A program made the position numbers and the translations under genes. DNA of 64,000 nt from assembly GCF_019263745.1 (NCBI RefSeq), contig NZ_CP077107.1:1674001-1738000 (forward strand), written 5' to 3'. The stretch's first letter is position 1. Each line of letters opens with the position of its first letter. This DNA comes from Methanospirillum hungatei. Its GTDB lineage: Archaea; Halobacteriota; Methanomicrobia; Methanomicrobiales; Methanospirillaceae. Below, one piece after another: positions 1-64,000 of this stretch. The notes below the pieces were generated by a model, which saw nothing but the letters and a program-made list of their open reading frames with translations, had not been told where the DNA came from and did no database searches.

Positions 1-971
1 AGGGCATACATCGCTGGAACAGATATTCCTCCTCCAATACCCATAATCAGGGCAAAGAGCATATAATTCCATAATCCTTCAAAACCAGGAACCAGGGCCA
101 GGGCAAGTGCAACAATAATACATCCAACAGTAATGAGAACATATTTATCAAACCGATCTGCTAACCGTCCACATACCCTCTGGAGCAATGCGGTAGAGAG
201 AACAGATACAGAAATTACCATCCCGGTCTCTCCCACGGATAAATTGCCAATATGAGCTGCAATAACCGGTAAAAATACCATAAACGTTCCATTAGCAAAC
301 GCGTTCATTAACTGGTATAAGAGAGGTATTCTCAGACCCGGATGAGTAACCAGGTTCATAATAGGTGTCTGCTCTTTTCGTGTACCCCGATAATCAGGTA
401 AGAAAACCAGACATGTTATGAGCGCTACACCAGTAAGACCGGCCATACAAATAAAAGCCATATCCATTCCAGCAAGATCGGTAACGATCCCCCCCAGAAA
501 CGGACCAAATCCCATTCCAAGGAATAATGAACTGGTGAATGTCCCTAAATACCTCCCTTCCATTCCAGCCGGGGCGATATCTCCGATATATGCCATCGCT
601 ACCGGAAAAACCATCGCTGATGCAACCCCTTGGAGAAATCTGATTCCGGAGAGTTCAAGCACAGAATTTGCAGGAACATACAGGAGAGAAAATAATGCAT
701 AAATAAATAGTCCAATGATGATTATCTGCCGCCTCCCCTGGGTATCTGAGAACCTTCCAAAAAAAGGCATCGCAATTGCTCTTGATACAGCAAATGAAGA
801 AAAAATCATGCCTATTCCAAAACCAGATGCACCAAGTGTTTCAGCAAACCGGGGAAGCAATGGAATAACAATACCGATTCCAAGCATTGTTGTGAAAACT
901 GCAACATATAATGAAGTAAATAATAGCCGGTGATCCCTTCTTTCTGTCAGAACAGGATCTGAAATATGCAT
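1..971 (-). CDS. MFS transporter (3' end outside window)
   Basis: This is a major facilitator superfamily transporter, probably a drug or metabolite exporter in the cytoplasmic membrane. Translating the minus strand from the ATG at 971 gives an open frame of 323 codons that runs off the window. It begins MHISDPVLTERR, followed by hydrophobic helices. The first helix ends with IPLLPRFAETLG, and GRFSDTQGRR matches the cytoplasmic MFS loop motif between helices 2 and 3. At least eight membrane segments are visible. The C-terminal part is missing, so the substrate cannot be inferred. It is divergent from the HAD gene at 1080, with about 108 bases between them. The family call is firm; the specific role is unknown. 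Confidence 0.85.
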   Translation of the reverse strand, partial: MHISDPVLTERRDHRLLFTSLYVAVFTTMLGIGIVIPLLPRFAETLGASGFGIGMIFSSFAVSRAIAMPFFGRFSDTQGRRQIIIIGLFIYALFSLLYVPANSVLELSGIRFLQGVASAMVFPVAMAYIGDIAPAGMEGRYLGTFTSSLFLGMGFGPFLGGIVTDLAGMDMAFICMAGLTGVALITCLVFLPDYRGTRKEQTPIMNLVTHPGLRIPLLYQLMNAFANGTFMVFLPVIAAHIGNLSVGETGMVISVSVLSTALLQRVCGRLADRFDKYVLITVGCIIVALALALVPGFEGLWNYMLFALIMGIGGGISVPAMYA

Positions 972-1079
972 ATACGTATATTATCCTTAATTCCATATCA
1001 GATTCGCTTGAATTATCCTCATCATGTGACCATCCTTATTATCTCATGAGACTGATATCCAGATGGAGTATCGTGTGAT

Positions 1080-1775
1080 ATGGCTGGAACAGATGTGAGT
1101 CAGGGGCAAGGTTTTCGTTTTCTAGGAGTCCTCGTGGATCTTGACAACACACTCTACGATTTTGGGACTGCTAAAGAAGAAGCCTGCAGACAGGTTGTCA
1201 ATGCTGTTGGAACTGGGACTGTTGATGATCTGATTCGTGCATTTTTGTTCTCTCCATATGGTGTGGAAAGTCCAAAAGCTATTCAGACCTTTCTTACCGA
1301 GAAAGGAATTACCGATCCAGATGTGTTCATCCTCGCAGTAAATGTATATACCAAAGCAAAAATTGAGTCGATCAAGGCATACCCAGGAGTATATGAAACG
1401 CTCCTGAAAATACATACCGCTGGCCTAAAAATTGGAGCAGTCACGAATGCCAGCTTAGAGCATGCTTCTGAACGATTACTCCATATACAGGCATCTGATT
1501 TTTTAAACTGCCTTGTAACTCCCGATAGCACCGGTTTAAAAAAACCTGATCCTGCAATGTTCCTCCATGCTGCATCAATTCTGAAAATTCAGCCACATCA
1601 GCTCTGTGCAGTTGGAGATAATCTGGTAAATGACATTAAGCCGGCAAAACAGGCAGGAATGTGCACCATACATGCAGAATATGGAAACAGGCTCCCACCA
1701 GAGTTCTCTGAAGGTATCTGTGCTGATTTTTCAATATCATCATTTTCAGACATCCTTCCAATTCTGGGATTATAA
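1080..1775 (+). CDS. HAD-superfamily hydrolase
   Basis: A 231-residue haloacid dehalogenase-type phosphatase, likely cytosolic and acting on a small phosphorylated metabolite. Motif I is VDLDNTLYDF, with the nucleophile Asp20 and Asp22. Motif II is AVTNAS near residue 121, the motif III lysine lies in GLKKPDP, and motif IV is VGDNLVNDI. A helical cap sits between motifs I and II, as in phosphoglycolate phosphatase and pyrimidine nucleotidase relatives. A GGAG lies about 12 bases before the ATG. The gene converges on the PAS regulator with only two bases between stop codons. The exact substrate cannot be read from the sequence. Confidence 0.85.
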   Translation: MAGTDVSQGQGFRFLGVLVDLDNTLYDFGTAKEEACRQVVNAVGTGTVDDLIRAFLFSPYGVESPKAIQTFLTEKGITDPDVFILAVNVYTKAKIESIKAYPGVYETLLKIHTAGLKIGAVTNASLEHASERLLHIQASDFLNCLVTPDSTGLKKPDPAMFLHAASILKIQPHQLCAVGDNLVNDIKPAKQAGMCTIHAEYGNRLPPEFSEGICADFSISSFSDILPILGL

Positions 1776-1777
1776 AA

Positions 1778-3898
1778 TCAGGTTATACTTTTACCCACAA
1801 CAGATTCAACAGCCCGTTTCCAGTTTGTCATATCCTTAATGGTCTGAATATATCCTATTACTTTTCCGGATGTATCTATGATAGGAGATGCTTTTGCCCA
1901 GACATACGTCCCTTTTCCATTGTGAAATGCAGGAACAAATGCTTCGGTATAAAAACTATTGCCAACACGAGAAACCTGAGGAAATACCTGAATCAACTCT
2001 TTTGGAGGAAGATCAAAAAGATCCACAAGAACCGGCAAGGATGGCACATGAGTTTTTATAAGATCTTTATAACTCTGTGAGCCGATAATTTCCCGTTTTT
2101 TAAGACCTGTGAGGGTTTCCATCGCCTCATTCCAGGCAACTACCACTCGTTCACGAGAGATTATAAAGGTAGGATCACCCATCTGCTCAACTGTTCCTTC
2201 AAGTTGATCTACCATCAAGGCAAGAGACTCCTCGATGGCACGCTGGTTCGTGATATCCAATACAGAGATCAAAGTGCAAAGGTGTAACCCGTACCTATCA
2301 AGTACCCGCGATAAATGAACCTGTATTACGAGTGGTAGATTTTTATCATCAATATCAGAAAAAACACGAGTATAGTTACCCTTCTCCATTAATGCTGCAC
2401 GGATATCAGGGACAGAGCCAATGATCTGAGGATAAAAACTCAAACTCCATTCTATTGATCTCCCAATAATGGTACCTTCAGGGACTCGAGAAAAGATACG
2501 TTTAAAGGATGGATTTGCATACATTATCACATCATCAGGCGTAATAATTGCCATTCCTTCGTATGAATGAGCAATTGCCGTATCTTTTATTTCAAGTTCT
2601 CTGACCATCTGAACATAATGAGTAACATCGTACAAGTACGCAATATGGCAAATCGATTTCTTGCCCTCATCGTAGACACCTGAAATGGTAACCGAGAGAT
2701 GCATCTTTTTTCCATCTTTTCTGACACCTTCCACCTCAAAAGAAGGCTCAGGACTTCTGGAATTATTTTGCTCATGAACGATGTCTGGTAATGAAAAATT
2801 ATCACCCGTGGCAAAATTATCAAAAGGAAGCTCCAGCACCTCATTCAGGTTATTATACCCCCAGAGATCGAGAAACGCTTTATTAACATATGTAATACAG
2901 CCATCAAGGGACAAAAGGGCAATTGGAACAATGGAAGAGTCCATAGCGTGACTTTTGATGAGAAGTTCAAGCTCTGAACGCTTCCGATCTGTGATATCTC
3001 TTCCTACCCCCTGATACTCAATCACTGCTCCATTCTCATCAGTCAGCATCCTGTTGACCCAGTGAAACCACCGATACGATCCTGATGGGAGAACAAACTC
3101 AAATTCTGTTTCAAAAACTGGTGATTGACAAGAACACGCACCTATCCCTTCCCTGACCAGTTGCACCACATGAGGAGTCATAAAGTCAAACAATGAATGG
3201 TGGGGTACTTCTGTTTGATTCAGCTGGAAAAGTCGACAAAATGCACCGTTTGCAAATGTTATAATGCCATCTTTGTCATATCGACAGATAAGTTCTGTTT
3301 GATCCTCAACAATGCCACGGTACCTCGCTTCACTGATCCGAAGCCGCTCTTCCATTTCGGTCTCAAGAGTAACATCCTCAATAATGAGCGTGAGACCAGA
3401 ACGACCATTATCAAGTGCTGTTTTCAGATATTTTACTTTAAAAAAACGACGCCAGTCATATTTGCTAAATGTCACAACAGCAGTATGCTCTGACTCAGAA
3501 TCAGAGCGAAGAAAATTATCAAAATGGAACGCATTCAGGATTTCATCTGACAGAATATCATATGACATACCAGTAACAGTTGAGTTATCCTGATCAAACA
3601 TTCTGCAGAAACGTTCATTTACCTGGATAATCCGACCATCACTGGAAAGAACCAGAATCCCTTCCTTGGTAAACCCGAGAAGACTAGAAAGAGGAACACG
3701 ATGTGAAAGATAAAAGACTTTGGCAGCTCCCATCTGCTGCATCTCAATCGTCCCTGAAATCTGAAGTATTTCAAGATATTTCGCTACTGAATTCCGGTTA
3801 CATTTCAGCCGCTGTGAAATTTCAGAAATTGTAAGCCCTCTGGGGTAAATCTTAAGCAAACTACGAATTCGGTTAAGAAATTCCCCATCTTCAACCAT
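1778..3898 (-). CDS. Winged-helix plus five-PAS regulator without a kinase
   Basis: A cytosolic regulator of about 706 residues. The N-terminal 60 residues form a helix-turn-helix typical of archaeal PAS proteins (GLTISEISQRLKCNRNSVAK). Five PAS/PAC units follow, each recognisable by patterns such as VLSSDGRIIQVNERF, GIITFANGAFCRLF, GCITYVNKAFLDLWGY, DVIMYANPSFKRIF and VVVAWNEAMETLTG. No HisKA, HATPase or output enzyme domain follows, so this is probably a ligand- or redox-sensing DNA-binding protein rather than a kinase. I chose the ATG at 3898 because AGGA precedes it; an in-frame ATG at 3943 would add 15 residues without homology-like content. It is divergent from the histidine kinase at 4127. 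Confidence 0.85.
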   Translation of the reverse strand: MVEDGEFLNRIRSLLKIYPRGLTISEISQRLKCNRNSVAKYLEILQISGTIEMQQMGAAKVFYLSHRVPLSSLLGFTKEGILVLSSDGRIIQVNERFCRMFDQDNSTVTGMSYDILSDEILNAFHFDNFLRSDSESEHTAVVTFSKYDWRRFFKVKYLKTALDNGRSGLTLIIEDVTLETEMEERLRISEARYRGIVEDQTELICRYDKDGIITFANGAFCRLFQLNQTEVPHHSLFDFMTPHVVQLVREGIGACSCQSPVFETEFEFVLPSGSYRWFHWVNRMLTDENGAVIEYQGVGRDITDRKRSELELLIKSHAMDSSIVPIALLSLDGCITYVNKAFLDLWGYNNLNEVLELPFDNFATGDNFSLPDIVHEQNNSRSPEPSFEVEGVRKDGKKMHLSVTISGVYDEGKKSICHIAYLYDVTHYVQMVRELEIKDTAIAHSYEGMAIITPDDVIMYANPSFKRIFSRVPEGTIIGRSIEWSLSFYPQIIGSVPDIRAALMEKGNYTRVFSDIDDKNLPLVIQVHLSRVLDRYGLHLCTLISVLDITNQRAIEESLALMVDQLEGTVEQMGDPTFIISRERVVVAWNEAMETLTGLKKREIIGSQSYKDLIKTHVPSLPVLVDLFDLPPKELIQVFPQVSRVGNSFYTEAFVPAFHNGKGTYVWAKASPIIDTSGKVIGYIQTIKDMTNWKRAVESVVGKSIT

Positions 3899-4126
3899 AT
3901 ATCCTGTTCGTATGTTCTTTCCTGATAAACATATGCCATGCATTCTTTATACGAAAATTTCTCAATTCATTTGGATTGAAGCAGAGCTTTAGAATATTAA
4001 ACCTAGCTGTGACCTCATTTTTCATCAAAAAAAACAGGAATAGTATTTCATATAACATGAATACCTACATATTCACGATTGAATTGAACAATTTCGAAAA
4101 AGAATTGTCATCGAGATAATTATAGA

Positions 4127-6925
4127 ATGTCTCAATTATTCAAATCTCATGGAGCCTCTCTGATTAACAGTTTCACGGTAATACTGCTGGTTTTACTTTT
4201 AATTTCAGTTCTTTCTATCACTACCCTCTGGTATATAGATACAAAAAATCAGATCGAATCACGATATTTACTCCAAAAAAACCATACCGAACAGACCCTT
4301 CATCAATCAGTAATATGGATAGACAGTGGAATCCGCCTCTATGAATATTCATTTGAGCCAGGTCTTAAAAGTGCGATGAACCAGTATCTGGATGCATATA
4401 ATACTTCAAAAGGTGAGATAGGCGCCATCAATCTCATCTCTTTAAAAAACCAATTTAATCAAACATATGGGGGTATTTGGGATCTTTATATTATTAATTC
4501 AGATGGAATGATTGAAAAGACTACATATAAACCAGATTTACATTTAAATTTCAGCCATTACAAATCTTTTTTTAAAACACTAAGCAATATCAGGGAAAAT
4601 GGCGATTACGTTGTAGATAGAACAGTGAAAGGATTTGTGAAAGGATCGCCGAATAGGAAATTTGTGTATCAGGGAACACCTGACAAGAAATATATTCTAG
4701 AAATCAGCAGAAATTTTGAAGATTTCATTCCACCCGAGACAAAATCATCATATGAGGAACTCCTGAAAACGATCCCAGAACTTAATCCGGACGTGGTAGC
4801 AGTTGACCTCTATAATGTTCAGGGAGAAATCGTAACAAAATGGAATGCAAGTGAAGTATTCATACCAAACACTCCTGATCTCCAGCAATCTATCCTCAAT
4901 ACATTTACTAATAAAACAAACACAGCAGAAATAGGCCTTAAAAATCTTCAGGAGACAACATATATCTATCTTCCAATTCATGACACACGACATCCATCGT
5001 CTCCGATGATGAACCTTGCAGCCAGGGTTGTATACTCTACTGAAAAAATCCAGAGAACACTTGTTGAAACTACAATTATATACCTGATAATCCTGCTGTG
5101 TACCCTTTTACTTTCATTACTTGCAGTATGGCAGACCTCAAAATTGTTTTCAAAACCAGTAAAAGGACTTATTGGTGATCTGAATCTAATAGCCGATGGA
5201 AAATTGGATCATAAGATCCGATCAACCGGAATTTTGGAACTTGAGCAGATAGAATCAGCAATAAACCGGCTTGTTAAAAACCTCAAATCTTCAATTCTGA
5301 CTCTTCGTAATCAGGAGATCCAGATAAAAAATGAACTTATACAGCGAATCCAGGCTGAAGAAAACATAAAGGTATTACTGAGTGAAGTTCAGGAAAAAGA
5401 GCAAGAGATAAAAAATAGTGAACAACGTTACCGAAGTGTCGTTGAGACACAAAACGAATATATCTGTCGATATACTCCAGATGGAACACACATTTTTGCA
5501 AATGAGGCGTATTGTAGACTTTTTGGGAAAAAATGTGTAAATATCCTTGGAACAAAACTCTCTTTAAAAATTCCTGCAGATGAGATAGCCGAAGTCAGGG
5601 AACATTTCTCTTCACTTACCCCTGATCATCCCGTCGGCCTTAATGAACATCACATCATTCTCCCAAATGGTGAATCCCGTTACATTCAATGGGTGGACCA
5701 GGCCTTTTTTTCTGATGATGGAACTGTTATCGAATATCAATCAGTAGGGCGTGATCTTACAGAACTTAAAAAACTTGAAAAAAGTCTTCATGAATCTGAT
5801 GCCTTGTACAGGGAAACGGTGAATGCTATGGATGATGGGATATTTGTGACAGATAAGACACAAACCATAATTATTCATAATATCTGGAAGAAAGGGAGGA
5901 AAGAAGGATTAATTAAACCTCTTAAAGATTTTACCGGAAAATCTCTTTTTTCAATTTTAACATATCTGAATGAACCGGATTATCTGAATTATGAATATGT
6001 GTTTCATACCGGCAATATCTTCGTGTCTGAGAAGACTCTTAATCAGAATGACCAGATGACCATAGAAACAAAGATCATTCCTATCTTTGATGATGGTCAG
6101 GTAACAACAGTTGTGACCATTATACGGGACATATCTGCACGAAAACAAGCTGAAAAAGCTCTTCAAAAACTGAATCGGGATCTGGAAGAGATAATCTGGA
6201 AACGTACTGAAGACTTGCAGGAATCGCTCGATGAACTTGACGCATTCGCTTACAGTGTTTCACATGATCTTCGAGCACCAGTTCGGGCAATAGACGGGTT
6301 TTCACATCTCCTTTTAATGAAAAACAGTGATCTTCTCAATGAAGAAAGTAAGCATCTGATTGTCAGGATCCGTGAAGGTGTTATGACAATGGATCGCCTT
6401 ATCCAGGATCTATTACGGTTTTCCAGGACCGGAAGGCAGCCATTATATGTTATTGATATAGATATGGCCAACCTTGTCAGAGGAGTAATAACTGAACTGA
6501 CCAGTCAGCCAGAAAGTAGAAATATTTCAGTAAAAATTTTTGATTTGCCACATGCAAAGGGTGATACCGGATTAATACGACAAGTGTGGTTTAACCTAAT
6601 CTCGAACAGTATCAAATTTACTCCCCCTCCCACTATCCCTGACATAACGATTGGTTCATATGAGAAAGAAAAAGAAATAATTTACTATATCAAAGACAAT
6701 GGTGTCGGATTTGATATGCAGTACGCAGATAAAATATTTGAAGTATTTTCAAGACTTACTCCATCATCAGAAGTAGAAGGAACTGGAGTCGGTCTTGCCT
6801 TGGTGAAAAGAATTATTATCAGACATCATGGCAGAATCTGGGTACAATCTGAATCGGGCAAAGGAACAACGTTTTATTTCACAATGCAGGGGACAGATGG
6901 AGACGAAAGGAGACAGGAGGCTTGA
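4127..6925 (+). CDS. Membrane sensor histidine kinase (HAMP-PAS-PAS-HisKA-HATPase)
   Basis: A 932-residue sensor kinase. A first membrane helix lies at about residues 15-38, an extracytoplasmic sensor region at about 40-310, a second helix at about 314-335, then HAMP (about 336-390), a coiled coil, and two PAS domains (about 433-670). The phospho-accepting His713 lies in SVSHDLRAPVRAIDGF. The ATPase domain shows the N box NLISNSIKFTPP, G1 DNGVGFDM and G2 GTGVGLALVKR. The HisKA type resembles phytochrome-like and cyanobacterial kinases that pair with Rcp1-like regulators, and such a regulator overlaps its 3' end. The ligand is unknown. The 183-base gap upstream is shared with the divergent PAS regulator. 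Confidence 0.93.
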   Translation: MSQLFKSHGASLINSFTVILLVLLLISVLSITTLWYIDTKNQIESRYLLQKNHTEQTLHQSVIWIDSGIRLYEYSFEPGLKSAMNQYLDAYNTSKGEIGAINLISLKNQFNQTYGGIWDLYIINSDGMIEKTTYKPDLHLNFSHYKSFFKTLSNIRENGDYVVDRTVKGFVKGSPNRKFVYQGTPDKKYILEISRNFEDFIPPETKSSYEELLKTIPELNPDVVAVDLYNVQGEIVTKWNASEVFIPNTPDLQQSILNTFTNKTNTAEIGLKNLQETTYIYLPIHDTRHPSSPMMNLAARVVYSTEKIQRTLVETTIIYLIILLCTLLLSLLAVWQTSKLFSKPVKGLIGDLNLIADGKLDHKIRSTGILELEQIESAINRLVKNLKSSILTLRNQEIQIKNELIQRIQAEENIKVLLSEVQEKEQEIKNSEQRYRSVVETQNEYICRYTPDGTHIFANEAYCRLFGKKCVNILGTKLSLKIPADEIAEVREHFSSLTPDHPVGLNEHHIILPNGESRYIQWVDQAFFSDDGTVIEYQSVGRDLTELKKLEKSLHESDALYRETVNAMDDGIFVTDKTQTIIIHNIWKKGRKEGLIKPLKDFTGKSLFSILTYLNEPDYLNYEYVFHTGNIFVSEKTLNQNDQMTIETKIIPIFDDGQVTTVVTIIRDISARKQAEKALQKLNRDLEEIIWKRTEDLQESLDELDAFAYSVSHDLRAPVRAIDGFSHLLLMKNSDLLNEESKHLIVRIREGVMTMDRLIQDLLRFSRTGRQPLYVIDIDMANLVRGVITELTSQPESRNISVKIFDLPHAKGDTGLIRQVWFNLISNSIKFTPPPTIPDITIGSYEKEKEIIYYIKDNGVGFDMQYADKIFEVFSRLTPSSEVEGTGVGLALVKRIIIRHHGRIWVQSESGKGTTFYFTMQGTDGDERRQEA

Positions 6926-7361
6926 AATCCTTCTCATTGAAGATAACCAGAATGATGTTGAACTATTTCTGAATGTTGTTGACTGGATAAATATGGGGGA
7001 TCAGGTCAGGGTTTTCTTAGATGGAAGAGAAGCCCTGGATTTCCTCCATGGAAAAGGACAATATAAAGAGAATTCGTGTACCCTTCCATCAGTGGTATTT
7101 ATCGATTTGAAAATGCCCCTTATCAGCGGACATGAAGTGCTCAAGGCAATCAGGAAAGATAAACGGACAAAAACACTTCCTGTTGTTGTGTTTACATCAT
7201 CTGATCAGGAGACTGATATCGGGGAAACCTATCGATCAGGTGTAAATAGTTATGTAGTAAAACCGGTTCAGTTCGAAAAATATGCCGAAACAATCAGGGA
7301 TCTCATTAATTACTGGAGAAATGTAAATATTCCCCCGGATCAATACAAATTTTCGGAATAG
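6897..7361 (+). CDS. Rcp1-like response regulator
   Basis: A single-domain CheY-like receiver of 154 residues and the likely phosphoacceptor for the kinase just upstream. The acidic pocket is in LLIEDNQNDVELF, the phosphorylated Asp is in FIDLKMP, the conserved Thr/Ser in VVVFTSSD, and the Lys in SYVVKPVQF. The start at 6897 overlaps the kinase gene by 29 bases in another frame, which implies translational coupling. A longer in-frame start at 6828 would add residues lying over the kinase ATPase region and looks wrong. The length and the extended loop after the active Asp fit the Rcp1 group. There is no output domain, so signalling is probably by protein interaction. Confidence 0.9.
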   Translation: METKGDRRLEILLIEDNQNDVELFLNVVDWINMGDQVRVFLDGREALDFLHGKGQYKENSCTLPSVVFIDLKMPLISGHEVLKAIRKDKRTKTLPVVVFTSSDQETDIGETYRSGVNSYVVKPVQFEKYAETIRDLINYWRNVNIPPDQYKFSE

Positions 7362-7372
7362 TACATATTTGC

Positions 7373-7915
7373 TTATTCTTTTCTTATTACTTCAAACCTG
7401 ATCTTTCTTTCCTCTACAATTCGTGCAACGGACCTTTCTCGAGGAGAGAGAGAACTTGATCCGGTTTTTACTTCAACGATGACTATTTCATTCAGATTTC
7501 CTTCAGATAGCCCGTTAAAAATAATAAAATCAACAGGAGATCCTAAAAAACGAGCATCAGAGGGATTGTATGGGAATTTTGAAAACCAGGGAACAAGGTG
7601 CTCAGTAATTTTCCCTTTGATAACAGCATGAGAACGATGCACTGCGTCTTGACGAATTTTCTGTTCTTCACGAATCTGCCATTCTTTAAATAATCCTTCT
7701 GCCTGTATTTTTGCTCGTGAATCAGCCTCGTTCATTATCCATATATGCCATCGATCCTGCTCATCATGTTTCCATGTCTCAAATAAGACCTGAGCCTGAC
7801 GGACCATCCTTTTTCTTGAGATTATTAGGGATATAACCAAAATACCAATCAGAACTATCAGGAACAGGATGATGAAATCAGGGTACAATGAAAGAGAAGA
7901 TACAGAGAAAACCAT
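7373..7915 (-). CDS. Membrane-anchored Hjc-like nuclease domain protein
   Basis: A 180-residue protein with one N-terminal membrane helix (about residues 12-32, rich in Ile and Leu), a charged helical stalk (about 36-90), and a C-terminal domain resembling archaeal Holliday junction resolvase. The nuclease-like signature is GKITEHLVPWF, then SPVDFIIFNG and VIVEVKTG, giving the E/D-x-EVK arrangement of PD-(D/E)xK enzymes. From memory it fits the family described as a predicted secreted endonuclease distantly related to Hjc (COG4741). Topology, substrate and activity are unproven. It lies tail-to-tail with the response regulator at 6897 and just downstream of the interrupted regulator, possibly in the same transcription unit. 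Confidence 0.7.
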   Translation of the reverse strand: MVFSVSSLSLYPDFIILFLIVLIGILVISLIISRKRMVRQAQVLFETWKHDEQDRWHIWIMNEADSRAKIQAEGLFKEWQIREEQKIRQDAVHRSHAVIKGKITEHLVPWFSKFPYNPSDARFLGSPVDFIIFNGLSEGNLNEIVIVEVKTGSSSLSPRERSVARIVEERKIRFEVIRKE

Positions 7916-8141
7916 TGTATGAATACCTGCTTATGAACCGGGAGAAAGAACTGACTTAATTGCCTTATCAAGACCAGTTTTATTATATGGCTTGGTCAGT
8001 ACTCCGGAGAATCCGTATTCGGCAAATGCTACAATTGCCGGATCAGAGAGATCACCACTGGAAACGAGAACCTTAACCTCAGGATCTGATTCCCGGATGA
8101 TTTGAACAACCTCCCTTCCTCCCATTCCTCCAGGAATGGTA

Positions 8142-8149
8142 AGATCGAG
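8142..8149. repeat. Target site duplication, left copy
   Basis: AGATCGAG directly abuts the left end of the IS66 element and is identical to the copy at 9779-9786. It corresponds to the ILDL codons of the interrupted response regulator. Confidence 0.95.
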
Positions 8150-9778
8150 GTAACTATTCAGTCGGCTTAGGCTAATGCAAGATTTTGAGAGAGTAACGAC
8201 TCTCCACTAATATCTTTGGTTCTATTTGGTGACCATGGAAAATTATGAAATGCTGAAACAATTCCTTCAATAACATTAATTCCATTTTTTCTTATAGTTG
8301 AGATGTAACTTCTGATCAGAGCAATCGCACTGGCTGTATCGAAGCTTCTAAATCCACCTGATATTTTCATTTTTACCTTCATCATACGAATATCTCTCTC
8401 GGCCTGATTATTGTCGAATGGAACGAGAGGATCATTTATAAATCTCAACACACTCTCTCTCCACTCTTTTAGCCTTTCGAGTAAGTTTCGTACAAATCCC
8501 TTTTTCTTCCTGCCCCTTTTTACTTCATCTACAACCGGTGGAGGATTTTCATCCAGTCCTATCTGTATCAATTCATCGTATGACTCCATCAGACTGGTAC
8601 GAATGATTGGAGGAATAGGAACCCCAACTCCATGAAATATCTCTTTGTTTTCTTTTGCCCCTAATAATAACTCAATAAGATCATAAGGCCATTTTTGAGA
8701 GGTTTCTTCTTCAACCCGGATGAGTTCTCGGATAATATGAGCACAACAAAAACTGTGTTCGCAGGAATAGGAAAGATAAGGACCCCAGAAATCATGAACA
8801 CTAATCCCATGAAATTCAGGAAGGATTCCAATATTATCCATTCCTTCTTTACCTCTTTTTCTCTGAAGGGAATAATGAGTTAGGTTAGGAGTACAGGTCA
8901 CATGAAGCCAATGAAGTTTTCCTTCTACTCTGACTCCAGTTTCATCATTATGGATTACGGGCTCATTTTGAAGAACGTTTACAATATCATCCTTAAATGA
9001 TTGTAATTTCTTCGCTAGATTGTGAGTTAAATTTACGATTGTTCCAGGACTAACAGAAAAACCGAAAAGAACTGAGCAGATTTCAGTTACTCGTTCATAA
9101 GGGATTAATTGATGATGAGAAAAATAGGTCAGATAAGATTTGACTCTGGATCCATATTGAACTGGATGTGTAACATCTTCGGGAAAATCCCCTGATGTTT
9201 TTAAACCACAATGAGGACAGCAGATAGTGAAAGACTGATGTTCTGTTATCTCGATTGTGGGAGGAGGGGGAAGATCAAAAACCTGTCTTTTTTCAATGCC
9301 GAGTATTTTTCCAGAAACAAGGCTATGTCCACATTTGGAGCATTCATGAGGTTTATGATATTCGATATGATCTGGATGAGGACTCTGCCTTAAGGTTGTC
9401 CCTTTATGGCCGGGTTGACCTCCCGGATATTTCTTTCGAGAATCTGATTTATTTCGATTCTTTTTAGCATACCCATCAGAAGATGGTGGTTTTCCGCTAT
9501 TTCGACTATTGAGGTTTAGCCTGGATTCGAGTTCTTTGACTCTGGATTCTAATTGATCAATTCTTTCATGTAGGTGAACAATATATGCAATTACTTCAGG
9601 AGGACATTCAAGTATTTTGGCTTTGAGTTCTTCTGGAAAGTCCATTTGATAATTTAACGTTAATAGTCATTATAAAAAGATCTTTCGGTAAAAATGAATT
9701 TTTAGAAGAAGAGGACTAATATTAGAGTAGGTTTTCAGATGGACGGGATAAGGGCGCTGAGACCGGCTGAATAGTTAC
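8150..9778 (-). mobile_element. IS66-family insertion sequence, complete, with 8-bp target duplication
   Basis: A 1629-bp element. Both ends begin GTAACTATTCAG reading inward (8150-8161 and the complement of 9767-9778), and partial matching continues (TCGG against CCGG). The flanking bases AGATCGAG occur at 8142-8149 and again at 9779-9786, an exact 8-bp duplication. GTAA ends and 8-bp duplications are known for IS66. It carries only the large transposase gene and no tnpA or tnpB helpers, like the ISBst12-type subgroup. It interrupts a CheY-like gene in the same orientation. Confidence 0.95.
8167..9645 (-). CDS. IS66-family transposase (TnpC type)
   Basis: A 492-residue DDE transposase that moves the surrounding element. 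An N-terminal coiled coil (about residues 25-47, ERIDQLESRVKELESRL) is followed by the basic linker NSRNSGKPPSSDGYAKK typical of IS66. Next come a zinc-binding region with two Cys pairs (CSKCGH and CCPHCG) and the catalytic core. Candidate acidic residues are the Asp in HNDETGVRV, the Asp in SVHDFWGPYL and the Glu in FDNNQAERDIRMMK. The IS66 C-terminal tail follows (SYISTIRKNGINVIEGI). The frame is intact and the element has clean ends, so it may still be active. A 133-base non-coding segment lies between its start and the right end. Confidence 0.95.
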   Translation of the reverse strand: MDFPEELKAKILECPPEVIAYIVHLHERIDQLESRVKELESRLNLNSRNSGKPPSSDGYAKKNRNKSDSRKKYPGGQPGHKGTTLRQSPHPDHIEYHKPHECSKCGHSLVSGKILGIEKRQVFDLPPPPTIEITEHQSFTICCPHCGLKTSGDFPEDVTHPVQYGSRVKSYLTYFSHHQLIPYERVTEICSVLFGFSVSPGTIVNLTHNLAKKLQSFKDDIVNVLQNEPVIHNDETGVRVEGKLHWLHVTCTPNLTHYSLQRKRGKEGMDNIGILPEFHGISVHDFWGPYLSYSCEHSFCCAHIIRELIRVEEETSQKWPYDLIELLLGAKENKEIFHGVGVPIPPIIRTSLMESYDELIQIGLDENPPPVVDEVKRGRKKKGFVRNLLERLKEWRESVLRFINDPLVPFDNNQAERDIRMMKVKMKISGGFRSFDTASAIALIRSYISTIRKNGINVIEGIVSAFHNFPWSPNRTKDISGESLLSQNLALA

Positions 9779-9786
9779 AGATCGAG
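9779..9786. repeat. Target site duplication, right copy
   Basis: AGATCGAG directly abuts the right end of the IS66 element and is identical to the copy at 8142-8149. The pair marks a simple transposition event with no later rearrangement at this site. Confidence 0.95.
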
Positions 9787-10063
9787 AATAATAACATCAT
9801 ATGGAATACCGTCTTCACGTGCTTTTCTAAACGCCTCAAGTGTTTCTTCTCCGGTGAACGCGATCGTTGGATCGTAGCCCAGTTTTTTTAATAGAATACC
9901 GGTTATTTCACAGATCGCCGGTTCATCATCCATGAGAAGAATTCGATATGCCATATATTTCGATACAGAATGGTATGAACATCTGGTTATAAGACATTTA
10001 TGAGTTGTTATGCTTTGACTCATCAGGTTCATGCATTATTAAAACTAACTTGTATCGGTTTTT

Positions 10064-11182
10064 GTGTATTTTCATCTATATCTTACCGATTCCTGCAATC
10101 TTGCCTGTCAATACTGCAGGGGTAAAATATTCGATACCCCTGAACTTGATTGTGATGACCTTGCCATTGATGAGTCTATTCCTGCTGAAATCACCTGGGA
10201 TATGAGAGATTTGTTCCGATTCTTATCTCAGGATCCAGATGCGGTCCTTACTTTTATTGGTGGAGAGCCTACCTTGCGTCATGACTTGATATGTACAATT
10301 ATGAATGAAGTTCAGGTAAAGAGATTCATGATACAGACCAATGGAACCCTCCTTCACAAATTACCATCAGAAATCGTAAACCGTTTTGATACTATCCTCA
10401 TTTCAATAGATGGCGATCAGAAGACTACCGATCAAGGAAGGGGAGAAAGAACCTATGCCAGGGTCATGGAAAATATCAATCATATTAATGCGAACGGATA
10501 CCGGAATGAAATTATTGCACGGATGACCGTGACCGAGCGAACAGATATCAGACAGGCAGTCCGATACCTCTCCCATAATCCGGATTATTCATTTTCCTCT
10601 ATTCACTGGCAGATTGATGCAAATTTCTGGAATGATTATTCACTCCGTTCTTTTGAAAAATGGGCGCATAACTCATATATTCCTGGAATCCACCACCTTG
10701 CGAAGGACTGGCTTTTTATCATTCAAAAGAGTGGGAAAGTTCCAAAATGGTATCCATTTATAGATACCCTTGAGGATATCCTTTTGGGTAGGAAAAGTAG
10801 ATTGCGTTGTGGATCCGGGTATTCCAATTATTCAATCCTAACTGACGGGAACATTGCTCCCTGTCCCATCATGGTGGGTATGAAAGATTACTATGCAGGA
10901 TCGATTACCACTTCAAAACCAGACTCTCTTCCGATTATACCAGTGAAAGGGAGATGTGAAACGTGTGACATTCTGGATTTTTGTGGAGGAAGATGCTTGT
11001 ATTCATCCATTTTGCAGCCCTGGCCGAATGAAGGAGTTGAGCTGGTGTGTAAGACAGTTCGGGCTCTTCATGATGCGATCAGTGGGATAGTTCCAGAAAT
11101 TCGGGAACTTATTGAAAAAGGAAATATTACTCTGAACGATTTTGCTCATGAAAAATTCAACGGGTGTGAGATAATTCCATAA
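10064..11182 (+). CDS. Radical SAM/SPASM enzyme, putative peptide modifier
   Basis: A 372-residue radical S-adenosylmethionine protein. The cluster motif CNLACQYC (CxxxCxxC) lies at about residues 12-19, followed by TFIGGEPTLR (the SAM-contacting GGE) and MIQTNGTLL. The C-terminal SPASM-like region holds further cysteines in LRCGSGYSNYS, IAPCPIMVG, CETCDILDFCGGRC and LVCKTVR, which suggests auxiliary Fe-S clusters. From memory it resembles the archaeal putative peptide-modifying families (AF0577 or Mhun_1560 types). The start is GTG; an in-frame stop lies 18 bases before it. No obvious precursor peptide gene sits next to it, so the substrate is unknown. Confidence 0.82.
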   Translation: MYFHLYLTDSCNLACQYCRGKIFDTPELDCDDLAIDESIPAEITWDMRDLFRFLSQDPDAVLTFIGGEPTLRHDLICTIMNEVQVKRFMIQTNGTLLHKLPSEIVNRFDTILISIDGDQKTTDQGRGERTYARVMENINHINANGYRNEIIARMTVTERTDIRQAVRYLSHNPDYSFSSIHWQIDANFWNDYSLRSFEKWAHNSYIPGIHHLAKDWLFIIQKSGKVPKWYPFIDTLEDILLGRKSRLRCGSGYSNYSILTDGNIAPCPIMVGMKDYYAGSITTSKPDSLPIIPVKGRCETCDILDFCGGRCLYSSILQPWPNEGVELVCKTVRALHDAISGIVPEIRELIEKGNITLNDFAHEKFNGCEIIP

Positions 11183-11248
11183 AGGCAATTAGGGTTTCCA
11201 CTCTTATCTCACGATAAATTATGACTATTGAGCCCAAAATGTACGTAC

Positions 11249-12106
11249 ATGAAAATATCAGTCCTTGCCAGTGGAAGCAAGGGCAACTGTGTGTATATAG
11301 AAGGCTCATCTGGCGCTGTTATTATTGATGCTGGGCGTTCAGCAAGGGAAATACTTGGAACAAAAGTTCGGAGAGGACGACTCCAGGAGGCTGGAGGAAA
11401 ACGTGAACTTATCCAGGGAATTCTCATCACCCATGAACACGGTGACCATGTGAAAGGTCTTGGGCCTCTTGGGAATGCCCTGAAAGTGCCGGCTTATGGG
11501 ACGAGTGGAACACTGGATGCAACAAACCGGATGATTCAGTCAAAAAAGAATTTTCCGTTCCAATCAATCCACCCCGGTGATCCCGTTTCCATCGGTGATT
11601 TTTTGGTAACATCCTTTTCAGTTTCGCATGATGCAATCGATCCGGTTGGGTACCTTATTGAAGAAGATGGGGTTCGCCTCTGTTACTGTACAGATACCGG
11701 TATGGTAACGTCAGGTATGCTGGAAATGTTAAAAAAGTCTGATGGTGTAATCCTTGAGTCGAATCATTGTCCACAGATGCTCAAAGACGGACCATACCCG
11801 GCCTTTCTTAAACGGAGGATAGCCTCTTCACGGGGACATCTCTCGAATGAAGATGCCGGGACAGTCCTTGCAGAAATTTCCCAATCAATCCATTGTGCCA
11901 TCCTAGCTCACCTGTCAGAGGAGAATAATGAGCCGGGACTTGCTATCAGAAAAGCCCATGAAGCCCTTGGCCTTGCAGCAGATGATGTAGACCTCTTTGC
12001 TGCATCCTCGATTGATACCAGTACACGGCCGGCACATAGAAAACCGAAAGGTGATTGCAGATTTCAATGTACTGATGATTGTTGGAAGATTTCTATTTCC
12101 CTTTAA
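11249..12106 (+). CDS. YycJ-like metallo-beta-lactamase fold hydrolase
   Basis: A 285-residue cytosolic metallohydrolase, possibly a nuclease. It starts MKISVLASGSKGNC, the characteristic opening of the YycJ/WalJ group. The dinuclear metal motif ITHEHGDHVKG lies at about residues 65-75, with later ligands in VSHDAID, YCTDTGM, LESNHC and the histidine in LAHLSEENN. The in-frame ATG at 11228 would add seven residues, but the family start is at 11249. It is followed 11 bases later by the DNA ligase, which hints at a DNA-repair connection as proposed for bacterial YycJ; this is inference. The Cys-containing C-terminal tail (CRFQCTDDCWK) is unusual. Confidence 0.82.
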   Translation: MKISVLASGSKGNCVYIEGSSGAVIIDAGRSAREILGTKVRRGRLQEAGGKRELIQGILITHEHGDHVKGLGPLGNALKVPAYGTSGTLDATNRMIQSKKNFPFQSIHPGDPVSIGDFLVTSFSVSHDAIDPVGYLIEEDGVRLCYCTDTGMVTSGMLEMLKKSDGVILESNHCPQMLKDGPYPAFLKRRIASSRGHLSNEDAGTVLAEISQSIHCAILAHLSEENNEPGLAIRKAHEALGLAADDVDLFAASSIDTSTRPAHRKPKGDCRFQCTDDCWKISISL

Positions 12107-12117
12107 ATCTCATAACC

Positions 12118-13764
12118 ATGTTGTTTTCGGAATTTTCAGATCTGTGTAAACGTCTTGAAAAAATTTCAGGAAGACTGGATACTATCGCCATACTTGCTGA
12201 GAGTATAGCCCGCCTCTCTGATGATGACCTTCCCCATTTTTGCCGGCTTATCCTGGGAAAACCGTTCCCTGAGTGGAGCGGGAAAAAACTCGGAATTGGC
12301 CCGAATCTTTTGTACGAAGCAGTGGCATATGTCACGGGAAGAAAACGTGAAGAGGTGATTGATCGTCTGAGTCGGGTTGGAGATGCTGGTGCTGCGGTAG
12401 AAGAACTTCTCTCCCAGAAATCACAGACATCTTTTTTCACGGTTGAACTGACCCTTACAGATGTTATGGCCGCCCTTGTTGAGATATCCGGAATGGAGGG
12501 GGGTCGTTCCCAGAAAGAAAAGATCAGGGTTATTCAGCGAATACTATCCAGTGCTTCACCTCTTGAGGGTCATTATATTACTGCAATTCTCCTCGAAGAT
12601 TTCCGGATTGGGGTTGGAGAAGGAAACCTTCGTGATGCCATTGCTCAGGCACTCGCGGTAGATCCAAGCCTTGTTGAGTATGCAAACCAGGTCAGAAATG
12701 ACATGGGAGAAGTTTCAGTGCTGGCACGAAAGGGAGAAGATGCTCTTCGCTCAGTACGGCTGGTCCCGTTCCATCCGGTCAGGATGATGCTTGCACGGCA
12801 GGGAACCATCTCTGGTGTTTTGGAGGAGGGAGATCCGGTTGCAGTTGAGTATAAATACGATGGAGCAAGGTTTCAGTTTCACAAACAGAACGGGATCTGC
12901 AGGATGTACTCAAGGCGGCTTGAAGAGGTTACAGCAGCTATGCCTGATGTCGTCGCACTCCTCGATAATGCTCTTCTGGATGATGTGATCGTTGATGGAG
13001 AAGTCATTGCTGTTCAGGAAGGACACCCCATGCCATTTCAGACGGTCCTTCGAAGATTTCGGAGAAAACACAATGTTGCGAAGGCAGCAGATGCCATCAC
13101 ACTGATTCCAAACCTCTTTGATATTCTCTATTACAATCAGGAAATGCTCATCGACCTGCCATTTCAGGAGAGAAGGGAGATGTTAACCAAAGTTGCATCG
13201 CAGTATGTGACACCACAACTGGTATCCAGTGATGAAACAGAGATCGAAGCATATTATCATGGAGCCCTTGATGCCGGACATGAAGGAGTTATGTTAAAAA
13301 TACAGAGATCGCGATATACACCCGGTGTCAGAGGGAAAGACTGGGTAAAAATAAAACCTGAAGCAGACACACTGGACCTTGTTGTAACGGGGGCTGAGTG
13401 GGGAGAGGGAAAACGTGCTCATGTCTTTGGATCATTTCTTCTTTCCGTCAGGAGTAATGGGAAACTGGTCCCACTAAGTCGGGTTGCAACCGGTTTTTCT
13501 GATGAACAACTGAGCTGGCTGTTTACAACACTTCAAGATGATATTATTCGGAAAAATGGAAAAATGGTCTTCTTTGAACCACGACTTGTTTTTGAGATAG
13601 GATACTCAGAGATTCAGAAAAGTCCCAATTACGAAGGTGGGTATGCTCTCCGGTTTCCCAGGTTTATTGAAGTAAGAGAAGATAAAGACCTGAAAGAAGC
13701 AAACACTGCAGAAGACGTCGAAGAAAGATATATACAGACTCATCGCCCCCTACAAACACCCTAA
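12118..13764 (+). CDS. lig: ATP-dependent DNA ligase
   Basis: A 548-residue archaeal replicative and repair DNA ligase that seals nicks using ATP. The N-terminal DNA-binding domain occupies about residues 1-210. The adenylated Lys246 sits in EYKYDGARFQFHK (motif I). Other nucleotidyltransferase motifs are MYSRRLEEVT, VDGEVIAV, GVMLKIQRSRY and WVKIKPEAD. An OB-fold domain completes the protein and ends near RFIEVREDKD. I chose the ATG at 12118, 11 bases after the metallohydrolase gene; the in-frame ATG at 12079 would overlap that gene by 28 bases. The length matches archaeal ligases of about 550-600 residues. Confidence 0.95.
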   Translation: MLFSEFSDLCKRLEKISGRLDTIAILAESIARLSDDDLPHFCRLILGKPFPEWSGKKLGIGPNLLYEAVAYVTGRKREEVIDRLSRVGDAGAAVEELLSQKSQTSFFTVELTLTDVMAALVEISGMEGGRSQKEKIRVIQRILSSASPLEGHYITAILLEDFRIGVGEGNLRDAIAQALAVDPSLVEYANQVRNDMGEVSVLARKGEDALRSVRLVPFHPVRMMLARQGTISGVLEEGDPVAVEYKYDGARFQFHKQNGICRMYSRRLEEVTAAMPDVVALLDNALLDDVIVDGEVIAVQEGHPMPFQTVLRRFRRKHNVAKAADAITLIPNLFDILYYNQEMLIDLPFQERREMLTKVASQYVTPQLVSSDETEIEAYYHGALDAGHEGVMLKIQRSRYTPGVRGKDWVKIKPEADTLDLVVTGAEWGEGKRAHVFGSFLLSVRSNGKLVPLSRVATGFSDEQLSWLFTTLQDDIIRKNGKMVFFEPRLVFEIGYSEIQKSPNYEGGYALRFPRFIEVREDKDLKEANTAEDVEERYIQTHRPLQTP

Positions 13765-13902
13765 AATATCTATTCAGAAGATAATCCTTTGATTTTGACA
13801 AAAAAGACAGAGAATTCTTTTTCTGAATTTCATTTTCTCCGTTTAAAACTTTCCATTTACCAAATACCTTTATCTTAATTGCTATCGCATTCTTATACCC
13901 GC

Positions 13903-13923
13903 TGGTCTCTGATGATGAGACCA
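13903..13923 (+). promoter_or_regulatory. Hairpin in the speD leader
   Basis: A perfect 7-bp stem (TGGTCTC at 13903-13909 against GAGACCA at 13917-13923) encloses a 7-base loop. It ends 29 bases before the speD start codon and upstream of the AGGAGGG ribosome site at about 13939-13945. No T-run follows, so it does not look like a terminator. A regulatory role in polyamine synthesis is only a guess. Confidence 0.4.
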
Positions 13924-13952
13924 CCCTAATAACCTTACAGGAGGGATGGCGA

Positions 13953-14351
13953 ATGAATGGACTACATCTAATTGCTGATATGTACCGCTGCACCTGCACT
14001 GCTGATCTACTGTGTGACCAGAGCAAGTTAGAGAAACTCTGTGTGGATGCATGTATGAACGCTGGTCTTACCCCGCTTGGAACATATTTCCACCAGTTTA
14101 TGGATGAAAATGGAAATAAAGCAGGAGTCACGGGCAACGTGGTTCTGGCAGAGTCACATCTCGCCATCCACACCTGGCCGGAGAATAATGGGGTGACTCT
14201 TGACGTATATGTCTGTAACTATAGCCGTGATAACAGTGATCGGGCAAGACAGACATTCAATGAAGTAGCTTCTGCTCTTGCTCCTGGAGAAATGGCAAGT
14301 CATGAAGTAATCAGGGGAGAGATCAACGCTGCCGGAGTTGCAGAAAGCTGA
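13953..14351 (+). CDS. speD: S-adenosylmethionine decarboxylase proenzyme
   Basis: A 132-residue prokaryotic-type AdoMet decarboxylase. It self-cleaves to form a pyruvoyl cofactor and makes decarboxylated SAM, the aminopropyl donor for spermidine. The processing site is the Glu-Ser bond in VVLAESHLAIHTWPE, and the conserved CNY lies near residue 88. A strong AGGAGGG precedes the ATG at 13953 by seven bases. The spermidine synthase gene starts three bases after its stop, so the two genes form a compact pathway operon. The leader carries a hairpin at 13903. The length is typical of the class 1B enzyme. Confidence 0.96.
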   Translation: MNGLHLIADMYRCTCTADLLCDQSKLEKLCVDACMNAGLTPLGTYFHQFMDENGNKAGVTGNVVLAESHLAIHTWPENNGVTLDVYVCNYSRDNSDRARQTFNEVASALAPGEMASHEVIRGEINAAGVAES

Positions 14352-14354
14352 TCC

Positions 14355-15233
14355 ATGGATTCAAACAATTTTTCGGATTTCCTCTGCGAACCACTGAACG
14401 GTAACAGCGGATTTTTCTTTAAAAAGGGAACACTGCTTGAACGGGGTGAAACACCTTTTCAGGTCTATGAGGTTTGGGATACCCCAGAACTTGGAAGACT
14501 GTTCAGGCTTGACGGGTATTTCATGACATCAGAACGGGATGAGTTCTTTTATCATGAGAATATGATTCATCCCGCCCTTATCTCTCATCCTGATCCAAAG
14601 ACCGTCCTCATAATCGGTGGAGGGGACGGTGGATCTGCAGATGAGGTATTCAAGCATCCATCTGTAAAACGGATTGTTCTCGTCGAACTGGACAAGGCTG
14701 TTGTTGACCTTTCACGAAAATACTTTGAATCAGTTCACCACGGATCCCTTGATGACCCACGAATAGAGATTCTTATCGAGGATGGACTGAAATATGTCAG
14801 GGAGATAGGACCAAGAGAAGGAGAGAAGTTTGATCTGATCGTACTGGACCTGACCGATCCCCTGGGTCCGGCTGCCGAACTCTACTCACCGCGATTTATG
14901 GCAGATTGCAAGGCACTTTTGAATGAGGGAGGTATGTTTGTCCTGCATATCGGACCGCCGGTGTATGCACCTGAGCGGGTATCTGGCCTAATGAAAAACC
15001 TCATCAGTGTCTTTCACATCGTGGCTCCCTACTTTGTGTATATCCCACTCTATGGAAGCCTGTGGGGCATGGCCTGTGCATCTGATAAGAGAGATCCCAG
15101 ACAGATAACCAAAGCCAATGTTGATGAGATTATCCGGGATCGTTCTCTATCGGATCTGCAATATTATAACGGGGCAACCCATGAAGCAGGATTTGCCCTG
15201 CCTGAGTACCTGAAAAAAATTCTTTCTTTGTAA
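14355..15233 (+). CDS. speE: Spermidine synthase
   Basis: A 292-residue aminopropyltransferase that makes spermidine from putrescine and decarboxylated SAM. The Rossmann-like methyltransferase fold shows VLIIGGGDGGSADEVFKH, the acidic loop VELDKAVVDLSRKYF and the active-site region LIVLDLTDPLGPA. N-terminal family residues include FQVYEVWDTPELGRLFRLDG and ERDEFFYHENMIHPAL. It follows speD by three bases. The product is the substrate of the deoxyhypusine synthase encoded at 28827. It converges on gltX, with an A/T-rich stretch between them. Confidence 0.96.
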   Translation: MDSNNFSDFLCEPLNGNSGFFFKKGTLLERGETPFQVYEVWDTPELGRLFRLDGYFMTSERDEFFYHENMIHPALISHPDPKTVLIIGGGDGGSADEVFKHPSVKRIVLVELDKAVVDLSRKYFESVHHGSLDDPRIEILIEDGLKYVREIGPREGEKFDLIVLDLTDPLGPAAELYSPRFMADCKALLNEGGMFVLHIGPPVYAPERVSGLMKNLISVFHIVAPYFVYIPLYGSLWGMACASDKRDPRQITKANVDEIIRDRSLSDLQYYNGATHEAGFALPEYLKKILSL

Positions 15234-15248
15234 AAAATTTTTTAAAAA
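15232..15248. terminator. A/T-rich convergent terminator between speE and gltX
   Basis: The 15 bases between the two convergent stop codons are a symmetric A-run, T-run, A-run (AAAAAATTTTTTAAAAA). This gives a poly-T signal on both strands, and archaeal RNA polymerase terminates at T-runs. It probably serves both genes. Confidence 0.5.
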
Positions 15249-16934
15249 TCAGCGGTGGGTAAAGTACGCCACCGCTGGATTGCCAGTTGCATCAATTCGT
15301 GCAAACCCGACACGCTCAAACTGGACAATCCGATCTTTCGTGGCGACTGCCTCAGGTTCACAAACCCCAATGACATCTCCTTCCTGAGTTTTCAGGGTGC
15401 AGGGATTTGCATGTTTTTCCGGAAGCCACTGAATGATCGGGGCTTTTTTACTTCTGGCTTCCTGAAGGTCATCACCAGCATATTCACCTCTCACGATATC
15501 TCCTTCACGAAACACTTTGATATTGAAGAGATCCTTGAGTCTTAAAAATTCCGCACCTGATGCTAAGTCAGCTCGTGGGAGGTAGATTGTCCCCTCATAG
15601 GGTATTTCTCGATACCCTCTTGATTCATCACCGGGGTATCTCATAGCTTTTGCCACTACCTTCTCACTTCCGGATATGAGAACACGTACAGGATCCGGAA
15701 CAAAGAAGAACCGGTCTGCATTACTATCGATGATATCTTTGTTCTTGGCATAGAGGTTTTCCCAGGAGAACTGAATATCGGTTTCCCCAATACCAATTTC
15801 TACAACAGCATTTCTGACTGCCTGGGGTTGAATACCCCGCCTTGCCATCGCACGAAGTGTCCCAAGCCTGACATCGTCCCATCCGGAATATTCACCAGAC
15901 TGAATCCCGGCTCGCATCTGAGAAGTTGAGAGGACCACACCCTCAATACCCATCCGGCCATAATGACGATAAACCGGGGTTTCCCATCCCATATAATTAA
16001 AGATAAACTCCTGTCGCTTCGTGTTCGCAATATGATCCTTCCCCCTGATAACATGAGTCATTCCAAGCAGGTGATCATCAACAGCAACGGAGAGATTCAT
16101 GAGCGGATAAACGATGGCATCTACCCGCTGGTGTGGTGTGGAGGTCAGGATCCGGAATAGCGGATAATCACGCATTGCAGGGTCTGGATGGTTCAGGTCG
16201 GTTTTTAACCTGACACCAACTTCTCCTTCGGCAAATACTCCCTCGAGCATCTGTTCAAAAAGATCCATCGCCTCTTCAGGAGACTGACTCCGACATGGAC
16301 AGGCGGTCTTGTGCATTTTAAGATCTTTAAACTTCTCGTTATCACATCGGCAGACATAGGCATGGCCTTTCTGAATGAGCTCCTTTCCGACCTCATAATA
16401 TTTTGGGAACCGATCTGACTGGAAGATAGTTTCAGAGATGGAAAGGCCCATCCATGTGATATCTTCCCTGACCATATCATAGGCCTCGGGATCCACCCGT
16501 TTCGGATCGGTATCTTCTATCCGGAGGATATATTTACCGCCATATCGTCTGATGTACTCATCGTTGAGAAATGCAGCCCGTGCATGTCCAAGATGAAGAG
16601 GTCCAGAGGGATTCGGAGCAAACCTCATGACCACTCCTCCCTCACTTTTTGGAAGATCCGGAAGGCCAGCCTTCTTCTTCTCTTTCTTTTCGAAGAGAGA
16701 TGCATATTGATCAGGAGCCAGAGTCTTCAGTTTCTCTTCACGCTCTTCAATAGACAACGAAGAGACCTCATCAAGGACAGAGCCAAGCAATCCTTTTATC
16801 TCAGCAGCTTTTGAACGAAGTTCCGGATGGGTTCCAAGGATGGCCCCCATAACTGCGCCTGCTGCCGGGACGCTTTTATGCTTGACTGCATTCAAGAGAG
16901 CTGCGATAAGTAAAACAGAACGTGTATCGTCCAT
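15249..16934 (-). CDS. gltX: Glutamyl-tRNA synthetase, archaeal type
   Basis: A 561-residue class I aminoacyl-tRNA synthetase. In archaea it is usually non-discriminating, also charging tRNA-Gln with Glu for later amidation. The archaeal N-terminal helical extension covers about residues 1-100. The Rossmann fold begins MRFAPNPSGPLHLGHARAAF, with the HIGH-type sequence HLGH at 114-117. The KMSKS equivalent appears as VVLSTSQMRAG, a divergent but recognisable loop. The C-terminal beta-barrel anticodon-binding domain ends at YFTHR. Its ATG at 16934 touches the stop of idsA, so it is translated at the end of the isoprenoid operon. Confidence 0.96.
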   Translation of the reverse strand: MDDTRSVLLIAALLNAVKHKSVPAAGAVMGAILGTHPELRSKAAEIKGLLGSVLDEVSSLSIEEREEKLKTLAPDQYASLFEKKEKKKAGLPDLPKSEGGVVMRFAPNPSGPLHLGHARAAFLNDEYIRRYGGKYILRIEDTDPKRVDPEAYDMVREDITWMGLSISETIFQSDRFPKYYEVGKELIQKGHAYVCRCDNEKFKDLKMHKTACPCRSQSPEEAMDLFEQMLEGVFAEGEVGVRLKTDLNHPDPAMRDYPLFRILTSTPHQRVDAIVYPLMNLSVAVDDHLLGMTHVIRGKDHIANTKRQEFIFNYMGWETPVYRHYGRMGIEGVVLSTSQMRAGIQSGEYSGWDDVRLGTLRAMARRGIQPQAVRNAVVEIGIGETDIQFSWENLYAKNKDIIDSNADRFFFVPDPVRVLISGSEKVVAKAMRYPGDESRGYREIPYEGTIYLPRADLASGAEFLRLKDLFNIKVFREGDIVRGEYAGDDLQEARSKKAPIIQWLPEKHANPCTLKTQEGDVIGVCEPEAVATKDRIVQFERVGFARIDATGNPAVAYFTHR

Positions 16935-17902
16935 CAGTAGTCCCTTCTGATAAAGTACCAGGCTAACTCAGCAAGCAGGTATTTCTCCATCGTATCTGAC
17001 AATACAGAAAGATCATGAATTGCAGAGGTTATCATCGATTCAGCATCTTTCTGAACCGTATCAATTACACCCTTATCTGTCAACATGGTGATAAGTGATG
17101 CAATTTCTTCATGATTTAACGGACGACGCCATGGCTTGAGGTCAATCCCCTGCTCCCGTGCAGTGATAGCAATAAGAGTCTGCTTTCCTTCCCGGATATC
17201 AGAGGCTTGATCTTTGCCGGACTTTGCCGATGACGCAAGCAAGTCGATGAGATCATCCTGGATCTGAAACGCTGCTCCTATCCTGCATCCGTAATTATAA
17301 AGGCCGTCCACCTGTGCATCAGAACCACCAGCTAAAAGAGCACCTATTGCTGCAGCAGCACCATACAATACCCCGGTTTTCTTTGTTACCATCTCAAGGT
17401 ATTCGTCTCTGCTGACAACGCCACGCTCTTCAAAGGACATATCCTGTTGCTGTCCCTCACATATCTCCTCACAAGTGCGGGCAAGAAGCGCTATCGCTTT
17501 CACTTTCGGTTCTTCAGGCGCATCAGCGGTACAGATAAGAGAAAATGCACGGGCATATAATACATCACCGGCAAGAATCGCAGCCGGTTCTCCCCAGAGC
17601 GTATGAACGGTCTTTTGCCCCCGCCTGAACTCATCTTTATCCATGATATCGTCATGGATGAGCGTAAAGTTGTGAGTCACTTCAAGGGAAAGACCAGCCG
17701 GCATGATAATTTTTGAAGAACCGGGCTTTACTGCATCAGCTGCCAGTTTAAATAAGGCAGGGCGGAGGCGTTTTCCTCCGGCAAATAACAGGTGGTTCGC
17801 CGCCCTTGAAAGAGCGGTTTTCGGATCTCCATAACTATCCTGCAAAAGAGAATTGACCTCTTCTGCAGTTTTTTTAAGATACGTCTCAAGCTCCATACGC
17901 AT
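16934..17902 (-). CDS. idsA: Geranylgeranyl/farnesyl diphosphate synthase
   Basis: A polyprenyl synthase of about 322 residues that elongates dimethylallyl diphosphate with isopentenyl diphosphate to make chains for archaeal ether lipids. The first Asp-rich motif is IHDDIMDKDEFRRG, the second QIQDDLIDLLASS. GGKRLRPAL binds diphosphate and GQQQDMSFE is conserved. I chose the ATG at 17902 (MRMELETYL), with GGAAA eight bases upstream; it overlaps nothing essential of the RNase J gene ending at 17913. An alternative ATG is at 17896. It lies downstream of fni, ipk and mvk on the same strand and continues their pathway. Confidence 0.94.
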   Translation of the reverse strand: MRMELETYLKKTAEEVNSLLQDSYGDPKTALSRAANHLLFAGGKRLRPALFKLAADAVKPGSSKIIMPAGLSLEVTHNFTLIHDDIMDKDEFRRGQKTVHTLWGEPAAILAGDVLYARAFSLICTADAPEEPKVKAIALLARTCEEICEGQQQDMSFEERGVVSRDEYLEMVTKKTGVLYGAAAAIGALLAGGSDAQVDGLYNYGCRIGAAFQIQDDLIDLLASSAKSGKDQASDIREGKQTLIAITAREQGIDLKPWRRPLNHEEIASLITMLTDKGVIDTVQKDAESMITSAIHDLSVLSDTMEKYLLAELAWYFIRRDY

Positions 17903-17912
17903 TCTGTTTCCA

Positions 17913-19250
17913 TTATGCCAGTTTTTGTCTCTGACCATTCGCCATAAGGAAGAAATCCTTGTTCAGAGTGTACCCAAGCTCAGTTGCTAAACCCAGATAT
18001 TCCGATGTGAGATCAATTCCACCATGAGCTGATACTATATACTGCGGATTGAGCATATGAACAAACTCATAATGATCTTCGCAATAAGCATGACCACTCA
18101 CGTGTAATTCATCAAACAACCGGGCTCCCTGAGATTTCAACATGGTAAACATCCGGTACCTCTGAGCACGATTCATATCATTCGGGATCAGCTGGGCACT
18201 GATCATGACTTTATCACCGCGTTCGATTTTATAGGGTGTATCATTCTGGGCAATTCTGGTGAGAATTGATCCAGGTTCGCCCTGATGACCGGTGACTATG
18301 GGAACATACTGCTCTTTTCCTGACTTTATAAGTCGACGCAGAGTTCGTTCTACGACCCGGCGGTTGCCAAAGACACTAGTGGTATCCGGGAATCTGACCA
18401 TTTTCATCTGCTCTGCAGTAACACAGAATCGTTCCATTGATCGGCCAAGAAGCAATGGTTTTCGACCAATTTCATGTGCACATTCGGCGATCGTTTTTAC
18501 ACGGGCTATATGTGATGCAAATGTGCTGACGATGATTGCATTTTTATCATCCTCATAACTTGTCATCACATCACGGACCATGTTTTTCGCTATCTGTTCA
18601 CTTGGACATCGGCCTTTCCGGTTTACATTTGTCGATTCTGTGATCAGACAGAGTACCCCTTCTTTACCGATCTTTTTAAACTTTGCAAAGTCCGGTGGTT
18701 CACCTAAAACCGGGTTTCGGTCTAATTTAAAATCAAGGGCATAGATAATTGCTCCTTTCGGAGTATAGAGAGCAACGGTTGCTGTATCAATTATACTATG
18801 CTGGGTCCGGATAAACTCCATCGACAATGTATTTGAGATATTATACCGCTGTCCATATTTAATTGAAATCAGTTTATTACTGACTCCAAATTTCTTTTCA
18901 CCCTCAATCTGTTGCTTTACTAGCTCTATGGTATAGGGAGTCCCGATGATGGGTGCATTATAGCGATGAACTAACTTAGGCACTGCCCCAATATGATCCA
19001 AATGACCATGTGAGAGGATGACTGCTTTTACCGTCCCTTCGAGCTGGTTCATTACCGTGTCATCCGGAATAACACCCATCTGAATTAAGTCCAGTGAATG
19101 GGAGTTTTCCATTTCAATTTCGGGGTACATCATCAGGGAATCAAGCCTGATACCCATATCAAATATTATTATTTCTTTGCCACAGCGGACGGCGGTCATA
19201 TTTCGCCCAAATTCATTATACCCGCCCACTGCAAGGATCTCAATGTCCAA
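17913..19250 (-). CDS. RNase J family ribonuclease (beta-CASP)
   Basis: A 445-residue metallo-beta-lactamase/beta-CASP RNase. Archaeal RNase J is a 5'-3' exoribonuclease in RNA processing and decay. The metal motif is LSHGHLDHIGAVP (about residues 77-89), preceded by FDMGIRLDS. The beta-CASP part includes STNVNRKGRCPSE, VSTFASHIAR, VTGHQGEPGS and VSGHAYCEDH, with the final His in VSAHGG. Its position between fni and idsA is a widely conserved archaeal arrangement. Its start at 19250 overlaps the end of fni by 11 bases, implying coupled translation. Confidence 0.92.
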   Translation of the reverse strand: MDIEILAVGGYNEFGRNMTAVRCGKEIIIFDMGIRLDSLMMYPEIEMENSHSLDLIQMGVIPDDTVMNQLEGTVKAVILSHGHLDHIGAVPKLVHRYNAPIIGTPYTIELVKQQIEGEKKFGVSNKLISIKYGQRYNISNTLSMEFIRTQHSIIDTATVALYTPKGAIIYALDFKLDRNPVLGEPPDFAKFKKIGKEGVLCLITESTNVNRKGRCPSEQIAKNMVRDVMTSYEDDKNAIIVSTFASHIARVKTIAECAHEIGRKPLLLGRSMERFCVTAEQMKMVRFPDTTSVFGNRRVVERTLRRLIKSGKEQYVPIVTGHQGEPGSILTRIAQNDTPYKIERGDKVMISAQLIPNDMNRAQRYRMFTMLKSQGARLFDELHVSGHAYCEDHYEFVHMLNPQYIVSAHGGIDLTSEYLGLATELGYTLNKDFFLMANGQRQKLA

Positions 19251-20331
19251 TTCTCTCTCCTCCTTGAAGGTTTTCTATCATTTCCCGTGTCTTACCGGTG
19301 AGATACCACCGGGCCTGTGGTAACTCGGATATTCGGGATTTTCCGGTAAGAAACATACTTATCCGGAGTTCCTGATGGATGATCCGGATTGTTTCCCGCA
19401 ATGTATCAGGGCCCTCGAAGGCAGGTTTTAAAAGGGGAAGTGCCATTCCGGTAAGACCGGCACCCATTACCAGTGCCTTTGCCACATCTATTCCGGATCG
19501 AAGCCCTCCGCTCGCAATTACCGGCCCCCCGCACCTGGTAACTTCATATAAACTTACAGCGGTAGGAAGGCCCCATTCTCCAAACCGCTCACCTAATCCT
19601 TTCAGGTACAGATCTTCTCTGCCTGCAACACTTCCTGACCGGTGACTTTCAATGAGAGCCCATGAAGAGCCACCATACCCACCGATATCTATACAGGCTG
19701 CACCTGCTCCATAACATCTTATTCCGGTTTCATACGAAATGCCCGAACCGGTTTCCTTCACAATAACCGGAACCTTCAGTTCTCCGCAGAGTTCACGAAG
19801 TGCGGCCTGACAGCCACCTGCATCATGATCTCCTTCGGGTTGTATTGATTCCTGCAAAAAATTGAGGTGAATTGCAAGAGCATCAGCATCAATCATCTCA
19901 ACTGCCTGTTCAGCCCATTCAATCCCATGATCTCGCAACTGAACGATGCCCAGATTCCCAACAATAAAGGTATTCGGGGCTTTTTCCCTGACAATAGAGA
20001 AGGTATCTGCAAGATCCGGATTTTCAATCGCTGCCCTTTGAGATCCTACGCCAATACCAAGACCAAGTTCACCAGCAATTTCTCCTAAAACTGCATTGAC
20101 TTCCTTTGTCTCCGGATGTCCTCCGGTCATTGCAGAAATAAACAGGGGTGAGCCGAGATCATGCCCTAAAAATCTGGTTTTCAGGGAAAGACTATCCATA
20201 TCGCTGTCGGGGAGTGCTTCATGGACAAGTCTGATTTCTTCAAATCCCGTCGTTCCTGTTTCAATGTTCTCATCAAGACATATACGAAGATGGTCTAACT
20301 TGCGGGAGGAGGTAAATTCTCTTCTGTTCAT
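19240..20331 (-). CDS. fni: Isopentenyl-diphosphate delta-isomerase, type 2 (FMN)
   Basis: A 363-residue TIM-barrel flavoenzyme that interconverts isopentenyl and dimethylallyl diphosphate, using FMN and a reduced nicotinamide cofactor. Family sequences include RKLDHLRICLDE, FISAMTGGHPE, GIGVGSQRAAIENP, HLNFLQESIQPEGD, VIVKETGSGIS, IDIGGYGGSSW and VIASGGLRSGIDVAKAL, which line the flavin and diphosphate site. The ATG at 20331 overlaps the stop of ipk (ATGA). It sits in the lipid-precursor operon between ipk and RNase J. Confidence 0.96.
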   Translation of the reverse strand: MNRREFTSSRKLDHLRICLDENIETGTTGFEEIRLVHEALPDSDMDSLSLKTRFLGHDLGSPLFISAMTGGHPETKEVNAVLGEIAGELGLGIGVGSQRAAIENPDLADTFSIVREKAPNTFIVGNLGIVQLRDHGIEWAEQAVEMIDADALAIHLNFLQESIQPEGDHDAGGCQAALRELCGELKVPVIVKETGSGISYETGIRCYGAGAACIDIGGYGGSSWALIESHRSGSVAGREDLYLKGLGERFGEWGLPTAVSLYEVTRCGGPVIASGGLRSGIDVAKALVMGAGLTGMALPLLKPAFEGPDTLRETIRIIHQELRISMFLTGKSRISELPQARWYLTGKTREMIENLQGGERIGH

Positions 20332-21101
20332 GCAACATCCTCCGGCATGATCCGGGTTCCTCCATGATCAGCCCCGCTTAAAAACTCCTTGAGTCGTGAT
20401 ATATGGAATATATTTGACTCAATGCCCATATCAGCAAGGCGAAGGAGTTCTGTAATTTTTCCTTTCATTCCTCCGGTAACATCTACAGAGCCGGAGCCTC
20501 CAATCCTTATGGTATGCGCCATTGAAGGGCGCAGTTCCCTCACAACTGACCCATCAGCATCAAGCAGACCGGCAACATCAGTTGCGAGACCGATGCGTTT
20601 CATACCCAGCTGTTGTGCCAATACCCTGACCAGTTGATCACCGGAAATAATACATGCTCCCTTCTTTGTATCCATTACTACATCACCATGGAGGACAGGA
20701 ACCAATCCCAGACTCATCATAAGGTTCAGGTGATCCAGGCAATATCCGGTTAGTTCTCCCTCTGAAGCAACCATCCCTTCTAGTGGATGTACACTTATCG
20801 CTTCAATTCCTTCGTTTCGAAGAGTTTTAACGACAAGTTCATTTAATCCTGATACCGCAATATGGGTTTCATATATCCCTTCTCTGTTCTCTGTTGAGAC
20901 GCCATACTGAATTTTATACTGCTGAGCTTGCGGATGTCCGCATGATCCTGCACCATGAATAAGAAGAAGAGAAATATCTGCAAATTCTTTGAGTGATCTG
21001 GCTACCTCTTGCAGGATGTTCTCACGAATAACTCCTACCTCACCACTTTCCTTATCGGTGATGACACTCCCGCCAAGTTTTAGAATAATTCGATCAGGCA
21101 T
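20328..21101 (-). CDS. ipk: Isopentenyl phosphate kinase
   Basis: A 257-residue amino-acid-kinase-fold enzyme that phosphorylates isopentenyl phosphate to the diphosphate, the last step of the archaeal variant of the mevalonate route. The glycine-rich start is IILKLGGSVITDKES. The catalytic region is LLIHGAGSCGHPQAQQY with the His typical of this kinase. VLHGDVVMD and IISGDQLVRVLA are further conserved segments, and VDVTGGMKGKI lies near the C terminus. Its first codon overlaps the 3' end of the mevalonate kinase gene by eight bases. Confidence 0.95.
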   Translation of the reverse strand: MPDRIILKLGGSVITDKESGEVGVIRENILQEVARSLKEFADISLLLIHGAGSCGHPQAQQYKIQYGVSTENREGIYETHIAVSGLNELVVKTLRNEGIEAISVHPLEGMVASEGELTGYCLDHLNLMMSLGLVPVLHGDVVMDTKKGACIISGDQLVRVLAQQLGMKRIGLATDVAGLLDADGSVVRELRPSMAHTIRIGGSGSVDVTGGMKGKITELLRLADMGIESNIFHISRLKEFLSGADHGGTRIMPEDVA

Positions 21102-21963
21102 CCCGCTCCTTTCTCAACCCTTCTGTATCAATACAGGTGATTATTGCCCGGCCATCAAATACCTCAATGGCTCCTGCTATCCTGGCCCGAATATTTTTCG
21201 GAGCAAGAGCTACCATGCAGCCGCCACCACCTGCACCGGTGATTTTTGCCCCAAAAGCACCGGTCGAACGAGCTGCAAGTACTAATCTCGAGAGTTGGGG
21301 GTGGCCGACACCCAATGTCTCAAGGAGATTATGATTCATATCCATCAGTTTTCCAAGATAAACCGGTTCATCGAGATGTTTCATGGCATCCATGACGATT
21401 GCTTCAATAGAATCCAAAACCGGGTTTATGATTGAGGGGTGTTTTTGTTTCAGTTCAGCTACTTTTTCAACCATCCTACTAGTTGAATGTGAAATCTGAC
21501 TGTTGCCTATTACAAGATGATAATTTTGAGGAGCAAGCCGCTTTCGTGTTCCTTCTTTAATGAGAAACATCCCACCATAGGTTGAAACAGTAGTATCTGT
21601 TGCACTGGCCCGGCCTTTTTGCACTTTTTTCTCTATTTTCCAGGCCATTTCAGCTATTTGCTCACGGCTTCTCCCCATATCAAACTCATCATTTATCGCT
21701 GCAAGTGTAGCAACCGTGACTGCAGCTGATGACCCAAGTCCCGATGAACTTGGTAATTGTGAATTGATATATACACTCCCCTTCACACCAAATTCACGAA
21801 AACATTGATCAATATATGGAGATTTCGCCTGATGTGGATGGTTTGTTCTCCTTACGGTAACATATACTCGTGGTCTTATTGCAAGTGCTATCCCGGGTTT
21901 TTGATAGAGAACTGCATGTTCACCGAATAAAAACACCTTACCGGGTGCACTCCAGGTTGCCAC
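21094..21963 (-). CDS. mvk: Mevalonate kinase
   Basis: A 289-residue GHMP kinase that phosphorylates mevalonate with ATP. It begins MATWSAPGKVFLFGEHAVLY, the family signature. The ATP-binding motif 2 is LPSSSGLGSSAAVTVA, and motif 3 is FGAKITGAGGGGCMVAL. The catalytic Asp lies in GRASATDTTVSTYGG. The start at 21963 abuts the MEMO stop, and ipk follows with an overlap. Downstream decarboxylation enzymes of the pathway are not in the window. Confidence 0.96.
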   Translation of the reverse strand: MATWSAPGKVFLFGEHAVLYQKPGIALAIRPRVYVTVRRTNHPHQAKSPYIDQCFREFGVKGSVYINSQLPSSSGLGSSAAVTVATLAAINDEFDMGRSREQIAEMAWKIEKKVQKGRASATDTTVSTYGGMFLIKEGTRKRLAPQNYHLVIGNSQISHSTSRMVEKVAELKQKHPSIINPVLDSIEAIVMDAMKHLDEPVYLGKLMDMNHNLLETLGVGHPQLSRLVLAARSTGAFGAKITGAGGGGCMVALAPKNIRARIAGAIEVFDGRAIITCIDTEGLRKERDA

Positions 21964-22757
21964 TATTGCACCGCCAAAGCCGCATACCCTACGACCTGAT
22001 CATAATCACCACTTGTCTCTCCTGAAGTGGTATATTCGAGCAGGTCGCACCGGTTTTTACCCCGGGTCTTTAACACTTCAATCATGCATCCTATTGGACC
22101 ATATCCACAGGCTGTGATGTTATGCGACTTTATTCTGGAAAAAAACTCAGGAACATCCATACGTACAAGTGCCTCTATTGCATAGTGATCGTCGCGGTAT
22201 GCCTTGTCATGAGAGACATAATGAGAGAAGTCACTTGATGCCACGATTTTTACCGGTTGTTCATATTTTTCCAGAGCTTCGATTATGATTGATGATATCC
22301 GATGCACTTCTGAAAGAGTCTGTTGACCCATCATGAGAGGAAGAATTCTGGATCGCGGAAACCGATATTGTATAAACGGCATCTGTACTTCCAGAGAATT
22401 TTCAGATCCATAACTCATCGCCCGTTCATCTATTGGGAGATGTAGATATGCTCCCAGATCTGTATCAGGTTCAAGGATTCCAAGTGGAGTTTCCCAAGGA
22501 ATCTGAGAGATACAGGAAGGAAAACCCCGATGACTGGGACCTATTACTAGAAATGTCCCATCAAACTGCTCATCGAAAGCAGCAAATGCCTGAGCTGCAG
22601 TCCTGCCGGAGTATACATATCCGGCATGGGGAGATACAATCCCCGCTGCATCACCGGAAAATGCACAGCTCCGGAAAAGTTCAGACAGAAGTTGCCTGAG
22701 ACGTCCGGGTTCACCAGGATAAAACATCCCAGCCACTGTACTAGCCCTGCTCTTCAT
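21963..22757 (-). CDS. MEMO1-like protein (AmmeMemoRadiSam system protein B)
   Basis: A 264-residue member of the MEMO family, related in fold to non-haem iron dioxygenases. Conserved pieces are VAGMFYPGEPGRLRQLL, GIVSPHAGYVYSGRTAAQAF, VIGPSHRGF, SLEVQMPFIQYRF and VASSDFSHYVSHD; the histidines in SPHAGY, GPSH and SHYV are the expected metal ligands. Its biochemical role in archaea is unsettled. It is embedded between the isoprenoid genes and rpsB, an order seen in many euryarchaea. The AMMECR1 and radical SAM partners named in the family are not in this window. Confidence 0.92.
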   Translation of the reverse strand: MKSRASTVAGMFYPGEPGRLRQLLSELFRSCAFSGDAAGIVSPHAGYVYSGRTAAQAFAAFDEQFDGTFLVIGPSHRGFPSCISQIPWETPLGILEPDTDLGAYLHLPIDERAMSYGSENSLEVQMPFIQYRFPRSRILPLMMGQQTLSEVHRISSIIIEALEKYEQPVKIVASSDFSHYVSHDKAYRDDHYAIEALVRMDVPEFFSRIKSHNITACGYGPIGCMIEVLKTRGKNRCDLLEYTTSGETSGDYDQVVGYAALAVQ

Positions 22758-22822
22758 GGACGAGGAATTGAACCCAGGTACGTTTCAGGATATCGGTTCC
22801 AACTGAACGTTTATCAGGAAAT

Positions 22823-23431
22823 TTACATCTCGGTTTCGAAGTCTTCAGGGGTCAGGGAAGTGTTGTATCCTTTATGTCGGAGGAACTCCTTGGTCAGGAG
22901 GAAGTATATCATAGAGAGTGCCTTGCGCCCTTTATTGTTGGTTGGGACTACTACATCCACAAGGCTTGTCATATTGTTTGTATCACAGAGAGCGACTACA
23001 GGAATGCTGACCTGAATTGCTTCCTTGATAACCTGCAGGTCACTGACCGGGTCAGTCACAACAACAACATCCGGCTCTGCATATCGTGGCAGTAATGGAT
23101 TTGTCAGGGTTCCCGGAATATATCTGCCGATGATCGGGGTTGCTCCGATAGAATCTGCAAACTTGCGTGCAGGATACTGACCATACTGACGTGAGGTCAC
23201 TACCAAGATCTTTGCCGGATCATACTGGGAAAGGAATTTTGCGGCAAGTTTTATCCGCTCATCGGTTTCCCTGATGTCCAGAATATATAATCCATCTCCG
23301 CGGACGCGGTAGATGAAGTTCTTCATGTCGCTGCTCTTCTGCTGGGTTCCGATGTGAACACCTGCTGCAAGATACTCTTCAACTGAAACGAGTGGTTCGT
23401 TCAGTTCAATCTCCATTTCATTTCCGTTCAT
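22823..23431 (-). CDS. rpsB: 30S ribosomal protein uS2
   Basis: Small-subunit protein uS2, about 202 residues, assembled late on the body of the 30S subunit. Family sequences include [53 protein letters not shown] and [16 protein letters not shown], with VALCDTNN near the end. I prefer the ATG at 23431 ([10 protein letters not shown]) over the in-frame ATG at 23446. It overlaps the enolase 3' end, as in the conserved archaeal eno-rpsB arrangement. Confidence 0.96.
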
Positions 23432-24626
23432 AGATACTCTCCTCAATCCGCATGAGTTCGTTTAATTTGGCTGTCCGCTCCCCGCCGACAACCCCCGTTT
23501 TTATAAATATGCACTGAAATGCACATCCAAGATGAGCGATGGTTGTGTCTTCAGTCTCACCAGACCGGTGACTCATGACCGTTTCCAGCCCATGACGCTG
23601 TGCAAGGTGAATAGCTTCACAGGTGTCAGTCAGTGTGCCGATCTGATTTGGCTTGATAAGCACACAATTCGCACTCCCATGAGATATCCCTTCCTGGATA
23701 CGCTTTGTGTTGGTTACAAAGAGGTCATCTCCACAGATAAGACACCTGTTTCCAGCCTCCCGATTCAGGGCAGCAAAACCGGTATAGTCTTCTTCATGGA
23801 GAGGATCCTCTACATATACCAGATCATACTCGTCAATCAGGTCAGCAATATACGTAACCTGTTCTTCTGGTGATCTGGTTGTCCCGTCCCGATAACGGTA
23901 CATCCCTGACTCAGGATCGTACATCTGACTTGCTGCCACATCTATTCCTGGACTTATTTCAAATCCTGTTTCATCTGAAACAAGAGAGATGGCTTCAGTC
24001 AGTATCCCAAATGCATCAGGATCAGAGATCGGGGGAGCCCAGGCCCCTTCATCCCCTTTTCCTGCATGTATTCCACGTTTTTTCAACAGATCATGCACTG
24101 TTGCATGTACCTGCGCATTGGCGAAGATACCATCACGCACACTTTCGCAGCCGGTTGGCACTACGAGAAATTCCTGAAACTCTGTAGCATGGGAAGCATG
24201 AGCACCGCCCCCAATGACATTGCCAAGGGGCCTTGGTGCATAATCCACAAAAATACCTCCGAGATGTTGCCAAAGCGGAATATTTCGCGAATCAGCTGCT
24301 GCTTTCGCCATAGCGAGTGATAATGAGACCGTAAGGTTTGCTCCGATTTTGGAGAAATTGTCGGTCCCATCTATCTCATGGAGCAGAGCATCTACACCGA
24401 TCTGATCTGATGAATCAATCCCGATCAGATGTGGGAGCACCTGGTTTTCGGCTTCAGATATTGCAAGAGCGGGATCACGAACAGCCGCTTCGTATATGCC
24501 CGTACTTGCACCACCCGGTGCTGCTGCTCTACCAAACCCATGTTCAGTTCTGACCTCAGCTTCAACCGTCTTTCTTCCTCTGGAATCGAGGATGGTTCGC
24601 AGAGTTATTGCGCGCGTGATGGTCAT
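23418..24626 (-). CDS. eno: Enolase
   Basis: A 402-residue phosphopyruvate hydratase of glycolysis and gluconeogenesis. Key motifs are [16 protein letters not shown] at the N terminus, [64 protein letters not shown] with the catalytic Lys, and [12 protein letters not shown]. Mg ligands are the Asp/Glu residues in these segments. It is translationally linked to rpsB downstream and follows rpoK by seven bases, which ties it to the ribosomal/RNA polymerase operon. Confidence 0.97.
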
Positions 24627-24633
24627 CCGATAC

Positions 24634-24801
24634 CTATCTCCGTTTCACTGTTATCGGAATAACCTCACGGTCGAATTCCTCCATTGCTATCTCAAGTGGA
24701 TCAATACTTGAACTAGCAATGAGGATCGGGGCACCCATAGATATCTGAAGTGCCCGGGCGCCGACAATCCGCGCCTTCTCATAGCGAGTATAAGTTTGCA
24801 T
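24634..24801 (-). CDS. rpoK: DNA-directed RNA polymerase subunit K (omega/Rpb6)
   Basis: A 55-residue subunit that helps assemble and stabilise archaeal RNA polymerase. The Rpb6 core is [21 protein letters not shown], then [18 protein letters not shown] and the terminal VIPITVKRR. The likely start is the ATG at 24801 (MQTYTRYEK), since the upstream in-frame ATG at 24831 would run into the tRNA-Pro flank. It lies between tRNA-Pro and eno. Confidence 0.94.
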
Positions 24802-24834
24802 GCGTAACTCCTCAAAAATCCGTTGGCACAAGAA

Positions 24835-24909
24835 TGGGGTCGCTGAGATTCGAACTCAGGTCAGAGCGTCCCGAACGCCCTAGGATGGTCCAGGCTACCC
24901 TACGACCCC
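24835..24909 (-). tRNA. tRNA-Pro (anticodon CGG)
   Basis: The minus strand folds into a full cloverleaf. The 7-bp acceptor is GGGGTCG with CGACCCC and discriminator A. The anticodon stem GGGCG/CGCTC encloses the loop TTCGGGA, giving anticodon CGG, and the T-arm contains GTTCGAATC. CCA is not encoded. It lies between rpoN and rpoK in the operon, probably cut out of a longer transcript. Confidence 0.95.
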
Positions 24910-25098
24910 TCATTGGTATGGGTTAAGCTCGTCAATAATCTCCTTGTGCGTGAGTAACATACGCCGGCAACAATACCGATCCATTCCGAGATCGTCGAGG
25001 ATCCTTTTTGGATCCTCGCTCGCATCCCGACGGCGTTTATATTCCTCGTATGCTGTGGAGATTACCTTTCCGCAGGTGAAACAGCGAACCGGTATCAT
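24910..25098 (-). CDS. rpoN: DNA-directed RNA polymerase subunit N (Rpb10)
   Basis: A 62-residue zinc-binding RNA polymerase subunit. The zinc ligands are CFTCGK near the N terminus and the adjacent cysteine pair in [15 protein letters not shown]. The order [13 protein letters not shown] is nearly universal in archaea. It lies directly between rpsI and tRNA-Pro. Its stop codon touches the 5' end of the tRNA gene. Confidence 0.97.
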
Positions 25099-25138
25099 CT
25101 GGTTGCTCCACTAATGTTATTGTTCATCCTAATAAAGC

Positions 25139-25537
25139 TCACCGGTATGATTTCTGGAATTTCTTCCGTGCCCCACGACCATGTGGCTTTTTGGCTTCTT
25201 TCTGACGTGAGTCATTCACGAGCAGACTGCGATCATACACGTGATATACATCTTTCATACGGGGATCATTATGCCACTTGACAATTCCCCTGGCAAGAGC
25301 AGTACGTGCCGCTTCTGCCTGTCCCATGACGCCCCCTCCGGCTACCTTAATGGAGACATCCACACCCTCCAGCACATCTGGAAGTAGCTGAAGTGGTTCG
25401 GATATCTTCATTCTGGCAAGCTCGGTGGAGAACACATCAAGTGACAGAGAGTTAATGCGAACTACCCCTTTACCAGGCCGGAACGTTGCCCGGGCAACCG
25501 CGGTTTTTCTCTTTCCACTGGTATTGATTATTCTCAT
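25139..25537 (-). CDS. rpsI: 30S ribosomal protein uS9
   Basis: A 132-residue small-subunit protein whose basic C-terminal tail reaches the P-site tRNA. It begins with the RKTAVARATFRPGKGVVRIN segment and contains VAGGGVMGQAEAARTALARG, ending in GRGARKKFQKSYR. It is the middle of the rplM-rpsI-rpoN order that is conserved across archaea, 14 bases downstream of uL13. Confidence 0.97.
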   Translation of the reverse strand: MRIINTSGKRKTAVARATFRPGKGVVRINSLSLDVFSTELARMKISEPLQLLPDVLEGVDVSIKVAGGGVMGQAEAARTALARGIVKWHNDPRMKDVYHVYDRSLLVNDSRQKEAKKPHGRGARKKFQKSYR

Positions 25538-25551
25538 CAGAGGTCACCTGA

Positions 25552-25974
25552 TCAGTATTTTGCTCCAAGGAACGTGCTGATTGCACCGAGTGTCACATGT
25601 GACGGGTTGCCCAGCCGCTTCTTGCTTGCATCCTCAATCGTTTCACTTGGCAGTCCGGATAACTCATCCGGTATACCAACATAAATCTTGATCCGCTTCA
25701 TGGCCTCGATTCCCCGCTCGCGCTTGTAAGGAATCATACCACGAATGGTCCTTTTCAGGATATGATCCGGTCTTCGTGGAAAGAACGGACCGCCTTCCCG
25801 TGAACCGCGTTGGCGTTTCTGTTTATAGTTGCCAAGAACACGTGCACGGCTTCCGGACACAACTGCTTTCTCAGCGTTGATCACTGCGATCTCTTCACCT
25901 GCAAGGGCACGCTTTGCAACATTACTGGCAAGTCTCCCCATAAGCAGGCCATCACCGTCAATTACCGTTACCAT
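25552..25974 (-). CDS. rplM: 50S ribosomal protein uL13
   Basis: A large-subunit protein of about 140 residues. Typical segments are [42 protein letters not shown]-like ([18 protein letters not shown]), [10 protein letters not shown] and [13 protein letters not shown] favour the ATG at 25974 (MVTVIDGDG) over the one two codons earlier. It is followed by uS9 and preceded closely by eL18. Confidence 0.97.
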
Positions 25975-25982
25975 GATCACAC

Positions 25983-26348
25983 CTACCTCAGTATCCTGGT
26001 CCTGCTCCCTTTCGGGTTCTGGGAGAGCAACTGTTCAATACTGATGCACTGCCCTTTTGCTCCGGTGATCTTACTTACTGCGGCATCTGAAAAACTCAGT
26101 GCAGCAACCGTCACACCTGCCTCTACAACTCCACTCCCAAGCACTTTACCCGGCACAATCAGAGTTTCTCCTTCCTGTGCATACCGGTTAATTTTGCTGA
26201 CATTTACTTCCGCGTAGTTTTTCCGCGATTTTTCGAGTCTGGATGCGATATCACCCCAGATCTCTACTTCGTTCTCACGCGACGTCTGCTTCAGGAGTCT
26301 GATGAGTTCGGCAAGGCGCGGATTGGACTTATCATTCCTTCTGGTCAT
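25983..26348 (-). CDS. rpl18e: 50S ribosomal protein eL18
   Basis: A 121-residue archaeal/eukaryotic-type large-subunit protein. Recognisable segments are [60 protein letters not shown] and [14 protein letters not shown]. It lies between rpoD and rplM, the standard archaeal order, with only a few bases on each side. Confidence 0.96.
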
Positions 26349-26354
26349 GCTCCG

Positions 26355-27173
26355 TTACCCTCTAATTTCACTCAAAGCATCGTGTAATTCATCTGACTGA
26401 TTTTTCAGAAACAGCAGTCCCTGCTTGATAATTCCGACTGTAGGTAATGCTCCGGCACTCTCTACGGTGAAGAGAAATCTCCGATCATCCATTCCAATAT
26501 GAATGGCCGGTTCATCTCCTATCCCGCTGTTCAGACATGCCTGCTCACAGAGCCGGCACAAAGAACAAGACTCAAGAGCACCATCCTTTACCCCGATAGC
26601 AGAACCCTTTACCTGTAGAATTTCCTTCGGACAGACCTCAACACACAGCCCACATCCATCACACCGCTCATCAGGGGTGATAATTGGATAGTTCTTGTAT
26701 CCGCATACCGTCGTAGGGGACCATTTAGCATGTTCCATTCCACGCTCCATGTATGCCTGTGCCTCGATCACAACCTTCTGGTTCTTCTCAAGTTTTACGA
26801 TAGGAATATTGTCTACTGCCGGTCGCACTACTGAATCCTGTGATATCAGGTCACCAGACATCACAACACCCGGACCCTCAACGCTCATGGTAAGAGTAAC
26901 GGTGCATCGTGGACAACCAGCTCCATTACAGGAACACTGGCTGCGTGGAACATAACTATCAGGATCAGTAACCAGAGGGATTAAACCCAGCCGGTGAGCC
27001 AGAATTTCGTCGAAGAGTGCACTGGTATTGTCATAAATTTTGACATCTTCAATTGCAAATGCCATAACTTCACTGACCATGGATCTGCGGAGCGCATTGG
27101 CAAATGCGATAGAGATATCACTGAGCACAAACGACGCAGCGTTCTCTTCAAGACTGCTGAATTCGATCTTCAT
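26355..27173 (-). CDS. rpoD: RNA polymerase subunit D with ferredoxin-like Fe-S domain
   Basis: A 272-residue homologue of bacterial alpha and eukaryotic Rpb3, the assembly platform of archaeal RNA polymerase. The N-terminal dimerisation part includes IAFANALRRSMVSEVMAFAIEDV and ILAHRLGLIPL. A Cys cluster CSCNGAGCPRC follows. An inserted ferredoxin-like domain (about residues 168-212) carries CDGCGLCVEVCP and CSLCRLCEQAC, eight cysteines in the pattern for two [4Fe-4S] clusters, as known from methanogen RpoD. The start at 27173 abuts the uS11 stop. Cluster binding may link polymerase assembly to redox state, which is inference. Confidence 0.96.
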   Translation of the reverse strand: MKIEFSSLEENAASFVLSDISIAFANALRRSMVSEVMAFAIEDVKIYDNTSALFDEILAHRLGLIPLVTDPDSYVPRSQCSCNGAGCPRCTVTLTMSVEGPGVVMSGDLISQDSVVRPAVDNIPIVKLEKNQKVVIEAQAYMERGMEHAKWSPTTVCGYKNYPIITPDERCDGCGLCVEVCPKEILQVKGSAIGVKDGALESCSLCRLCEQACLNSGIGDEPAIHIGMDDRRFLFTVESAGALPTVGIIKQGLLFLKNQSDELHDALSEIRG

Positions 27174-27568
27174 CAGACTCTACGACCCCTTCTCCCGCCT
27201 TTTGGCCTGATTGAGTCGTGTGGTACCGGAGTCACATCCTCGATGAGTCCGATACGCATCCCTGCACGGGCAAGTGCCCGAATTGCAGCCTGAGCCCCCG
27301 GCCCTGGAGAACGCTGTTTTCCGCGTCCTGGAGCACGGACCTTTACATGAAGGCCTACAATTCCTTTTTCTCTTGCTGCCTGTGCCACGTTTCCAGCCAT
27401 CTGCATTGCTGCATACGGAGAACTCTCGTTACGGTCTTGCTTTACGACCATACCTCCAGAGCTTTTCGTAATCGTTTCAGCACCGGTCAGATCCGTTACA
27501 GTGATAATGGTGTTGTTAAATGACGCGTAGATATGAGCAACGCCCCATTTTTCCTTCCCTTCACTCAT
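27173..27568 (-). CDS. rpsK: 30S ribosomal protein uS11
   Basis: A 131-residue platform protein of the small subunit. Segments [40 protein letters not shown] and [20 protein letters not shown] are diagnostic, and the basic C terminus is KGGRRGRRV. It directly precedes rpoD and follows uS4 by two bases. Confidence 0.97.
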
Positions 27569-27570
27569 GA

Positions 27571-28116
27571 TTATCTCCCAACCTTTGCAATCCGCTGGCG
27601 TTCTGAGTGAATATCACTGACCAGAGGTGAAGAACCAGAGTATGAAATCTCTTCCTGTTCCTTTGCGCTTACCGTGTACCCTGGAATAGTAACACGACGT
27701 CCACCAATTGCGATGTGTCCATGCGTGATGAACTGACGTGCCTGTTTTGGAGAACGAGCAAACCCGCGGCGATAGACCTGGGTCTGAAGTCTCCGGTCAA
27801 GCTGCTGCTCGACTTTTAATGCAAGCACATTATCGATGTCTGCGTTCTCTCCAAGCATTCCGGAGCGCTGCAGTGAACCAATAAGCTCTTCTTTCTTCCG
27901 CTCAACCCGAACCTGTTCTGAACCGGTTGACTGCAGAGCGATGATTTCACGTGCAGCTTTTCGGTATTTCCGGAGAGCTCCCTTGGCGATCCAGACTTCA
28001 CGCTTGTTTCTGAGACCGTACTCAATAACAAGGCGGGTCTCTTCCTCAATACGGGAGAGTTCGAACGGACGCTTGGGTGTCTGGTACTGTTTATGGTTTT
28101 TACCTGGATAGCCCAT
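27571..28116 (-). CDS. rpsD: 30S ribosomal protein uS4
   Basis: A 181-residue primary rRNA-binding protein of the small subunit. It starts [18 protein letters not shown], typical of archaea, and has an S4 RNA-binding domain around [20 protein letters not shown] with [20 protein letters not shown]. It lies 12 bases after uS13 and two bases before uS11. Confidence 0.97.
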
Positions 28117-28128
28117 GTTTCATCCCGC

Positions 28129-28584
28129 CTAGGCTTTCTTTCTCTTCACACCGACAATAAGGCCGGTTCTTCCGGTAGACTTGGTACGCTGACCACGGAC
28201 TTTCTGACCTGTCTCATGTCTGATTCCACGGTATGCACGAATCTTCTTGAGAAGGTTGATATCATCATCAACGGTCATCGAGACATCTGCTCCAAGCAGA
28301 TGGCGCTTTGCACCGGTGTAGAGGTCCTTGGGGCGGTTGGTCATCCAGACAGGAATCCGGTCAACATAGTTGCTGATAACTTCACGGATCCGGTCAACAG
28401 ATGCTTCATCAAGTTTACCCATCAATACGTTCTTTTCAACACCTGCAGTTTCAGCAATGAACTTGGCAGTATGTCGTCCGACCCCTTTGATACCGGTCAG
28501 GGAAATAAGAACGGGCTTCGTCCCGTCAAGGTCGGTATTATGAACCCTGACAAAGTAGTTTATCTCCTGGTCATCCTGAGCCAT
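28129..28584 (-). CDS. rpsM: 30S ribosomal protein uS13
   Basis: A head protein of about 151 residues that contacts tRNA and bridges the subunits. Segments are [50 protein letters not shown] and [21 protein letters not shown] with a basic tail. I favour the ATG at 28584 (MAQDDQEIN) over the one at 28596. It is the first protein gene of the operon after tRNA-Ser. Confidence 0.97.
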
Positions 28585-28620
28585 GCAATGCCTCACTTCA
28601 GGGAATTGCCTGCGTGTCAG

Positions 28621-28704
28621 CGTTGAGGGAGGGATTTGAACCCCCGAGTCCCAAGGGACACAGGGTTAGCAACCCTGCGCCATACCTGGCTTGGCTACCT
28701 CAAC
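28621..28704 (-). tRNA. tRNA-Ser (anticodon GCT)
   Basis: The minus strand forms an 84-base class II cloverleaf. The acceptor is GTTGAGG with CCTCAAC and discriminator G. The anticodon stem CAGGG/CCCTG encloses TTGCTAA, giving GCT. A long variable arm TGTCCCTTGGGACTC and the T-loop GTTCAAATC follow. It heads the ribosomal protein operon, 36 bases upstream of uS13. Confidence 0.95.
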
Positions 28705-28826
28705 ATGCAAAATCGCATCATATCGACACTCGCAACAGAATATCTGCTGCTACAGGAATTGTGCTTACTAATGTGGATGGGAATGAGATATAAGGGTTAT
28801 GATACCTGCTCCCCACCTGACTCCAA

Positions 28827-29795
28827 TCATGGATGAACCGAACGATGAATTCCTGCGCCAAGAAGGGCAGATGTAACAAAAGGAATTGCAATCGTCGCAT
28901 CACAAAAACACTGGACTTTCCTGCAGGTACATGACTCCTTACCCCAGGATACTGCTTCTTCAAATGTACAGCCGGAAAGTCCGCCATAATGTGGTGTATC
29001 TGTTGTATACTGGATCGCATAATCATGTCCCCCGCACACATGATCATGTATGGACGCAATAACCTGCGTTTGTTGAATGAAATTTTTCGGAACCCCCCCG
29101 CCTATATAGATGACGCCTGTTTTATGTGCCTGTTCTACATAACCGGTCAGCTGGTCTGCATCAGCTAACTGATCAATCATGATCTGGTAACCATCCCTTC
29201 GTGCCATCACAAGAGCGATTCCTATGGAGGAGTCGCACAGGGCAGGTATGAAAATGGGGATATTCAGACGGGCTGCGGTGGCAGTTACAGACTTTCCTAA
29301 AGGATATTGTTTTGTAAGCCAAATCCCAAGTTGTCTAATAAAATCTGCAGAAGAACCTGAAAAATCGCCTAGTCCCTGTGCGAACTCTGCAATTTTCGCA
29401 TCAACACCCCGAAACTGATCCTCATATGCAAACACATCATAAATCCGGTCAATCCCCTGTTTGAAGAGTTCCTGATCATCGGCCATATGATGTCCGAGAT
29501 AATGCCGAATACCCACATGTTCACAGATGTCATGAAAGATATTTGCCCCGGTTGATACCAGAACATCAATGAAACGGTTCTCAAGCAGCGCGATCAGGCA
29601 TTCCTGCATACCAGCTGGGATCATCGCACCAGACAGGCCGGCTAGAATCGAAACACCAGGTTCCTCAATCATCTGGCTCCATACCGCAACAGATTCTCCA
29701 AGCTTTCTACCCTGAAAGCCGGTCATACTCATCTGCTTCAGGAGTAAATCTACCCGGTTTTCCGGTTTAACCGGCTCCATGGGGTGAAGATTCAT
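28827..29795 (-). CDS. dys: Deoxyhypusine synthase
   Basis: A 322-residue NAD-dependent enzyme that transfers the aminobutyl group of spermidine to a lysine of aIF5A. Family segments include MTGFQGRKLGESVAVW, LAGLSGAMIPAGM, VSTGANIFHDICEH, DSSIGIALVMARRDG and the active-site lysine in YIGGGVPKNFIQQT, with HDYAIQYTTDTPHYGGLSG near the end. Its substrate spermidine is made by the SpeD/SpeE enzymes encoded at 13953-15233. It lies downstream of the CBS gene cluster on the same strand. Confidence 0.95.
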   Translation of the reverse strand: MNLHPMEPVKPENRVDLLLKQMSMTGFQGRKLGESVAVWSQMIEEPGVSILAGLSGAMIPAGMQECLIALLENRFIDVLVSTGANIFHDICEHVGIRHYLGHHMADDQELFKQGIDRIYDVFAYEDQFRGVDAKIAEFAQGLGDFSGSSADFIRQLGIWLTKQYPLGKSVTATAARLNIPIFIPALCDSSIGIALVMARRDGYQIMIDQLADADQLTGYVEQAHKTGVIYIGGGVPKNFIQQTQVIASIHDHVCGGHDYAIQYTTDTPHYGGLSGCTFEEAVSWGKESCTCRKVQCFCDATIAIPFVTSALLGAGIHRSVHP

Positions 29796-29839
29796 ACAGC
29801 GGATTAACTCTGTATGTATATTGAAATATCGAAAAAAAG

Positions 29840-30619
29840 TTATAATGCCCGGATAAGGGATTCCCGGGTGACGATTCCAATAACCTTTCCATTATCTGTG
29901 ACTGGAAGGCTGCTGATGTTCTTTGAAAGCATTTTTGACACAACATCCGGAATAGTAACGTTCTTTTCAACGCTCATTACCGGAGCACTCATGATATCTT
30001 TTACCAGAATGTTACGGATCTGATGTTCCTGGTGCCGGTCATCTACTGCTTCACGGAACTTGGTGAGAGCGATAGCAACATCTGTCTCAGACACAAGACC
30101 TGCCATCTTGTTATCAGCCATGACAACGCATCTGGCAATTTTCTCATCAACCATTTTCCGACGGAGATGTACCATCCGTTCTCCTGCTTCAATTACATGA
30201 TGTGGATCAGTGACTGAGGAGAGATCCCCTTCTGGAACCATCTTTGCAAGTAAATCTCCGTATGAGACTTGGCCCACGATTTTGTTATCTCCATCATAAA
30301 CCACTGCAAGTTTTGCCTGGTTCTGAAGAAGCGGAATCAGAACATCAAGTTCCTGATCCTCATATACAATGGTAAATTCAGTATCAATCGTATTGGAGAC
30401 ATGAATCGCAGTAGGTGCAACTTCAGAGCTGTGTCTGGCACCAAGCTTTTCTACTATCTTCTGACGTGAAACAGTCCCAACAACTTCTCCCTGGTGAAGT
30501 ACCACCAGGGGGTCAAGTCCGGTATCAAGCATCTTATCTAAGGCATCAGTCACTGGTGCAGACTTTGCAACTGTGACTGGTTTTGCCATTACGTCTCGTA
30601 CAAGTATGGTATTGGTCAT
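29840..30619 (-). CDS. Four-CBS domain protein (third of an operon)
   Basis: A 259-residue protein made of two CBS pairs. Repeats begin at VRDVMAKPVTVAKSAP, IHVSNTIDTEFTIVYED, PHHVIEAGERMVHLRR and VKDIMSAPVMSVEKNV, each ending in the CBS signature such as GTVSRQKIVEKLG or GIVTRESLIRAL. CBS pairs bind adenosine nucleotides or SAM and regulate partner proteins. There is no catalytic domain. Its start overlaps the previous gene by four bases. Expression is probably coupled to the two CBS genes upstream. The ligand and partner are unknown. Confidence 0.85.
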   Translation of the reverse strand: MTNTILVRDVMAKPVTVAKSAPVTDALDKMLDTGLDPLVVLHQGEVVGTVSRQKIVEKLGARHSSEVAPTAIHVSNTIDTEFTIVYEDQELDVLIPLLQNQAKLAVVYDGDNKIVGQVSYGDLLAKMVPEGDLSSVTDPHHVIEAGERMVHLRRKMVDEKIARCVVMADNKMAGLVSETDVAIALTKFREAVDDRHQEHQIRNILVKDIMSAPVMSVEKNVTIPDVVSKMLSKNISSLPVTDNGKVIGIVTRESLIRAL

Positions 30620-31377
30620 TGAACCACTTCCCGTATTATGTCATCTCTGGTAATTATTCCTTTTACGCCATTCTCGCCGGAGATTATCACACTCTGGCAG
30701 GCGGTCTCTAACATGACCGCAACGGCTTCTCTGGTTCTCGCTGTTTCAGGAAGAGAAAGGATAGAAGAACGCATAATCCCCGCTGCAGTACCAGACCCTA
30801 CAGTATCAGGGTGATCTTCATAAAAGGCAAGATCAGTGTCAGTAATTATCCCGACAGCTCCTCCATCATCAACAACAATAACCGCTTCAGCTCCATTTTT
30901 AATCAGATCAACAACATGCCCATGGGAATGCTGTGGAGTAACCTGTACCGGTTCATGCATCAGTTCTGTAACCGGAACATCCAGTTTATCTACAATTTTT
31001 GAGCGCAGGATGTCAGTCCTTGTCAGGATTCCCAGCACCATGCCCTGGTCAATAACCGGAGCACCACTAATCTGGTGGGCCAGGAGGAGAAGGAGCGCAT
31101 CCCGAATGCTGCTATCCGGAGACAAACGTACAAGATCGGTACTCATCACCCGGATCAGTGGCTCATTATCGATCTGCCGGTGCCGCCATTGAGGATTATT
31201 TCTCCGTAACCGAAACCCGATATCCTTCTTTGTAATGATCCCAAGTGCGCGTCCATCTTCAATCACAAGGATCCTGGATATTTTATGTCTAAGCATCTGG
31301 TTACGAGCATATGATACCGTGTCATTCGGTTTAGCAGCATGAACTGGCGTAGACATCAGATCAGATACCAGCATCAC
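30616..31377 (-). CDS. Four-CBS domain protein (second of an operon)
   Basis: A 253-residue protein with four CBS motifs: VSDLMSTPVHAAKPND, RVMSTDLVRLSPDSSIRD, VTELMHEPVQVTPQHS and IMRSSILSLPETARTRE. Each is followed by a nucleotide-pocket strand such as LGIITKKDIGFRLR and GIITRDDIIREVV. It contains no other domain. The start codon directly follows the stop of the first CBS gene, and its own stop overlaps the start of the next. The arrangement suggests three proteins made together, perhaps in one complex. Function unknown. Confidence 0.85.
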   Translation of the reverse strand: MMLVSDLMSTPVHAAKPNDTVSYARNQMLRHKISRILVIEDGRALGIITKKDIGFRLRRNNPQWRHRQIDNEPLIRVMSTDLVRLSPDSSIRDALLLLLAHQISGAPVIDQGMVLGILTRTDILRSKIVDKLDVPVTELMHEPVQVTPQHSHGHVVDLIKNGAEAVIVVDDGGAVGIITDTDLAFYEDHPDTVGSGTAAGIMRSSILSLPETARTREAVAVMLETACQSVIISGENGVKGIITRDDIIREVVQ

Positions 31378-32253
31378 TTATCTCCTGCTCATTTCATTGG
31401 GTGAAAAAGCTCTTACCAGGTCAAATTCTGTAACAAGTCCAACAAGACGGCTCTGATCAATCACTGGAAGGGCGCCTACTTTTTTAGCCATCATCGCCCT
31501 GGCTGCATCAGTTACGGTCGCTTCTGAATTTGTTGTGAACAGATTGCCACTTAACAAATCCCTGACAGGAATACTCATAACCTCAGCCACATCTCCAGTG
31601 ACGAGTTTTTCAAACACCTTTCCAGAGCCAATATACCGGACAATATCAGTCGCGGTAATAATCCCAAATAAAATATCTTTTTTTACAATAGGGAGTCTTC
31701 TGAACTGGTGCTCAGTCATCACCTTGGTAACCGTAGCAAGCGGACAATCTGGTTGTTGAACCAGTAGTGAACGGGTCATCACATCTTCAACCGGAGTTGC
31801 TGCATGTGAACGACACAGGATTTTCAAGACATCACGTTCGGTAATGATACCATTGAGCACCCCCTCGTCATCAACAATGGGGATACCACCAATGCGGTCA
31901 CGTAAAATGATTTCAAGAGCTTCAGAAAGACTAGCGTCAGGGTGTAATGTCCTGACATCAGTCTTCATTATTTTGCTTACACTTTCATTTATTGCTGCGA
32001 GGAAATTCCCATCATGTTTGACATTAATGAGGTTGAAAAGTTCTCCACCGCCGAGAAAATCGATGACATCCCGTGCAGTAATAATACCTTTCAGCCGGTG
32101 AGTTCCTGGATCAACAATGGGCAGTCTGCGAAATCCCCATTGGGTAAGGGTCTCAATAGCGCCAAAGATCCGCATTGTCGGCGGTGCTGAGATCACCTTC
32201 GATGTTGCTATCGAAAGTACCGTTCTGTTACCGTTGTCATGATGTGAATTCAT
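31378..32253 (-). CDS. Four-CBS domain protein (first of an operon)
   Basis: A 291-residue protein with four CBS motifs. The first is degenerate (SKVISAPPTMRIFGAIETLT); the others are SKIMKTDVRTLHPDASLSE, VEDVMTRSLLVQQPDCPL and VRDLLSGNLFTTNSEAT. Pocket segments include LKGIITARDVIDFLGGGELF and NGIITERDVLKILC. It heads the three-gene CBS operon. The 245 bases upstream carry a TATA-like sequence on this strand at about 32345-32355 and GC-rich hairpins. The ligand is not predictable. Confidence 0.85.
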   Translation of the reverse strand: MNSHHDNGNRTVLSIATSKVISAPPTMRIFGAIETLTQWGFRRLPIVDPGTHRLKGIITARDVIDFLGGGELFNLINVKHDGNFLAAINESVSKIMKTDVRTLHPDASLSEALEIILRDRIGGIPIVDDEGVLNGIITERDVLKILCRSHAATPVEDVMTRSLLVQQPDCPLATVTKVMTEHQFRRLPIVKKDILFGIITATDIVRYIGSGKVFEKLVTGDVAEVMSIPVRDLLSGNLFTTNSEATVTDAARAMMAKKVGALPVIDQSRLVGLVTEFDLVRAFSPNEMSRR

Positions 32254-32344
32254 GGAGATACCAGCCTTCAGTTAGACGGTGAAAATGTATGGACATCCTG
32301 CTAATCCAAATAAGAAACAGACCAGCAGGTGTCCGGGTAAATTC

Positions 32345-32355
32345 AAAAATTTATA
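32345..32355 (-). promoter_or_regulatory. TATA-like element for the CBS operon
   Basis: On the minus strand GGAGGTATAAATTTTTG reads as a purine-rich stretch followed by a TATA box, about 92 bases before the start at 32253. The position would leave a leader of roughly 65 bases. It is the best box in this intergenic region, but it is assigned by eye only. Confidence 0.35.
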
Positions 32356-32359
32356 CCTC

Positions 32360-32377
32360 CGGACGGAACACCGTCCG
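32360..32377. repeat. GC-rich hairpin downstream of the CBS/zinc-ribbon gene
   Basis: CGGACGG-AACA-CCGTCCG forms a perfect 7-bp stem with a 4-base loop. A second, smaller hairpin (TCCGG-AAAT-CCGGA) lies at 32444-32457. Both are in the gap between two minus-strand genes and directly beside the TATA-like element, so they could stop the upstream transcript or bind a regulator. Confidence 0.45.
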
Positions 32378-32498
32378 AAACTCATGATGACAGTGTGCAA
32401 TTATTGAAACACGTCCTGTTATCAAAAACCGGCGGGTGTATATCCGGAAATCCGGACATAAGCATCCGGCATGGATGGCTTTTGTCAGCTGCAGCACC

Positions 32499-33074
32499 CT
32501 ATAACCGGTCATCTTCCATGCAGTTCGGACAGATGAGAGTTCCATCAACACTCGTCAGATCATCTGACATCTGTCCACATCTACTGCACATTCCTGAACT
32601 AATTTCGTCAGCACGGTTGATGACAACCAGCTCCCCCATTAGTTCATTGATCTCGGTACTGACTGCAACAATGTCCCGGACACTGACTATGCCAATCACG
32701 ACACCTTTTTCATTGATAATGGGCAATCTCCGGACCCTGTTATGGATCATCAGATGTGCAGCATCCTCAACGGTTTTATCTGTGCTAATCGTGATCAAGG
32801 GTGAAGTCATGATCTCACTGACATGAACTTCACTCGGGCGGAGATCCCGGGCGACAACCTTGCAGTTTATGTCCTGCTCTGTTACTATCCCCACAGCAAC
32901 GCCATCCTTCAGGACAATACAACTGCCAGATGGATCTTTACTGCACATTTTTCGTGCAGCATGCGCTACCGTTGCATGATAATCAATAGTCTTGGGGTTC
33001 GTTCGCATTATCTCCCGCACTGGGACCTTGGTCTCGAGCTGGATCGTGTCACTGTTATAGCTCATTACTGTCAC
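32499..33074 (-). CDS. CBS-pair protein with C-terminal zinc ribbon
   Basis: A 191-residue protein. It has one CBS pair (VREIMRTNPKTIDYHATV and VSEIMTSPLITISTDKT, with GIVTEQDINCKVVA and GIVSVRDIVAVS) and ends in a small zinc ribbon, CSRCGQMSDDL then CPNCMEDDRL. The ribbon suggests binding of nucleic acid or a protein partner. It is the fourth CBS gene in a row, but it is separated from the other three by 245 bases and probably has its own promoter. It is divergent from the GTPase operon at 33278. Confidence 0.85.
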   Translation of the reverse strand: MTVMSYNSDTIQLETKVPVREIMRTNPKTIDYHATVAHAARKMCSKDPSGSCIVLKDGVAVGIVTEQDINCKVVARDLRPSEVHVSEIMTSPLITISTDKTVEDAAHLMIHNRVRRLPIINEKGVVIGIVSVRDIVAVSTEINELMGELVVINRADEISSGMCSRCGQMSDDLTSVDGTLICPNCMEDDRL

Positions 33075-33182
33075 CTCTCGGTTTCCCGGGCAGATGCATT
33101 GCTCTGATACTTATCGGGATCGGGTATTAATCCATCGCTCCGGTGACCGGGTTATCAAATATTAAGATCCGAGACAGGTGGG

Positions 33183-33272
33183 ATGACAACAATAATAATA
33201 CTCCCTGATCATACCCTTGTAGACAGGCAGGCTTTTGTTGGCCTGATTTTTAAAAATAGCGCCGGGACGTAA
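33183..33272 (+). CDS. Possible 29-residue leader ORF before the GTPase operon
   Basis: An ATG at 33183 opens a 29-codon frame (MTTIIILPDHTLVDRQAF at its start) that stops five bases before the GTPase ATG. AGGTGGG precedes it, but with a very short spacing. It overlaps a small hairpin (CAGGC against GCCTG) followed by a T-run. It could be a leader peptide, a small protein or chance. I do not recognise it. Confidence 0.25.
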   Translation: MTTIIILPDHTLVDRQAFVGLIFKNSAGT

Positions 33273-33277
33273 CTACT

Positions 33278-33907
33278 ATGGGTATAAGCCAGACACTCTC
33301 GCGAATCCTATCAGGTCTTTTTCAGAAGAAAACCGCCCGCATTGGTATTTATGGCCCACCAAATGCGGGAAAAACAACTCTTGCAAACAGGATAGCTGAA
33401 GACTGGTCAGGAGCAATTTCTGGAACAACCAGTGAGGTGCCCCATGAGACCAGACGAGCAATAAGAACAGGAAACATTACCATAACCAGTTCAAATGGCC
33501 GCTCAATTACTATCGATATTGTTGATACACCCGGCGTTACCACCAGGGTTGACTATAAAGAGTTTTTAGAATACGGGATAGAACGGGAAGATGCGATAAC
33601 CCGGGCACGCGAAGCGACAGAAGGAGTTGCAGAGGCCATGCACTGGCTTAGAGAGGATATTGATGGGGTCATCTATATGATCGATGCAACCCTCGATCCC
33701 TTTGCACAAGTCAATATCATGATGATTGGTATCATCGAGAGCAGGAAACTGCCGGTGATTATCGCAGCAAACAAGATCGATCTTCCTGATGCGGCACCTC
33801 AACGGATACGAAGTGCATTCCCCCAGCATCCGGTTGTGCCGGTTTCATGTCTTGATGGAACCCAGATAGAAAGTCTCTATGAAGAGATGGTCCAGCATTT
33901 CAGGTGA
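33278..33907 (+). CDS. arvA: Small Era-like GTPase, OapA/ArvA type
   Basis: A 209-residue Ras-like GTPase. G1 is GIYGPPNAGKTTLANR, G2 falls near SGTTSEVPHETRR, G3 is VDTPGVTT, G4 is AANKIDLPD and G5 is VVPVSCLDG. It is the first gene of a three-gene set with a DUF2073 (OapB) gene and a zinc-ribbon (OapC) gene. In Haloferax the homologous GTPase drives formation of extracellular vesicles and was named ArvA (established knowledge, recalled). Role in this organism is inferred from family and gene order. The next gene overlaps its stop by four bases. Confidence 0.8.
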   Translation: MGISQTLSRILSGLFQKKTARIGIYGPPNAGKTTLANRIAEDWSGAISGTTSEVPHETRRAIRTGNITITSSNGRSITIDIVDTPGVTTRVDYKEFLEYGIEREDAITRAREATEGVAEAMHWLREDIDGVIYMIDATLDPFAQVNIMMIGIIESRKLPVIIAANKIDLPDAAPQRIRSAFPQHPVVPVSCLDGTQIESLYEEMVQHFR

Positions 33908-34275
33908 ATATCATGCAGGGTGTACGAATAGACCTCATATCTGAAGAACGGCTTGCCCAGATGGCTTCAATGGAAAAGATCAGGCTTATTCTGGATAATG
34001 TCCGTGAAGGGACCATAGTCATTCTTGAATCCGGCCTGACACCCGATGAACAATCTGTCCTTATTGAGATGACCATGCAGGAGATCCTTCCAGACGGTTT
34101 TTCCGGTATTGAGATTGAGACATATCCCTCAAAACAAAGAGGAACAAGTGTGTTCTCAAGATTTATCAGAGGAGATGATGAAAGCAGGAGACTGACAGTC
34201 ATCGGTCCTGCGAATCAACTCAAGATGATCCGCAAAGACAGGGGCCTTATCAGCGCCTGGATATCAGGTAGGTAA
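33904..34275 (+). CDS. arvB: OapB/ArvB family protein (DUF2073)
   Basis: A protein of about 123 residues of the DUF2073 family, always found next to the small GTPase in euryarchaea. It starts with GTG at 33904, overlapping the GTPase stop; an ATG at 33913 (MQGVRIDLISEERL) is an alternative. Characteristic pieces are GTIVILESGLTPDEQSVLIE, GIEIETYPSK and LTVIGPANQLKMIRKD. It has no membrane segment. It is likely a partner of the GTPase. The molecular function is unknown. Confidence 0.8.
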   Translation: MNIMQGVRIDLISEERLAQMASMEKIRLILDNVREGTIVILESGLTPDEQSVLIEMTMQEILPDGFSGIEIETYPSKQRGTSVFSRFIRGDDESRRLTVIGPANQLKMIRKDRGLISAWISGR

Positions 34276-34278
34276 TCG

Positions 34279-34653
34279 ATGCCCCATCGTTGCGCCGGCT
34301 GTAAAACCCTGTTCCCTGATGCCCGTCATCTCAGGGATGGGTGTCCGGTCTGCGGGTGTGGAAAATTTGTATTTGAAAATGGTAGGAGAAGGGAGGAACA
34401 AAAGGGGACCACCACTGAAGTTCAAGAATCAGCGCAACCTGATCTCTCTCAGGAAAAAGCTCATGACACAAAACCCGACTCAATTAACCAGGATCCGGAT
34501 TCAATAGAAAGCATCAGAATTATCGAACCTGGTCGGTATGATTTGAATCTGTCACGCCTGGCTGAATCAGATGACCGGGTAGTCAGGGTCGGAAGAGAGG
34601 ATACATACCGCCTTGATTTACACTCGATGATTCGGCAAAAAAAGAAAAAATAG
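34279..34653 (+). CDS. arvC: OapC/ArvC family zinc-ribbon protein
   Basis: A 124-residue protein with an N-terminal rubredoxin-like zinc ribbon (HRCAGCKTLF then DGCPVCGCGKF, residues about 3-30). A polar, probably disordered middle (about 40-85) follows. A short conserved C-terminal segment is IRIIEPGRYDLNLSRLAESD with DTYRLDLHSMI. This layout is typical of the third gene of the OapABC set. It starts three bases after arvB and ends tail-to-tail with aIF1. The C-terminal motif may bind the GTPase or ArvB; this is inference. Confidence 0.78.
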   Translation: MPHRCAGCKTLFPDARHLRDGCPVCGCGKFVFENGRRREEQKGTTTEVQESAQPDLSQEKAHDTKPDSINQDPDSIESIRIIEPGRYDLNLSRLAESDDRVVRVGREDTYRLDLHSMIRQKKKK

Positions 34654-34666
34654 CCTCTTTTATAAT

Positions 34667-34972
34667 TTAAGAGATATTATCCACCGCATATCCCTTTGTG
34701 CCAAGGAGATTGATAACCCTTTCACGGTGGTTACCCTGTAATTCTATGGAGTTGCCTTTCACCGTACCGCCACAGGCCAGTTTGCTCTTCATAAACTTTG
34801 AAAGATCTTCTAGATCAATGTCAGTCGGATCAAGCCCTTCAATAACGGTGACTTCTTTCCCGTACCGACGTTTATTCACTTTCACGTTTATTCGCTGCTG
34901 TTCTTTTGCAACTTCCTCACAGATACAGAGTTCCTTTGGTAGCCCACATATGGAGCAGATACCACCATTCAT
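34667..34972 (-). CDS. Translation initiation factor aIF1 (SUI1)
   Basis: A 101-residue SUI1-fold protein that monitors start-codon selection on the 30S subunit. The N-terminal segment [15 protein letters not shown] carries four cysteines and may bind zinc, as in many archaeal aIF1. The core is [40 protein letters not shown] and [20 protein letters not shown]. It is a single gene, convergent with arvC and divergent from cobyric acid synthase. Confidence 0.95.
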
Positions 34973-35103
34973 TACTTATTCCATCTCATGTTTTACTATT
35001 AAATGCTTATCATGAAATATCCCGGCATATTCCGGATTTTTCATATCTGTGGATGGAAGTGGTTGCTGCACTATATTATCTTCATCCATCATACCTGAGT
35101 TCT

Positions 35104-36543
35104 ATGTCTGTTATGGTCCTGGGGACCGCTTCTCATGTCGGGAAGAGCACAATGGTAGCCGGGCTTTGCCGTATCCTGCGAAGGCGTGGGATATCTGTTG
35201 CTCCATTTAAATCACAAAATATGAGCCTGAACTCCTGGGTAACCGAGGATGGGGGCGAGATCGGAATAGCCCAGGCAATGCAGGCATTTGCGGCATGCAT
35301 TCCCCCCTGTGTTGAGATGAATCCCATCCTTCTCAAACCAAAAGGAGACCAGTCATCACAAATTGTTCTCCTGGGAAAACCACACCACGATGTGTATGCC
35401 GGTGACTACTACAAAGTAACAGATAACCTCCTAACCGTTGCATTAAAAGCTGCAGAAACGCTCAAAAGCAGGTATGGTGCCCTCGTTGTTGAAGGAGCAG
35501 GAGGAGCTGCTGAAGTTAATCTTTTTGATCGTGATATCGCAAATATCGGTCTCGCTAGGGCACTTCGCTTTCCGATTATTCTGGTTGCAGATATTGAACG
35601 GGGAGGGGTATTTGCACAAGTATATGGAACAATCTCACTCCTTCCGGATGACATCCGCCCGCTGGTTAAAGCAGTCATCGTCAATAAGTTCAGGGGAGAT
35701 CCTGCACTTTTCTCAGATGGGATGAGAATCCTTGAGGACCTTACCGGTGTTCCTGCAATAGGTCTTGTACCAATGACAGATGTGGATATCCCCAGTGAAG
35801 ACTCCCTTTCATTGCAGGATAAAACAGCCAAAAGTGCTCCGGTTGAGATAGCCGTCATCCACCTGCCCCGGATATCCAACTTCACCGACTATGAGGTTCT
35901 TGAGCGGTATGCGTCGGTCAGGTATGTAAAACCCGGAACACCACTGACCGGTTTTGACGCCATAATTCTTCCAGGAACAAAAAACACCATTGAAGATCTT
36001 AAAGAAGTGATTGAGTCAGGAACAGGTGATGAGATCAAAAACGCCAGGGCTCAAGGAATCCCTATTATCGGTATCTGTGGTGGCTACCAGATGCTCTGCG
36101 AACGGATTCTTGATTCCGGGGTTGAGTCAAAAGAGGGAGAATACCAGGGCCTCGGTCTTATTCCCTGCACAACCACGTTTTCCGGGTATGAGAAGACAAC
36201 GGTGCAGGTGACACGCACATCATCAGGTTACGGACCATTTCTGGAAAAAATCGCATCAGTATCAGGATATGAGATCCATATGGGAACCACCTGCAGGGGT
36301 GAGATCAAAGAAGCATTTTCAGGAGAGGGAGTAGTCAGTGAAGATGGGCTGCTAATTGGAACCTATATGCACGGTCTTTTCACATCCCCTGATGTCGCTG
36401 CAGCATTTGTTGCCTTCCTCTGCGAACGGAAGGGACTTGCATGGACACCACCAACACAGGACAAGGATCCTTTTGATGCCCTCGCAGATCACATCGAGGC
36501 TCATGTCCGGATAGAGGAGATACTTCCCTTTTTTAGCCGATAA
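35104..36543 (+). CDS. cbiP: Cobyric acid synthase
   Basis: A 479-residue glutamine-dependent amidotransferase of cobamide synthesis, amidating four side chains of adenosylcobyrinic acid diamide. The dethiobiotin-synthetase-like N domain begins [18 protein letters not shown] (P-loop) and continues [12 protein letters not shown] and [13 protein letters not shown]. The amidotransferase half shows [13 protein letters not shown], the nucleophile Cys in [11 protein letters not shown] and the His in GTYMHGLF. I chose the ATG at 35104; an upstream in-frame start at 34906 would overlap aIF1. Methanogens need cobamides for methyl transfer. Confidence 0.95.
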
Positions 36544-36793
36544 CATTCATGATGCTGCGAAAACCTTCCAGTCCTGCATCATCACATACCACACTGATGA
36601 CTTTTTTGAGGTCAACTTCTTCAGTTGCCCGGCTCATGGTGCAAAAAGCCCGGGCAGGGGATGGGATCTCTTTTCCAGGGATGCCAAACCGTACCGAATG
36701 AACACAAAACCTGCATTTTTCGATATCTTCACGTTTCGTAGGAAGACAGGCAACCGTTCCCATCTCAACCGGGAGGGTTCGTGTCGTTCTCAT
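36533..36793 (-). CDS. Small cysteine-containing protein, unknown
   Basis: An 86-residue soluble protein that I do not recognise. It has five cysteines: one in [11 protein letters not shown], a pair in [13 protein letters not shown], one in AFCTMSR and one in VVCDDAG. The CxxC and spacing suggest zinc or an Fe-S cluster. Its ATG at 36793 overlaps the stop of the coiled-coil gene by four bases, and its own stop lies inside the last codons of cbiP on the other strand. The tight coupling suggests it works with the coiled-coil protein. Function unknown. Confidence 0.65.
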
Positions 36794-38079
36794 GTATCTT
36801 CACCTGGGAGCGTAAGATCCATCTCCTCTTCGGTAAATTCAGAAAAATTCTTTTTCAGATCTTCAAGGATGGTTTTTTTTCTTTCATTCAGGGATGAGAG
36901 TCTCTCTTTTTGCTTCTCCTCTTCCTGGTTCATCTCATCTATCCTTTTTTGTGCTTCACCAATGGTCTGGGCGATGTGATTCTTCTGATCCAGGGTTGGA
37001 TTTTTTTCAAGTTCTTTTCTCTTATTGTTCAGTTCACCAGAGAGGGTGTGCAGACTGGTGGATATCTCACTGAATTTTTTTGCATATTCATCAGCTGATG
37101 TGAAAAGATTCTTTTCAAACGAGTTCTTTGCCTGTACGGTTCCCGACTCGAACAGAGTGAAGAGAGGTTTTGCCGTCAAGGAAACCAGTCGTGCCATCTC
37201 ATCGTCATCACGACGGGGTGACGAGGCCTGTTGAATGAGATCCTCCATGTTCTTTTCATCTACTGGTTTTGCCTGTTCCTGGAAGGCTTTCACTGCTCTC
37301 TTCCATACCGGGATTGCAATTCGGATCTGGGACTCCCATGTTTCACTGGCTTTCTCTATCTGCTGTCTGAGCTTTTCGGTCTCATCTTCAAGATGCAGAT
37401 ATGAGGCATAGAGATCTGAAGCAACCAGATGCTCCATCTCTGACTCGGCTTTTTGGAGTTCTGTTCTGAGTTCAGATAACCGGATTTCATATTTTTTCTC
37501 TTCTGCATCTGCCCGCGAATCCTCCTCAATCAGGGCATCCCGTTCATGCAGGAGATCACGCATTTCAGCAATGTGCGTGAGACGTTCTCGTGAAATACGA
37601 ATTACCTCGGTCATACGATTCATTTCGTGACCCATCTGATCCAGGGTTTGTTTAAAGACCTTCACTTCATCTGGGTAGAGATGGTGCAGGTACTTGCCCG
37701 GCCCCCGGTACGCCTTAAAACACCCGTTGATAAGTCCGGCAACTTCCCGATAAAAGATCTCATCATCCTCTGAGAAATCACCTTCAAGTTCAGATTCTAT
37801 CTTTTTACAGAACTGGGGGAGAGCGTGACGGTTGACCTGCTCCACTTTGTGGTGATGGGGTTCATCTGATGACTCATCGCCAAATTCTGTCAGAAGCTGG
37901 TGAAGATCCTGTTCAAGTTTCAGGAGTCTTTCACGTGAACTCGTGGATGCTGCATTCCGGCGGGAGATACAATCTGCTTCCTTCTCATCAAGCCAGGCAG
38001 GGAGTTCTTCCAGTGATATCGCTGATTTTGATACTTTTTCTGATGTTTTGCTGAATATTTTTTTTATTGATTCAAACAT
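36790..38079 (-). CDS. Long coiled-coil protein, unknown
   Basis: A 429-residue soluble protein dominated by charged helices. Residues about 145-275 and 325-410 have long heptad-like runs (for example RLSELRTELQKAESEMEHL and ERKKTILEDLKKNFSEF). A more globular middle part lies near GLINGCFKAYRGPGKYLHHL. There is no membrane segment, P-loop or enzyme motif. It may be a structural or scaffolding protein, similar only in style to SbcC/SMC arms. It is coupled to the small Cys protein downstream and lies 11 bases after nadM. Confidence 0.7.
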   Translation of the reverse strand: MFESIKKIFSKTSEKVSKSAISLEELPAWLDEKEADCISRRNAASTSSRERLLKLEQDLHQLLTEFGDESSDEPHHHKVEQVNRHALPQFCKKIESELEGDFSEDDEIFYREVAGLINGCFKAYRGPGKYLHHLYPDEVKVFKQTLDQMGHEMNRMTEVIRISRERLTHIAEMRDLLHERDALIEEDSRADAEEKKYEIRLSELRTELQKAESEMEHLVASDLYASYLHLEDETEKLRQQIEKASETWESQIRIAIPVWKRAVKAFQEQAKPVDEKNMEDLIQQASSPRRDDDEMARLVSLTAKPLFTLFESGTVQAKNSFEKNLFTSADEYAKKFSEISTSLHTLSGELNNKRKELEKNPTLDQKNHIAQTIGEAQKRIDEMNQEEEKQKERLSSLNERKKTILEDLKKNFSEFTEEEMDLTLPGEDT

Positions 38080-38090
38080 GACCCATCTCC

Positions 38091-38615
38091 TTATAATCCG
38101 GGGTAGTCCCCATCATCCTGGTTCAGTGCCCTTATTCTGGATATTCCGTCTATCTCCTGAATCACTCTGACAACTGGAGGAGGAACATAGTCTTCCCAAA
38201 GCTCGTTACTGACAATCCGGCCCCTGATCTTCGTCCCTGATAATGTTGCCCGCTCATACAGAGCAGGACTGAGTACCTCAATCCCGGCCTCATGAAAGAG
38301 CCGGATGACAAGCGGGTTCCCTGAGTAAATCCGGTGAAATGGTGGTGTCATTGCACGGACATGTGATACCCACAATACATTGCGATTGATATCCTCAAGC
38401 GGGATGACATACAGTGGTTTGTGCAGATCCTGAAGGGCACCAGTGATCATAAGGACCCGTTCTCCGGCAGTGAAAGGATCTGCAGGTTCATGACTCATCT
38501 GAGCACTGCCAATCCCAATGATGAGTTCGTCTGCTTCTTTTGCGATCTGGTTTATCACATAATGGTGACCGTTGTGATAGGGCTGAAACCTACCAATATA
38601 AAGAGCCCGAATCAT
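38091..38615 (-). CDS. nadM: Nicotinamide-nucleotide adenylyltransferase, archaeal
   Basis: A 174-residue nucleotidyltransferase that joins ATP to nicotinamide or nicotinate mononucleotide to give NAD or its deamido form. The class signature is [16 protein letters not shown] (HxGH-type), with [21 protein letters not shown] and the C-terminal [16 protein letters not shown] carrying the second ATP-binding motif. Its ATG overlaps the larB stop by four bases (ATGA), so it is translated together with LarB. Confidence 0.95.
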
Positions 38616-39388
38616 GATCTCACCACCAGGTTTGCGATCATTGCGGCAGAGGCACCGGCAACAAATCCTGCATCAATATTGACCACCGTCAGGACCGAAC
38701 AAGACTGAAGCATGCTGGCAAGAGCAGCCTGACCTGCGCCCATGTATCCGTACCCGGTTGAGACCGGCACCCCGATAACCGGACGATCCACAAGACCTGC
38801 TACCACAGACGGAAGAGTCCCTTCCCTTCCCGCCGCGACGACGAACGCATGACATCCGTCCATCTCGCGAATGACCGGGAAGAGGCGGTGAATCCCGGCA
38901 ACACCGACATCATATGCCCTGCGGACCTCACAGCCCATCTCTTCAGCTATAACCCGGGCCTCCTCGGCAACCCTGATATCAGACGTGCCGGCGGTGATGA
39001 TCCCGACAACTCCTCCGGTCTTTTCAATTGTAGTCCCCTTCGCAAGGACCAGAACGCGCCCTTCATCCGACCATACAGATGAAATATCCTCACTCCGTGC
39101 CCATTCCATGAGAGGGAAAGCACGTTCAGGGACAAGTCGGGATATGATGCATCTGCCGGCGGACATAACATAACTTTCAACAATAGAACGGAGATGAGCA
39201 GGCTCTTTTCCTTCTGCAAGGATTACTTCAGGGATTCCGCACCGGGCCTTCCTGGACATATCAAGACATGCTACCGAGCCGACCGGCAGAACAGATTCAG
39301 CACATATCTGTGCCAGAGCCTCATCCGGACTCAAGGTATGATCATATGCTGCCTGCAGAATGTGTTTCAGATCCAGTCCTTTCTCCAT
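38612..39388 (-). CDS. larB: LarB-type nickel-pincer cofactor synthase (PurE-like)
   Basis: A 258-residue protein of the AIR-carboxylase/PurE-like family. LarB carboxylates the pyridinium ring of nicotinic acid adenine dinucleotide and hydrolyses the phosphoanhydride, the first step to the nickel-pincer cofactor (established for Lactiplantibacillus). Conserved segments are [65 protein letters not shown] and [17 protein letters not shown] chose the ATG at 39388; the longer in-frame start at 39625 would overlap another gene. LarC and LarE are not in the window. Confidence 0.88.
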
Positions 39389-39437
39389 ATGGAATAAGTA
39401 CGATATGCAAGAAACAGTACATAATAGGTTCATTGCG

Positions 39438-39755
39438 ATGAGTATTCTCTTTCTGATATCGGTCTTTGGCGTTCTTGTCTGTATCTTCCTCTGGCTTCGT
39501 GATATCCGGATATGGGCACGGTCCCTCCTTCCCGGGTACAGGAAAGCCTCAATACACGGAGTATACCAGACTGCGCTTGCAACCGCTGGTGCAGGTATCG
39601 TCTTTCTGTGGCCGGAGGTCTCCATCCTTGGGACCGGGATTGTCCTGCTTGGCCTGTACCTTCAGGGAAAAGAGGAGAGAGAGAAGATCTGGACAAACGA
39701 ACCGGCAATAACCAGGTTCTTCGGGAGTGTTCCCCGGAAAAATACCAGAAGGTAA
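39438..39755 (+). CDS. Small two-helix membrane protein, unknown
   Basis: A protein of about 105 residues with two hydrophobic segments, ILFLISVFGVLVCIFLWL near the N terminus and LATAGAGIVFLWPEV to ILGTGIVLLGLYL in the middle, then a charged tail. I do not recognise a family. The start could be the ATG at 39438 or the in-frame ATG at 39405. It overlaps nothing on this strand and ends five bases before hisS, so it is probably co-transcribed with it. It is divergent from larB. Confidence 0.6.
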   Translation: MSILFLISVFGVLVCIFLWLRDIRIWARSLLPGYRKASIHGVYQTALATAGAGIVFLWPEVSILGTGIVLLGLYLQGKEEREKIWTNEPAITRFFGSVPRKNTRR

Positions 39756-39759
39756 CATT

Positions 39760-40986
39760 ATGATACAAAAACCACGCGGGACACGGGATATGCTCCCTGA
39801 CGAGATGGAACGGCGTCGTGAGATAGAAGCACGGATGCGGGCACGGGCACGACTCTATGGATTCCGGGAGATAGCAACCCCGGTATTTGAAGAACTGGAG
39901 CTCTTCACCATCCGGTCAGGAGAAGGGATCATCAATGAGATGTACGTGTTTGAGGACAAGGGCGGCAGGTCTCTTGCACTCAGGCCAGAACTGACCGCAC
40001 CGGTCCTCCGGACGTATGTTGAAGAGGGGCGATCTCTTAACAAGCCAATCAAATGGTGTTATTTTGCCGACTGTTTCAGGTATGAACGCCCACAAAAGGG
40101 AAGATACCGTCAGTTCTGGCAGTTTGGTGCAGAACTAATCGGTGCAGACTCTGCCATGGGAGATGCCGAGGTTATCACGCTCGGATATGACCTTCTCAGG
40201 ACCGCAGGAGTGAAGTTTGTTCTCCGCATTGGTCATCTCTCTTTTATGCGGACTCTCCTCGCTGATCTTGCCGATGCCGACAAGAAGAAGATACGGGCAT
40301 TTCTTGACAAGCGGGAGGAAGAAGCCGCAGTCACATACCTCCGTGACATCGGACAGGACCAGCTGTGTGATCCCCTCATCCGGCTGTGTGGTGCCCGGAC
40401 CCTTGATGATGTCTTTGCAGTCATCGGAGAGATACCGGAGGCTGTCCGGATCAGGGAGATGTTTGCCATCCTTGACGCATCCGGCATTCCGTACGAGATT
40501 AACCCGGCCATTGCCCGGGGCCTTGATTACTATACCGGGGTTGTCTTTGAATGCTTTGCCGAGGGGCTGGGTGCCGAAAACCAGATCCTTGGTGGAGGTG
40601 CGTACCGTCTTGCCCATCTCTTTGGAGGAGAAGATACCCCGTCGGCCGGATTTGCCATCGGCTTTGACCGGGTGATGGTCGCTCTGGGAGAGGAGAGCTG
40701 GATCCCCTGGCAGCCGCAGGTGATGATCATCACCACAAGTGAAGGACGGGACTATGCTCTCACGGTAGCCGAGCAGTTCAGGATGAATGGTATCATCACC
40801 GAGACCGACCTGATGGACCGGAGCTTCTCAGCCCAGATGAAGGCTGCAGGAAAGAGTGCAGACTTTGCGATCATCATCGGAAAGGAAGAAGTTGCAACCG
40901 GGACCATTACCCTCAAAGACCTGAAGGCTGGAACCCAGGAGAAGGTCACCGCCGATGAGGCAATAGAGAAACTGACATCCGCATAA
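39760..40986 (+). CDS. hisS: Histidyl-tRNA synthetase
   Basis: A 408-residue class II aminoacyl-tRNA synthetase. It begins [17 protein letters not shown]. Motif 2 appears as [19 protein letters not shown], the histidine-specific motif as [13 protein letters not shown], and motif 3 as [13 protein letters not shown]. The C-terminal anticodon-binding domain covers the last 90 residues. AAGGT lies seven bases before the ATG at 39760; the earlier in-frame ATG at 39727 would overlap the membrane protein. top6B follows within four bases. Confidence 0.96.
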
Positions 40987-40990
40987 TTTT

Positions 40991-42811
40991 ATGGCATCAC
41001 CAAAACCTGCTCATGCTGATGATCTTGCAAAACAACAGCGAAGTATAAGTGTTGCTGAATTTTTTGAGAAGAACAAACATCTTCTCGGTTTTGACTCCCC
41101 GACCCGTGGCATAGTCACCACAGTAAAAGAAGCGATTGATAATGCCCTTGACGCCTGTGAGGAAGCAGGAGTCCTTCCTGATATCTATCTTGGTATCTTC
41201 CGGATGGAGGGGGATATCTTTAAGGTTGTTGTGGAGGACAACGGGCCAGGCATTGTTCCGGATAATATCCCCTATGTCTTTGGAAAACTCCTCTATGGTT
41301 CACGGTTTCACCAGATCAGGCAGTCACGCGGACAGCAGGGTATCGGGATATCTGCCGCCGTCCTCTATGCCCAGCTGACAAGTGGCAGACCGACGCTTGT
41401 TATCTCCCGGTGCGGGTCTGACCGTCCGGCATTCCGGTTCCAGGTCCAGATAAAAACCGAGACCAATGAGCCTGAGATCCTGAAAAGGGAAGAGACCACA
41501 TGGGACCGGGTACATGGGACCAGAATAGAAATTGAGTTTAAGAGCTCCCTCACCGCCAGGAAGAGGCTGGTTGAATACCTGCGGTATACCTCGGTGGTCA
41601 ACCCCCATGCCCGGCTCAGGGTAGAGATAGACGGGGAAGCAATCATCTTTGACCGGGCCAGTGATGAACCGATCATCCCCCCTCAGGCCATACTCCCTCA
41701 TCCGCACGGAGTTGAACTTGGAGAACTCAAACGAATAGCAGCCGGTTCGAAAGAGCCACTTGAACCATTTCTTATCAATAGTTTCTCCAGGGTCGGCCTG
41801 AAGACAGCCCATGAGATCATCCAGCTCGCCGGGCTCAAAGAGACGACAAAAGCCAATAAACTGGATGCCGATGGTCTTGCACGTCTTCAGTCCGCCATGC
41901 AGCAGGCAAAGGTCCCACCACCGCCGGCAAACCAGTGTCTCTCACCGATTGGGGAAGTCCTCATCAGGCAGGGTCTTGAGAAAGAGTTTCAATTCGATTT
42001 CTGTTCTGCACGGACCCGACCGGCCAGTGTATACCATGGTCACCCGTTCATCGTCGAGGCTGCCCTTGGATATGGAGGGAAACTGGAGGCTGAAGGCAAT
42101 GCCCGGATCATGCGGTTTGCAAACCGGGTTCCCCTTATGTACCAACAGGGAGCCTGTGCCATCACCGGATGTATCAGCACGGTAAACTGGCGGGCATATA
42201 ATATCAGCCAGTCAGGACTGCCAACCGGGCCGGTCCTCATCCTGGTTCATGTTGCCTCAACCAATGTTCCCTTTACCAGTGAAAGCAAGGATGCCATCGC
42301 GTCAATACCGGAGATTGAGCGGGAGGTAACCCTTGCACTGCAGGAACTAGGCCGGGATCTCAAGACCTTCCTCTCACGACGAGACAAAAGCAGACTGTCT
42401 GAAGAGCGTGCCCGGGCAATCTGTGCCATCATCCCTGAGATTGCGACAAAGGTTGCAGAGACCATTGAAAAGCCGGTCCCTGATATCACCCCGATTGAGG
42501 GCCAGATCATGCGACGACTGGTTGCAAAGAAATGGACCGATAAAGGGATCGTGAACGTGTCTATTCAGAATTATACATCCCACGCCCTTGATCTGACTCT
42601 GTATGTGATCACCGTCGATGATGTCAGTACCTCAGATCCCCCGGCAGTCTTTGTTGAAGAGATGGGAACTGACAAGTCCGCAGTCTGGCAGATGAGGCTT
42701 GCCGGCGGTGAGGGCTGGAAGCTCAGCTATACGGGAACCGGGAATGGAATGATTGACATCAGGGGTGTTGATGAAAAGAAGAAAGTGGTGGTAGATCTTG
42801 ACCGGTCGTAA
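40991..42811 (+). CDS. top6B: DNA topoisomerase VI subunit B
   Basis: A 606-residue GHKL ATPase that drives strand passage by type IIB topoisomerase. The Bergerat fold shows [16 protein letters not shown] (N box), [15 protein letters not shown] (G1), [10 protein letters not shown] and [17 protein letters not shown] (G2). The switch lysine lies in the transducer, near [15 protein letters not shown]2TH-like insert and a C-terminal Ig-like domain follow. It is translated directly before top6A, whose TTG start lies inside its last codons. Confidence 0.96.
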
Positions 42812-43898
42812 GGAAGATATCAGGGAAAACACCATCAAACGGCTGCTTGCCATTCCGGAGAAGTGGTACGAGCAGATGACCAGGGGCGAACTTCCCTCCG
42901 TCACCATGCCAACCCGGACAAAAAAAAATATCGCCTATGATGAAGAGGCCGAGGTATGGAAGTACGGCGACCGGGAGCGGCTTCGGGAAGCAGGAACAGA
43001 GAAGAGTGCTCTGCATATCCTCAAGATGGCATATGTCATCTGGTTTTTAAAACATCAGATCTCTGAAAACCGGTCATCAACGCTCAGAGAACTGTATTAC
43101 ATCTCCGAAGGCTGGAAACGGGCAAAATTTGGTGCACAGAATGATTCAAATCTGCTAGTAGAAGACCTTGAGATCCTGACCGATGTCCAGCGTGAACACT
43201 TTCACCTGCGGCCTGAAGAAGACGGGGCAAGTATCTTCGGACCACTCAAGATCCGTGAGGATACAAGACGGGGAACGAGGGAACTCCACTGCCAGGATGA
43301 TATCGGTGAGTCAGGATACCAGATCCCGACCAATGTTGATTCCCTCGAATTTGTCGAGCATGATGCAAAGATGGTCATTGCCATCGAGACCGGTGGTATG
43401 TATGCCCGGCTTATCGAGAACGGGTTTGACGAGAAGTACCAGGCTATTCTTGTCCACCTGAAAGGACAGCCGGCACGATCCACCCGGAGAGTCCTAAACC
43501 GGCTGGCCAGTGAGTTCCAGCTCCCGGTCACCGTGTTTACCGATGGTGACCCGTGGTCATACCGAATCTTTGCAAGTGTTGCATACGGGGCGATAAAGAG
43601 TGCCCATATATCAGAGATACTGGTTACTCCATCCTCACGGTTCATTGGGGTGCAGCCATCCGATATCAGGGACTATGACCTTCCTTCCGATTCCCTGACT
43701 GAGCAGGATATCGCTGCTCTCAAGGCAGAACTGACTGATCCCCGGTTTGCAGGCGACTACTGGAAAGAACAGATAAACCTGCAGCTGGCACTAAACCTGA
43801 AGTCAGAACAGCAGGCATTTGCAGCACGGGGTCTTGATTTTGTCACGGATGAATACCTGCCGGCCAGACTCTCCGACATGGGTATATTACGGAGATAA
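42798..43898 (+). CDS. top6A: DNA topoisomerase VI subunit A (Spo11-like)
   Basis: A 366-residue catalytic subunit that makes the double-strand break. The catalytic tyrosine is in [15 protein letters not shown] (Tyr100 or 101). The Toprim domain shows [13 protein letters not shown] with the metal-binding Glu and [13 protein letters not shown] with the Asp-x-Asp pair. The start is TTG, with GGTGG six bases upstream, overlapping top6B by 14 bases, so equal synthesis of both subunits is likely. The length is normal for the family. Confidence 0.96.
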
Positions 43899-43950
43899 AT
43901 CCGGCACCAATCACTATCACTATATCCTTTTTCCTCCCTGATCTTACCAT

Positions 43951-44775
43951 ATGGATCCGTTCTCACTTCCTCCGATAATGATCCCTTTACTTATCAATGC
44001 AATTGTTCTTCTGGTGACGCTCCTCTATGGATGTCGGGAAGATATCAGGGAACGGGCTGTTCCGGTAGTGATGTGGTACCCGGCGGTTGCCATCGGCATC
44101 CCGATGCTGATATGGTTCTGGTACTCGGTCATCACCTCAGGCTCCCTCCCCTATATGATGCCACTCATTCCCCTGATCCTCTTCTTTGTCGTTGCGTTCT
44201 ATCTCTTCACGAGATTTCATCTCATGGGAATGGCAGATACCAAGGCACTCATCCTGATAACCGTACTGGTCCCGTGTTTCCCCTTTGTCCCCCTCACCGG
44301 ATACCCGCTCTTCGGTTTTCCCCCCTATGTCTTTCTTCCCTTTAGTGCCCTCTTTAATGCCGTCGTCCTGAACCTGCTCTTGCCGGTGGCCTTCTTCATC
44401 ATGAACCTGGTCAAAGGAAACAAGGCCCCCCTTCCCTACCTCTTCCTGGGATACCCGGTCAAGGGTGAGACGATAGCAGATGAGTTTGGTATTGTCATGG
44501 AACATTTTGACGAGACAGATGGAGTTCTCACCCGATCATTCATCCCGGTCAGGGCGGCAATCAGGGACATGCTGGCCGGAGGAAAGCGGGTGTACACAAA
44601 ATCCCTTAAAGAAAATCCGAATCAATACAGGAAAGAACTTGAACTCTATAAGAAAGCCGGAACGGTGTGGATAAGTTATGGGGTTCCCTTCCTCATTCCC
44701 ATCACTGCAGGATTTCTGACCGCACTGGTTCTGGGTGACTTTTTCATGGCTCTCCTCTCTCTGTTCATGCCATAG
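43951..44775 (+). CDS. Prepilin/prearchaellin peptidase (A24 family)
   Basis: A 274-residue aspartic membrane protease that trims type IV pilin-like signal peptides of archaellins and pilins. The two catalytic aspartates are expected in CREDIRERAVP (about residue 30) and HLMGMADTKAL (the GxGD-type motif, here GMAD). Six hydrophobic segments lie at about residues 10-165 and 240-270. A soluble loop (about 165-235, YPVKGETIADEFG and beyond) is typical of the euryarchaeal form. It may be FlaK or EppA; the sequence alone does not decide this. Confidence 0.85.
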   Translation: MDPFSLPPIMIPLLINAIVLLVTLLYGCREDIRERAVPVVMWYPAVAIGIPMLIWFWYSVITSGSLPYMMPLIPLILFFVVAFYLFTRFHLMGMADTKALILITVLVPCFPFVPLTGYPLFGFPPYVFLPFSALFNAVVLNLLLPVAFFIMNLVKGNKAPLPYLFLGYPVKGETIADEFGIVMEHFDETDGVLTRSFIPVRAAIRDMLAGGKRVYTKSLKENPNQYRKELELYKKAGTVWISYGVPFLIPITAGFLTALVLGDFFMALLSLFMP

Positions 44776-44891
44776 AATACCCATACACCTGTTTTTCCTG
44801 ACCAGTCCTGCCATCCTTCCTGATGCCGGGGATCAGAAGGTGACAATCACCGGAAAAGAAATATCAGAACGCGATTTTGAGCGAGAATAGG

Positions 44892-44899
44892 TATATAAT
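44892..44899 (+). promoter_or_regulatory. TATA box before the PIN-ATPase gene
   Basis: TATATAAT at 44892-44899 lies 40-47 bases before the TTG start at 44939, which is the right distance for a short-leader archaeal promoter. The surrounding 160-base gap contains no other gene. Confidence 0.5.
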
Positions 44900-44938
44900 A
44901 AAAGGAATGAATGACCAATTATAACCCGGTGAAAATAT

Positions 44939-46906
44939 TTGAAAATAGTTCCTGATACCAGCGTCGTAATAGACGGACGCATCACCAATCTAATTGATAC
45001 CGGAGAATATAACGGAGCCCATATAATAATACCGGAAGCAGTTGTTGCTGAACTGGAGGCCCAGGCAAACCAGGGAAGAGAAATAGGTTTCTCAGGCCTT
45101 ACAGAACTCCAGGAGCTCTGCAAACTAGCCGAACAGGGTATAATATCGATAGAATTTGTTGGTGTCCGCCCCACCCTTGAGCAAGTAAAGCTTGCCAGTG
45201 GCGGTGAAATAGATGCACTCATCCGAAAAGTAGCCATTGATTACGGAGCCAGGTTTATCACCAGTGACGTGGTCCAGTCAGAGGTTGCAAAGGCAAAAGG
45301 CCTTGATGTCCTCTATCTCCGGCCACAGGTGGAAGATTTCACTCCGCTTGCCATAGACCAGTTTTTTGATGAACATACCATCGCCGTCTATCTGAAAGAA
45401 CGGGCAAAGCCGGTTGCACGAAAAGGGACCATCCAAAAGACCGAGACGATGACCCTTCGTGACCAACTCTGCACGGAATACGAACTGCGAATGATCGCCC
45501 AGGAGATCCTTGAGCGTGCAAAACGTGACCCTGACGGATTTATCGAGATAGAAAAGCGGGGAGTAACCGTTGTCCAGATAGGATCAATGCGGATATCAAT
45601 AACCAGACGTCCGTTCTCTGATGGAATGGAGATTACTGCAGTCAGGCCGATTGTTGACCTCGCACTGGAAGACTATGCCGAATCTGATCTCATCAAGCAG
45701 ATGCTTCGGGGAGAAAAGCCAGGTATTCTTATCACCGGCCCACCGGGATGTGGAAAGACCACCCTTGCCCAGGCAATCGCAACCTACCTCTGTGATGAAG
45801 GAGTCATAATCAAAACGATGGAACAGCCACGTGAGATGCTTGTTCCAGACCAGATAACCCAGTACAGTGCCCTTGACGGGAGTATGGCCAATACTGCTGA
45901 TGTACTCCTCCTGGTCAGACCTGATTTTGTCATCTTTGATGAACTTCGCAGAAACGAGGATTTTGAGGTATTTGCTGACATGCGGCTTGCCGGTATCGGG
46001 ATGATCGGAATCATTCATGCCGTATCACCCCACGAGGCACTCCAACGATTCGCAGACCGGCTTGACTTCTCGGTTCTTGCCCAGATCTTTGGCAGCATGA
46101 TCTATGTCAGAGACGGGCAGATACACCAGATATGCTCAACTGCCTTCTCTATGAAAGTCCCAGAGGGGATTGATTCTGAAATGCAGATAAGGCCGGTCAC
46201 CACTGTTTCAGATGTAAAGACCAACCTCCCCATCTTTGAAATCTTCAGATACGGCACCGAGACCATTGTCCTGCCGGTTGAGGAAGAGGAAGAAGAACCT
46301 GACAACTCCGAGAAGTATGTTCCTCCGGAAGAGACCGTCATCCATGCCGAGCCAGAAGAGGAACCAGTCGAGGAAAAAGCATCTGATGACGAGGAACCTG
46401 ACGAAGAAGAAGAGACAAACGTATGGGCAATTACTGAACGTGACATCCAGCGGGAGATCGGAAGATATACCGGCGGTGAGGTCAGTGTTGAGATGCTCTC
46501 TGCAACAAAGGCAGTCGTCTATATCGATGACCGGGATGTACCCGCAGCGATAGGAAAAGGCGGGAAAAACATCGCTGCAATTGTCAATAAAGTCGGTGTT
46601 GGTATTGATATCAGACCATCATCAGAACTTGCTAAGAAGGTAAAAGCACTCTCACCAGGCCAGCCTGATCGGGAGGAGTTAACGCTTGGTGATGGTCTCC
46701 AGGTCAGGATTGACAAGAAACAACTTTCCATCATCTCTCCAGACAATACCGGAAAGATCGTGGACGTATTTGCCGGTCGGGAATACCTGTTCACTGCTAC
46801 TGTGAATGATTCAGGCGAGATACACCTGGCCAAAAACAGCACTATAGCACAGGAGATGCTGCGTAGGTATAACGAAGGCGAACCCATCAGGCTCAAAACA
46901 GTGTGA
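44939..46906 (+). CDS. PIN domain - ATPase - KH domain protein
   Basis: A 655-residue archaeal PINc/VapC family ATPase. The N-terminal PIN nuclease-like domain has acidic residues in IVPDTSVVIDGRI, AVVAELEAQANQGR, GGEIDALIRKVAI and FITSDVVQ. The VirB11/PilT-like ATPase shows Walker A ITGPPGCGKTTLAQA and Walker B DFVIFDELRRNEDFEVF. An acidic linker (about 440-490) precedes a KH RNA-binding domain with VPAAIGKGGKNIAAIVNKV. It probably acts on RNA or ribosomes using ATP. The start is TTG, with GGTGA upstream. leuS follows in eight bases. Confidence 0.9.
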   Translation: MKIVPDTSVVIDGRITNLIDTGEYNGAHIIIPEAVVAELEAQANQGREIGFSGLTELQELCKLAEQGIISIEFVGVRPTLEQVKLASGGEIDALIRKVAIDYGARFITSDVVQSEVAKAKGLDVLYLRPQVEDFTPLAIDQFFDEHTIAVYLKERAKPVARKGTIQKTETMTLRDQLCTEYELRMIAQEILERAKRDPDGFIEIEKRGVTVVQIGSMRISITRRPFSDGMEITAVRPIVDLALEDYAESDLIKQMLRGEKPGILITGPPGCGKTTLAQAIATYLCDEGVIIKTMEQPREMLVPDQITQYSALDGSMANTADVLLLVRPDFVIFDELRRNEDFEVFADMRLAGIGMIGIIHAVSPHEALQRFADRLDFSVLAQIFGSMIYVRDGQIHQICSTAFSMKVPEGIDSEMQIRPVTTVSDVKTNLPIFEIFRYGTETIVLPVEEEEEEPDNSEKYVPPEETVIHAEPEEEPVEEKASDDEEPDEEEETNVWAITERDIQREIGRYTGGEVSVEMLSATKAVVYIDDRDVPAAIGKGGKNIAAIVNKVGVGIDIRPSSELAKKVKALSPGQPDREELTLGDGLQVRIDKKQLSIISPDNTGKIVDVFAGREYLFTATVNDSGEIHLAKNSTIAQEMLRRYNEGEPIRLKTV

Positions 46907-46914
46907 GGGTGTGA

Positions 46915-49689
46915 ATGACGGAAGAGACACAGGCTTTAGAAGCTGCTATTCGGAAACAATGGGACGGGGTGTTTATTGCCACCCCCTCTGAAAAAAAGAA
47001 ATTTTACCTGACCGTTGCCTACCCGTACCCAAGTGGTGCCATGCATGTCGGTCATGGCCGGACATACATTGTTCCTGATGTTGTCGCCCGGTTCTGGCGG
47101 ATGAGGGGAAGGGAAGTCCTCTATCCAATGGCATTTCATGTCACCGGTGCCCCGGTTATCGGTATCTCAAAACGGATTGCACGGCGGGATGAGAGTGCCA
47201 TAAAACTCTACCGGGATCTGTACCGGGTTCCGGCAGATGTCCTTGAGACCTTTACCGATCCGTTAAACATCGTCAACCATTTTTCAAACGAATATGAACG
47301 GGTCATGACAAAGGCCGGTCTTTCTATCGACTGGTCACGACGGTTTACCACGGTTGAGCCCACCTATAGCAAGTTTATCGAATGGCAGTGGTACCATCTC
47401 CGGGAAGCAGGCCATGTGAACAAAGGAGCTCATCCGGTCAGGTACTGTCCCCAGTGTGAAAATCCGGTCGGTGACCATGATCTCCTTGAGGGTGACAAGG
47501 CTGAAATCCAGAAATTCACTCTTATCATGTTCCAGTTCGGAGATGTATTCATTCCCTGTGCAACTCTCCGGCCAGAGACCATCTATGGTGTTACCAACCT
47601 CTGGGTCAATCCCACGGTAGAATATGTCAGGGCCCGCGTTGATGGAAAAGAATGGATCCTCTCCAGACAAGCCATGGAGAAGATCTCCCTGCAGGATCAT
47701 GAGGTCAATGAGATTGGTACCATTCCTGGATCAGATCTCGTAGACAAGGTCGTCAGCCATCCGTTCTGTGGAGAGATCCCCATCCTTCCTGCAGTCTTTG
47801 TTGATCCGGACATGGCAACCGGTCTGGTGATGAGTGTCCCGGCTCATGCACCGTATGACTACATCGCTCTCCGTGACCTGCAGCGAAAAGGTCAGTATAC
47901 TGAGATCAAACCAGTCGGACTTATAAAAGTAGAAGGATATGGCGAATTCCCTGCTGTTGAAGCAGTCGAAAAGGCTGACATCATCAACCAGGATGATCCA
48001 AATCTTGTGGAACTGACTCAGTCAGTGTATTCTGCCGAACATGCAACCGGAAAAATGTACGAACAGTACGGTGGAAAACCAGTCAAGTTTGCCAGGGATG
48101 AGATCGCCCAGGTTCTGACTGAAAAACACCATTCCGGTATCATGTACGAGTTTGACACCCGGCCGGTTGTGTGCCGGTGTGGATCAAGGGTTTTTGTGAA
48201 AGTCCTCCATGACCAGTGGTTCCTTGAATATAGTGATGAGGCATGGAAACAGCAGGTCAAGGATCATCTTGAGGATATGGAACTTGTCCCCCAGGAGGTC
48301 AGGGCAGAGTTTTTCAGAACTGTTGACTGGCTGAAGGACTGGGCATGTTCACGACGTATTGGTCTTGGTACAAAAATGCCATGGGATCCGGACTGGCTTA
48401 TCGAGCCACTCTCTGACTCAACCATCTACATGGCGTATTACACCATTGCCTCCAGAATCAAACATATTGATCCAAATCTCCTGACTCCTGCAGTCTTTGA
48501 TTACATATTCCTTGGAAAAGATTCTGAAGGACTCCCCGAGCGGGAACGGCTTGACGGTATGAGAAAGGAGTTCCTGTACTGGTACCCGTACGACTTCAGG
48601 TTCTCGGCAAAAGATCTCATCTCCAATCACCTGACGTTCCAGCTCTTCCACCACTGCACAATATTCCCAAAAGAATGCCTCCCTCATGGCATGGTGGTCT
48701 TTGGAATGGGTCTCTTAAACGGGGCAAAGATGTCTTCATCAAAGGGGAATGTGTACCTGCTTGAGGATGCAATCAATGACTTTGGTGCTGATACCGTCAG
48801 AATGTTCCTGATAGGTTCAGGTGAACCCTGGCAGGACTTTGACTGGAGAAATGAACTTGTCTCTTCCACCAAGAAACAGATCGAGCGGTTCGCACAGACT
48901 ATCAGAGAAGGACTTGCATCTGACGGCCCTGATACGGATATTGACCGATGGCTTATCTCACGGATGCAGAATCATATTTCACTAGTAACTACAGCCATGG
49001 AGAACTTCCAGACAAGGCAGGCACTTCAGGAGGCATTCTTCGGATTTGAATCTGATCTGAAATGGTACAAACGCCGTCTTGGTCAAAATCCTCCCGGAAA
49101 GACTGCCATGAAGACGCTCTGTTCCACATGGGTAAGACTACTTGCTCCAATTATCCCATTTACCTGTGAGGATCTTTGGAAGGAAATCGGAGACGGTCTG
49201 GTCTCATTCGCACCCTGGCCTGAATCAGATACTGCGAAGATGGATGATCCTGCAGAGATTGCAGAAGAACTTCTAGTCAGAACGGTAGAAGACATCGAAT
49301 CAATTCTTCGGATCCTGAAGACACCGCCTCGGAAAGTGACCATTTGTGTTGCACCTTCCTGGAAATGGGATATCTTAACACTCATCGCCGAAGCACCGGA
49401 CAAGAAGAATGTCATTCGGGATGTCATGCAGAAGGAGGATATAAAAACACGGGGTAGAGAGGCTGCAGATGCAGTAAAACAGTGTACAAATCTCTTCCAC
49501 AAACTCCCATCCGACCTCGTTGACCGGATTGTCTCACAAAAACCAGATGAACTTGCAATATTCAAAGGTGCATCAGCATTTCTGGTAGACGACACAAAAC
49601 TTGAGATAGAAGTAGTACCAGCAGATGCATGCCATCACATGAAGGCAGGATCAGCCCTTCCCTTCAAACCGGCAATAATAATAGAGTAG
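46915..49689 (+). CDS. leuS: Leucyl-tRNA synthetase, archaeal type
   Basis: A 924-residue class I synthetase. HIGH appears as HVGH (residues 44-47) in AYPYPSGAMHVGHGRTY, and KMSKS as NGAKMSSSKGNVYLLEDA. The editing CP1 domain includes CATLRPETIYGVTNLWVNP and VMSVPAHAPYDYIAL. The zinc-like CPQCENPVGDHD is present. The C-terminal extension binds the tRNA. Its stop codon lies in a hairpin followed by T-runs at 49685. Confidence 0.97.
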   Translation: MTEETQALEAAIRKQWDGVFIATPSEKKKFYLTVAYPYPSGAMHVGHGRTYIVPDVVARFWRMRGREVLYPMAFHVTGAPVIGISKRIARRDESAIKLYRDLYRVPADVLETFTDPLNIVNHFSNEYERVMTKAGLSIDWSRRFTTVEPTYSKFIEWQWYHLREAGHVNKGAHPVRYCPQCENPVGDHDLLEGDKAEIQKFTLIMFQFGDVFIPCATLRPETIYGVTNLWVNPTVEYVRARVDGKEWILSRQAMEKISLQDHEVNEIGTIPGSDLVDKVVSHPFCGEIPILPAVFVDPDMATGLVMSVPAHAPYDYIALRDLQRKGQYTEIKPVGLIKVEGYGEFPAVEAVEKADIINQDDPNLVELTQSVYSAEHATGKMYEQYGGKPVKFARDEIAQVLTEKHHSGIMYEFDTRPVVCRCGSRVFVKVLHDQWFLEYSDEAWKQQVKDHLEDMELVPQEVRAEFFRTVDWLKDWACSRRIGLGTKMPWDPDWLIEPLSDSTIYMAYYTIASRIKHIDPNLLTPAVFDYIFLGKDSEGLPERERLDGMRKEFLYWYPYDFRFSAKDLISNHLTFQLFHHCTIFPKECLPHGMVVFGMGLLNGAKMSSSKGNVYLLEDAINDFGADTVRMFLIGSGEPWQDFDWRNELVSSTKKQIERFAQTIREGLASDGPDTDIDRWLISRMQNHISLVTTAMENFQTRQALQEAFFGFESDLKWYKRRLGQNPPGKTAMKTLCSTWVRLLAPIIPFTCEDLWKEIGDGLVSFAPWPESDTAKMDDPAEIAEELLVRTVEDIESILRILKTPPRKVTICVAPSWKWDILTLIAEAPDKKNVIRDVMQKEDIKTRGREAADAVKQCTNLFHKLPSDLVDRIVSQKPDELAIFKGASAFLVDDTKLEIEVVPADACHHMKAGSALPFKPAIIIE

Positions 49690-49718
49690 AAATTTATTCT
49701 ACTGTTTTTGCTTTTTTT
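49685..49718 (+). terminator. Hairpin plus T-run terminator after leuS
   Basis: AGTAGAA (49685-49691), loop ATTTA and TTCTACT (49697-49703) form a perfect 7-bp stem, followed by TTTTTGCTTTTTTT. It overlaps the last codon and stop of leuS and the stop of the convergent DUF5611 gene. The form is that of a bacterial-type intrinsic terminator; in archaea the T-runs are the effective part. Confidence 0.6.
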
Positions 49719-50008
49719 ACCCGGTCCTTGGTTGAGTACCCGGTTACATCATCCAGATATCTTCGGAAACGCTTGTTGGTATCAAGGATAATCTGTTCAT
49801 CTTCTATCCCCTGCTTTGAGACAGTCGCAATGATAATAGATTTTTTTGCCTCTCCCAGTTTTACTTGCATTGATTCAAGGGCGCCAAATGAAAGCGTGTA
49901 CCACCCGTCTTTTTCTACAGGAGCGATCCCAAAATGTTCGGTTATCTTCGCGGTAATATTCTCAGGAAGAACCTTAATGTGAGTTCGTTTAACCGGATAT
50001 TCCTGCAT
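49694..50008 (-). CDS. DUF5611 family protein
   Basis: A 104-residue basic cytosolic protein that starts MQEYPVKRTHIKVLPENI. From memory it belongs to DUF5611, small proteins of methanogenic and related euryarchaea with no known function. Other segments are DGWYTLSFGALESMQVKLG and SIIIATVSKQGIEDE, ending in a Lys-rich tail (RVKKAKTVE). A TTG at 50020 would add four residues. It converges with leuS. Confidence 0.7.
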   Translation of the reverse strand: MQEYPVKRTHIKVLPENITAKITEHFGIAPVEKDGWYTLSFGALESMQVKLGEAKKSIIIATVSKQGIEDEQIILDTNKRFRRYLDDVTGYSTKDRVKKAKTVE

Positions 50009-50189
50009 AAGAGTACTCAATGGTTGTGTGAGCGGATATGTGTTACAGGTGAAAGGTGAGTGTTTATCTCAAAATAAATAGGCTCATTCAGATCCTCATA
50101 CCTGTACTGATATATTCAGTACATGGCCCTCCAATCCAGTCATACCACCATAGAGATTCAAGAAACACCTGTTCCGCTCTCCCTACCCC

Positions 50190-50197
50190 TATTTATA
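50190..50197 (+). promoter_or_regulatory. TATA box before corA
   Basis: TATTTATA at 50190-50197, preceded by a C-rich stretch, lies about 48 bases before the corA ATG. GGTGGGGA at 50232-50239 is the likely ribosome site. No Mg-sensing structure is evident in the 224-base gap, which otherwise shows nothing recognisable. Confidence 0.45.
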
Positions 50198-50244
50198 CCA
50201 TCAGTCTGCAGTATTATTCACATTTATTCTGGTGGGGATAGACC

Positions 50245-51177
50245 ATGATTTCAGCATATATTACCACACACGAGGGTCTGGTTCCGGTAGACACGTGGGA
50301 AGACGGGTGCTGGATCAAGGTAGTCAATCCCACGGAAAAGGAAATATCACTTCTTGTTGAACGATTTGGAGTCTGGGTTGAGTTTTTTACCGATCCCCTT
50401 GATGTAGATGAACGGGCACGTTTTGAAGTGGATGAAGGAAATGTCCTCATTCTGATCAGATCGCCACGACGGGAACCGGAAGAAGCAGTAATCCCGTATA
50501 TCACCCTTCCAATTGGCATCATACTGACCGGACATGTGATCATCACTGTCACCCTCACCGAGGTTGATGTTCTTGATGAGTTTCTCTCCGGATGGGTCAG
50601 AAATTTCGACACCCGGACCAGAACCAGGTTTGCACTTCAGATCTGTTACCGGACTGCTCTTCGGTTTCTCCGGTACCTGAAAGATATCAACCGGATGTCC
50701 AGCCAGATTGAGATGAACCTGCACCGGTCAACAACTAACGTACTTCTCCTTGATCTCTTTAACCTGCACAAAAGCCTCGTGTTTTTTACGACATCTCTCC
50801 GGTCCAACTCACTGATGGTTGAGAAATTTTCGTACTCCAATATCCTTGAAATGACCGATGAAGAGCATGACCTGTACGAGGAGATGGTTATTGAGAATAA
50901 ACAGGCTCTTGAGATGGCAAATATCTATACATCCATTATCATGGGTATGACCGGGACATTTGCTTCGATTATTAACAATAATGTGAATGTCGTGATGAAA
51001 CTCCTGACCAGTATCACGATTCTAATTTCATTACCGACACTTATCGCGAGTATTTATGGGATGAATGTTCATCTCCCATTGCAGGATAATCCGTTTGCAT
51101 TTTCGTTTATCATGTTTTGTGCAGTTGCAGCAAGTGCTCTTGGATTATTTATTCTGGTTCGGTGGAAAGTATTATAG
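50245..51177 (+). CDS. corA: CorA-type divalent cation transporter
   Basis: A 310-residue homopentameric Mg/Co channel. A soluble N-terminal domain with a long stalk helix (about 120-235) is followed by two membrane helices at the C terminus. The selectivity motif is YGMNVHLPLQ, between the helices. The tail KV replaces the usual longer Lys-rich end. It stands alone with its own promoter. Confidence 0.93.
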   Translation: MISAYITTHEGLVPVDTWEDGCWIKVVNPTEKEISLLVERFGVWVEFFTDPLDVDERARFEVDEGNVLILIRSPRREPEEAVIPYITLPIGIILTGHVIITVTLTEVDVLDEFLSGWVRNFDTRTRTRFALQICYRTALRFLRYLKDINRMSSQIEMNLHRSTTNVLLLDLFNLHKSLVFFTTSLRSNSLMVEKFSYSNILEMTDEEHDLYEEMVIENKQALEMANIYTSIIMGMTGTFASIINNNVNVVMKLLTSITILISLPTLIASIYGMNVHLPLQDNPFAFSFIMFCAVAASALGLFILVRWKVL

Positions 51178-51256
51178 TGAAAAAATATATGCTCCAAATG
51201 TTGTTAATAGAATATTCAGCTTAGTCAATTTATCCATACAGGTATGAGTAGCATTT

Positions 51257-51535
51257 ATGACATCCAGTACCATCCAGACAACCATTGATCTCCCAAAATC
51301 ATTACCATGGCTTATAAATATAAAACCAGATGAACTTGGAGGATATATCCGAAAATCCCTGGCAGTTGAGTTATTTCGTGAAGGGAGGATTTCATTAGGG
51401 AAAGCAGCAGAGATTGCTGGTTTTGAAACCAAAATAGATATGATAGAGGAACTTATGAGTCGTAATATTGGCCTTGCTTATTCTATAGAAGATGCTGAAG
51501 AGGATCTGAATACCCTTAAACAAATTCTCAAATGA
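51257..51535 (+). CDS. UPF0175 family protein (antitoxin-like)
   Basis: A 92-residue protein of the UPF0175 family, small helix-turn-helix-like proteins usually encoded just before DUF3368 PIN proteins. Conserved features are IRKSLAVELFREGRISLGKA and AEIAGFETKIDMIEELM, with an acidic C-terminal helix. Its stop overlaps the next start (ATGA), the normal arrangement for an antitoxin-toxin operon. The neutralising role is inferred from this pairing. Confidence 0.8.
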   Translation: MTSSTIQTTIDLPKSLPWLINIKPDELGGYIRKSLAVELFREGRISLGKAAEIAGFETKIDMIEELMSRNIGLAYSIEDAEEDLNTLKQILK

Positions 51536-51999
51536 GAAAAATCATAACTAATTCTACACCTCTCATTGTTCTTTCAGCATTGGGACAATTGGAATTACTT
51601 CATCATTATTTTGATGAGGTAATCATTCCTGATGCAGTATGGCAGGAGGTTGTGATAAATGGAAAAAACAGACCTGGTGCATTGGAAGTCAGAAATTGTG
51701 AATGGATCAGAATTCAAGAGGTCAGTGACATCATTGCAGTTGAAACATTGCACATATATCTTGGAATTGGTGAATCTGAAGCGATAATTCTGGCAAAGGA
51801 ACTGAATCTCCCTCTTATCATCGATGATAAAGCAGGGAGACGAACTGCAAAAGCTCTTGATCTATCAGTTACCGGCACGATAGGCATTCTTTTAAAAGGC
51901 TCTGAAGACAACCTCGTGAACATGAATGAGACAGTTTCGGGTCTGATATCCATTGGTTTCCGATTTGATAAGGAAACAATGACAAAGATGTTCACCTGA
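51532..51999 (+). CDS. DUF3368 PIN-domain protein (toxin-like)
   Basis: A 155-residue PIN-fold protein and probable ribonuclease toxin partner of the UPF0175 protein. Motifs are ITNSTPLIVLSALGQLELL, VIIPDAVWQEVV, GIGESEAIILAKEL with the conserved Glu, and LIIDDKAGRRTAKAL with two Asp. The first family Asp is replaced by Asn-Ser in ITNSTPL, as is common in DUF3368, so catalytic activity is uncertain. Confidence 0.82.
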   Translation: MRKIITNSTPLIVLSALGQLELLHHYFDEVIIPDAVWQEVVINGKNRPGALEVRNCEWIRIQEVSDIIAVETLHIYLGIGESEAIILAKELNLPLIIDDKAGRRTAKALDLSVTGTIGILLKGSEDNLVNMNETVSGLISIGFRFDKETMTKMFT

Positions 52000-52053
52000 T
52001 ATCATTTTTATCGTTCTATCCATTGGTTTTTTGAATCATACGTATATAGTTAG

Positions 52054-52105
52054 ATTTATCTCACATAAGTGGAATATATCTAACATAGTGTGAGAAATAT
52101 CTCAC
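52054..52105. promoter_or_regulatory. Operator with TCTCAC repeats and a perfect palindrome
   Basis: GTGAGA-AATA-TCTCAC is a perfect inverted repeat at 52090-52105. Further half-sites lie upstream (TCTCAC near 52056 and the related TCTAAC near 52078). The site ends nine bases before the ATG at 52115 of a DUF2178-like gene that is followed by an XRE regulator. Self-regulation by that protein is the natural reading; it is not proven. Confidence 0.6.
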
Positions 52106-52114
52106 AGTGATAGC

Positions 52115-52669
52115 ATGAACCGAACTGCAATCATCACACTTGAAATAACCATAACTGCCCTGATACTTGTCGTTCTAATCGGAACGTACCTGGCATCAGG
52201 ATTTTCATATGATGCACTTATCTGGATTCTCCTGATTGCTCTTGGGATTGGAGCCATGTATCTTCTGAAAAAGCACAATACCACAGAGGTTCGCCGGATT
52301 ATTGCGGTCATGGGTATTCTGTGTATAGGTATATCATTCGCCGGAATCCTTACACCGACCCCACTCCTACCGGCAACACCTACTATGGGGATGGTTTTTG
52401 GTATGATCCTCCTCCTTTTACACTGGAGGATGAAGAGGCAGGATGGTGAGCTTGGACTGCAGGATGAACGATCCCTCCGTATCGGGACATATGGGATTGC
52501 CTGCTCCTGGTACCTGACTTATATCGTGGTAATACTCCTTGCCACTGCGATAAGTCTTGGAGGTATGCAGGTTCCGGCAGAATCAGTCGTCCTTATTCTC
52601 ATCATCCTCATGCCCATCAGCACCATCCTCTTTCAGACGTACTTTAACCACAAGGGTGATGTCTACTAG
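52115..52669 (+). CDS. DUF2178-like membrane protein
   Basis: A 184-residue protein with about six hydrophobic helices and a short cytoplasmic loop HWRMKRQDGELGLQDERSLRIG. The Asp-Glu-Arg loop followed by a helix (IGTYGIACSWYL) resembles the DUF2178 family of predicted membrane proteins commonly paired with an XRE regulator. No function is known. The regulator gene starts nine bases downstream. Confidence 0.7.
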   Translation: MNRTAIITLEITITALILVVLIGTYLASGFSYDALIWILLIALGIGAMYLLKKHNTTEVRRIIAVMGILCIGISFAGILTPTPLLPATPTMGMVFGMILLLLHWRMKRQDGELGLQDERSLRIGTYGIACSWYLTYIVVILLATAISLGGMQVPAESVVLILIILMPISTILFQTYFNHKGDVY

Positions 52670-52678
52670 GGAGGAGCC

Positions 52679-52900
52679 GTGTACACCCGGATAAAGGAAT
52701 TCAGGGTTCGAGAGGGAATAACTCAGGCCGATCTTGCCCAGAAAGCAGGAGTCAGGCGGGAGACCATTGTTTTTCTTGAAAAAGGAAAATATAATCCATC
52801 CCTCCGGCTGGCCCATCATATCGCCTGCATTCTGCATACCAGCATTGAAGAACTGTTCTTCTTCGATGATGAAACAGAACCGGAGATGAATAACTCATAA
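52679..52900 (+). CDS. XRE-family transcriptional regulator
   Basis: A 73-residue helix-turn-helix protein of Cro/C1 type. The HTH lies at [23 protein letters not shown] (residues about 14-36), and [14 protein letters not shown] follows. It has no sensor domain. The start is GTG at 52679 with GGGAGGAG upstream. Its last codons lie within the first copy of a 36-bp direct repeat (52872-52907). It probably binds the palindrome at 52090. Confidence 0.88.
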
Positions 52901-52907
52901 CAGGTCA
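52872..52907. repeat. 36-bp direct repeat, copy 1
   Basis: These 36 bases are identical to 53753-53788. They contain the last nine codons and stop of the XRE gene plus seven bases. The two copies bracket the MntA-HepT pair. Confidence 0.95.
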
Positions 52908-53008
52908 GAGAGTTAATTATTGAAAACAGTAAAAATCTATTCCTACGGGCCTTTATATCGAAACGAATGATAAAACATGATCTACACGATGAATAAAGAG
53001 GAGGCACT

Positions 53009-53311
53009 ATGACATCGGCAATAAAATCAGAGGAAATTTTCTCCACTCTTCATCATTCACTGAATGTCGTGAAAGAACGATATCACGTGGATAAACTTGC
53101 CCTTTTTGGATCCCGTGCCCGGGGTGATGCTCATGACGACAGTGACATAGATATCCTGGTAGACTTTGCTCCCGGTGCTGATCTCCTCGACCTTTCCGGT
53201 CTGAAACTCTACTATGAGGATATTTTCGGGAGAACAGTGGATGTTGTTCCAAGGCGGGCGATTCGTCAAGAACTTCGGGAAGCAATCCTTGCAGATGCGA
53301 TTGAAATATGA
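53009..53311 (+). CDS. mntA: MntA-type minimal nucleotidyltransferase (antitoxin)
   Basis: A 100-residue minimal nucleotidyltransferase. Its signature LFGSRARGDAHDDSDIDIL matches GSx10DxD, and the third acidic residue lies in VDVVPR. Such proteins inactivate HepT by adding AMP to its active-site tyrosine region (established for MntA-HepT). GAGGAGG lies four bases before the ATG. The hepT gene overlaps its stop by four bases. The pair is enclosed by 36-bp direct repeats. Confidence 0.9.
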   Translation: MTSAIKSEEIFSTLHHSLNVVKERYHVDKLALFGSRARGDAHDDSDIDILVDFAPGADLLDLSGLKLYYEDIFGRTVDVVPRRAIRQELREAILADAIEI

Positions 53312-53649
53312 GAAGCTGGATCCTCTATCTCCATGACATCAACGAAGCAATATCATTGATATCTGAATTCATCGATGATCTCACCCTGGAAGAATTCTCT
53401 CATGACAAGAAGACAATGAGTGCAGTCAGGGACCAGATAATGATCATAGGAGAAGCGGTAAATCACCTCCCGAATGAAATTCTTTCCGAGTATCCTGGTA
53501 TTCCATGGAGGGACATTGTAGGGATGCGCAATGTTCTGGTTCACTCGTATTTCAGAACCGATCCTGAATTGCTGTTTCTGGTTGCGACTGAACGGCTTGT
53601 ATCACTCTCTCCCATAATTATCAGCATGATCAGTAAGTATTCCCCCTGA
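53308..53649 (+). CDS. hepT: HepT-like ribonuclease toxin (DUF86)
   Basis: A 113-residue all-helical HEPN protein. The catalytic RxxxxHxY motif is intact in VGMRNVLVHSYFRTD, preceded by DQIMIIGEAVNHLP and YPGIPWRDIV. It is the RNase toxin of the MntA-HepT module. The frame and motif are complete, so it can be functional. It is translated with MntA through an ATGA overlap. Confidence 0.92.
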   Translation: MRSWILYLHDINEAISLISEFIDDLTLEEFSHDKKTMSAVRDQIMIIGEAVNHLPNEILSEYPGIPWRDIVGMRNVLVHSYFRTDPELLFLVATERLVSLSPIIISMISKYSP

Positions 53650-53752
53650 AAGAGGAGATCTGAACATCTATTCATGTATTCCCAATTGATTTAATTGAAA
53701 AATATGAAAGGATCTCATGGTTCAATTACCGGATAAACCTTTCGTACTGCTT

Positions 53753-53788
53753 AAACAGAACCGGAGATGAATAACTCATAACAGGTCA
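53753..53788. repeat. 36-bp direct repeat, copy 2
   Basis: An exact copy of 52872-52907. It carries a truncated remnant of the XRE gene tail without the gene. The bases to its right lead into the YIP1 operon, and the bases to its left do not match those of copy 1. Confidence 0.95.
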
Positions 53789-53814
53789 TAGAACCTACAA
53801 CATAAGAAGAAACT

Positions 53815-54480
53815 ATGATAACGGAAATCTTAACAAACCCACGTGCCTTTTTCGGCACAATATGCACAAACGAACCGTCTCTAAAAATTCCAGCCATAAT
53901 TATCTTTGTGATGGCAATTGTCGGATCATTAACCGGCTATATGATGGGAGAACTCTCAGGGAAATTATTCTCCGGGATGATGGAAGGGCTTGCTACAATC
54001 GCTGCAGTTAGTGCTGCAATTACCACTTTCATCTCAACCTTTGTCATCTGGCTGGTTGCTGCAGTCATCCTCTTTGGACTTCAGAAAATAATGCAGGGGA
54101 CCGGCACATTCAAGCGGGTCATGGAAATCTGCGGCTATGGTATGGTTCCCCTTGTCTTTGCAACCATCATCACGCTTCTCCTAAGCGGATACTATATCCC
54201 ACAGGCAGATATCAGCCCCATCCGATCAACAAATCCTGAAGAAATTAGCCAGGCAGCCATGTCCATGATGCTGGATCCGGCTCTTCATGAATTCAGCATC
54301 ATCTCAACCATTGTCACCATCATCTTCCTTATCTGGGTGGCAAATATCTGGTCAATCGGTGTTGAAACCTGCTGTGGACTTCCAGCTAAGAAAGCACTCA
54401 TCGTTGCAGGACTTCCAGTACTCATCTACATTGCATACACCCTCTCAAGCCTCCTCCTCTTTACCGGAGGATCTGTATGA
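53815..54480 (+). CDS. YIP1-family membrane protein
   Basis: A 221-residue protein with five predicted membrane helices and a short soluble N terminus (ILTNPRAFFGTICTNEP). The pattern NPxxFF followed by hydrophobic segments fits the YIP1 family of integral membrane proteins. VMEICGYGMVPLVFATI is a conserved element. It begins an operon with a CARDB protein and a MacB-like ABC system and may assist that transporter. Function unknown. Confidence 0.75.
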   Translation: MITEILTNPRAFFGTICTNEPSLKIPAIIIFVMAIVGSLTGYMMGELSGKLFSGMMEGLATIAAVSAAITTFISTFVIWLVAAVILFGLQKIMQGTGTFKRVMEICGYGMVPLVFATIITLLLSGYYIPQADISPIRSTNPEEISQAAMSMMLDPALHEFSIISTIVTIIFLIWVANIWSIGVETCCGLPAKKALIVAGLPVLIYIAYTLSSLLLFTGGSV

Positions 54481-55637
54481 AGAGAGGGGCAATATATTCC
54501 CTGTTTTTTGTCATTCTCCTGATAATCTCTATAAGCTCAGCCGAACTTCTGCCGGAAAACGAGGCGGCAGCTGCTCAAGTACAGGTAATTAACCTCTCAA
54601 TTGACCCGGCTGTCCTCATGCCATATGACACGGCCACTGTGACGATAACACTTGCAAACACCGGAACAAAAAGTGTGGCGATATCATCCGCACAACTTCT
54701 CTCTAAAGAATTTAAAGTTCTTTCAGACAGTTATGGGAAGGTTGGTGCAATTGGTGCAGGTAATAGCATGAGTTTTACCTATACCCTCCAGGCCGGAGGA
54801 ACAACTGGGATATTTTATCCCATTCTATCAGTTGACTTCAGGGATGCAAACTTCCTTCGGTATCCTTTCAGGGTGATTGTTCAGGAAAACCCCCTCGAGG
54901 TATCAGTCCTCAATAAACCTGAAACCTGGGTTTCCGGAAAGAAAGAAGATATCACCCTTCATATCGGGAATCCCCGTGATAATCAGGTAACCGGAGTCAC
55001 CGTAATACCTCAAAACAGTGAACATGAAATTACACCGACATCATTCTTTACCGGTGTCCTGGGTCCGGATAATTCTGTAGACATCCCCTTTGCTGTGACA
55101 CCATACGGAGATTCCCCCATTGAATTCATTGTGCAGTATCAGAATGGTATCAACCAGCATGAGGTTTCATACACCCTGCCTGTCGAGATCGGGAAAAAGA
55201 GTCGGAAGCAGGCAGATACTGTTCTTTCAAATGTACAGGTTGATACCGATAAGGATCATTTCCGGGTAACCGGTGATGTCACAAACTCTGGACTTGAAAC
55301 GGCAAATGCTGTTGTGATAACCTCTAAAGAACCTGCAGTCCCGGTATTTCCGTTCAAGGTATACGCTGTAGGTGCACTCAAGCCTGATGACTTTGCAAGT
55401 TTTGAAGTGACATTCCGTGCCGATGAAAATGTAACAGAAGTCCCCCTCAGAACCTCCTTTAAGGATAATGACGGGAACGAATTTTCTTCTGATACCCTGG
55501 TTGAACTTGGTGGAGGAACCGGTCCCAAACCGAAACAGGCTGAAGAAGGATTTTCACCAGTTATCATCGGAGTAATCGTGATTATAGCTCTGGGAGTGAT
55601 CGGTGCTGTCTGGTATAGCCGAAGACCACGAGGATAA
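54477..55637 (+). CDS. Secreted/membrane-anchored CARDB-like domain protein
   Basis: A 386-residue surface protein. It has a signal peptide (IYSLFFVILLIISISSAE), three or so immunoglobulin-like CARDB/NEW3 repeats (MPYDTATVTITLANTGTKSV, VSGKKEDITLHIGNP, FRVTGDVTNSGLETANAV), and a C-terminal membrane helix (VIIGVIVIIALGVIGAVWY) with basic tail SRRPRG. It resembles COG1361 S-layer-domain proteins. It is translated with YIP1 (ATGA overlap). Such proteins accompany MacB-like ABC systems in methanogens. Confidence 0.8.
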   Translation: MKRGAIYSLFFVILLIISISSAELLPENEAAAAQVQVINLSIDPAVLMPYDTATVTITLANTGTKSVAISSAQLLSKEFKVLSDSYGKVGAIGAGNSMSFTYTLQAGGTTGIFYPILSVDFRDANFLRYPFRVIVQENPLEVSVLNKPETWVSGKKEDITLHIGNPRDNQVTGVTVIPQNSEHEITPTSFFTGVLGPDNSVDIPFAVTPYGDSPIEFIVQYQNGINQHEVSYTLPVEIGKKSRKQADTVLSNVQVDTDKDHFRVTGDVTNSGLETANAVVITSKEPAVPVFPFKVYAVGALKPDDFASFEVTFRADENVTEVPLRTSFKDNDGNEFSSDTLVELGGGTGPKPKQAEEGFSPVIIGVIVIIALGVIGAVWYSRRPRG

Positions 55638-55638
55638 G

Positions 55639-56325
55639 ATGGGTACACAGCAGGTGATCGTCTTTTCTGATGTCACCAAGATTTACCCCCTGGCTGCAGG
55701 AGATGTTGTGGCTCTGAATCACATCTCTCTTGAGATCCGAAGAGGGGAATTCATTGCCATTATGGGACCGTCTGGATCAGGCAAGTCAACACTGCTGAAT
55801 ATGATCGGGTGTCTTGATATTCCAACTTCAGGTGAGGTAATCATCGACGGGAAAAATATCAAAACCATGACTGATGACCAGCTCACCGAGCTTCGCCGGG
55901 ATGTACTGGGTTTTATTTTTCAGCAGTTTAACCTGATCCTCCTTCTCAATGCCCTTGAAAATGTCCAGTATCCACTCATTCTCAAAACCGGAGAGACCGG
56001 ATGCACGGACCGGTGCAAAGAGGTTCTTGCTGCAGTGGGACTTGCTCCTGATCTCTGGCATCATCGCCCTGGTCAGCTTTCCGGCGGACAACAGCAGCGG
56101 GTTGCAATAGCCCGGGCCCTTGTCAATGATCCGGAGATCATGCTTTGTGATGAACCAACCGGAAACCTGGATACAAAAACCGGAACTGCAATTATGGACC
56201 TGTTAACCAGACTGTGTAGGGAACAAGGGAAGACGATTGTCATGGTTACCCACGATCCCCGGACGGCAGAGTATGCAGACCGGGTCATCCTGATAGAAGA
56301 TGGAAAGATAAAGGAGGGAGCATGA
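55639..56325 (+). CDS. ABC transporter ATPase, MacB/LolD type
   Basis: A 228-residue ATPase. Walker A is GPSGSGKSTLLNMIG, the Q loop IFQQFNLIL, the signature LSGGQQQRVAIARAL, and Walker B IMLCDEPTGNLDTK, followed by the H loop VMVTHDPRT. The ATG at 55639 has GAGGAT upstream. It energises the adjacent FtsX-like permease. The substrate is unknown; the MacB class exports peptides or lipoproteins or acts mechanically. Confidence 0.94.
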   Translation: MGTQQVIVFSDVTKIYPLAAGDVVALNHISLEIRRGEFIAIMGPSGSGKSTLLNMIGCLDIPTSGEVIIDGKNIKTMTDDQLTELRRDVLGFIFQQFNLILLLNALENVQYPLILKTGETGCTDRCKEVLAAVGLAPDLWHHRPGQLSGGQQQRVAIARALVNDPEIMLCDEPTGNLDTKTGTAIMDLLTRLCREQGKTIVMVTHDPRTAEYADRVILIEDGKIKEGA

Positions 56326-57494
56326 GTAGTCACCGTCTTTTTTTTGGTCTTGCTGTCAGAAACCTGCAGATTCACTGGCTTCGATCCCTTCTCGCTGCCA
56401 TTGGTATCATCATCGGTGTTGTTGCGATCTCTTCAATGGGGATCTTAGGTAACAGCCTGGTTTTATCTGTTGCAGATTCTCTCACTGATGTCGGTGATTC
56501 AGTTGTAGTAACTCCCCATATCTCATTTCAGGGAATGACGAGTACCGGAACAGATCAACGGATTACAGATCGGCAACTGGAACAAATCCGACGTGCTTCT
56601 GGAAATAACGAGGTGGTTGCGGTATACGCCGGAGGTGACCGTATCAGGATCGGGCGGGAGATACTGGCCGCTTCCATTTATGGCATTGATCCCCAGGACA
56701 TCCCGACCCTTCTTGAACTGGAAAAAGGTCAGTTCCTCCGGGGTGCATCAGGAGTAATGGTCGGGGCAAAACTAGCCAGCGAGAATAACCTTGCCGTTGG
56801 ATCCAGAATACTGGTTGGCGATGAGGAGGCCGGAGTCAGAGTTGTCGGAATACTGGATGAGCGGGGAATGGGATTTGATATCAGCCCAGATTATGCCATT
56901 GTTGCGTCAGATCAGTGGTACAAGGACTTTTATGATGTCAACGGGTATGACCAGGTGATTGTGAAGGTCAGGAACCTGAAAGATATCGATCAGGTAAAAG
57001 ATTCCATAGATGCACAACTCAACAGGCGTGAAACTGAGGTCAATGTCTATGACACCAAAGCCATCCTTGAGACTATCCTTGAAACATTCGGCAGAATTTC
57101 AACATTTACCATGGCCATTGGTGGGATATCACTCATTGTTGCCGGAGTTTCCATCTTTAATGTCATGATGATGTCAGTTATGGAGCGGTACCGTGAGATC
57201 GGAATTCTCCGGTCAATCGGGACAAAACGGGCAGAAGTCAGAAGTATGTTCATCTACGAATCCCTTATTCTTGGGATTACCGGCTCCATAATCGGAGGGA
57301 TTTTAAGCTTTCTCGGGGGGTATGCAGCAATTGCCGTCATGCTCCAGGAGACATCATATCTCTTTGCCTTTTCAAGCCTTATCCAGATACCCTATGGGAT
57401 GATTTTTGGTGTTGCAACCAGTATCCTGTCAGGATTATATCCGGCATGGAAGGCATCTGATCTGAGGCCAATTGAAGCTCTCAGACATGAGTAA
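56322..57494 (+). CDS. ABC transporter permease, MacB/FtsX type
   Basis: A 390-residue permease with the MacB layout. One N-terminal helix (LLAAIGIIIGVVAISSMGILG) is followed by a large extracytoplasmic domain (about 45-260) and three C-terminal helices with the FtsX motif VMERYREIGILRSIGTKRAEV. It ends with the family tail GLYPAWKASDLRPIEALRHE. It overlaps the ATPase gene by four bases. With the CARDB protein and YIP1 it forms a compact four-gene operon. Confidence 0.94.
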   Translation: MSSHRLFFGLAVRNLQIHWLRSLLAAIGIIIGVVAISSMGILGNSLVLSVADSLTDVGDSVVVTPHISFQGMTSTGTDQRITDRQLEQIRRASGNNEVVAVYAGGDRIRIGREILAASIYGIDPQDIPTLLELEKGQFLRGASGVMVGAKLASENNLAVGSRILVGDEEAGVRVVGILDERGMGFDISPDYAIVASDQWYKDFYDVNGYDQVIVKVRNLKDIDQVKDSIDAQLNRRETEVNVYDTKAILETILETFGRISTFTMAIGGISLIVAGVSIFNVMMMSVMERYREIGILRSIGTKRAEVRSMFIYESLILGITGSIIGGILSFLGGYAAIAVMLQETSYLFAFSSLIQIPYGMIFGVATSILSGLYPAWKASDLRPIEALRHE

Positions 57495-57508
57495 CGGGAA
57501 AAATAGAT

Positions 57509-58483
57509 TCAAACCTGATCTTCTTCAGGTTCTTTTGCTTTTTTTGGTTCCCATCCGGCCTTTTGCACTAACAGGGCATCAAGAATCTCCTGGACACCTT
57601 CACCGTTTCCAGTAGACATGGCCGGGTATTCAGGAATACGTGTGATGTCTGCCTTATTTGAGACAACAATTATCGGGACCTGAACAAGGCCTTTTACTTC
57701 CTCAAGGAGCCGAAGTTGCTCCTCCAGAGGATACCCGCAATGGGCACTTGGATCAAGGATAAAGAGGAGGGCATCCGCGATATTCACGATAGCCGATAAT
57801 GCCTGCCGTTCGATGGCATTTCGTTCAATTCCCGGGCGGTCAAGAACTCCAGGGGTGTCAATGAGCTGGATCTTCTCTCTTCCATGATAATAATGACCAA
57901 CAATGATGCCTTTGGTCGTGAACGGGTAGGAAGCAATCTCTGGTTCTGCAGAGGAGACTCTCCGGATAAACGAAGACTTTCCTACATTTGGAAATCCGGC
58001 CACAACGATGGTAAAAGAGTCTTCCACAGTTGGAAGCTTTCGAAGGATGTTCCGGACTTCATTCAGGAAGAGGAGATCATCTTCAATCTGATGAACAACA
58101 GAGGAAAGGCGTGCTATTGCTTTCTTTCGTGATGCAGTCGCATTCTCTTCAGAGGAGTATCTGACATCCTTTGCTAGACCTCCCCGGTGATCTTTAGACC
58201 AGCGGGCAGCCCAGCCGACAGCACCCAGGGACTTTTTTAGTCGATCGGTTGTCCAGAGGATTTCAACAATATCCTGGTAAAACTGTGGCTCATCTGAAAT
58301 GGTTGGAAAAGACTGGATAACGGCTACTAATTTATCATGGACCGAGAGGTATGCAGCCTCAACAAACTCAACACTTGCACGTTTTTTATTTGGTTTCTCC
58401 CGCATCTTTTTTGCAGCACGACGAAGTGCCCGATCAAGGACTTCATCTGCTGTGGGGACTGTAGGGATTTTTTCAAAACTCAC
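57509..58483 (-). CDS. NOG1-like GTPase
   Basis: A 324-residue GTPase related to eukaryotic NOG1, a ribosome-assembly factor. An N-terminal helical domain (about 1-155) is followed by G1 VVAGFPNVGKSSFIRR, G2 around YPFTTKGIIVG, G3 IDTPGVLDRPG and G4 VVSNKADIT. The family YPFTT sequence is the hallmark of OBG/NOG1. Archaeal homologues are short and lack the eukaryotic C-terminal extension. It converges with the permease gene. Confidence 0.9.
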   Translation of the reverse strand: MSFEKIPTVPTADEVLDRALRRAAKKMREKPNKKRASVEFVEAAYLSVHDKLVAVIQSFPTISDEPQFYQDIVEILWTTDRLKKSLGAVGWAARWSKDHRGGLAKDVRYSSEENATASRKKAIARLSSVVHQIEDDLLFLNEVRNILRKLPTVEDSFTIVVAGFPNVGKSSFIRRVSSAEPEIASYPFTTKGIIVGHYYHGREKIQLIDTPGVLDRPGIERNAIERQALSAIVNIADALLFILDPSAHCGYPLEEQLRLLEEVKGLVQVPIIVVSNKADITRIPEYPAMSTGNGEGVQEILDALLVQKAGWEPKKAKEPEEDQV

Positions 58484-58646
58484 GATATTTCACCCGTATG
58501 TATACCGTTACAGGTATATAGGTACTCCCTCTTGATTTATTTACCAAGCAATTGGGAAATTTTTCCCACTTTACCAGAAAATCCTGGACAATCGTGGAAA
58601 AAAGACAGAAAATAATTATTAACCACTCCAAAATCAAATCATCAGT

Positions 58647-59204
58647 ATGGATAAATTATCTTTTTCCGGCAATGGCCCGGATCTCATAAAAAATAAAGAA
58701 GACATTCTACAAACGATAGACGAATACAAGGAGGCGTTAAAAGACTGTAATACGAAGATTGAGAATAATCCTGAAGATATTGATGCATGGGTAAATAAAG
58801 GAACCATTCTTTTCCTCCTGGAGAAATATGATGAAGCACTTGAAGCATCGAATAAAGCTCTTGAAATAAACCCAGATGATGCCATGGCATGGAATAACAA
58901 AGGAACGATTCTCAATGTACTGGAACGGTATGATGAAGCAATTGAGGCATGTGAACATGCAATTCATCTGGTTCCAGATTATGCTGATCCATGGAATAAT
59001 AAAGGAAATGCCCTTACACACCTTGAAAAATATGAAGACGCACTCATCGCCTTTAACAAAGCGATACAAATTGATCCACGGTACGCTGATGCATGGAACA
59101 ACAAAGGGTTTGCCTTAAATTTCCTGGGCAGGCATGATGAGGCATTAAAAGCATTTGATACGGCAATAGAGATAGAAACGGAGTTTACAGAGACAGAACA
59201 ATAA
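58647..59204 (+). CDS. Tetratricopeptide-repeat protein
   Basis: A 185-residue soluble protein of four TPR units after an N-terminal helix. Repeats begin at DIDAWVNKGTILFLLEKYDEA, DAMAWNNKGTILNVLERYDEA, YADPWNNKGNALTHLEKYEDA and YADAWNNKGFALNFLGRHDEA. TPRs act as protein-binding scaffolds. There is no signal peptide. It is near two further TPR genes but on its own transcript. Confidence 0.85.
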   Translation: MDKLSFSGNGPDLIKNKEDILQTIDEYKEALKDCNTKIENNPEDIDAWVNKGTILFLLEKYDEALEASNKALEINPDDAMAWNNKGTILNVLERYDEAIEACEHAIHLVPDYADPWNNKGNALTHLEKYEDALIAFNKAIQIDPRYADAWNNKGFALNFLGRHDEALKAFDTAIEIETEFTETEQ

Positions 59205-59379
59205 CACGTAATTACAATTCGTAAATAAAATCCTTTTTTGCTTAAACAGGTCTCATACAAACAGAAGAGCCATCAGAAAATTATTTATTCTTATCAGTCT
59301 GCAAATCCTAATTTACCACAGGACAGGTATCTCCTACAATCAGAGGGGCAATTTTTATCTGAATTGACGAGGAAAGACC

Positions 59380-60009
59380 ATGAGTTTTGATAAATCATTC
59401 CATCAGGCGGTGTATCTGAATGCACGGGGAAGGTATGAGGAGGCTGTCATAAAATTTGATCAGTTAATTCAGTTACATCCCGATGATGTTGAAGCATGGA
59501 AAAAAAGAGCATCGTTCCATATGCAAATCCAGAGATATCAGAACGCTGTCGAGGATTTTTCCAGGATACTTGAGTTATCTCCTGATGACATCGATATATT
59601 GATGCAAATGGGTCGTGCTCTCACCGAGCTGGCTCGATTCGAAGAAGCGATTGATGCATTTGAGAAGGTCATTCTAAAATATCCGCATAATATTCCTGCT
59701 TTGGTATCGAAAGGAAAAGCCTTGCATGAATTAGGTCGATATGGGCAAGCCATGGAGGCATTTGACAAAGCGGTCAGGGTAAATCCGGAAGATCCTGAGC
59801 TTTTAGAGTTGAATGGCGATACACTCATCGAACTTGGCAGGTTTGAAGAGGCACTTGCAGCATTCGAGCGAGCAATTCAGATACGACCAAATAAAGGGTA
59901 CTTATGGAGAAAGAAGGGTCATGTTCTCAAGGCTCTTGGAAGAAAGGATGAGATGAACGACGCATATGACAAAGGATACCGCCTTGATTGTCCGGAATAT
60001 AGTATATGA
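59380..60009 (+). CDS. Tetratricopeptide-repeat protein
   Basis: A 209-residue soluble protein of five to six TPR units (for example GRYEEAVIKFDQLIQLHPDD, QRYQNAVEDFSRILELSPDD, ARFEEAIDAFEKVILKYP, GRYGQAMEAFDKAVRVNPED and GRFEEALAAFERAIQI). No other domain is present. GAGGAAAGACC precedes the ATG. It differs in sequence from the TPR gene at 58647, so they are not a recent duplication. Confidence 0.85.
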   Translation: MSFDKSFHQAVYLNARGRYEEAVIKFDQLIQLHPDDVEAWKKRASFHMQIQRYQNAVEDFSRILELSPDDIDILMQMGRALTELARFEEAIDAFEKVILKYPHNIPALVSKGKALHELGRYGQAMEAFDKAVRVNPEDPELLELNGDTLIELGRFEEALAAFERAIQIRPNKGYLWRKKGHVLKALGRKDEMNDAYDKGYRLDCPEYSI

Positions 60010-60106
60010 ACTAAAAACCCTCCTCTATCCCGTTTTTACACATCAGGGCATTCTCATACCCATTTTAAAAAAGAGGAGATGATAATTGGGTAATGAGAGC
60101 CAAAGA

Positions 60107-60652
60107 TTATTCTTCGGCCTGAATTTCAATCGTGCCGGCTACCATCGCCAGGGTTTCAACTCCTGTTGCCGCATCCTCCTTTGTAGGGTAGAATCCGGAT
60201 GTAATGATGACCTTCTCATCAGTGCTCGTAATATAGACACCGGCCACCATGTCACCATGGGTACCATAATCAACAATACCCCCGCTTTCCAGGTACTGAG
60301 GTTCAGTTCCTAGATCCGGAGTGATGTCGGCTCCAAGCATGAAATTATCCAGGTATGCTTCTGAATTTGTATCGTTCAGCTGCTGGCCAATCGGATTTTC
60401 TATAACAATTATCGTGATTACAGATTCAGGATTTGTTTCATTGTTAAAAGATGTAACAGGACCAATCGGCGAATCATTTGTTGCGTTCACAAATCCTGGG
60501 GGGGACATGACGGTGAATACCGTGTCAGATGAACTGTTCACAAGACTCTCATCTACGGTGATCTGTTTCCAGTCGGTAAAGTCAATTGCCGCTGCATTGT
60601 TGCAGAGAATAGCAATCAGACAGAGTAATACAAAACCAAGGGTTCTCTTCAT
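60107..60652 (-). CDS. Secreted protein, unknown
   Basis: A protein of about 181 residues with a clear signal peptide (MKRTLGFVLLCLIAILCNNAAA). The mature part is acidic and rich in Thr, Ser and Asn, with VITIIVIENPIGQQLND and MVAGVYITSTDEKVIITSGFYPTKEDA. The general form resembles small archaeal lipoprotein-like or PsbP-like envelope proteins, but I do not recognise a family. The signal peptide suggests the ATG at 60652; an ATG four codons earlier is also possible. Confidence 0.7.
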   Translation of the reverse strand: MKRTLGFVLLCLIAILCNNAAAIDFTDWKQITVDESLVNSSSDTVFTVMSPPGFVNATNDSPIGPVTSFNNETNPESVITIIVIENPIGQQLNDTNSEAYLDNFMLGADITPDLGTEPQYLESGGIVDYGTHGDMVAGVYITSTDEKVIITSGFYPTKEDAATGVETLAMVAGTIEIQAEE

Positions 60653-60664
60653 TGACAACCTCAT

Positions 60665-61030
60665 ATCGTACCTTATCCTATCAGGTTATTAATGATCATC
60701 TGCACCAGTATTGAAAAAGAAAAATAATTCCAAAGCGAAGCTTAAATGCAGAATGATATTCATTCAAAGTAATGAGAATTTTATGAAAGAAAGGGCTCTG
60801 TCTGAAAAACAAGTGATATCACTAACCCAACCCCACTATCACATTCTTTTGTTTTCCATTCAGACTTCCGCATTAGAATAATCCAATGGGAAATGCCAGA
60901 ACAACCGAGTGATTCAGAAAATGAGTTTATTTTATTACTAAAAAACCGACTTAATCGTCAAGCAACACCCTCTCTATTGATTATCATATTCAAATTCCAG
61001 ATTTTCACGGAAAAAAAATTAATAATTGAC
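60665..61030. other. AT-rich gap with a possible decayed ORF
   Basis: About 366 bases that hold no convincing intact gene. A plus-strand frame from 60851 to 61048 reads like coding sequence (RIIQWEMPEQPSDSENEF) but has only an internal ATG at 60893 and runs into the opposite gene. A neighbouring frame (60783-60890) is open too, so this may be a frameshifted remnant. I see no RNA gene or repeat. Confidence 0.25.
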
Positions 61031-62257
61031 CTAGACCATGCAATTTAGAGGTAAATCATTAGTCCCACATCCCTCACCATAATAACAATCAAGATTCCCA
61101 CCACAACTCATCATTACTGCACAACAATCCTTATGAGGAGTTACGGGCTTTTGGTTTACGGGTGGTTGTTCTTTGATGGGTTGCTGATTGTTTACGGGTG
61201 GTTGATTCTTCGTTGGATTCGAATCGTTGATTAACTTTAACAATTCATCTCTATACTCCTGAACTAATTCATTATTTGGATTAATTCGTAAAACCTCTTC
61301 AAATGCGTCAATTGCTTCTTCATATCTACCTAGGTTTTTCAGTATTAATCCCTTATTCATCCAGGCATCTTCGAAATCCGAATTAATATTTATCGCTTTA
61401 TCAAAGGCTTCAATTGCCTCATTAAATTTACCTTGTTCTACTAAAGCCGTCCCTTTATTATTCCATGCTATTTCATCTTTTGGATTAATATCTATTGCTT
61501 TGTTAAATGCTTCAATTGCCTTATCTAATTCACCATTTTTCTGAAACTCGCTTCCTTTAGAAATCCAGTCAGTATCTGAATTCTCATCGTCATCAACAAG
61601 ATTATCATTCACTGGAACTGGACCATCAGTTATTGGAACTGAATTCTCATCCAGTGGTATAGGATTGTTAATTATCGGATTAGAATTATCATTGACAGGA
61701 GCTGGATTATCGGTTATCGGAACAGGATTATCACTCACTGGATCAGAACTACCAGTCATCGGGCAAGGTTTGTCACTCACTGAATCAGGGTTATCTTTTA
61801 TCGGATCTGGAGTGTCAATCACTGTATTGGGGTTATCATTCTTTTTTTCTGATGTATCGGATGGATTTTCAAATTTTGTGACCATTTCAGTAAAAAAACC
61901 AACAAAATCATCATTTGAAAATCCCATATTTTTTCCAAAAAGAGCAATCTGACCAATGATGCCATTTACGGTTTTTTCTTTAAACTGATCTAATTCTAAT
62001 TCTTTTTCTATTGCCGATTTTGCTTCGTCATACTGACCTAATTTATAAAGAGTAAGTGCTTTTGCGGCCCAAACGGTGCATGATTTTTCATTAATTAGAA
62101 TTTGTTGGTCAAAAGCATCCAGGGCTTCTTCAAATTTTCCTTGTTCAAAAAGCCTCAAACCTTTCTCGTAATTACTGTTATCATTATCTGCCTGAACCCA
62201 AAAAGCTAATAATATCACAGATAATAGTGAAAACAGCAAAATCAACTTTCTTTGCAT
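61031..62257 (-). CDS. Secreted TPR protein with heptapeptide repeats and Cys-rich tail
   Basis: A 408-residue protein. It has a signal peptide (residues about 1-23, LILLFSLLSVILLAFW), a TPR region (about 27-95), a tandem-repeat linker, three more TPRs (about 234-335), and a tail. Residues about 150-226 form 7-residue repeats of the type DPVSDNP, VPITDNP, APVNDNS. After NQPPVNNQQP-type repeats the last 32 residues hold six cysteines (378, 379, 385, 391, 397, 406). It probably lies outside the membrane. The cysteines may form disulfides. Function unknown. The gene is AT-rich against its neighbours. Confidence 0.75.
   Translation of the reverse strand: MQRKLILLFSLLSVILLAFWVQADNDNSNYEKGLRLFEQGKFEEALDAFDQQILINEKSCTVWAAKALTLYKLGQYDEAKSAIEKELELDQFKEKTVNGIIGQIALFGKNMGFSNDDFVGFFTEMVTKFENPSDTSEKKNDNPNTVIDTPDPIKDNPDSVSDKPCPMTGSSDPVSDNPVPITDNPAPVNDNSNPIINNPIPLDENSVPITDGPVPVNDNLVDDDENSDTDWISKGSEFQKNGELDKAIEAFNKAIDINPKDEIAWNNKGTALVEQGKFNEAIEAFDKAININSDFEDAWMNKGLILKNLGRYEEAIDAFEEVLRINPNNELVQEYRDELLKLINDSNPTKNQPPVNNQQPIKEQPPVNQKPVTPHKDCCAVMMSCGGNLDCYYGEGCGTNDLPLNCMV
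61580..61837. repeat. 21-bp-period coding tandem repeat
   Basis: This segment encodes the heptapeptide repeats of the protein at 61031-62257 (about twelve degenerate units with the pattern xPVxDNP). The DNA repeats diverge at third positions, so it is an old expansion under protein-level selection. It is not a CRISPR. Confidence 0.7.
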
Positions 62258-62803
62258 ATAACTTCGTAAGCCACATTTATAGATAAAAATATTCTTTTAT
62301 TGTCGTTGGTTAAAAACTGAATAGATGGCTAATACATAGAAACCGAGCTGATCAAATCAACTGAAATTTGATTGGATGAGTTACCGCTCCATAATTGGAC
62401 ACCCTCTCTTGATGAATCCTAATTATCTATGGGATAACAATAAAAATCCACGAAAGGGGCATTCAGTTTTAGCGGATATATTGTATACATATACCATGTG
62501 ATGTCCCCAAATTTACAAAAACTCCCGCCATTAATACTTGAAAAGTATGTGGGTAATCCTGTCAAATATTATCAACAAGAAAGTAAATTCCTGACACTCA
62601 TATACTCAATCAATTTGGTGGCATGGTCGCGTTCTTCTTTCAACTATAAAATACCCAATTTATTCAGGTTTACACATCAATACAGGATCTCGTAATACCC
62701 TCATAACCATCATGATTTATCATGTAGATACACTCAATAAAATCTGATAGACCTGATCCAGCCAGTCACAAAAATTTTTGACAGGCATCTACATCGTTCT
62801 TTA
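62258..62803. other. AT-rich intergenic region
   Basis: About 546 bases without an intact gene. It contains the possible ferritin fragment described separately (62498-62690) and otherwise no recognisable element. It separates the repeat protein from the CBS regulator. Short palindromic tracts around 62365-62385 have no obvious role. Confidence 0.5.
62498..62690 (-). pseudogene. Possible ferritin-like gene remnant
   Basis: On the minus strand, LKEERDHATKLIEYMSVR (about 62590-62643) closely resembles the iron-site helix of ferritins, where EERxHAxKLxEYxNxR is usual. A short stop-containing gap follows, then GGSFCKFGDI, which fits the ferritin RGG loop. Stops and frame changes surround both pieces. 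If correct it is a decayed fragment, not a gene. The match is by eye only. Confidence 0.25.
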
Positions 62804-62845
62804 GTGGGAATTGAATATGATGAAGGCACTCATGAGCACATAATT

Positions 62846-63724
62846 ATGGATTTATCTCCGATTCAAAACGATATCCTGATTACTCTTATCAGCCTGTATG
62901 AGAAAAAATCCCTTCCGATAAAAGGAGAGGAGATAGCTGACATCATTTTACGCAATCCCGGAACTGTCAGAAACCAGATGCAGGCACTCAAGGCGATAGG
63001 ACTCGTTGATGGAATTCCAGGGCCAAAAGGGGGGTACCATCCGACCGCTCTTGCGTACAAAGAACTCAACCTGAAACACAACGGGGAAGCATATGAAGTC
63101 AAGATCTCCCGTGACGGAGAGATTGTTCCGGGTGTGAAAGTTGGTGAGATCATCTTTACCACCCTCTCCCATGCCGATATCTGCCATGCCCAGATTCGGA
63201 TCATCGGAAGTGTGAAACTTTTCAATAATGGTGATGTCATCACCATTGGACCAACCCCGGTCAATAAACTGCTTATCAAGGGTGAAGTCTTTGGGAAAGA
63301 TGAGAATGAGCCAGCCCTGATCGTCTCAATCCTTGAGATGGTATCTTTGCCAAAAAAACCTATCCGGGACTATATGACCACCCCAATTAAGATGCTTTCT
63401 ACAAAAAATTCCCTGAAAGAGGCCGTAAGACTCTTTAATACACACCACATCCATGGTGCTCCAGTCATGGACGGGGGATTTCTCCGGGGCATTGTAACCA
63501 TGTCAGATATACTTCACGCCATAGAACAGGATCTTCCACTAGACACCCAGGTCAGTGAGGTCATGACTGAAGATGTGGTATATGCTGATGCATCGGTCCA
63601 GCTCTACGAGGTCATCAGAAAATTCAAGGAGCGTTCTATCGGACGTCTTGTTGTTTTCGAAGAGAACAGACCGGTGGGAATCCTGACCCAGTCAGATATC
63701 TTCCGGACACTGCCGACTAATTAA
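62846..63724 (+). CDS. CBS-domain transcriptional regulator (COG2524-like)
   Basis: A protein of about 292 residues. The N-terminal winged helix is SPIQNDILITLISLYEKKSLP with IADIILRNPGTVRNQMQALKAIGLV. A middle domain (about 60-160) and two CBS motifs (IRDYMTTPIKMLSTKN and VSEVMTEDVVYADASVQL) follow, ending GILTQSDIFRTLPTN. This matches predicted archaeal regulators that couple DNA binding to CBS ligand sensing. The ATG at 62846 fits the family; a GTG at 62804 would add 14 residues. Confidence 0.82.
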   Translation: MDLSPIQNDILITLISLYEKKSLPIKGEEIADIILRNPGTVRNQMQALKAIGLVDGIPGPKGGYHPTALAYKELNLKHNGEAYEVKISRDGEIVPGVKVGEIIFTTLSHADICHAQIRIIGSVKLFNNGDVITIGPTPVNKLLIKGEVFGKDENEPALIVSILEMVSLPKKPIRDYMTTPIKMLSTKNSLKEAVRLFNTHHIHGAPVMDGGFLRGIVTMSDILHAIEQDLPLDTQVSEVMTEDVVYADASVQLYEVIRKFKERSIGRLVVFEENRPVGILTQSDIFRTLPTN

Positions 63725-63734
63725 TTCCTCTTTC

Positions 63735-64000
63735 ATGCGATCTGTTACAACTCCGGGAGGTATTTTTTACAACGGTGAATGCATCTCTGGATCTGTTCTT
63801 ATTCCGGATAACTCCGTTGATCTCATCATAACTGATCCTCCCTATGGCATTGAAGGGGACAAACTCCACCGGCACTATAACCGGGATGAATCATTTGTAA
63901 CAGATGGATATGTAGAAATCCCAGCGGAGGATTATGAATCATTTACAAAGGACTGGATCGGTCAGGCTGAGCGTATTCTCAGGCCTGGAGGTTCTCTTTA
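63735..64000 (+). CDS. DNA methyltransferase, DPPY-type (3' end outside window)
   Basis: The first 88 codons of a type II-like adenine-N6 or cytosine-N4 methyltransferase. The catalytic motif is TDPPYGIEGD at about residues 33-42, preceded by YNGECISGSVLIPDNSVDLI, and ILRPGGSLY appears at the window edge. The early DPPY indicates the class in which the catalytic motif comes before the SAM motif. It may be solitary or part of a restriction system. It follows the CBS regulator by ten bases. Confidence 0.85.
   Translation, partial: MRSVTTPGGIFYNGECISGSVLIPDNSVDLIITDPPYGIEGDKLHRHYNRDESFVTDGYVEIPAEDYESFTKDWIGQAERILRPGGSL

Follow-up and report, generated by a model that had tools for sequence, protein, structure and literature searches.

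An ArvABC operon in a Methanospirillum-type methanogen: gene set, class of the ArvA GTPase and upstream region

Introduction

Which role does a gene set tied to vesicle formation in Haloferax play in a sheathed methanogen, and what kind of GTPase belongs to it? Few vesicle systems of archaea have genetic support, and ArvABC is among them. According to the consulted part of PMC10927574, the RNA-associated vesicles of Haloferax are abolished by arvA knockout, while vesicle counts rise 3.5-fold upon arvA overexpression, fall 3.13-fold upon arvB deletion and rise 1.65-fold upon arvC deletion; ArvA itself is enriched in the vesicles. The survey in the same part of that paper finds ArvABC spread over many archaeal phyla, including Halobacteriota and Methanobacteriota; of the genomes that carry ArvA about 95% have ArvB too, which is directly downstream in 93%. 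The class of ArvA is left open there, Arf being the nearest profile match; in the consulted text potassium and glutamine do not occur and EngA occurs once. The word "methanogen" has no occurrence in the main text, in which "methano" is found three times (two of them in Methanobacteriota, the third in the title of a reference). Neither a test of a vesicle role of ArvABC in the order of Methanospirillum nor vesicle data on this genus were found in the open-licence literature, and the sheath of the host raises the question whether ArvABC always means released vesicles.

We analysed a stretch of 64,000 nucleotides, called the window below, from a Methanospirillum hungatei genome that consists of a single contig of 3,393,136 bases.

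Results

The ArvABC gene set

33278-33907, plus strand: arvA, small GTPase of 209 amino acids (coordinates include the stop codon)
33904-34275, plus strand: arvB, OapB/DUF2073 protein (PF09846), 123 amino acids from a GTG start
34279-34653, plus strand: arvC, OapC/DUF2072 zinc ribbon (PF09845), 124 amino acids

A preliminary description of this DNA had recognised a GTPase, a DUF2073 protein and a zinc-ribbon protein as the ArvABC set and had called the three genes overlapping or nearly touching. The family models and the gene order uphold the former statement and the exact coordinates agree with the latter: arvA and arvB overlap by 4 bases, and a gap of 3 bases separates arvB from arvC (arvB could also start at an ATG at 33913). 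Pfam returned PF09846 alone for ArvB (3e-45) and PF09845 for ArvC (4.1e-34), and ArvA matched GTP_EFTU (7.2e-15), MMR_HSR1 (1.2e-13) and Arf (1.4e-7); among the NCBIfam models the general small_GTP domain model was the only one above the cut-off for ArvA. ArvA is a single-domain small GTPase with motifs G1 to G5, and the intact G motifs ascribed to it earlier are indeed all present (GPPNAGKT, HETR, DTPG, NKID and SCL). ArvB lies directly 3' of ArvA, ArvC follows within two genes, and the four cysteines C5, C8, C22 and C25 of ArvC are invariant in 17 aligned rows. The synteny that had been suggested as a check holds in relatives as well: the A-B-C order is kept in 18/18 related loci, with a contig end cutting ArvA in L016 and ArvC in L010. 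The full-length identity of arvA is 93-94% in four congener loci and 78-79% in another four.

At 33278-34653 this Methanospirillum-type methanogen carries an ArvABC operon. The set itself is already published (PMC10927574) and the locus adds one further member to it; beyond the published set we observe a clade devoid of ArvB, the signature of K+-activated GTPases in ArvA and a CBS-domain neighbour.

PF09846 is present in 19 of the 21 nearest genomes and in 187 of 196 genomes, each at least 85% complete, sampled across the phylum. Among the best 80 of 565 loci from an ArvA profile search, ArvB was found in all 80, and 52 also gave a match to ArvC. Of the other 28 loci, many belong to Methanosarcinaceae, for which the query may be too distant, since the Pfam model does find ArvC in Methanosarcina acetivorans. 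The survey of the host family, Methanospirillaceae, covered 81 genomes of 14 genera, each genome at least 80% complete: ArvA occurs in 77 genomes and 14/14 genera, ArvB in 42 genomes and 12/14 genera. The four family genomes without ArvA are 85-90% complete. None of the three proteins was matched in genomes G021, G030 and G040, which are 85-90% complete and belong to one genus (f7/g20).

The class of the ArvA GTPase

33353-33388, plus strand: P-loop of ArvA, GPPNAGKTTLAN, with N29 and N37, the asparagines that mark K+-activated GTPases
33524-33538, plus strand: G3 motif DTPGV of ArvA, with hydrophobic V87 at the position of the catalytic Gln of Ras
33281-33334, plus strand: weakly amphipathic N-terminal helix segment (ArvA residues 2-19)

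Arf proteins have a catalytic Gln in DxGGQ and an Ala at the P-loop position. ArvA of the window, with its DTPGV, has no Gln after DxxG, and the same is true for the whole set of 158 ArvA that we compared (the window, 77 other genomes and the best 80 of the 565 loci; the incomplete L016 was left out): the catalytic Gln is found in 0/158, DxPG is followed by Leu, Val, Met or Ile in 158/158, the P-loop Asn (GxxNxGK[TS]; N29 here) is present in 155/158 and the Asn five residues after the P-loop Lys (N37 here) also in 155/158. Two asparagines together with a hydrophobic residue in place of Gln are described for the K+-activated TrmE-Era-EngA GTPases in the consulted parts of PMC3466195 and PMC6310460. 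From this active site of the MnmE/Era/FeoB type we infer that ArvA hydrolyses GTP in a K+-dependent manner via dimerisation of its G domain and does not follow an Arf-type cycle; the two asparagines and the missing Gln predict the K+ dependence.

The comparison with proteins of known structure points in the same direction. In a search of the PDB sequences with a 17-row ArvA profile, Der (1.9e-11) and TrmE (3.2e-9) rank above Arf, whose best chain reached 1.3e-6; other hits, such as adenylate kinase and RecA, which match over the P-loop, are interspersed. The alignment with TrmE is collinear at positions 6-207. The fold search by VIA-align was done with the G domain of a model of the relative L121, in which ArvB is attached to ArvA as a pseudo-fusion and which derives from a shallow alignment (pTM 0.58; pLDDT of the G domain block 71-92), and not with the window protein. 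MnmE with K+ came first (2gj8, Z 18.7, 2.6 A over 157) and was accompanied by Era (3iev, Z 18.1), followed by a mix of GTPases at 16-18 (LepA 17.5, FeoB 16.9, Arl6 16.8, ARL1 16.5). MnmE leads the Arf-like folds by about 2 Z, and a pre-60S factor, LepA and mitochondrial ribosome rows (Z 16.9-17.6) stand between them, so the fold rank alone is a weak argument. The hydrophobic moment of the N-terminal helix is borderline in the window (0.41, matched by 6.8% of shuffles), and in 12 relatives it is 0.47-0.71 in nine and 0.32-0.43 in three.

One would argue, as the Haloferax authors suggest, that ArvA is an Arf-like protein for which ArvC is the zinc-finger GAP and ArvB the exchange factor. The signs of the Haloferax knockouts agree with this scheme (loss of ArvC gives more vesicles and loss of ArvB fewer), Pfam does return an Arf match for ArvA, and in the consulted part of PMC10927574 the profile search ranks Arf top and ArvA is structurally similar to Arf1, though with a different dimer interface. 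However, the catalytic Gln of such a cycle is missing throughout the sequences compared above, and Arf is outranked by Der and TrmE in sequence and by MnmE and Era in fold. The genomes that lack ArvB speak against the scheme from another side.

A clade without ArvB

ArvB gave no match in two genera of the host family, g11 (7 genomes) and g12 (31 genomes), that is, in 38/38 genomes searched. This makes an obligatory exchange factor unlikely, and we regard the Arf-like scheme as a whole as unlikely. The clade is a natural knockout by which the proposed exchange-factor role of ArvB can be judged. ArvA is retained in 7/7 genomes of g11 and in 28/31 of g12, and 20 of these 35 loci were read (g11 7/7, g12 13/28). 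In all 20 of them ArvC starts 4-28 bases past the ArvA stop, which leaves no room for ArvB between the two, and a separate Pfam search confirmed ArvC in 4/4 genomes of the clade that were tested. Two matches in L091 had hinted at a second ArvC there; this was dropped, as the locus has a single frame of 168 amino acids.

ArvA, ArvC and CBS1 of 59 loci were concatenated (two incomplete loci were omitted), and in the midpoint-rooted tree the 20 loci without ArvB fall into one group with a support of 0.971. This fits a single loss, and ArvB was apparently lost once in a sister clade of the same family. As ArvA and, in every locus read, ArvC are kept, ArvB is not essential to the action of ArvA there. 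We also set the 20 ArvB-less ArvA against 40 ArvA of the order from loci that do have ArvB (the truncated L016 was omitted), and counted a site as relaxed if its residue is conserved in 85% or more of the ArvB-bearing group but in no more than 30% of the ArvB-less one. Two sites alone qualify, R63, replaced by K, and Y99, replaced by F; besides, a 4-residue N-terminal extension is present in 16/20 of the ArvB-less proteins. In this comparison of 20 with 40 no loosened conservation is seen and no ArvB interface is readable. A takeover of ArvB's place by the cell-division protein SepF was considered and rejected, as each of the 11 genomes searched, ArvB-less or ArvB-bearing, has a single SepF match and there is no sign of a second copy.

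The structure of ArvB was modelled with a pLDDT of 74.5 and a pTM of 0.67. Foldseek returned no match to this model at E <=0.001, and the best 50 rows of VIA (Z 4.7-6.6) are a mixture of SepF, SpoVS, Alba, IF3-C, RNase P subunits and unrelated enzymes. The ArvA-ArvB pseudo-fusion, based on 16 loci with arvA and arvB in one frame, reached a pTM of 0.58 and gave no confident arrangement of the two proteins.

The region upstream of arvA

33183-33272, plus strand: frame of 29 codons that ends five bases before the GTPase ATG, unsupported as a leader gene
33186-33213, plus strand: conserved non-coding block, promoter-like, 21 of 28 columns invariant in nine congeners

The frame of 29 codons does lie in front of the GTPase gene as the preliminary description had it, but the role of a leader that was attached to it did not withstand comparison, because its start is not conserved and it overlaps a promoter-like element. 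Nine congeneric loci, the window among them, were compared upstream of arvA. If the frame were a leader peptide controlling the translation of arvA, one could point to the ATG that four of the nine share, the window included, with the first eight residues identical in all four. Against this, four congeners have ATA and one has ACG, the ends of the frame differ, and in L010 it is open into arvA. Furthermore, when the 203-base intergenic region is shuffled by mononucleotides, 10% of the shuffles give a frame of at least 29 codons ending at most 20 bases from the arvA start, and the surrounding 10 kb are overlapped by 133 ORFs of at least 25 amino acids.

The conserved bases belong instead to the promoter-like element. 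It contains 14 invariant columns in a row (33186-33199, nine congeners), and 0 of 20,000 column shuffles yield a run as long; its core TAATAA (33193-33198) lies at -85 to arvA. The ATG of the frame (33183, -95) is on the upstream side of this core and would stay untranscribed. Of 50 family loci, 40 have TAATAA 5' of arvA, at distances of -72 to -116 (for loci with two copies the outer one was taken), whereas 2.5 loci are expected by shuffling and 0.8 from tiles of the same loci. At -82 to -90 it stands in 27 loci with one position counted per locus and in 29 counting second copies; these distances rest on the arvA start codons chosen for each locus. AAAC[CA]TAATAA occupies the core position in many ArvB-less loci. 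TAATAA is absent 5' of arvA in 10/50 family loci and occurs in 1/10 loci of the order's other families (1.0 expected), so it is at most a feature of the family. We thus regard a leader peptide as highly improbable, and the block as promoter-like: it may be the BRE/TATA of an arv promoter or a family-specific operator. The 28-base pattern has one occurrence in its own genome at up to 3 mismatches and hence no multi-site regulon is seen, and Rfam gave no match at the gathering threshold over 32000-35500.

Two other invariant runs of the intergenic region in the nine congeners, 33089-33099 and 33125-33137, possibly belong to the divergent CBS promoter.

Neighbouring genes

32499-33074, minus strand: CBS-domain protein with a C-terminal CxxC..CxxC stretch, divergent from and head to head with arvA
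31378-32253, minus strand: CBS-domain gene continuing the divergent cluster
30616-31377, minus strand: CBS-domain gene continuing the divergent cluster
29840-30619, minus strand: CBS-domain gene continuing the divergent cluster
34667-34972, minus strand: SUI1/YciH-type translation factor, convergent with arvC
36790-38079, minus strand: protein of 429 amino acids, no Pfam match

Apart from the window, this divergent CBS gene adjoins arvA in 58/58 loci of the order with enough flank (L016 and L114 were left out because of contig ends), and outside the order it does so in 6/18 families, represented by one locus each. Among the best 80 of the 565 loci it is the neighbour in seven, namely five of Methanocellales/Methanocellaceae, one of Candidatus Mnemosynella and one of an unclassified Euryarchaeota; two Methanosarcinales drafts in the same set carry a different CBS gene no more than about 2 kb upstream, in L156 a CBS match lies at 3 kb upstream, and L154 and L216 are uninformative with less than 700 bases upstream. 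The Archaeoglobaceae, Methanosarcinaceae, Methanoperedens and Methanothrix loci of this set have no CBS gene next to arvA. CBS genes accompany arvABC in more than one order. CBS has no mention in the main text of PMC10927574, and among the titles listed by a literature search on archaeal CBS gene clusters none was on arv.

This conserved neighbour suggests a regulatory input to ArvABC. A diadenylate cyclase is among the notable vesicle proteins of Haloferax in the part of PMC10927574 consulted, and cyclic-di-AMP as the CBS ligand is a lead, nothing more. A diadenylate cyclase domain is found in 10/10 genomes, which gives no discrimination. It would be a rather doubtful step further to assume that ArvA is a K+-activated GTPase firing by dimerisation at the membrane, free of an exchange factor and an Arf-type GAP, and that the CBS proteins, as likely nucleotide sensors, couple vesiculation to the adenylate/cyclic-di-AMP state. 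Since no exchange factor or GAP would be needed in such a system, one methanogen clade could delete arvB.

On the other flank, SUI1 accompanies arvC in only a part of the host family and in 0/20 ArvB-less loci, 0/10 loci of the order's other families and 0/18 outside the order. The four consecutive CBS genes (29840-33074, minus strand) adjoin a gene for deoxyhypusine synthase (28827-29795). The protein of 429 amino acids (36790-38079) has a tblastn identity of 60-78% in three congener loci and of 26-40% in four.

Discussion

By analogy with Haloferax, the role of ArvABC in Methanospirillum would most likely be membrane vesiculation. ArvA, one GTPase domain with a short helix at its N-terminus, would cycle at the cytoplasmic membrane and, like its Haloferax relative, make vesicles bud outward, its GTP hydrolysis being K+-dependent and triggered by dimerisation of the G domain; ArvB would favour budding and ArvC would restrain it. 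The operon would be read from a promoter with the TATA-like core at 33193-33198, giving a predicted transcript start at about 33218-33225 and a putative 5' leader of about 50-60 bases, and no leader peptide would be involved in its expression. This whole reading, an ArvABC operon with its own promoter and a K+-type ArvA that buds vesicles, we consider fairly probable.

An older, non-secretory role of ArvABC in sheathed and other methanogens, such as shaping of the division membrane or handling of RNA and ribosomes, with vesicles as a haloarchaeal outcome, is conceivable and deserves some weight, though we think it less than probable. Each hoop of the M. hungatei sheath is called well sealed in the part of PMC10593813 consulted, in which "vesicle" refers to gas vesicles, and released vesicles would need an exit through them. 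The best structure-bearing sequence relatives of ArvA include GTPases of tRNA modification and ribosome assembly, the ArvB model fits SepF, SpoVS, Alba and IF3-C equally, and in the window and in some loci of the family SUI1, a translation factor, is the neighbour of arvC. However, this SUI1 neighbourhood was seen in the host family alone, a Z of about 6 for ArvB is uninformative, and the vesicle effect in Haloferax is strong, with ArvA enriched in the vesicles themselves. According to the consulted part of PMC12134362, Methanobrevibacter smithii forms vesicles, reportedly without the GTPase; ArvA is thus not needed for vesicles in every methanogen.

The first name of the system, origin-associated proteins, would place ArvABC at the replication origin: Pfam names the families OapB and OapC, and the consulted part of PMC10927574 recalls an association of OapA with an origin. 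The same part reports that an earlier mutant study could give OapA no distinct function, and in the present genome the two Orc1/Cdc6 genes above the cut-off (contig positions 2,094,612 and 864,765) are about 387 kb and 842 kb away from arvA (1,707,278). An action at the origin is hardly credible here. A plasmid search with ArvB gave no match.

The preferred reading, ArvABC with a K+-type ArvA, can be set beside several known systems. The ArvABC (OapABC, HVO_3014-3012) of Haloferax volcanii consists of the same three families in the same order; in contrast to it, the present locus is not beside Orc1 and is flanked by the divergent CBS cluster. The model of ArvB can be superimposed on SepF (Z 6.6, 2.7 A over 74 residues), but this match is tied in Z with the SpoVS, IF3-C and Alba rows, Pfam does not return PF04472 (SepF) on ArvB, and SepF exists separately in the genomes searched (11/11). 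With Arf, Arl and Sar1, ArvA shares the fold of the G domain (Z 16-17), an N-terminal helix and, by analogy, the vesicle role, and it differs from them in the absence of the catalytic Gln and in the Asn of the P-loop where Arf has Ala. With MnmE, Era, EngA and FeoB it shares GxxNxGK, the Asn at Lys+5 and the hydrophobic residue after DxxG; its HETR aligns with the TTR switch motif of TrmE, and MnmE and Era are its best fold matches. In contrast to these proteins, which carry extra domains, ArvA is a lone G domain.
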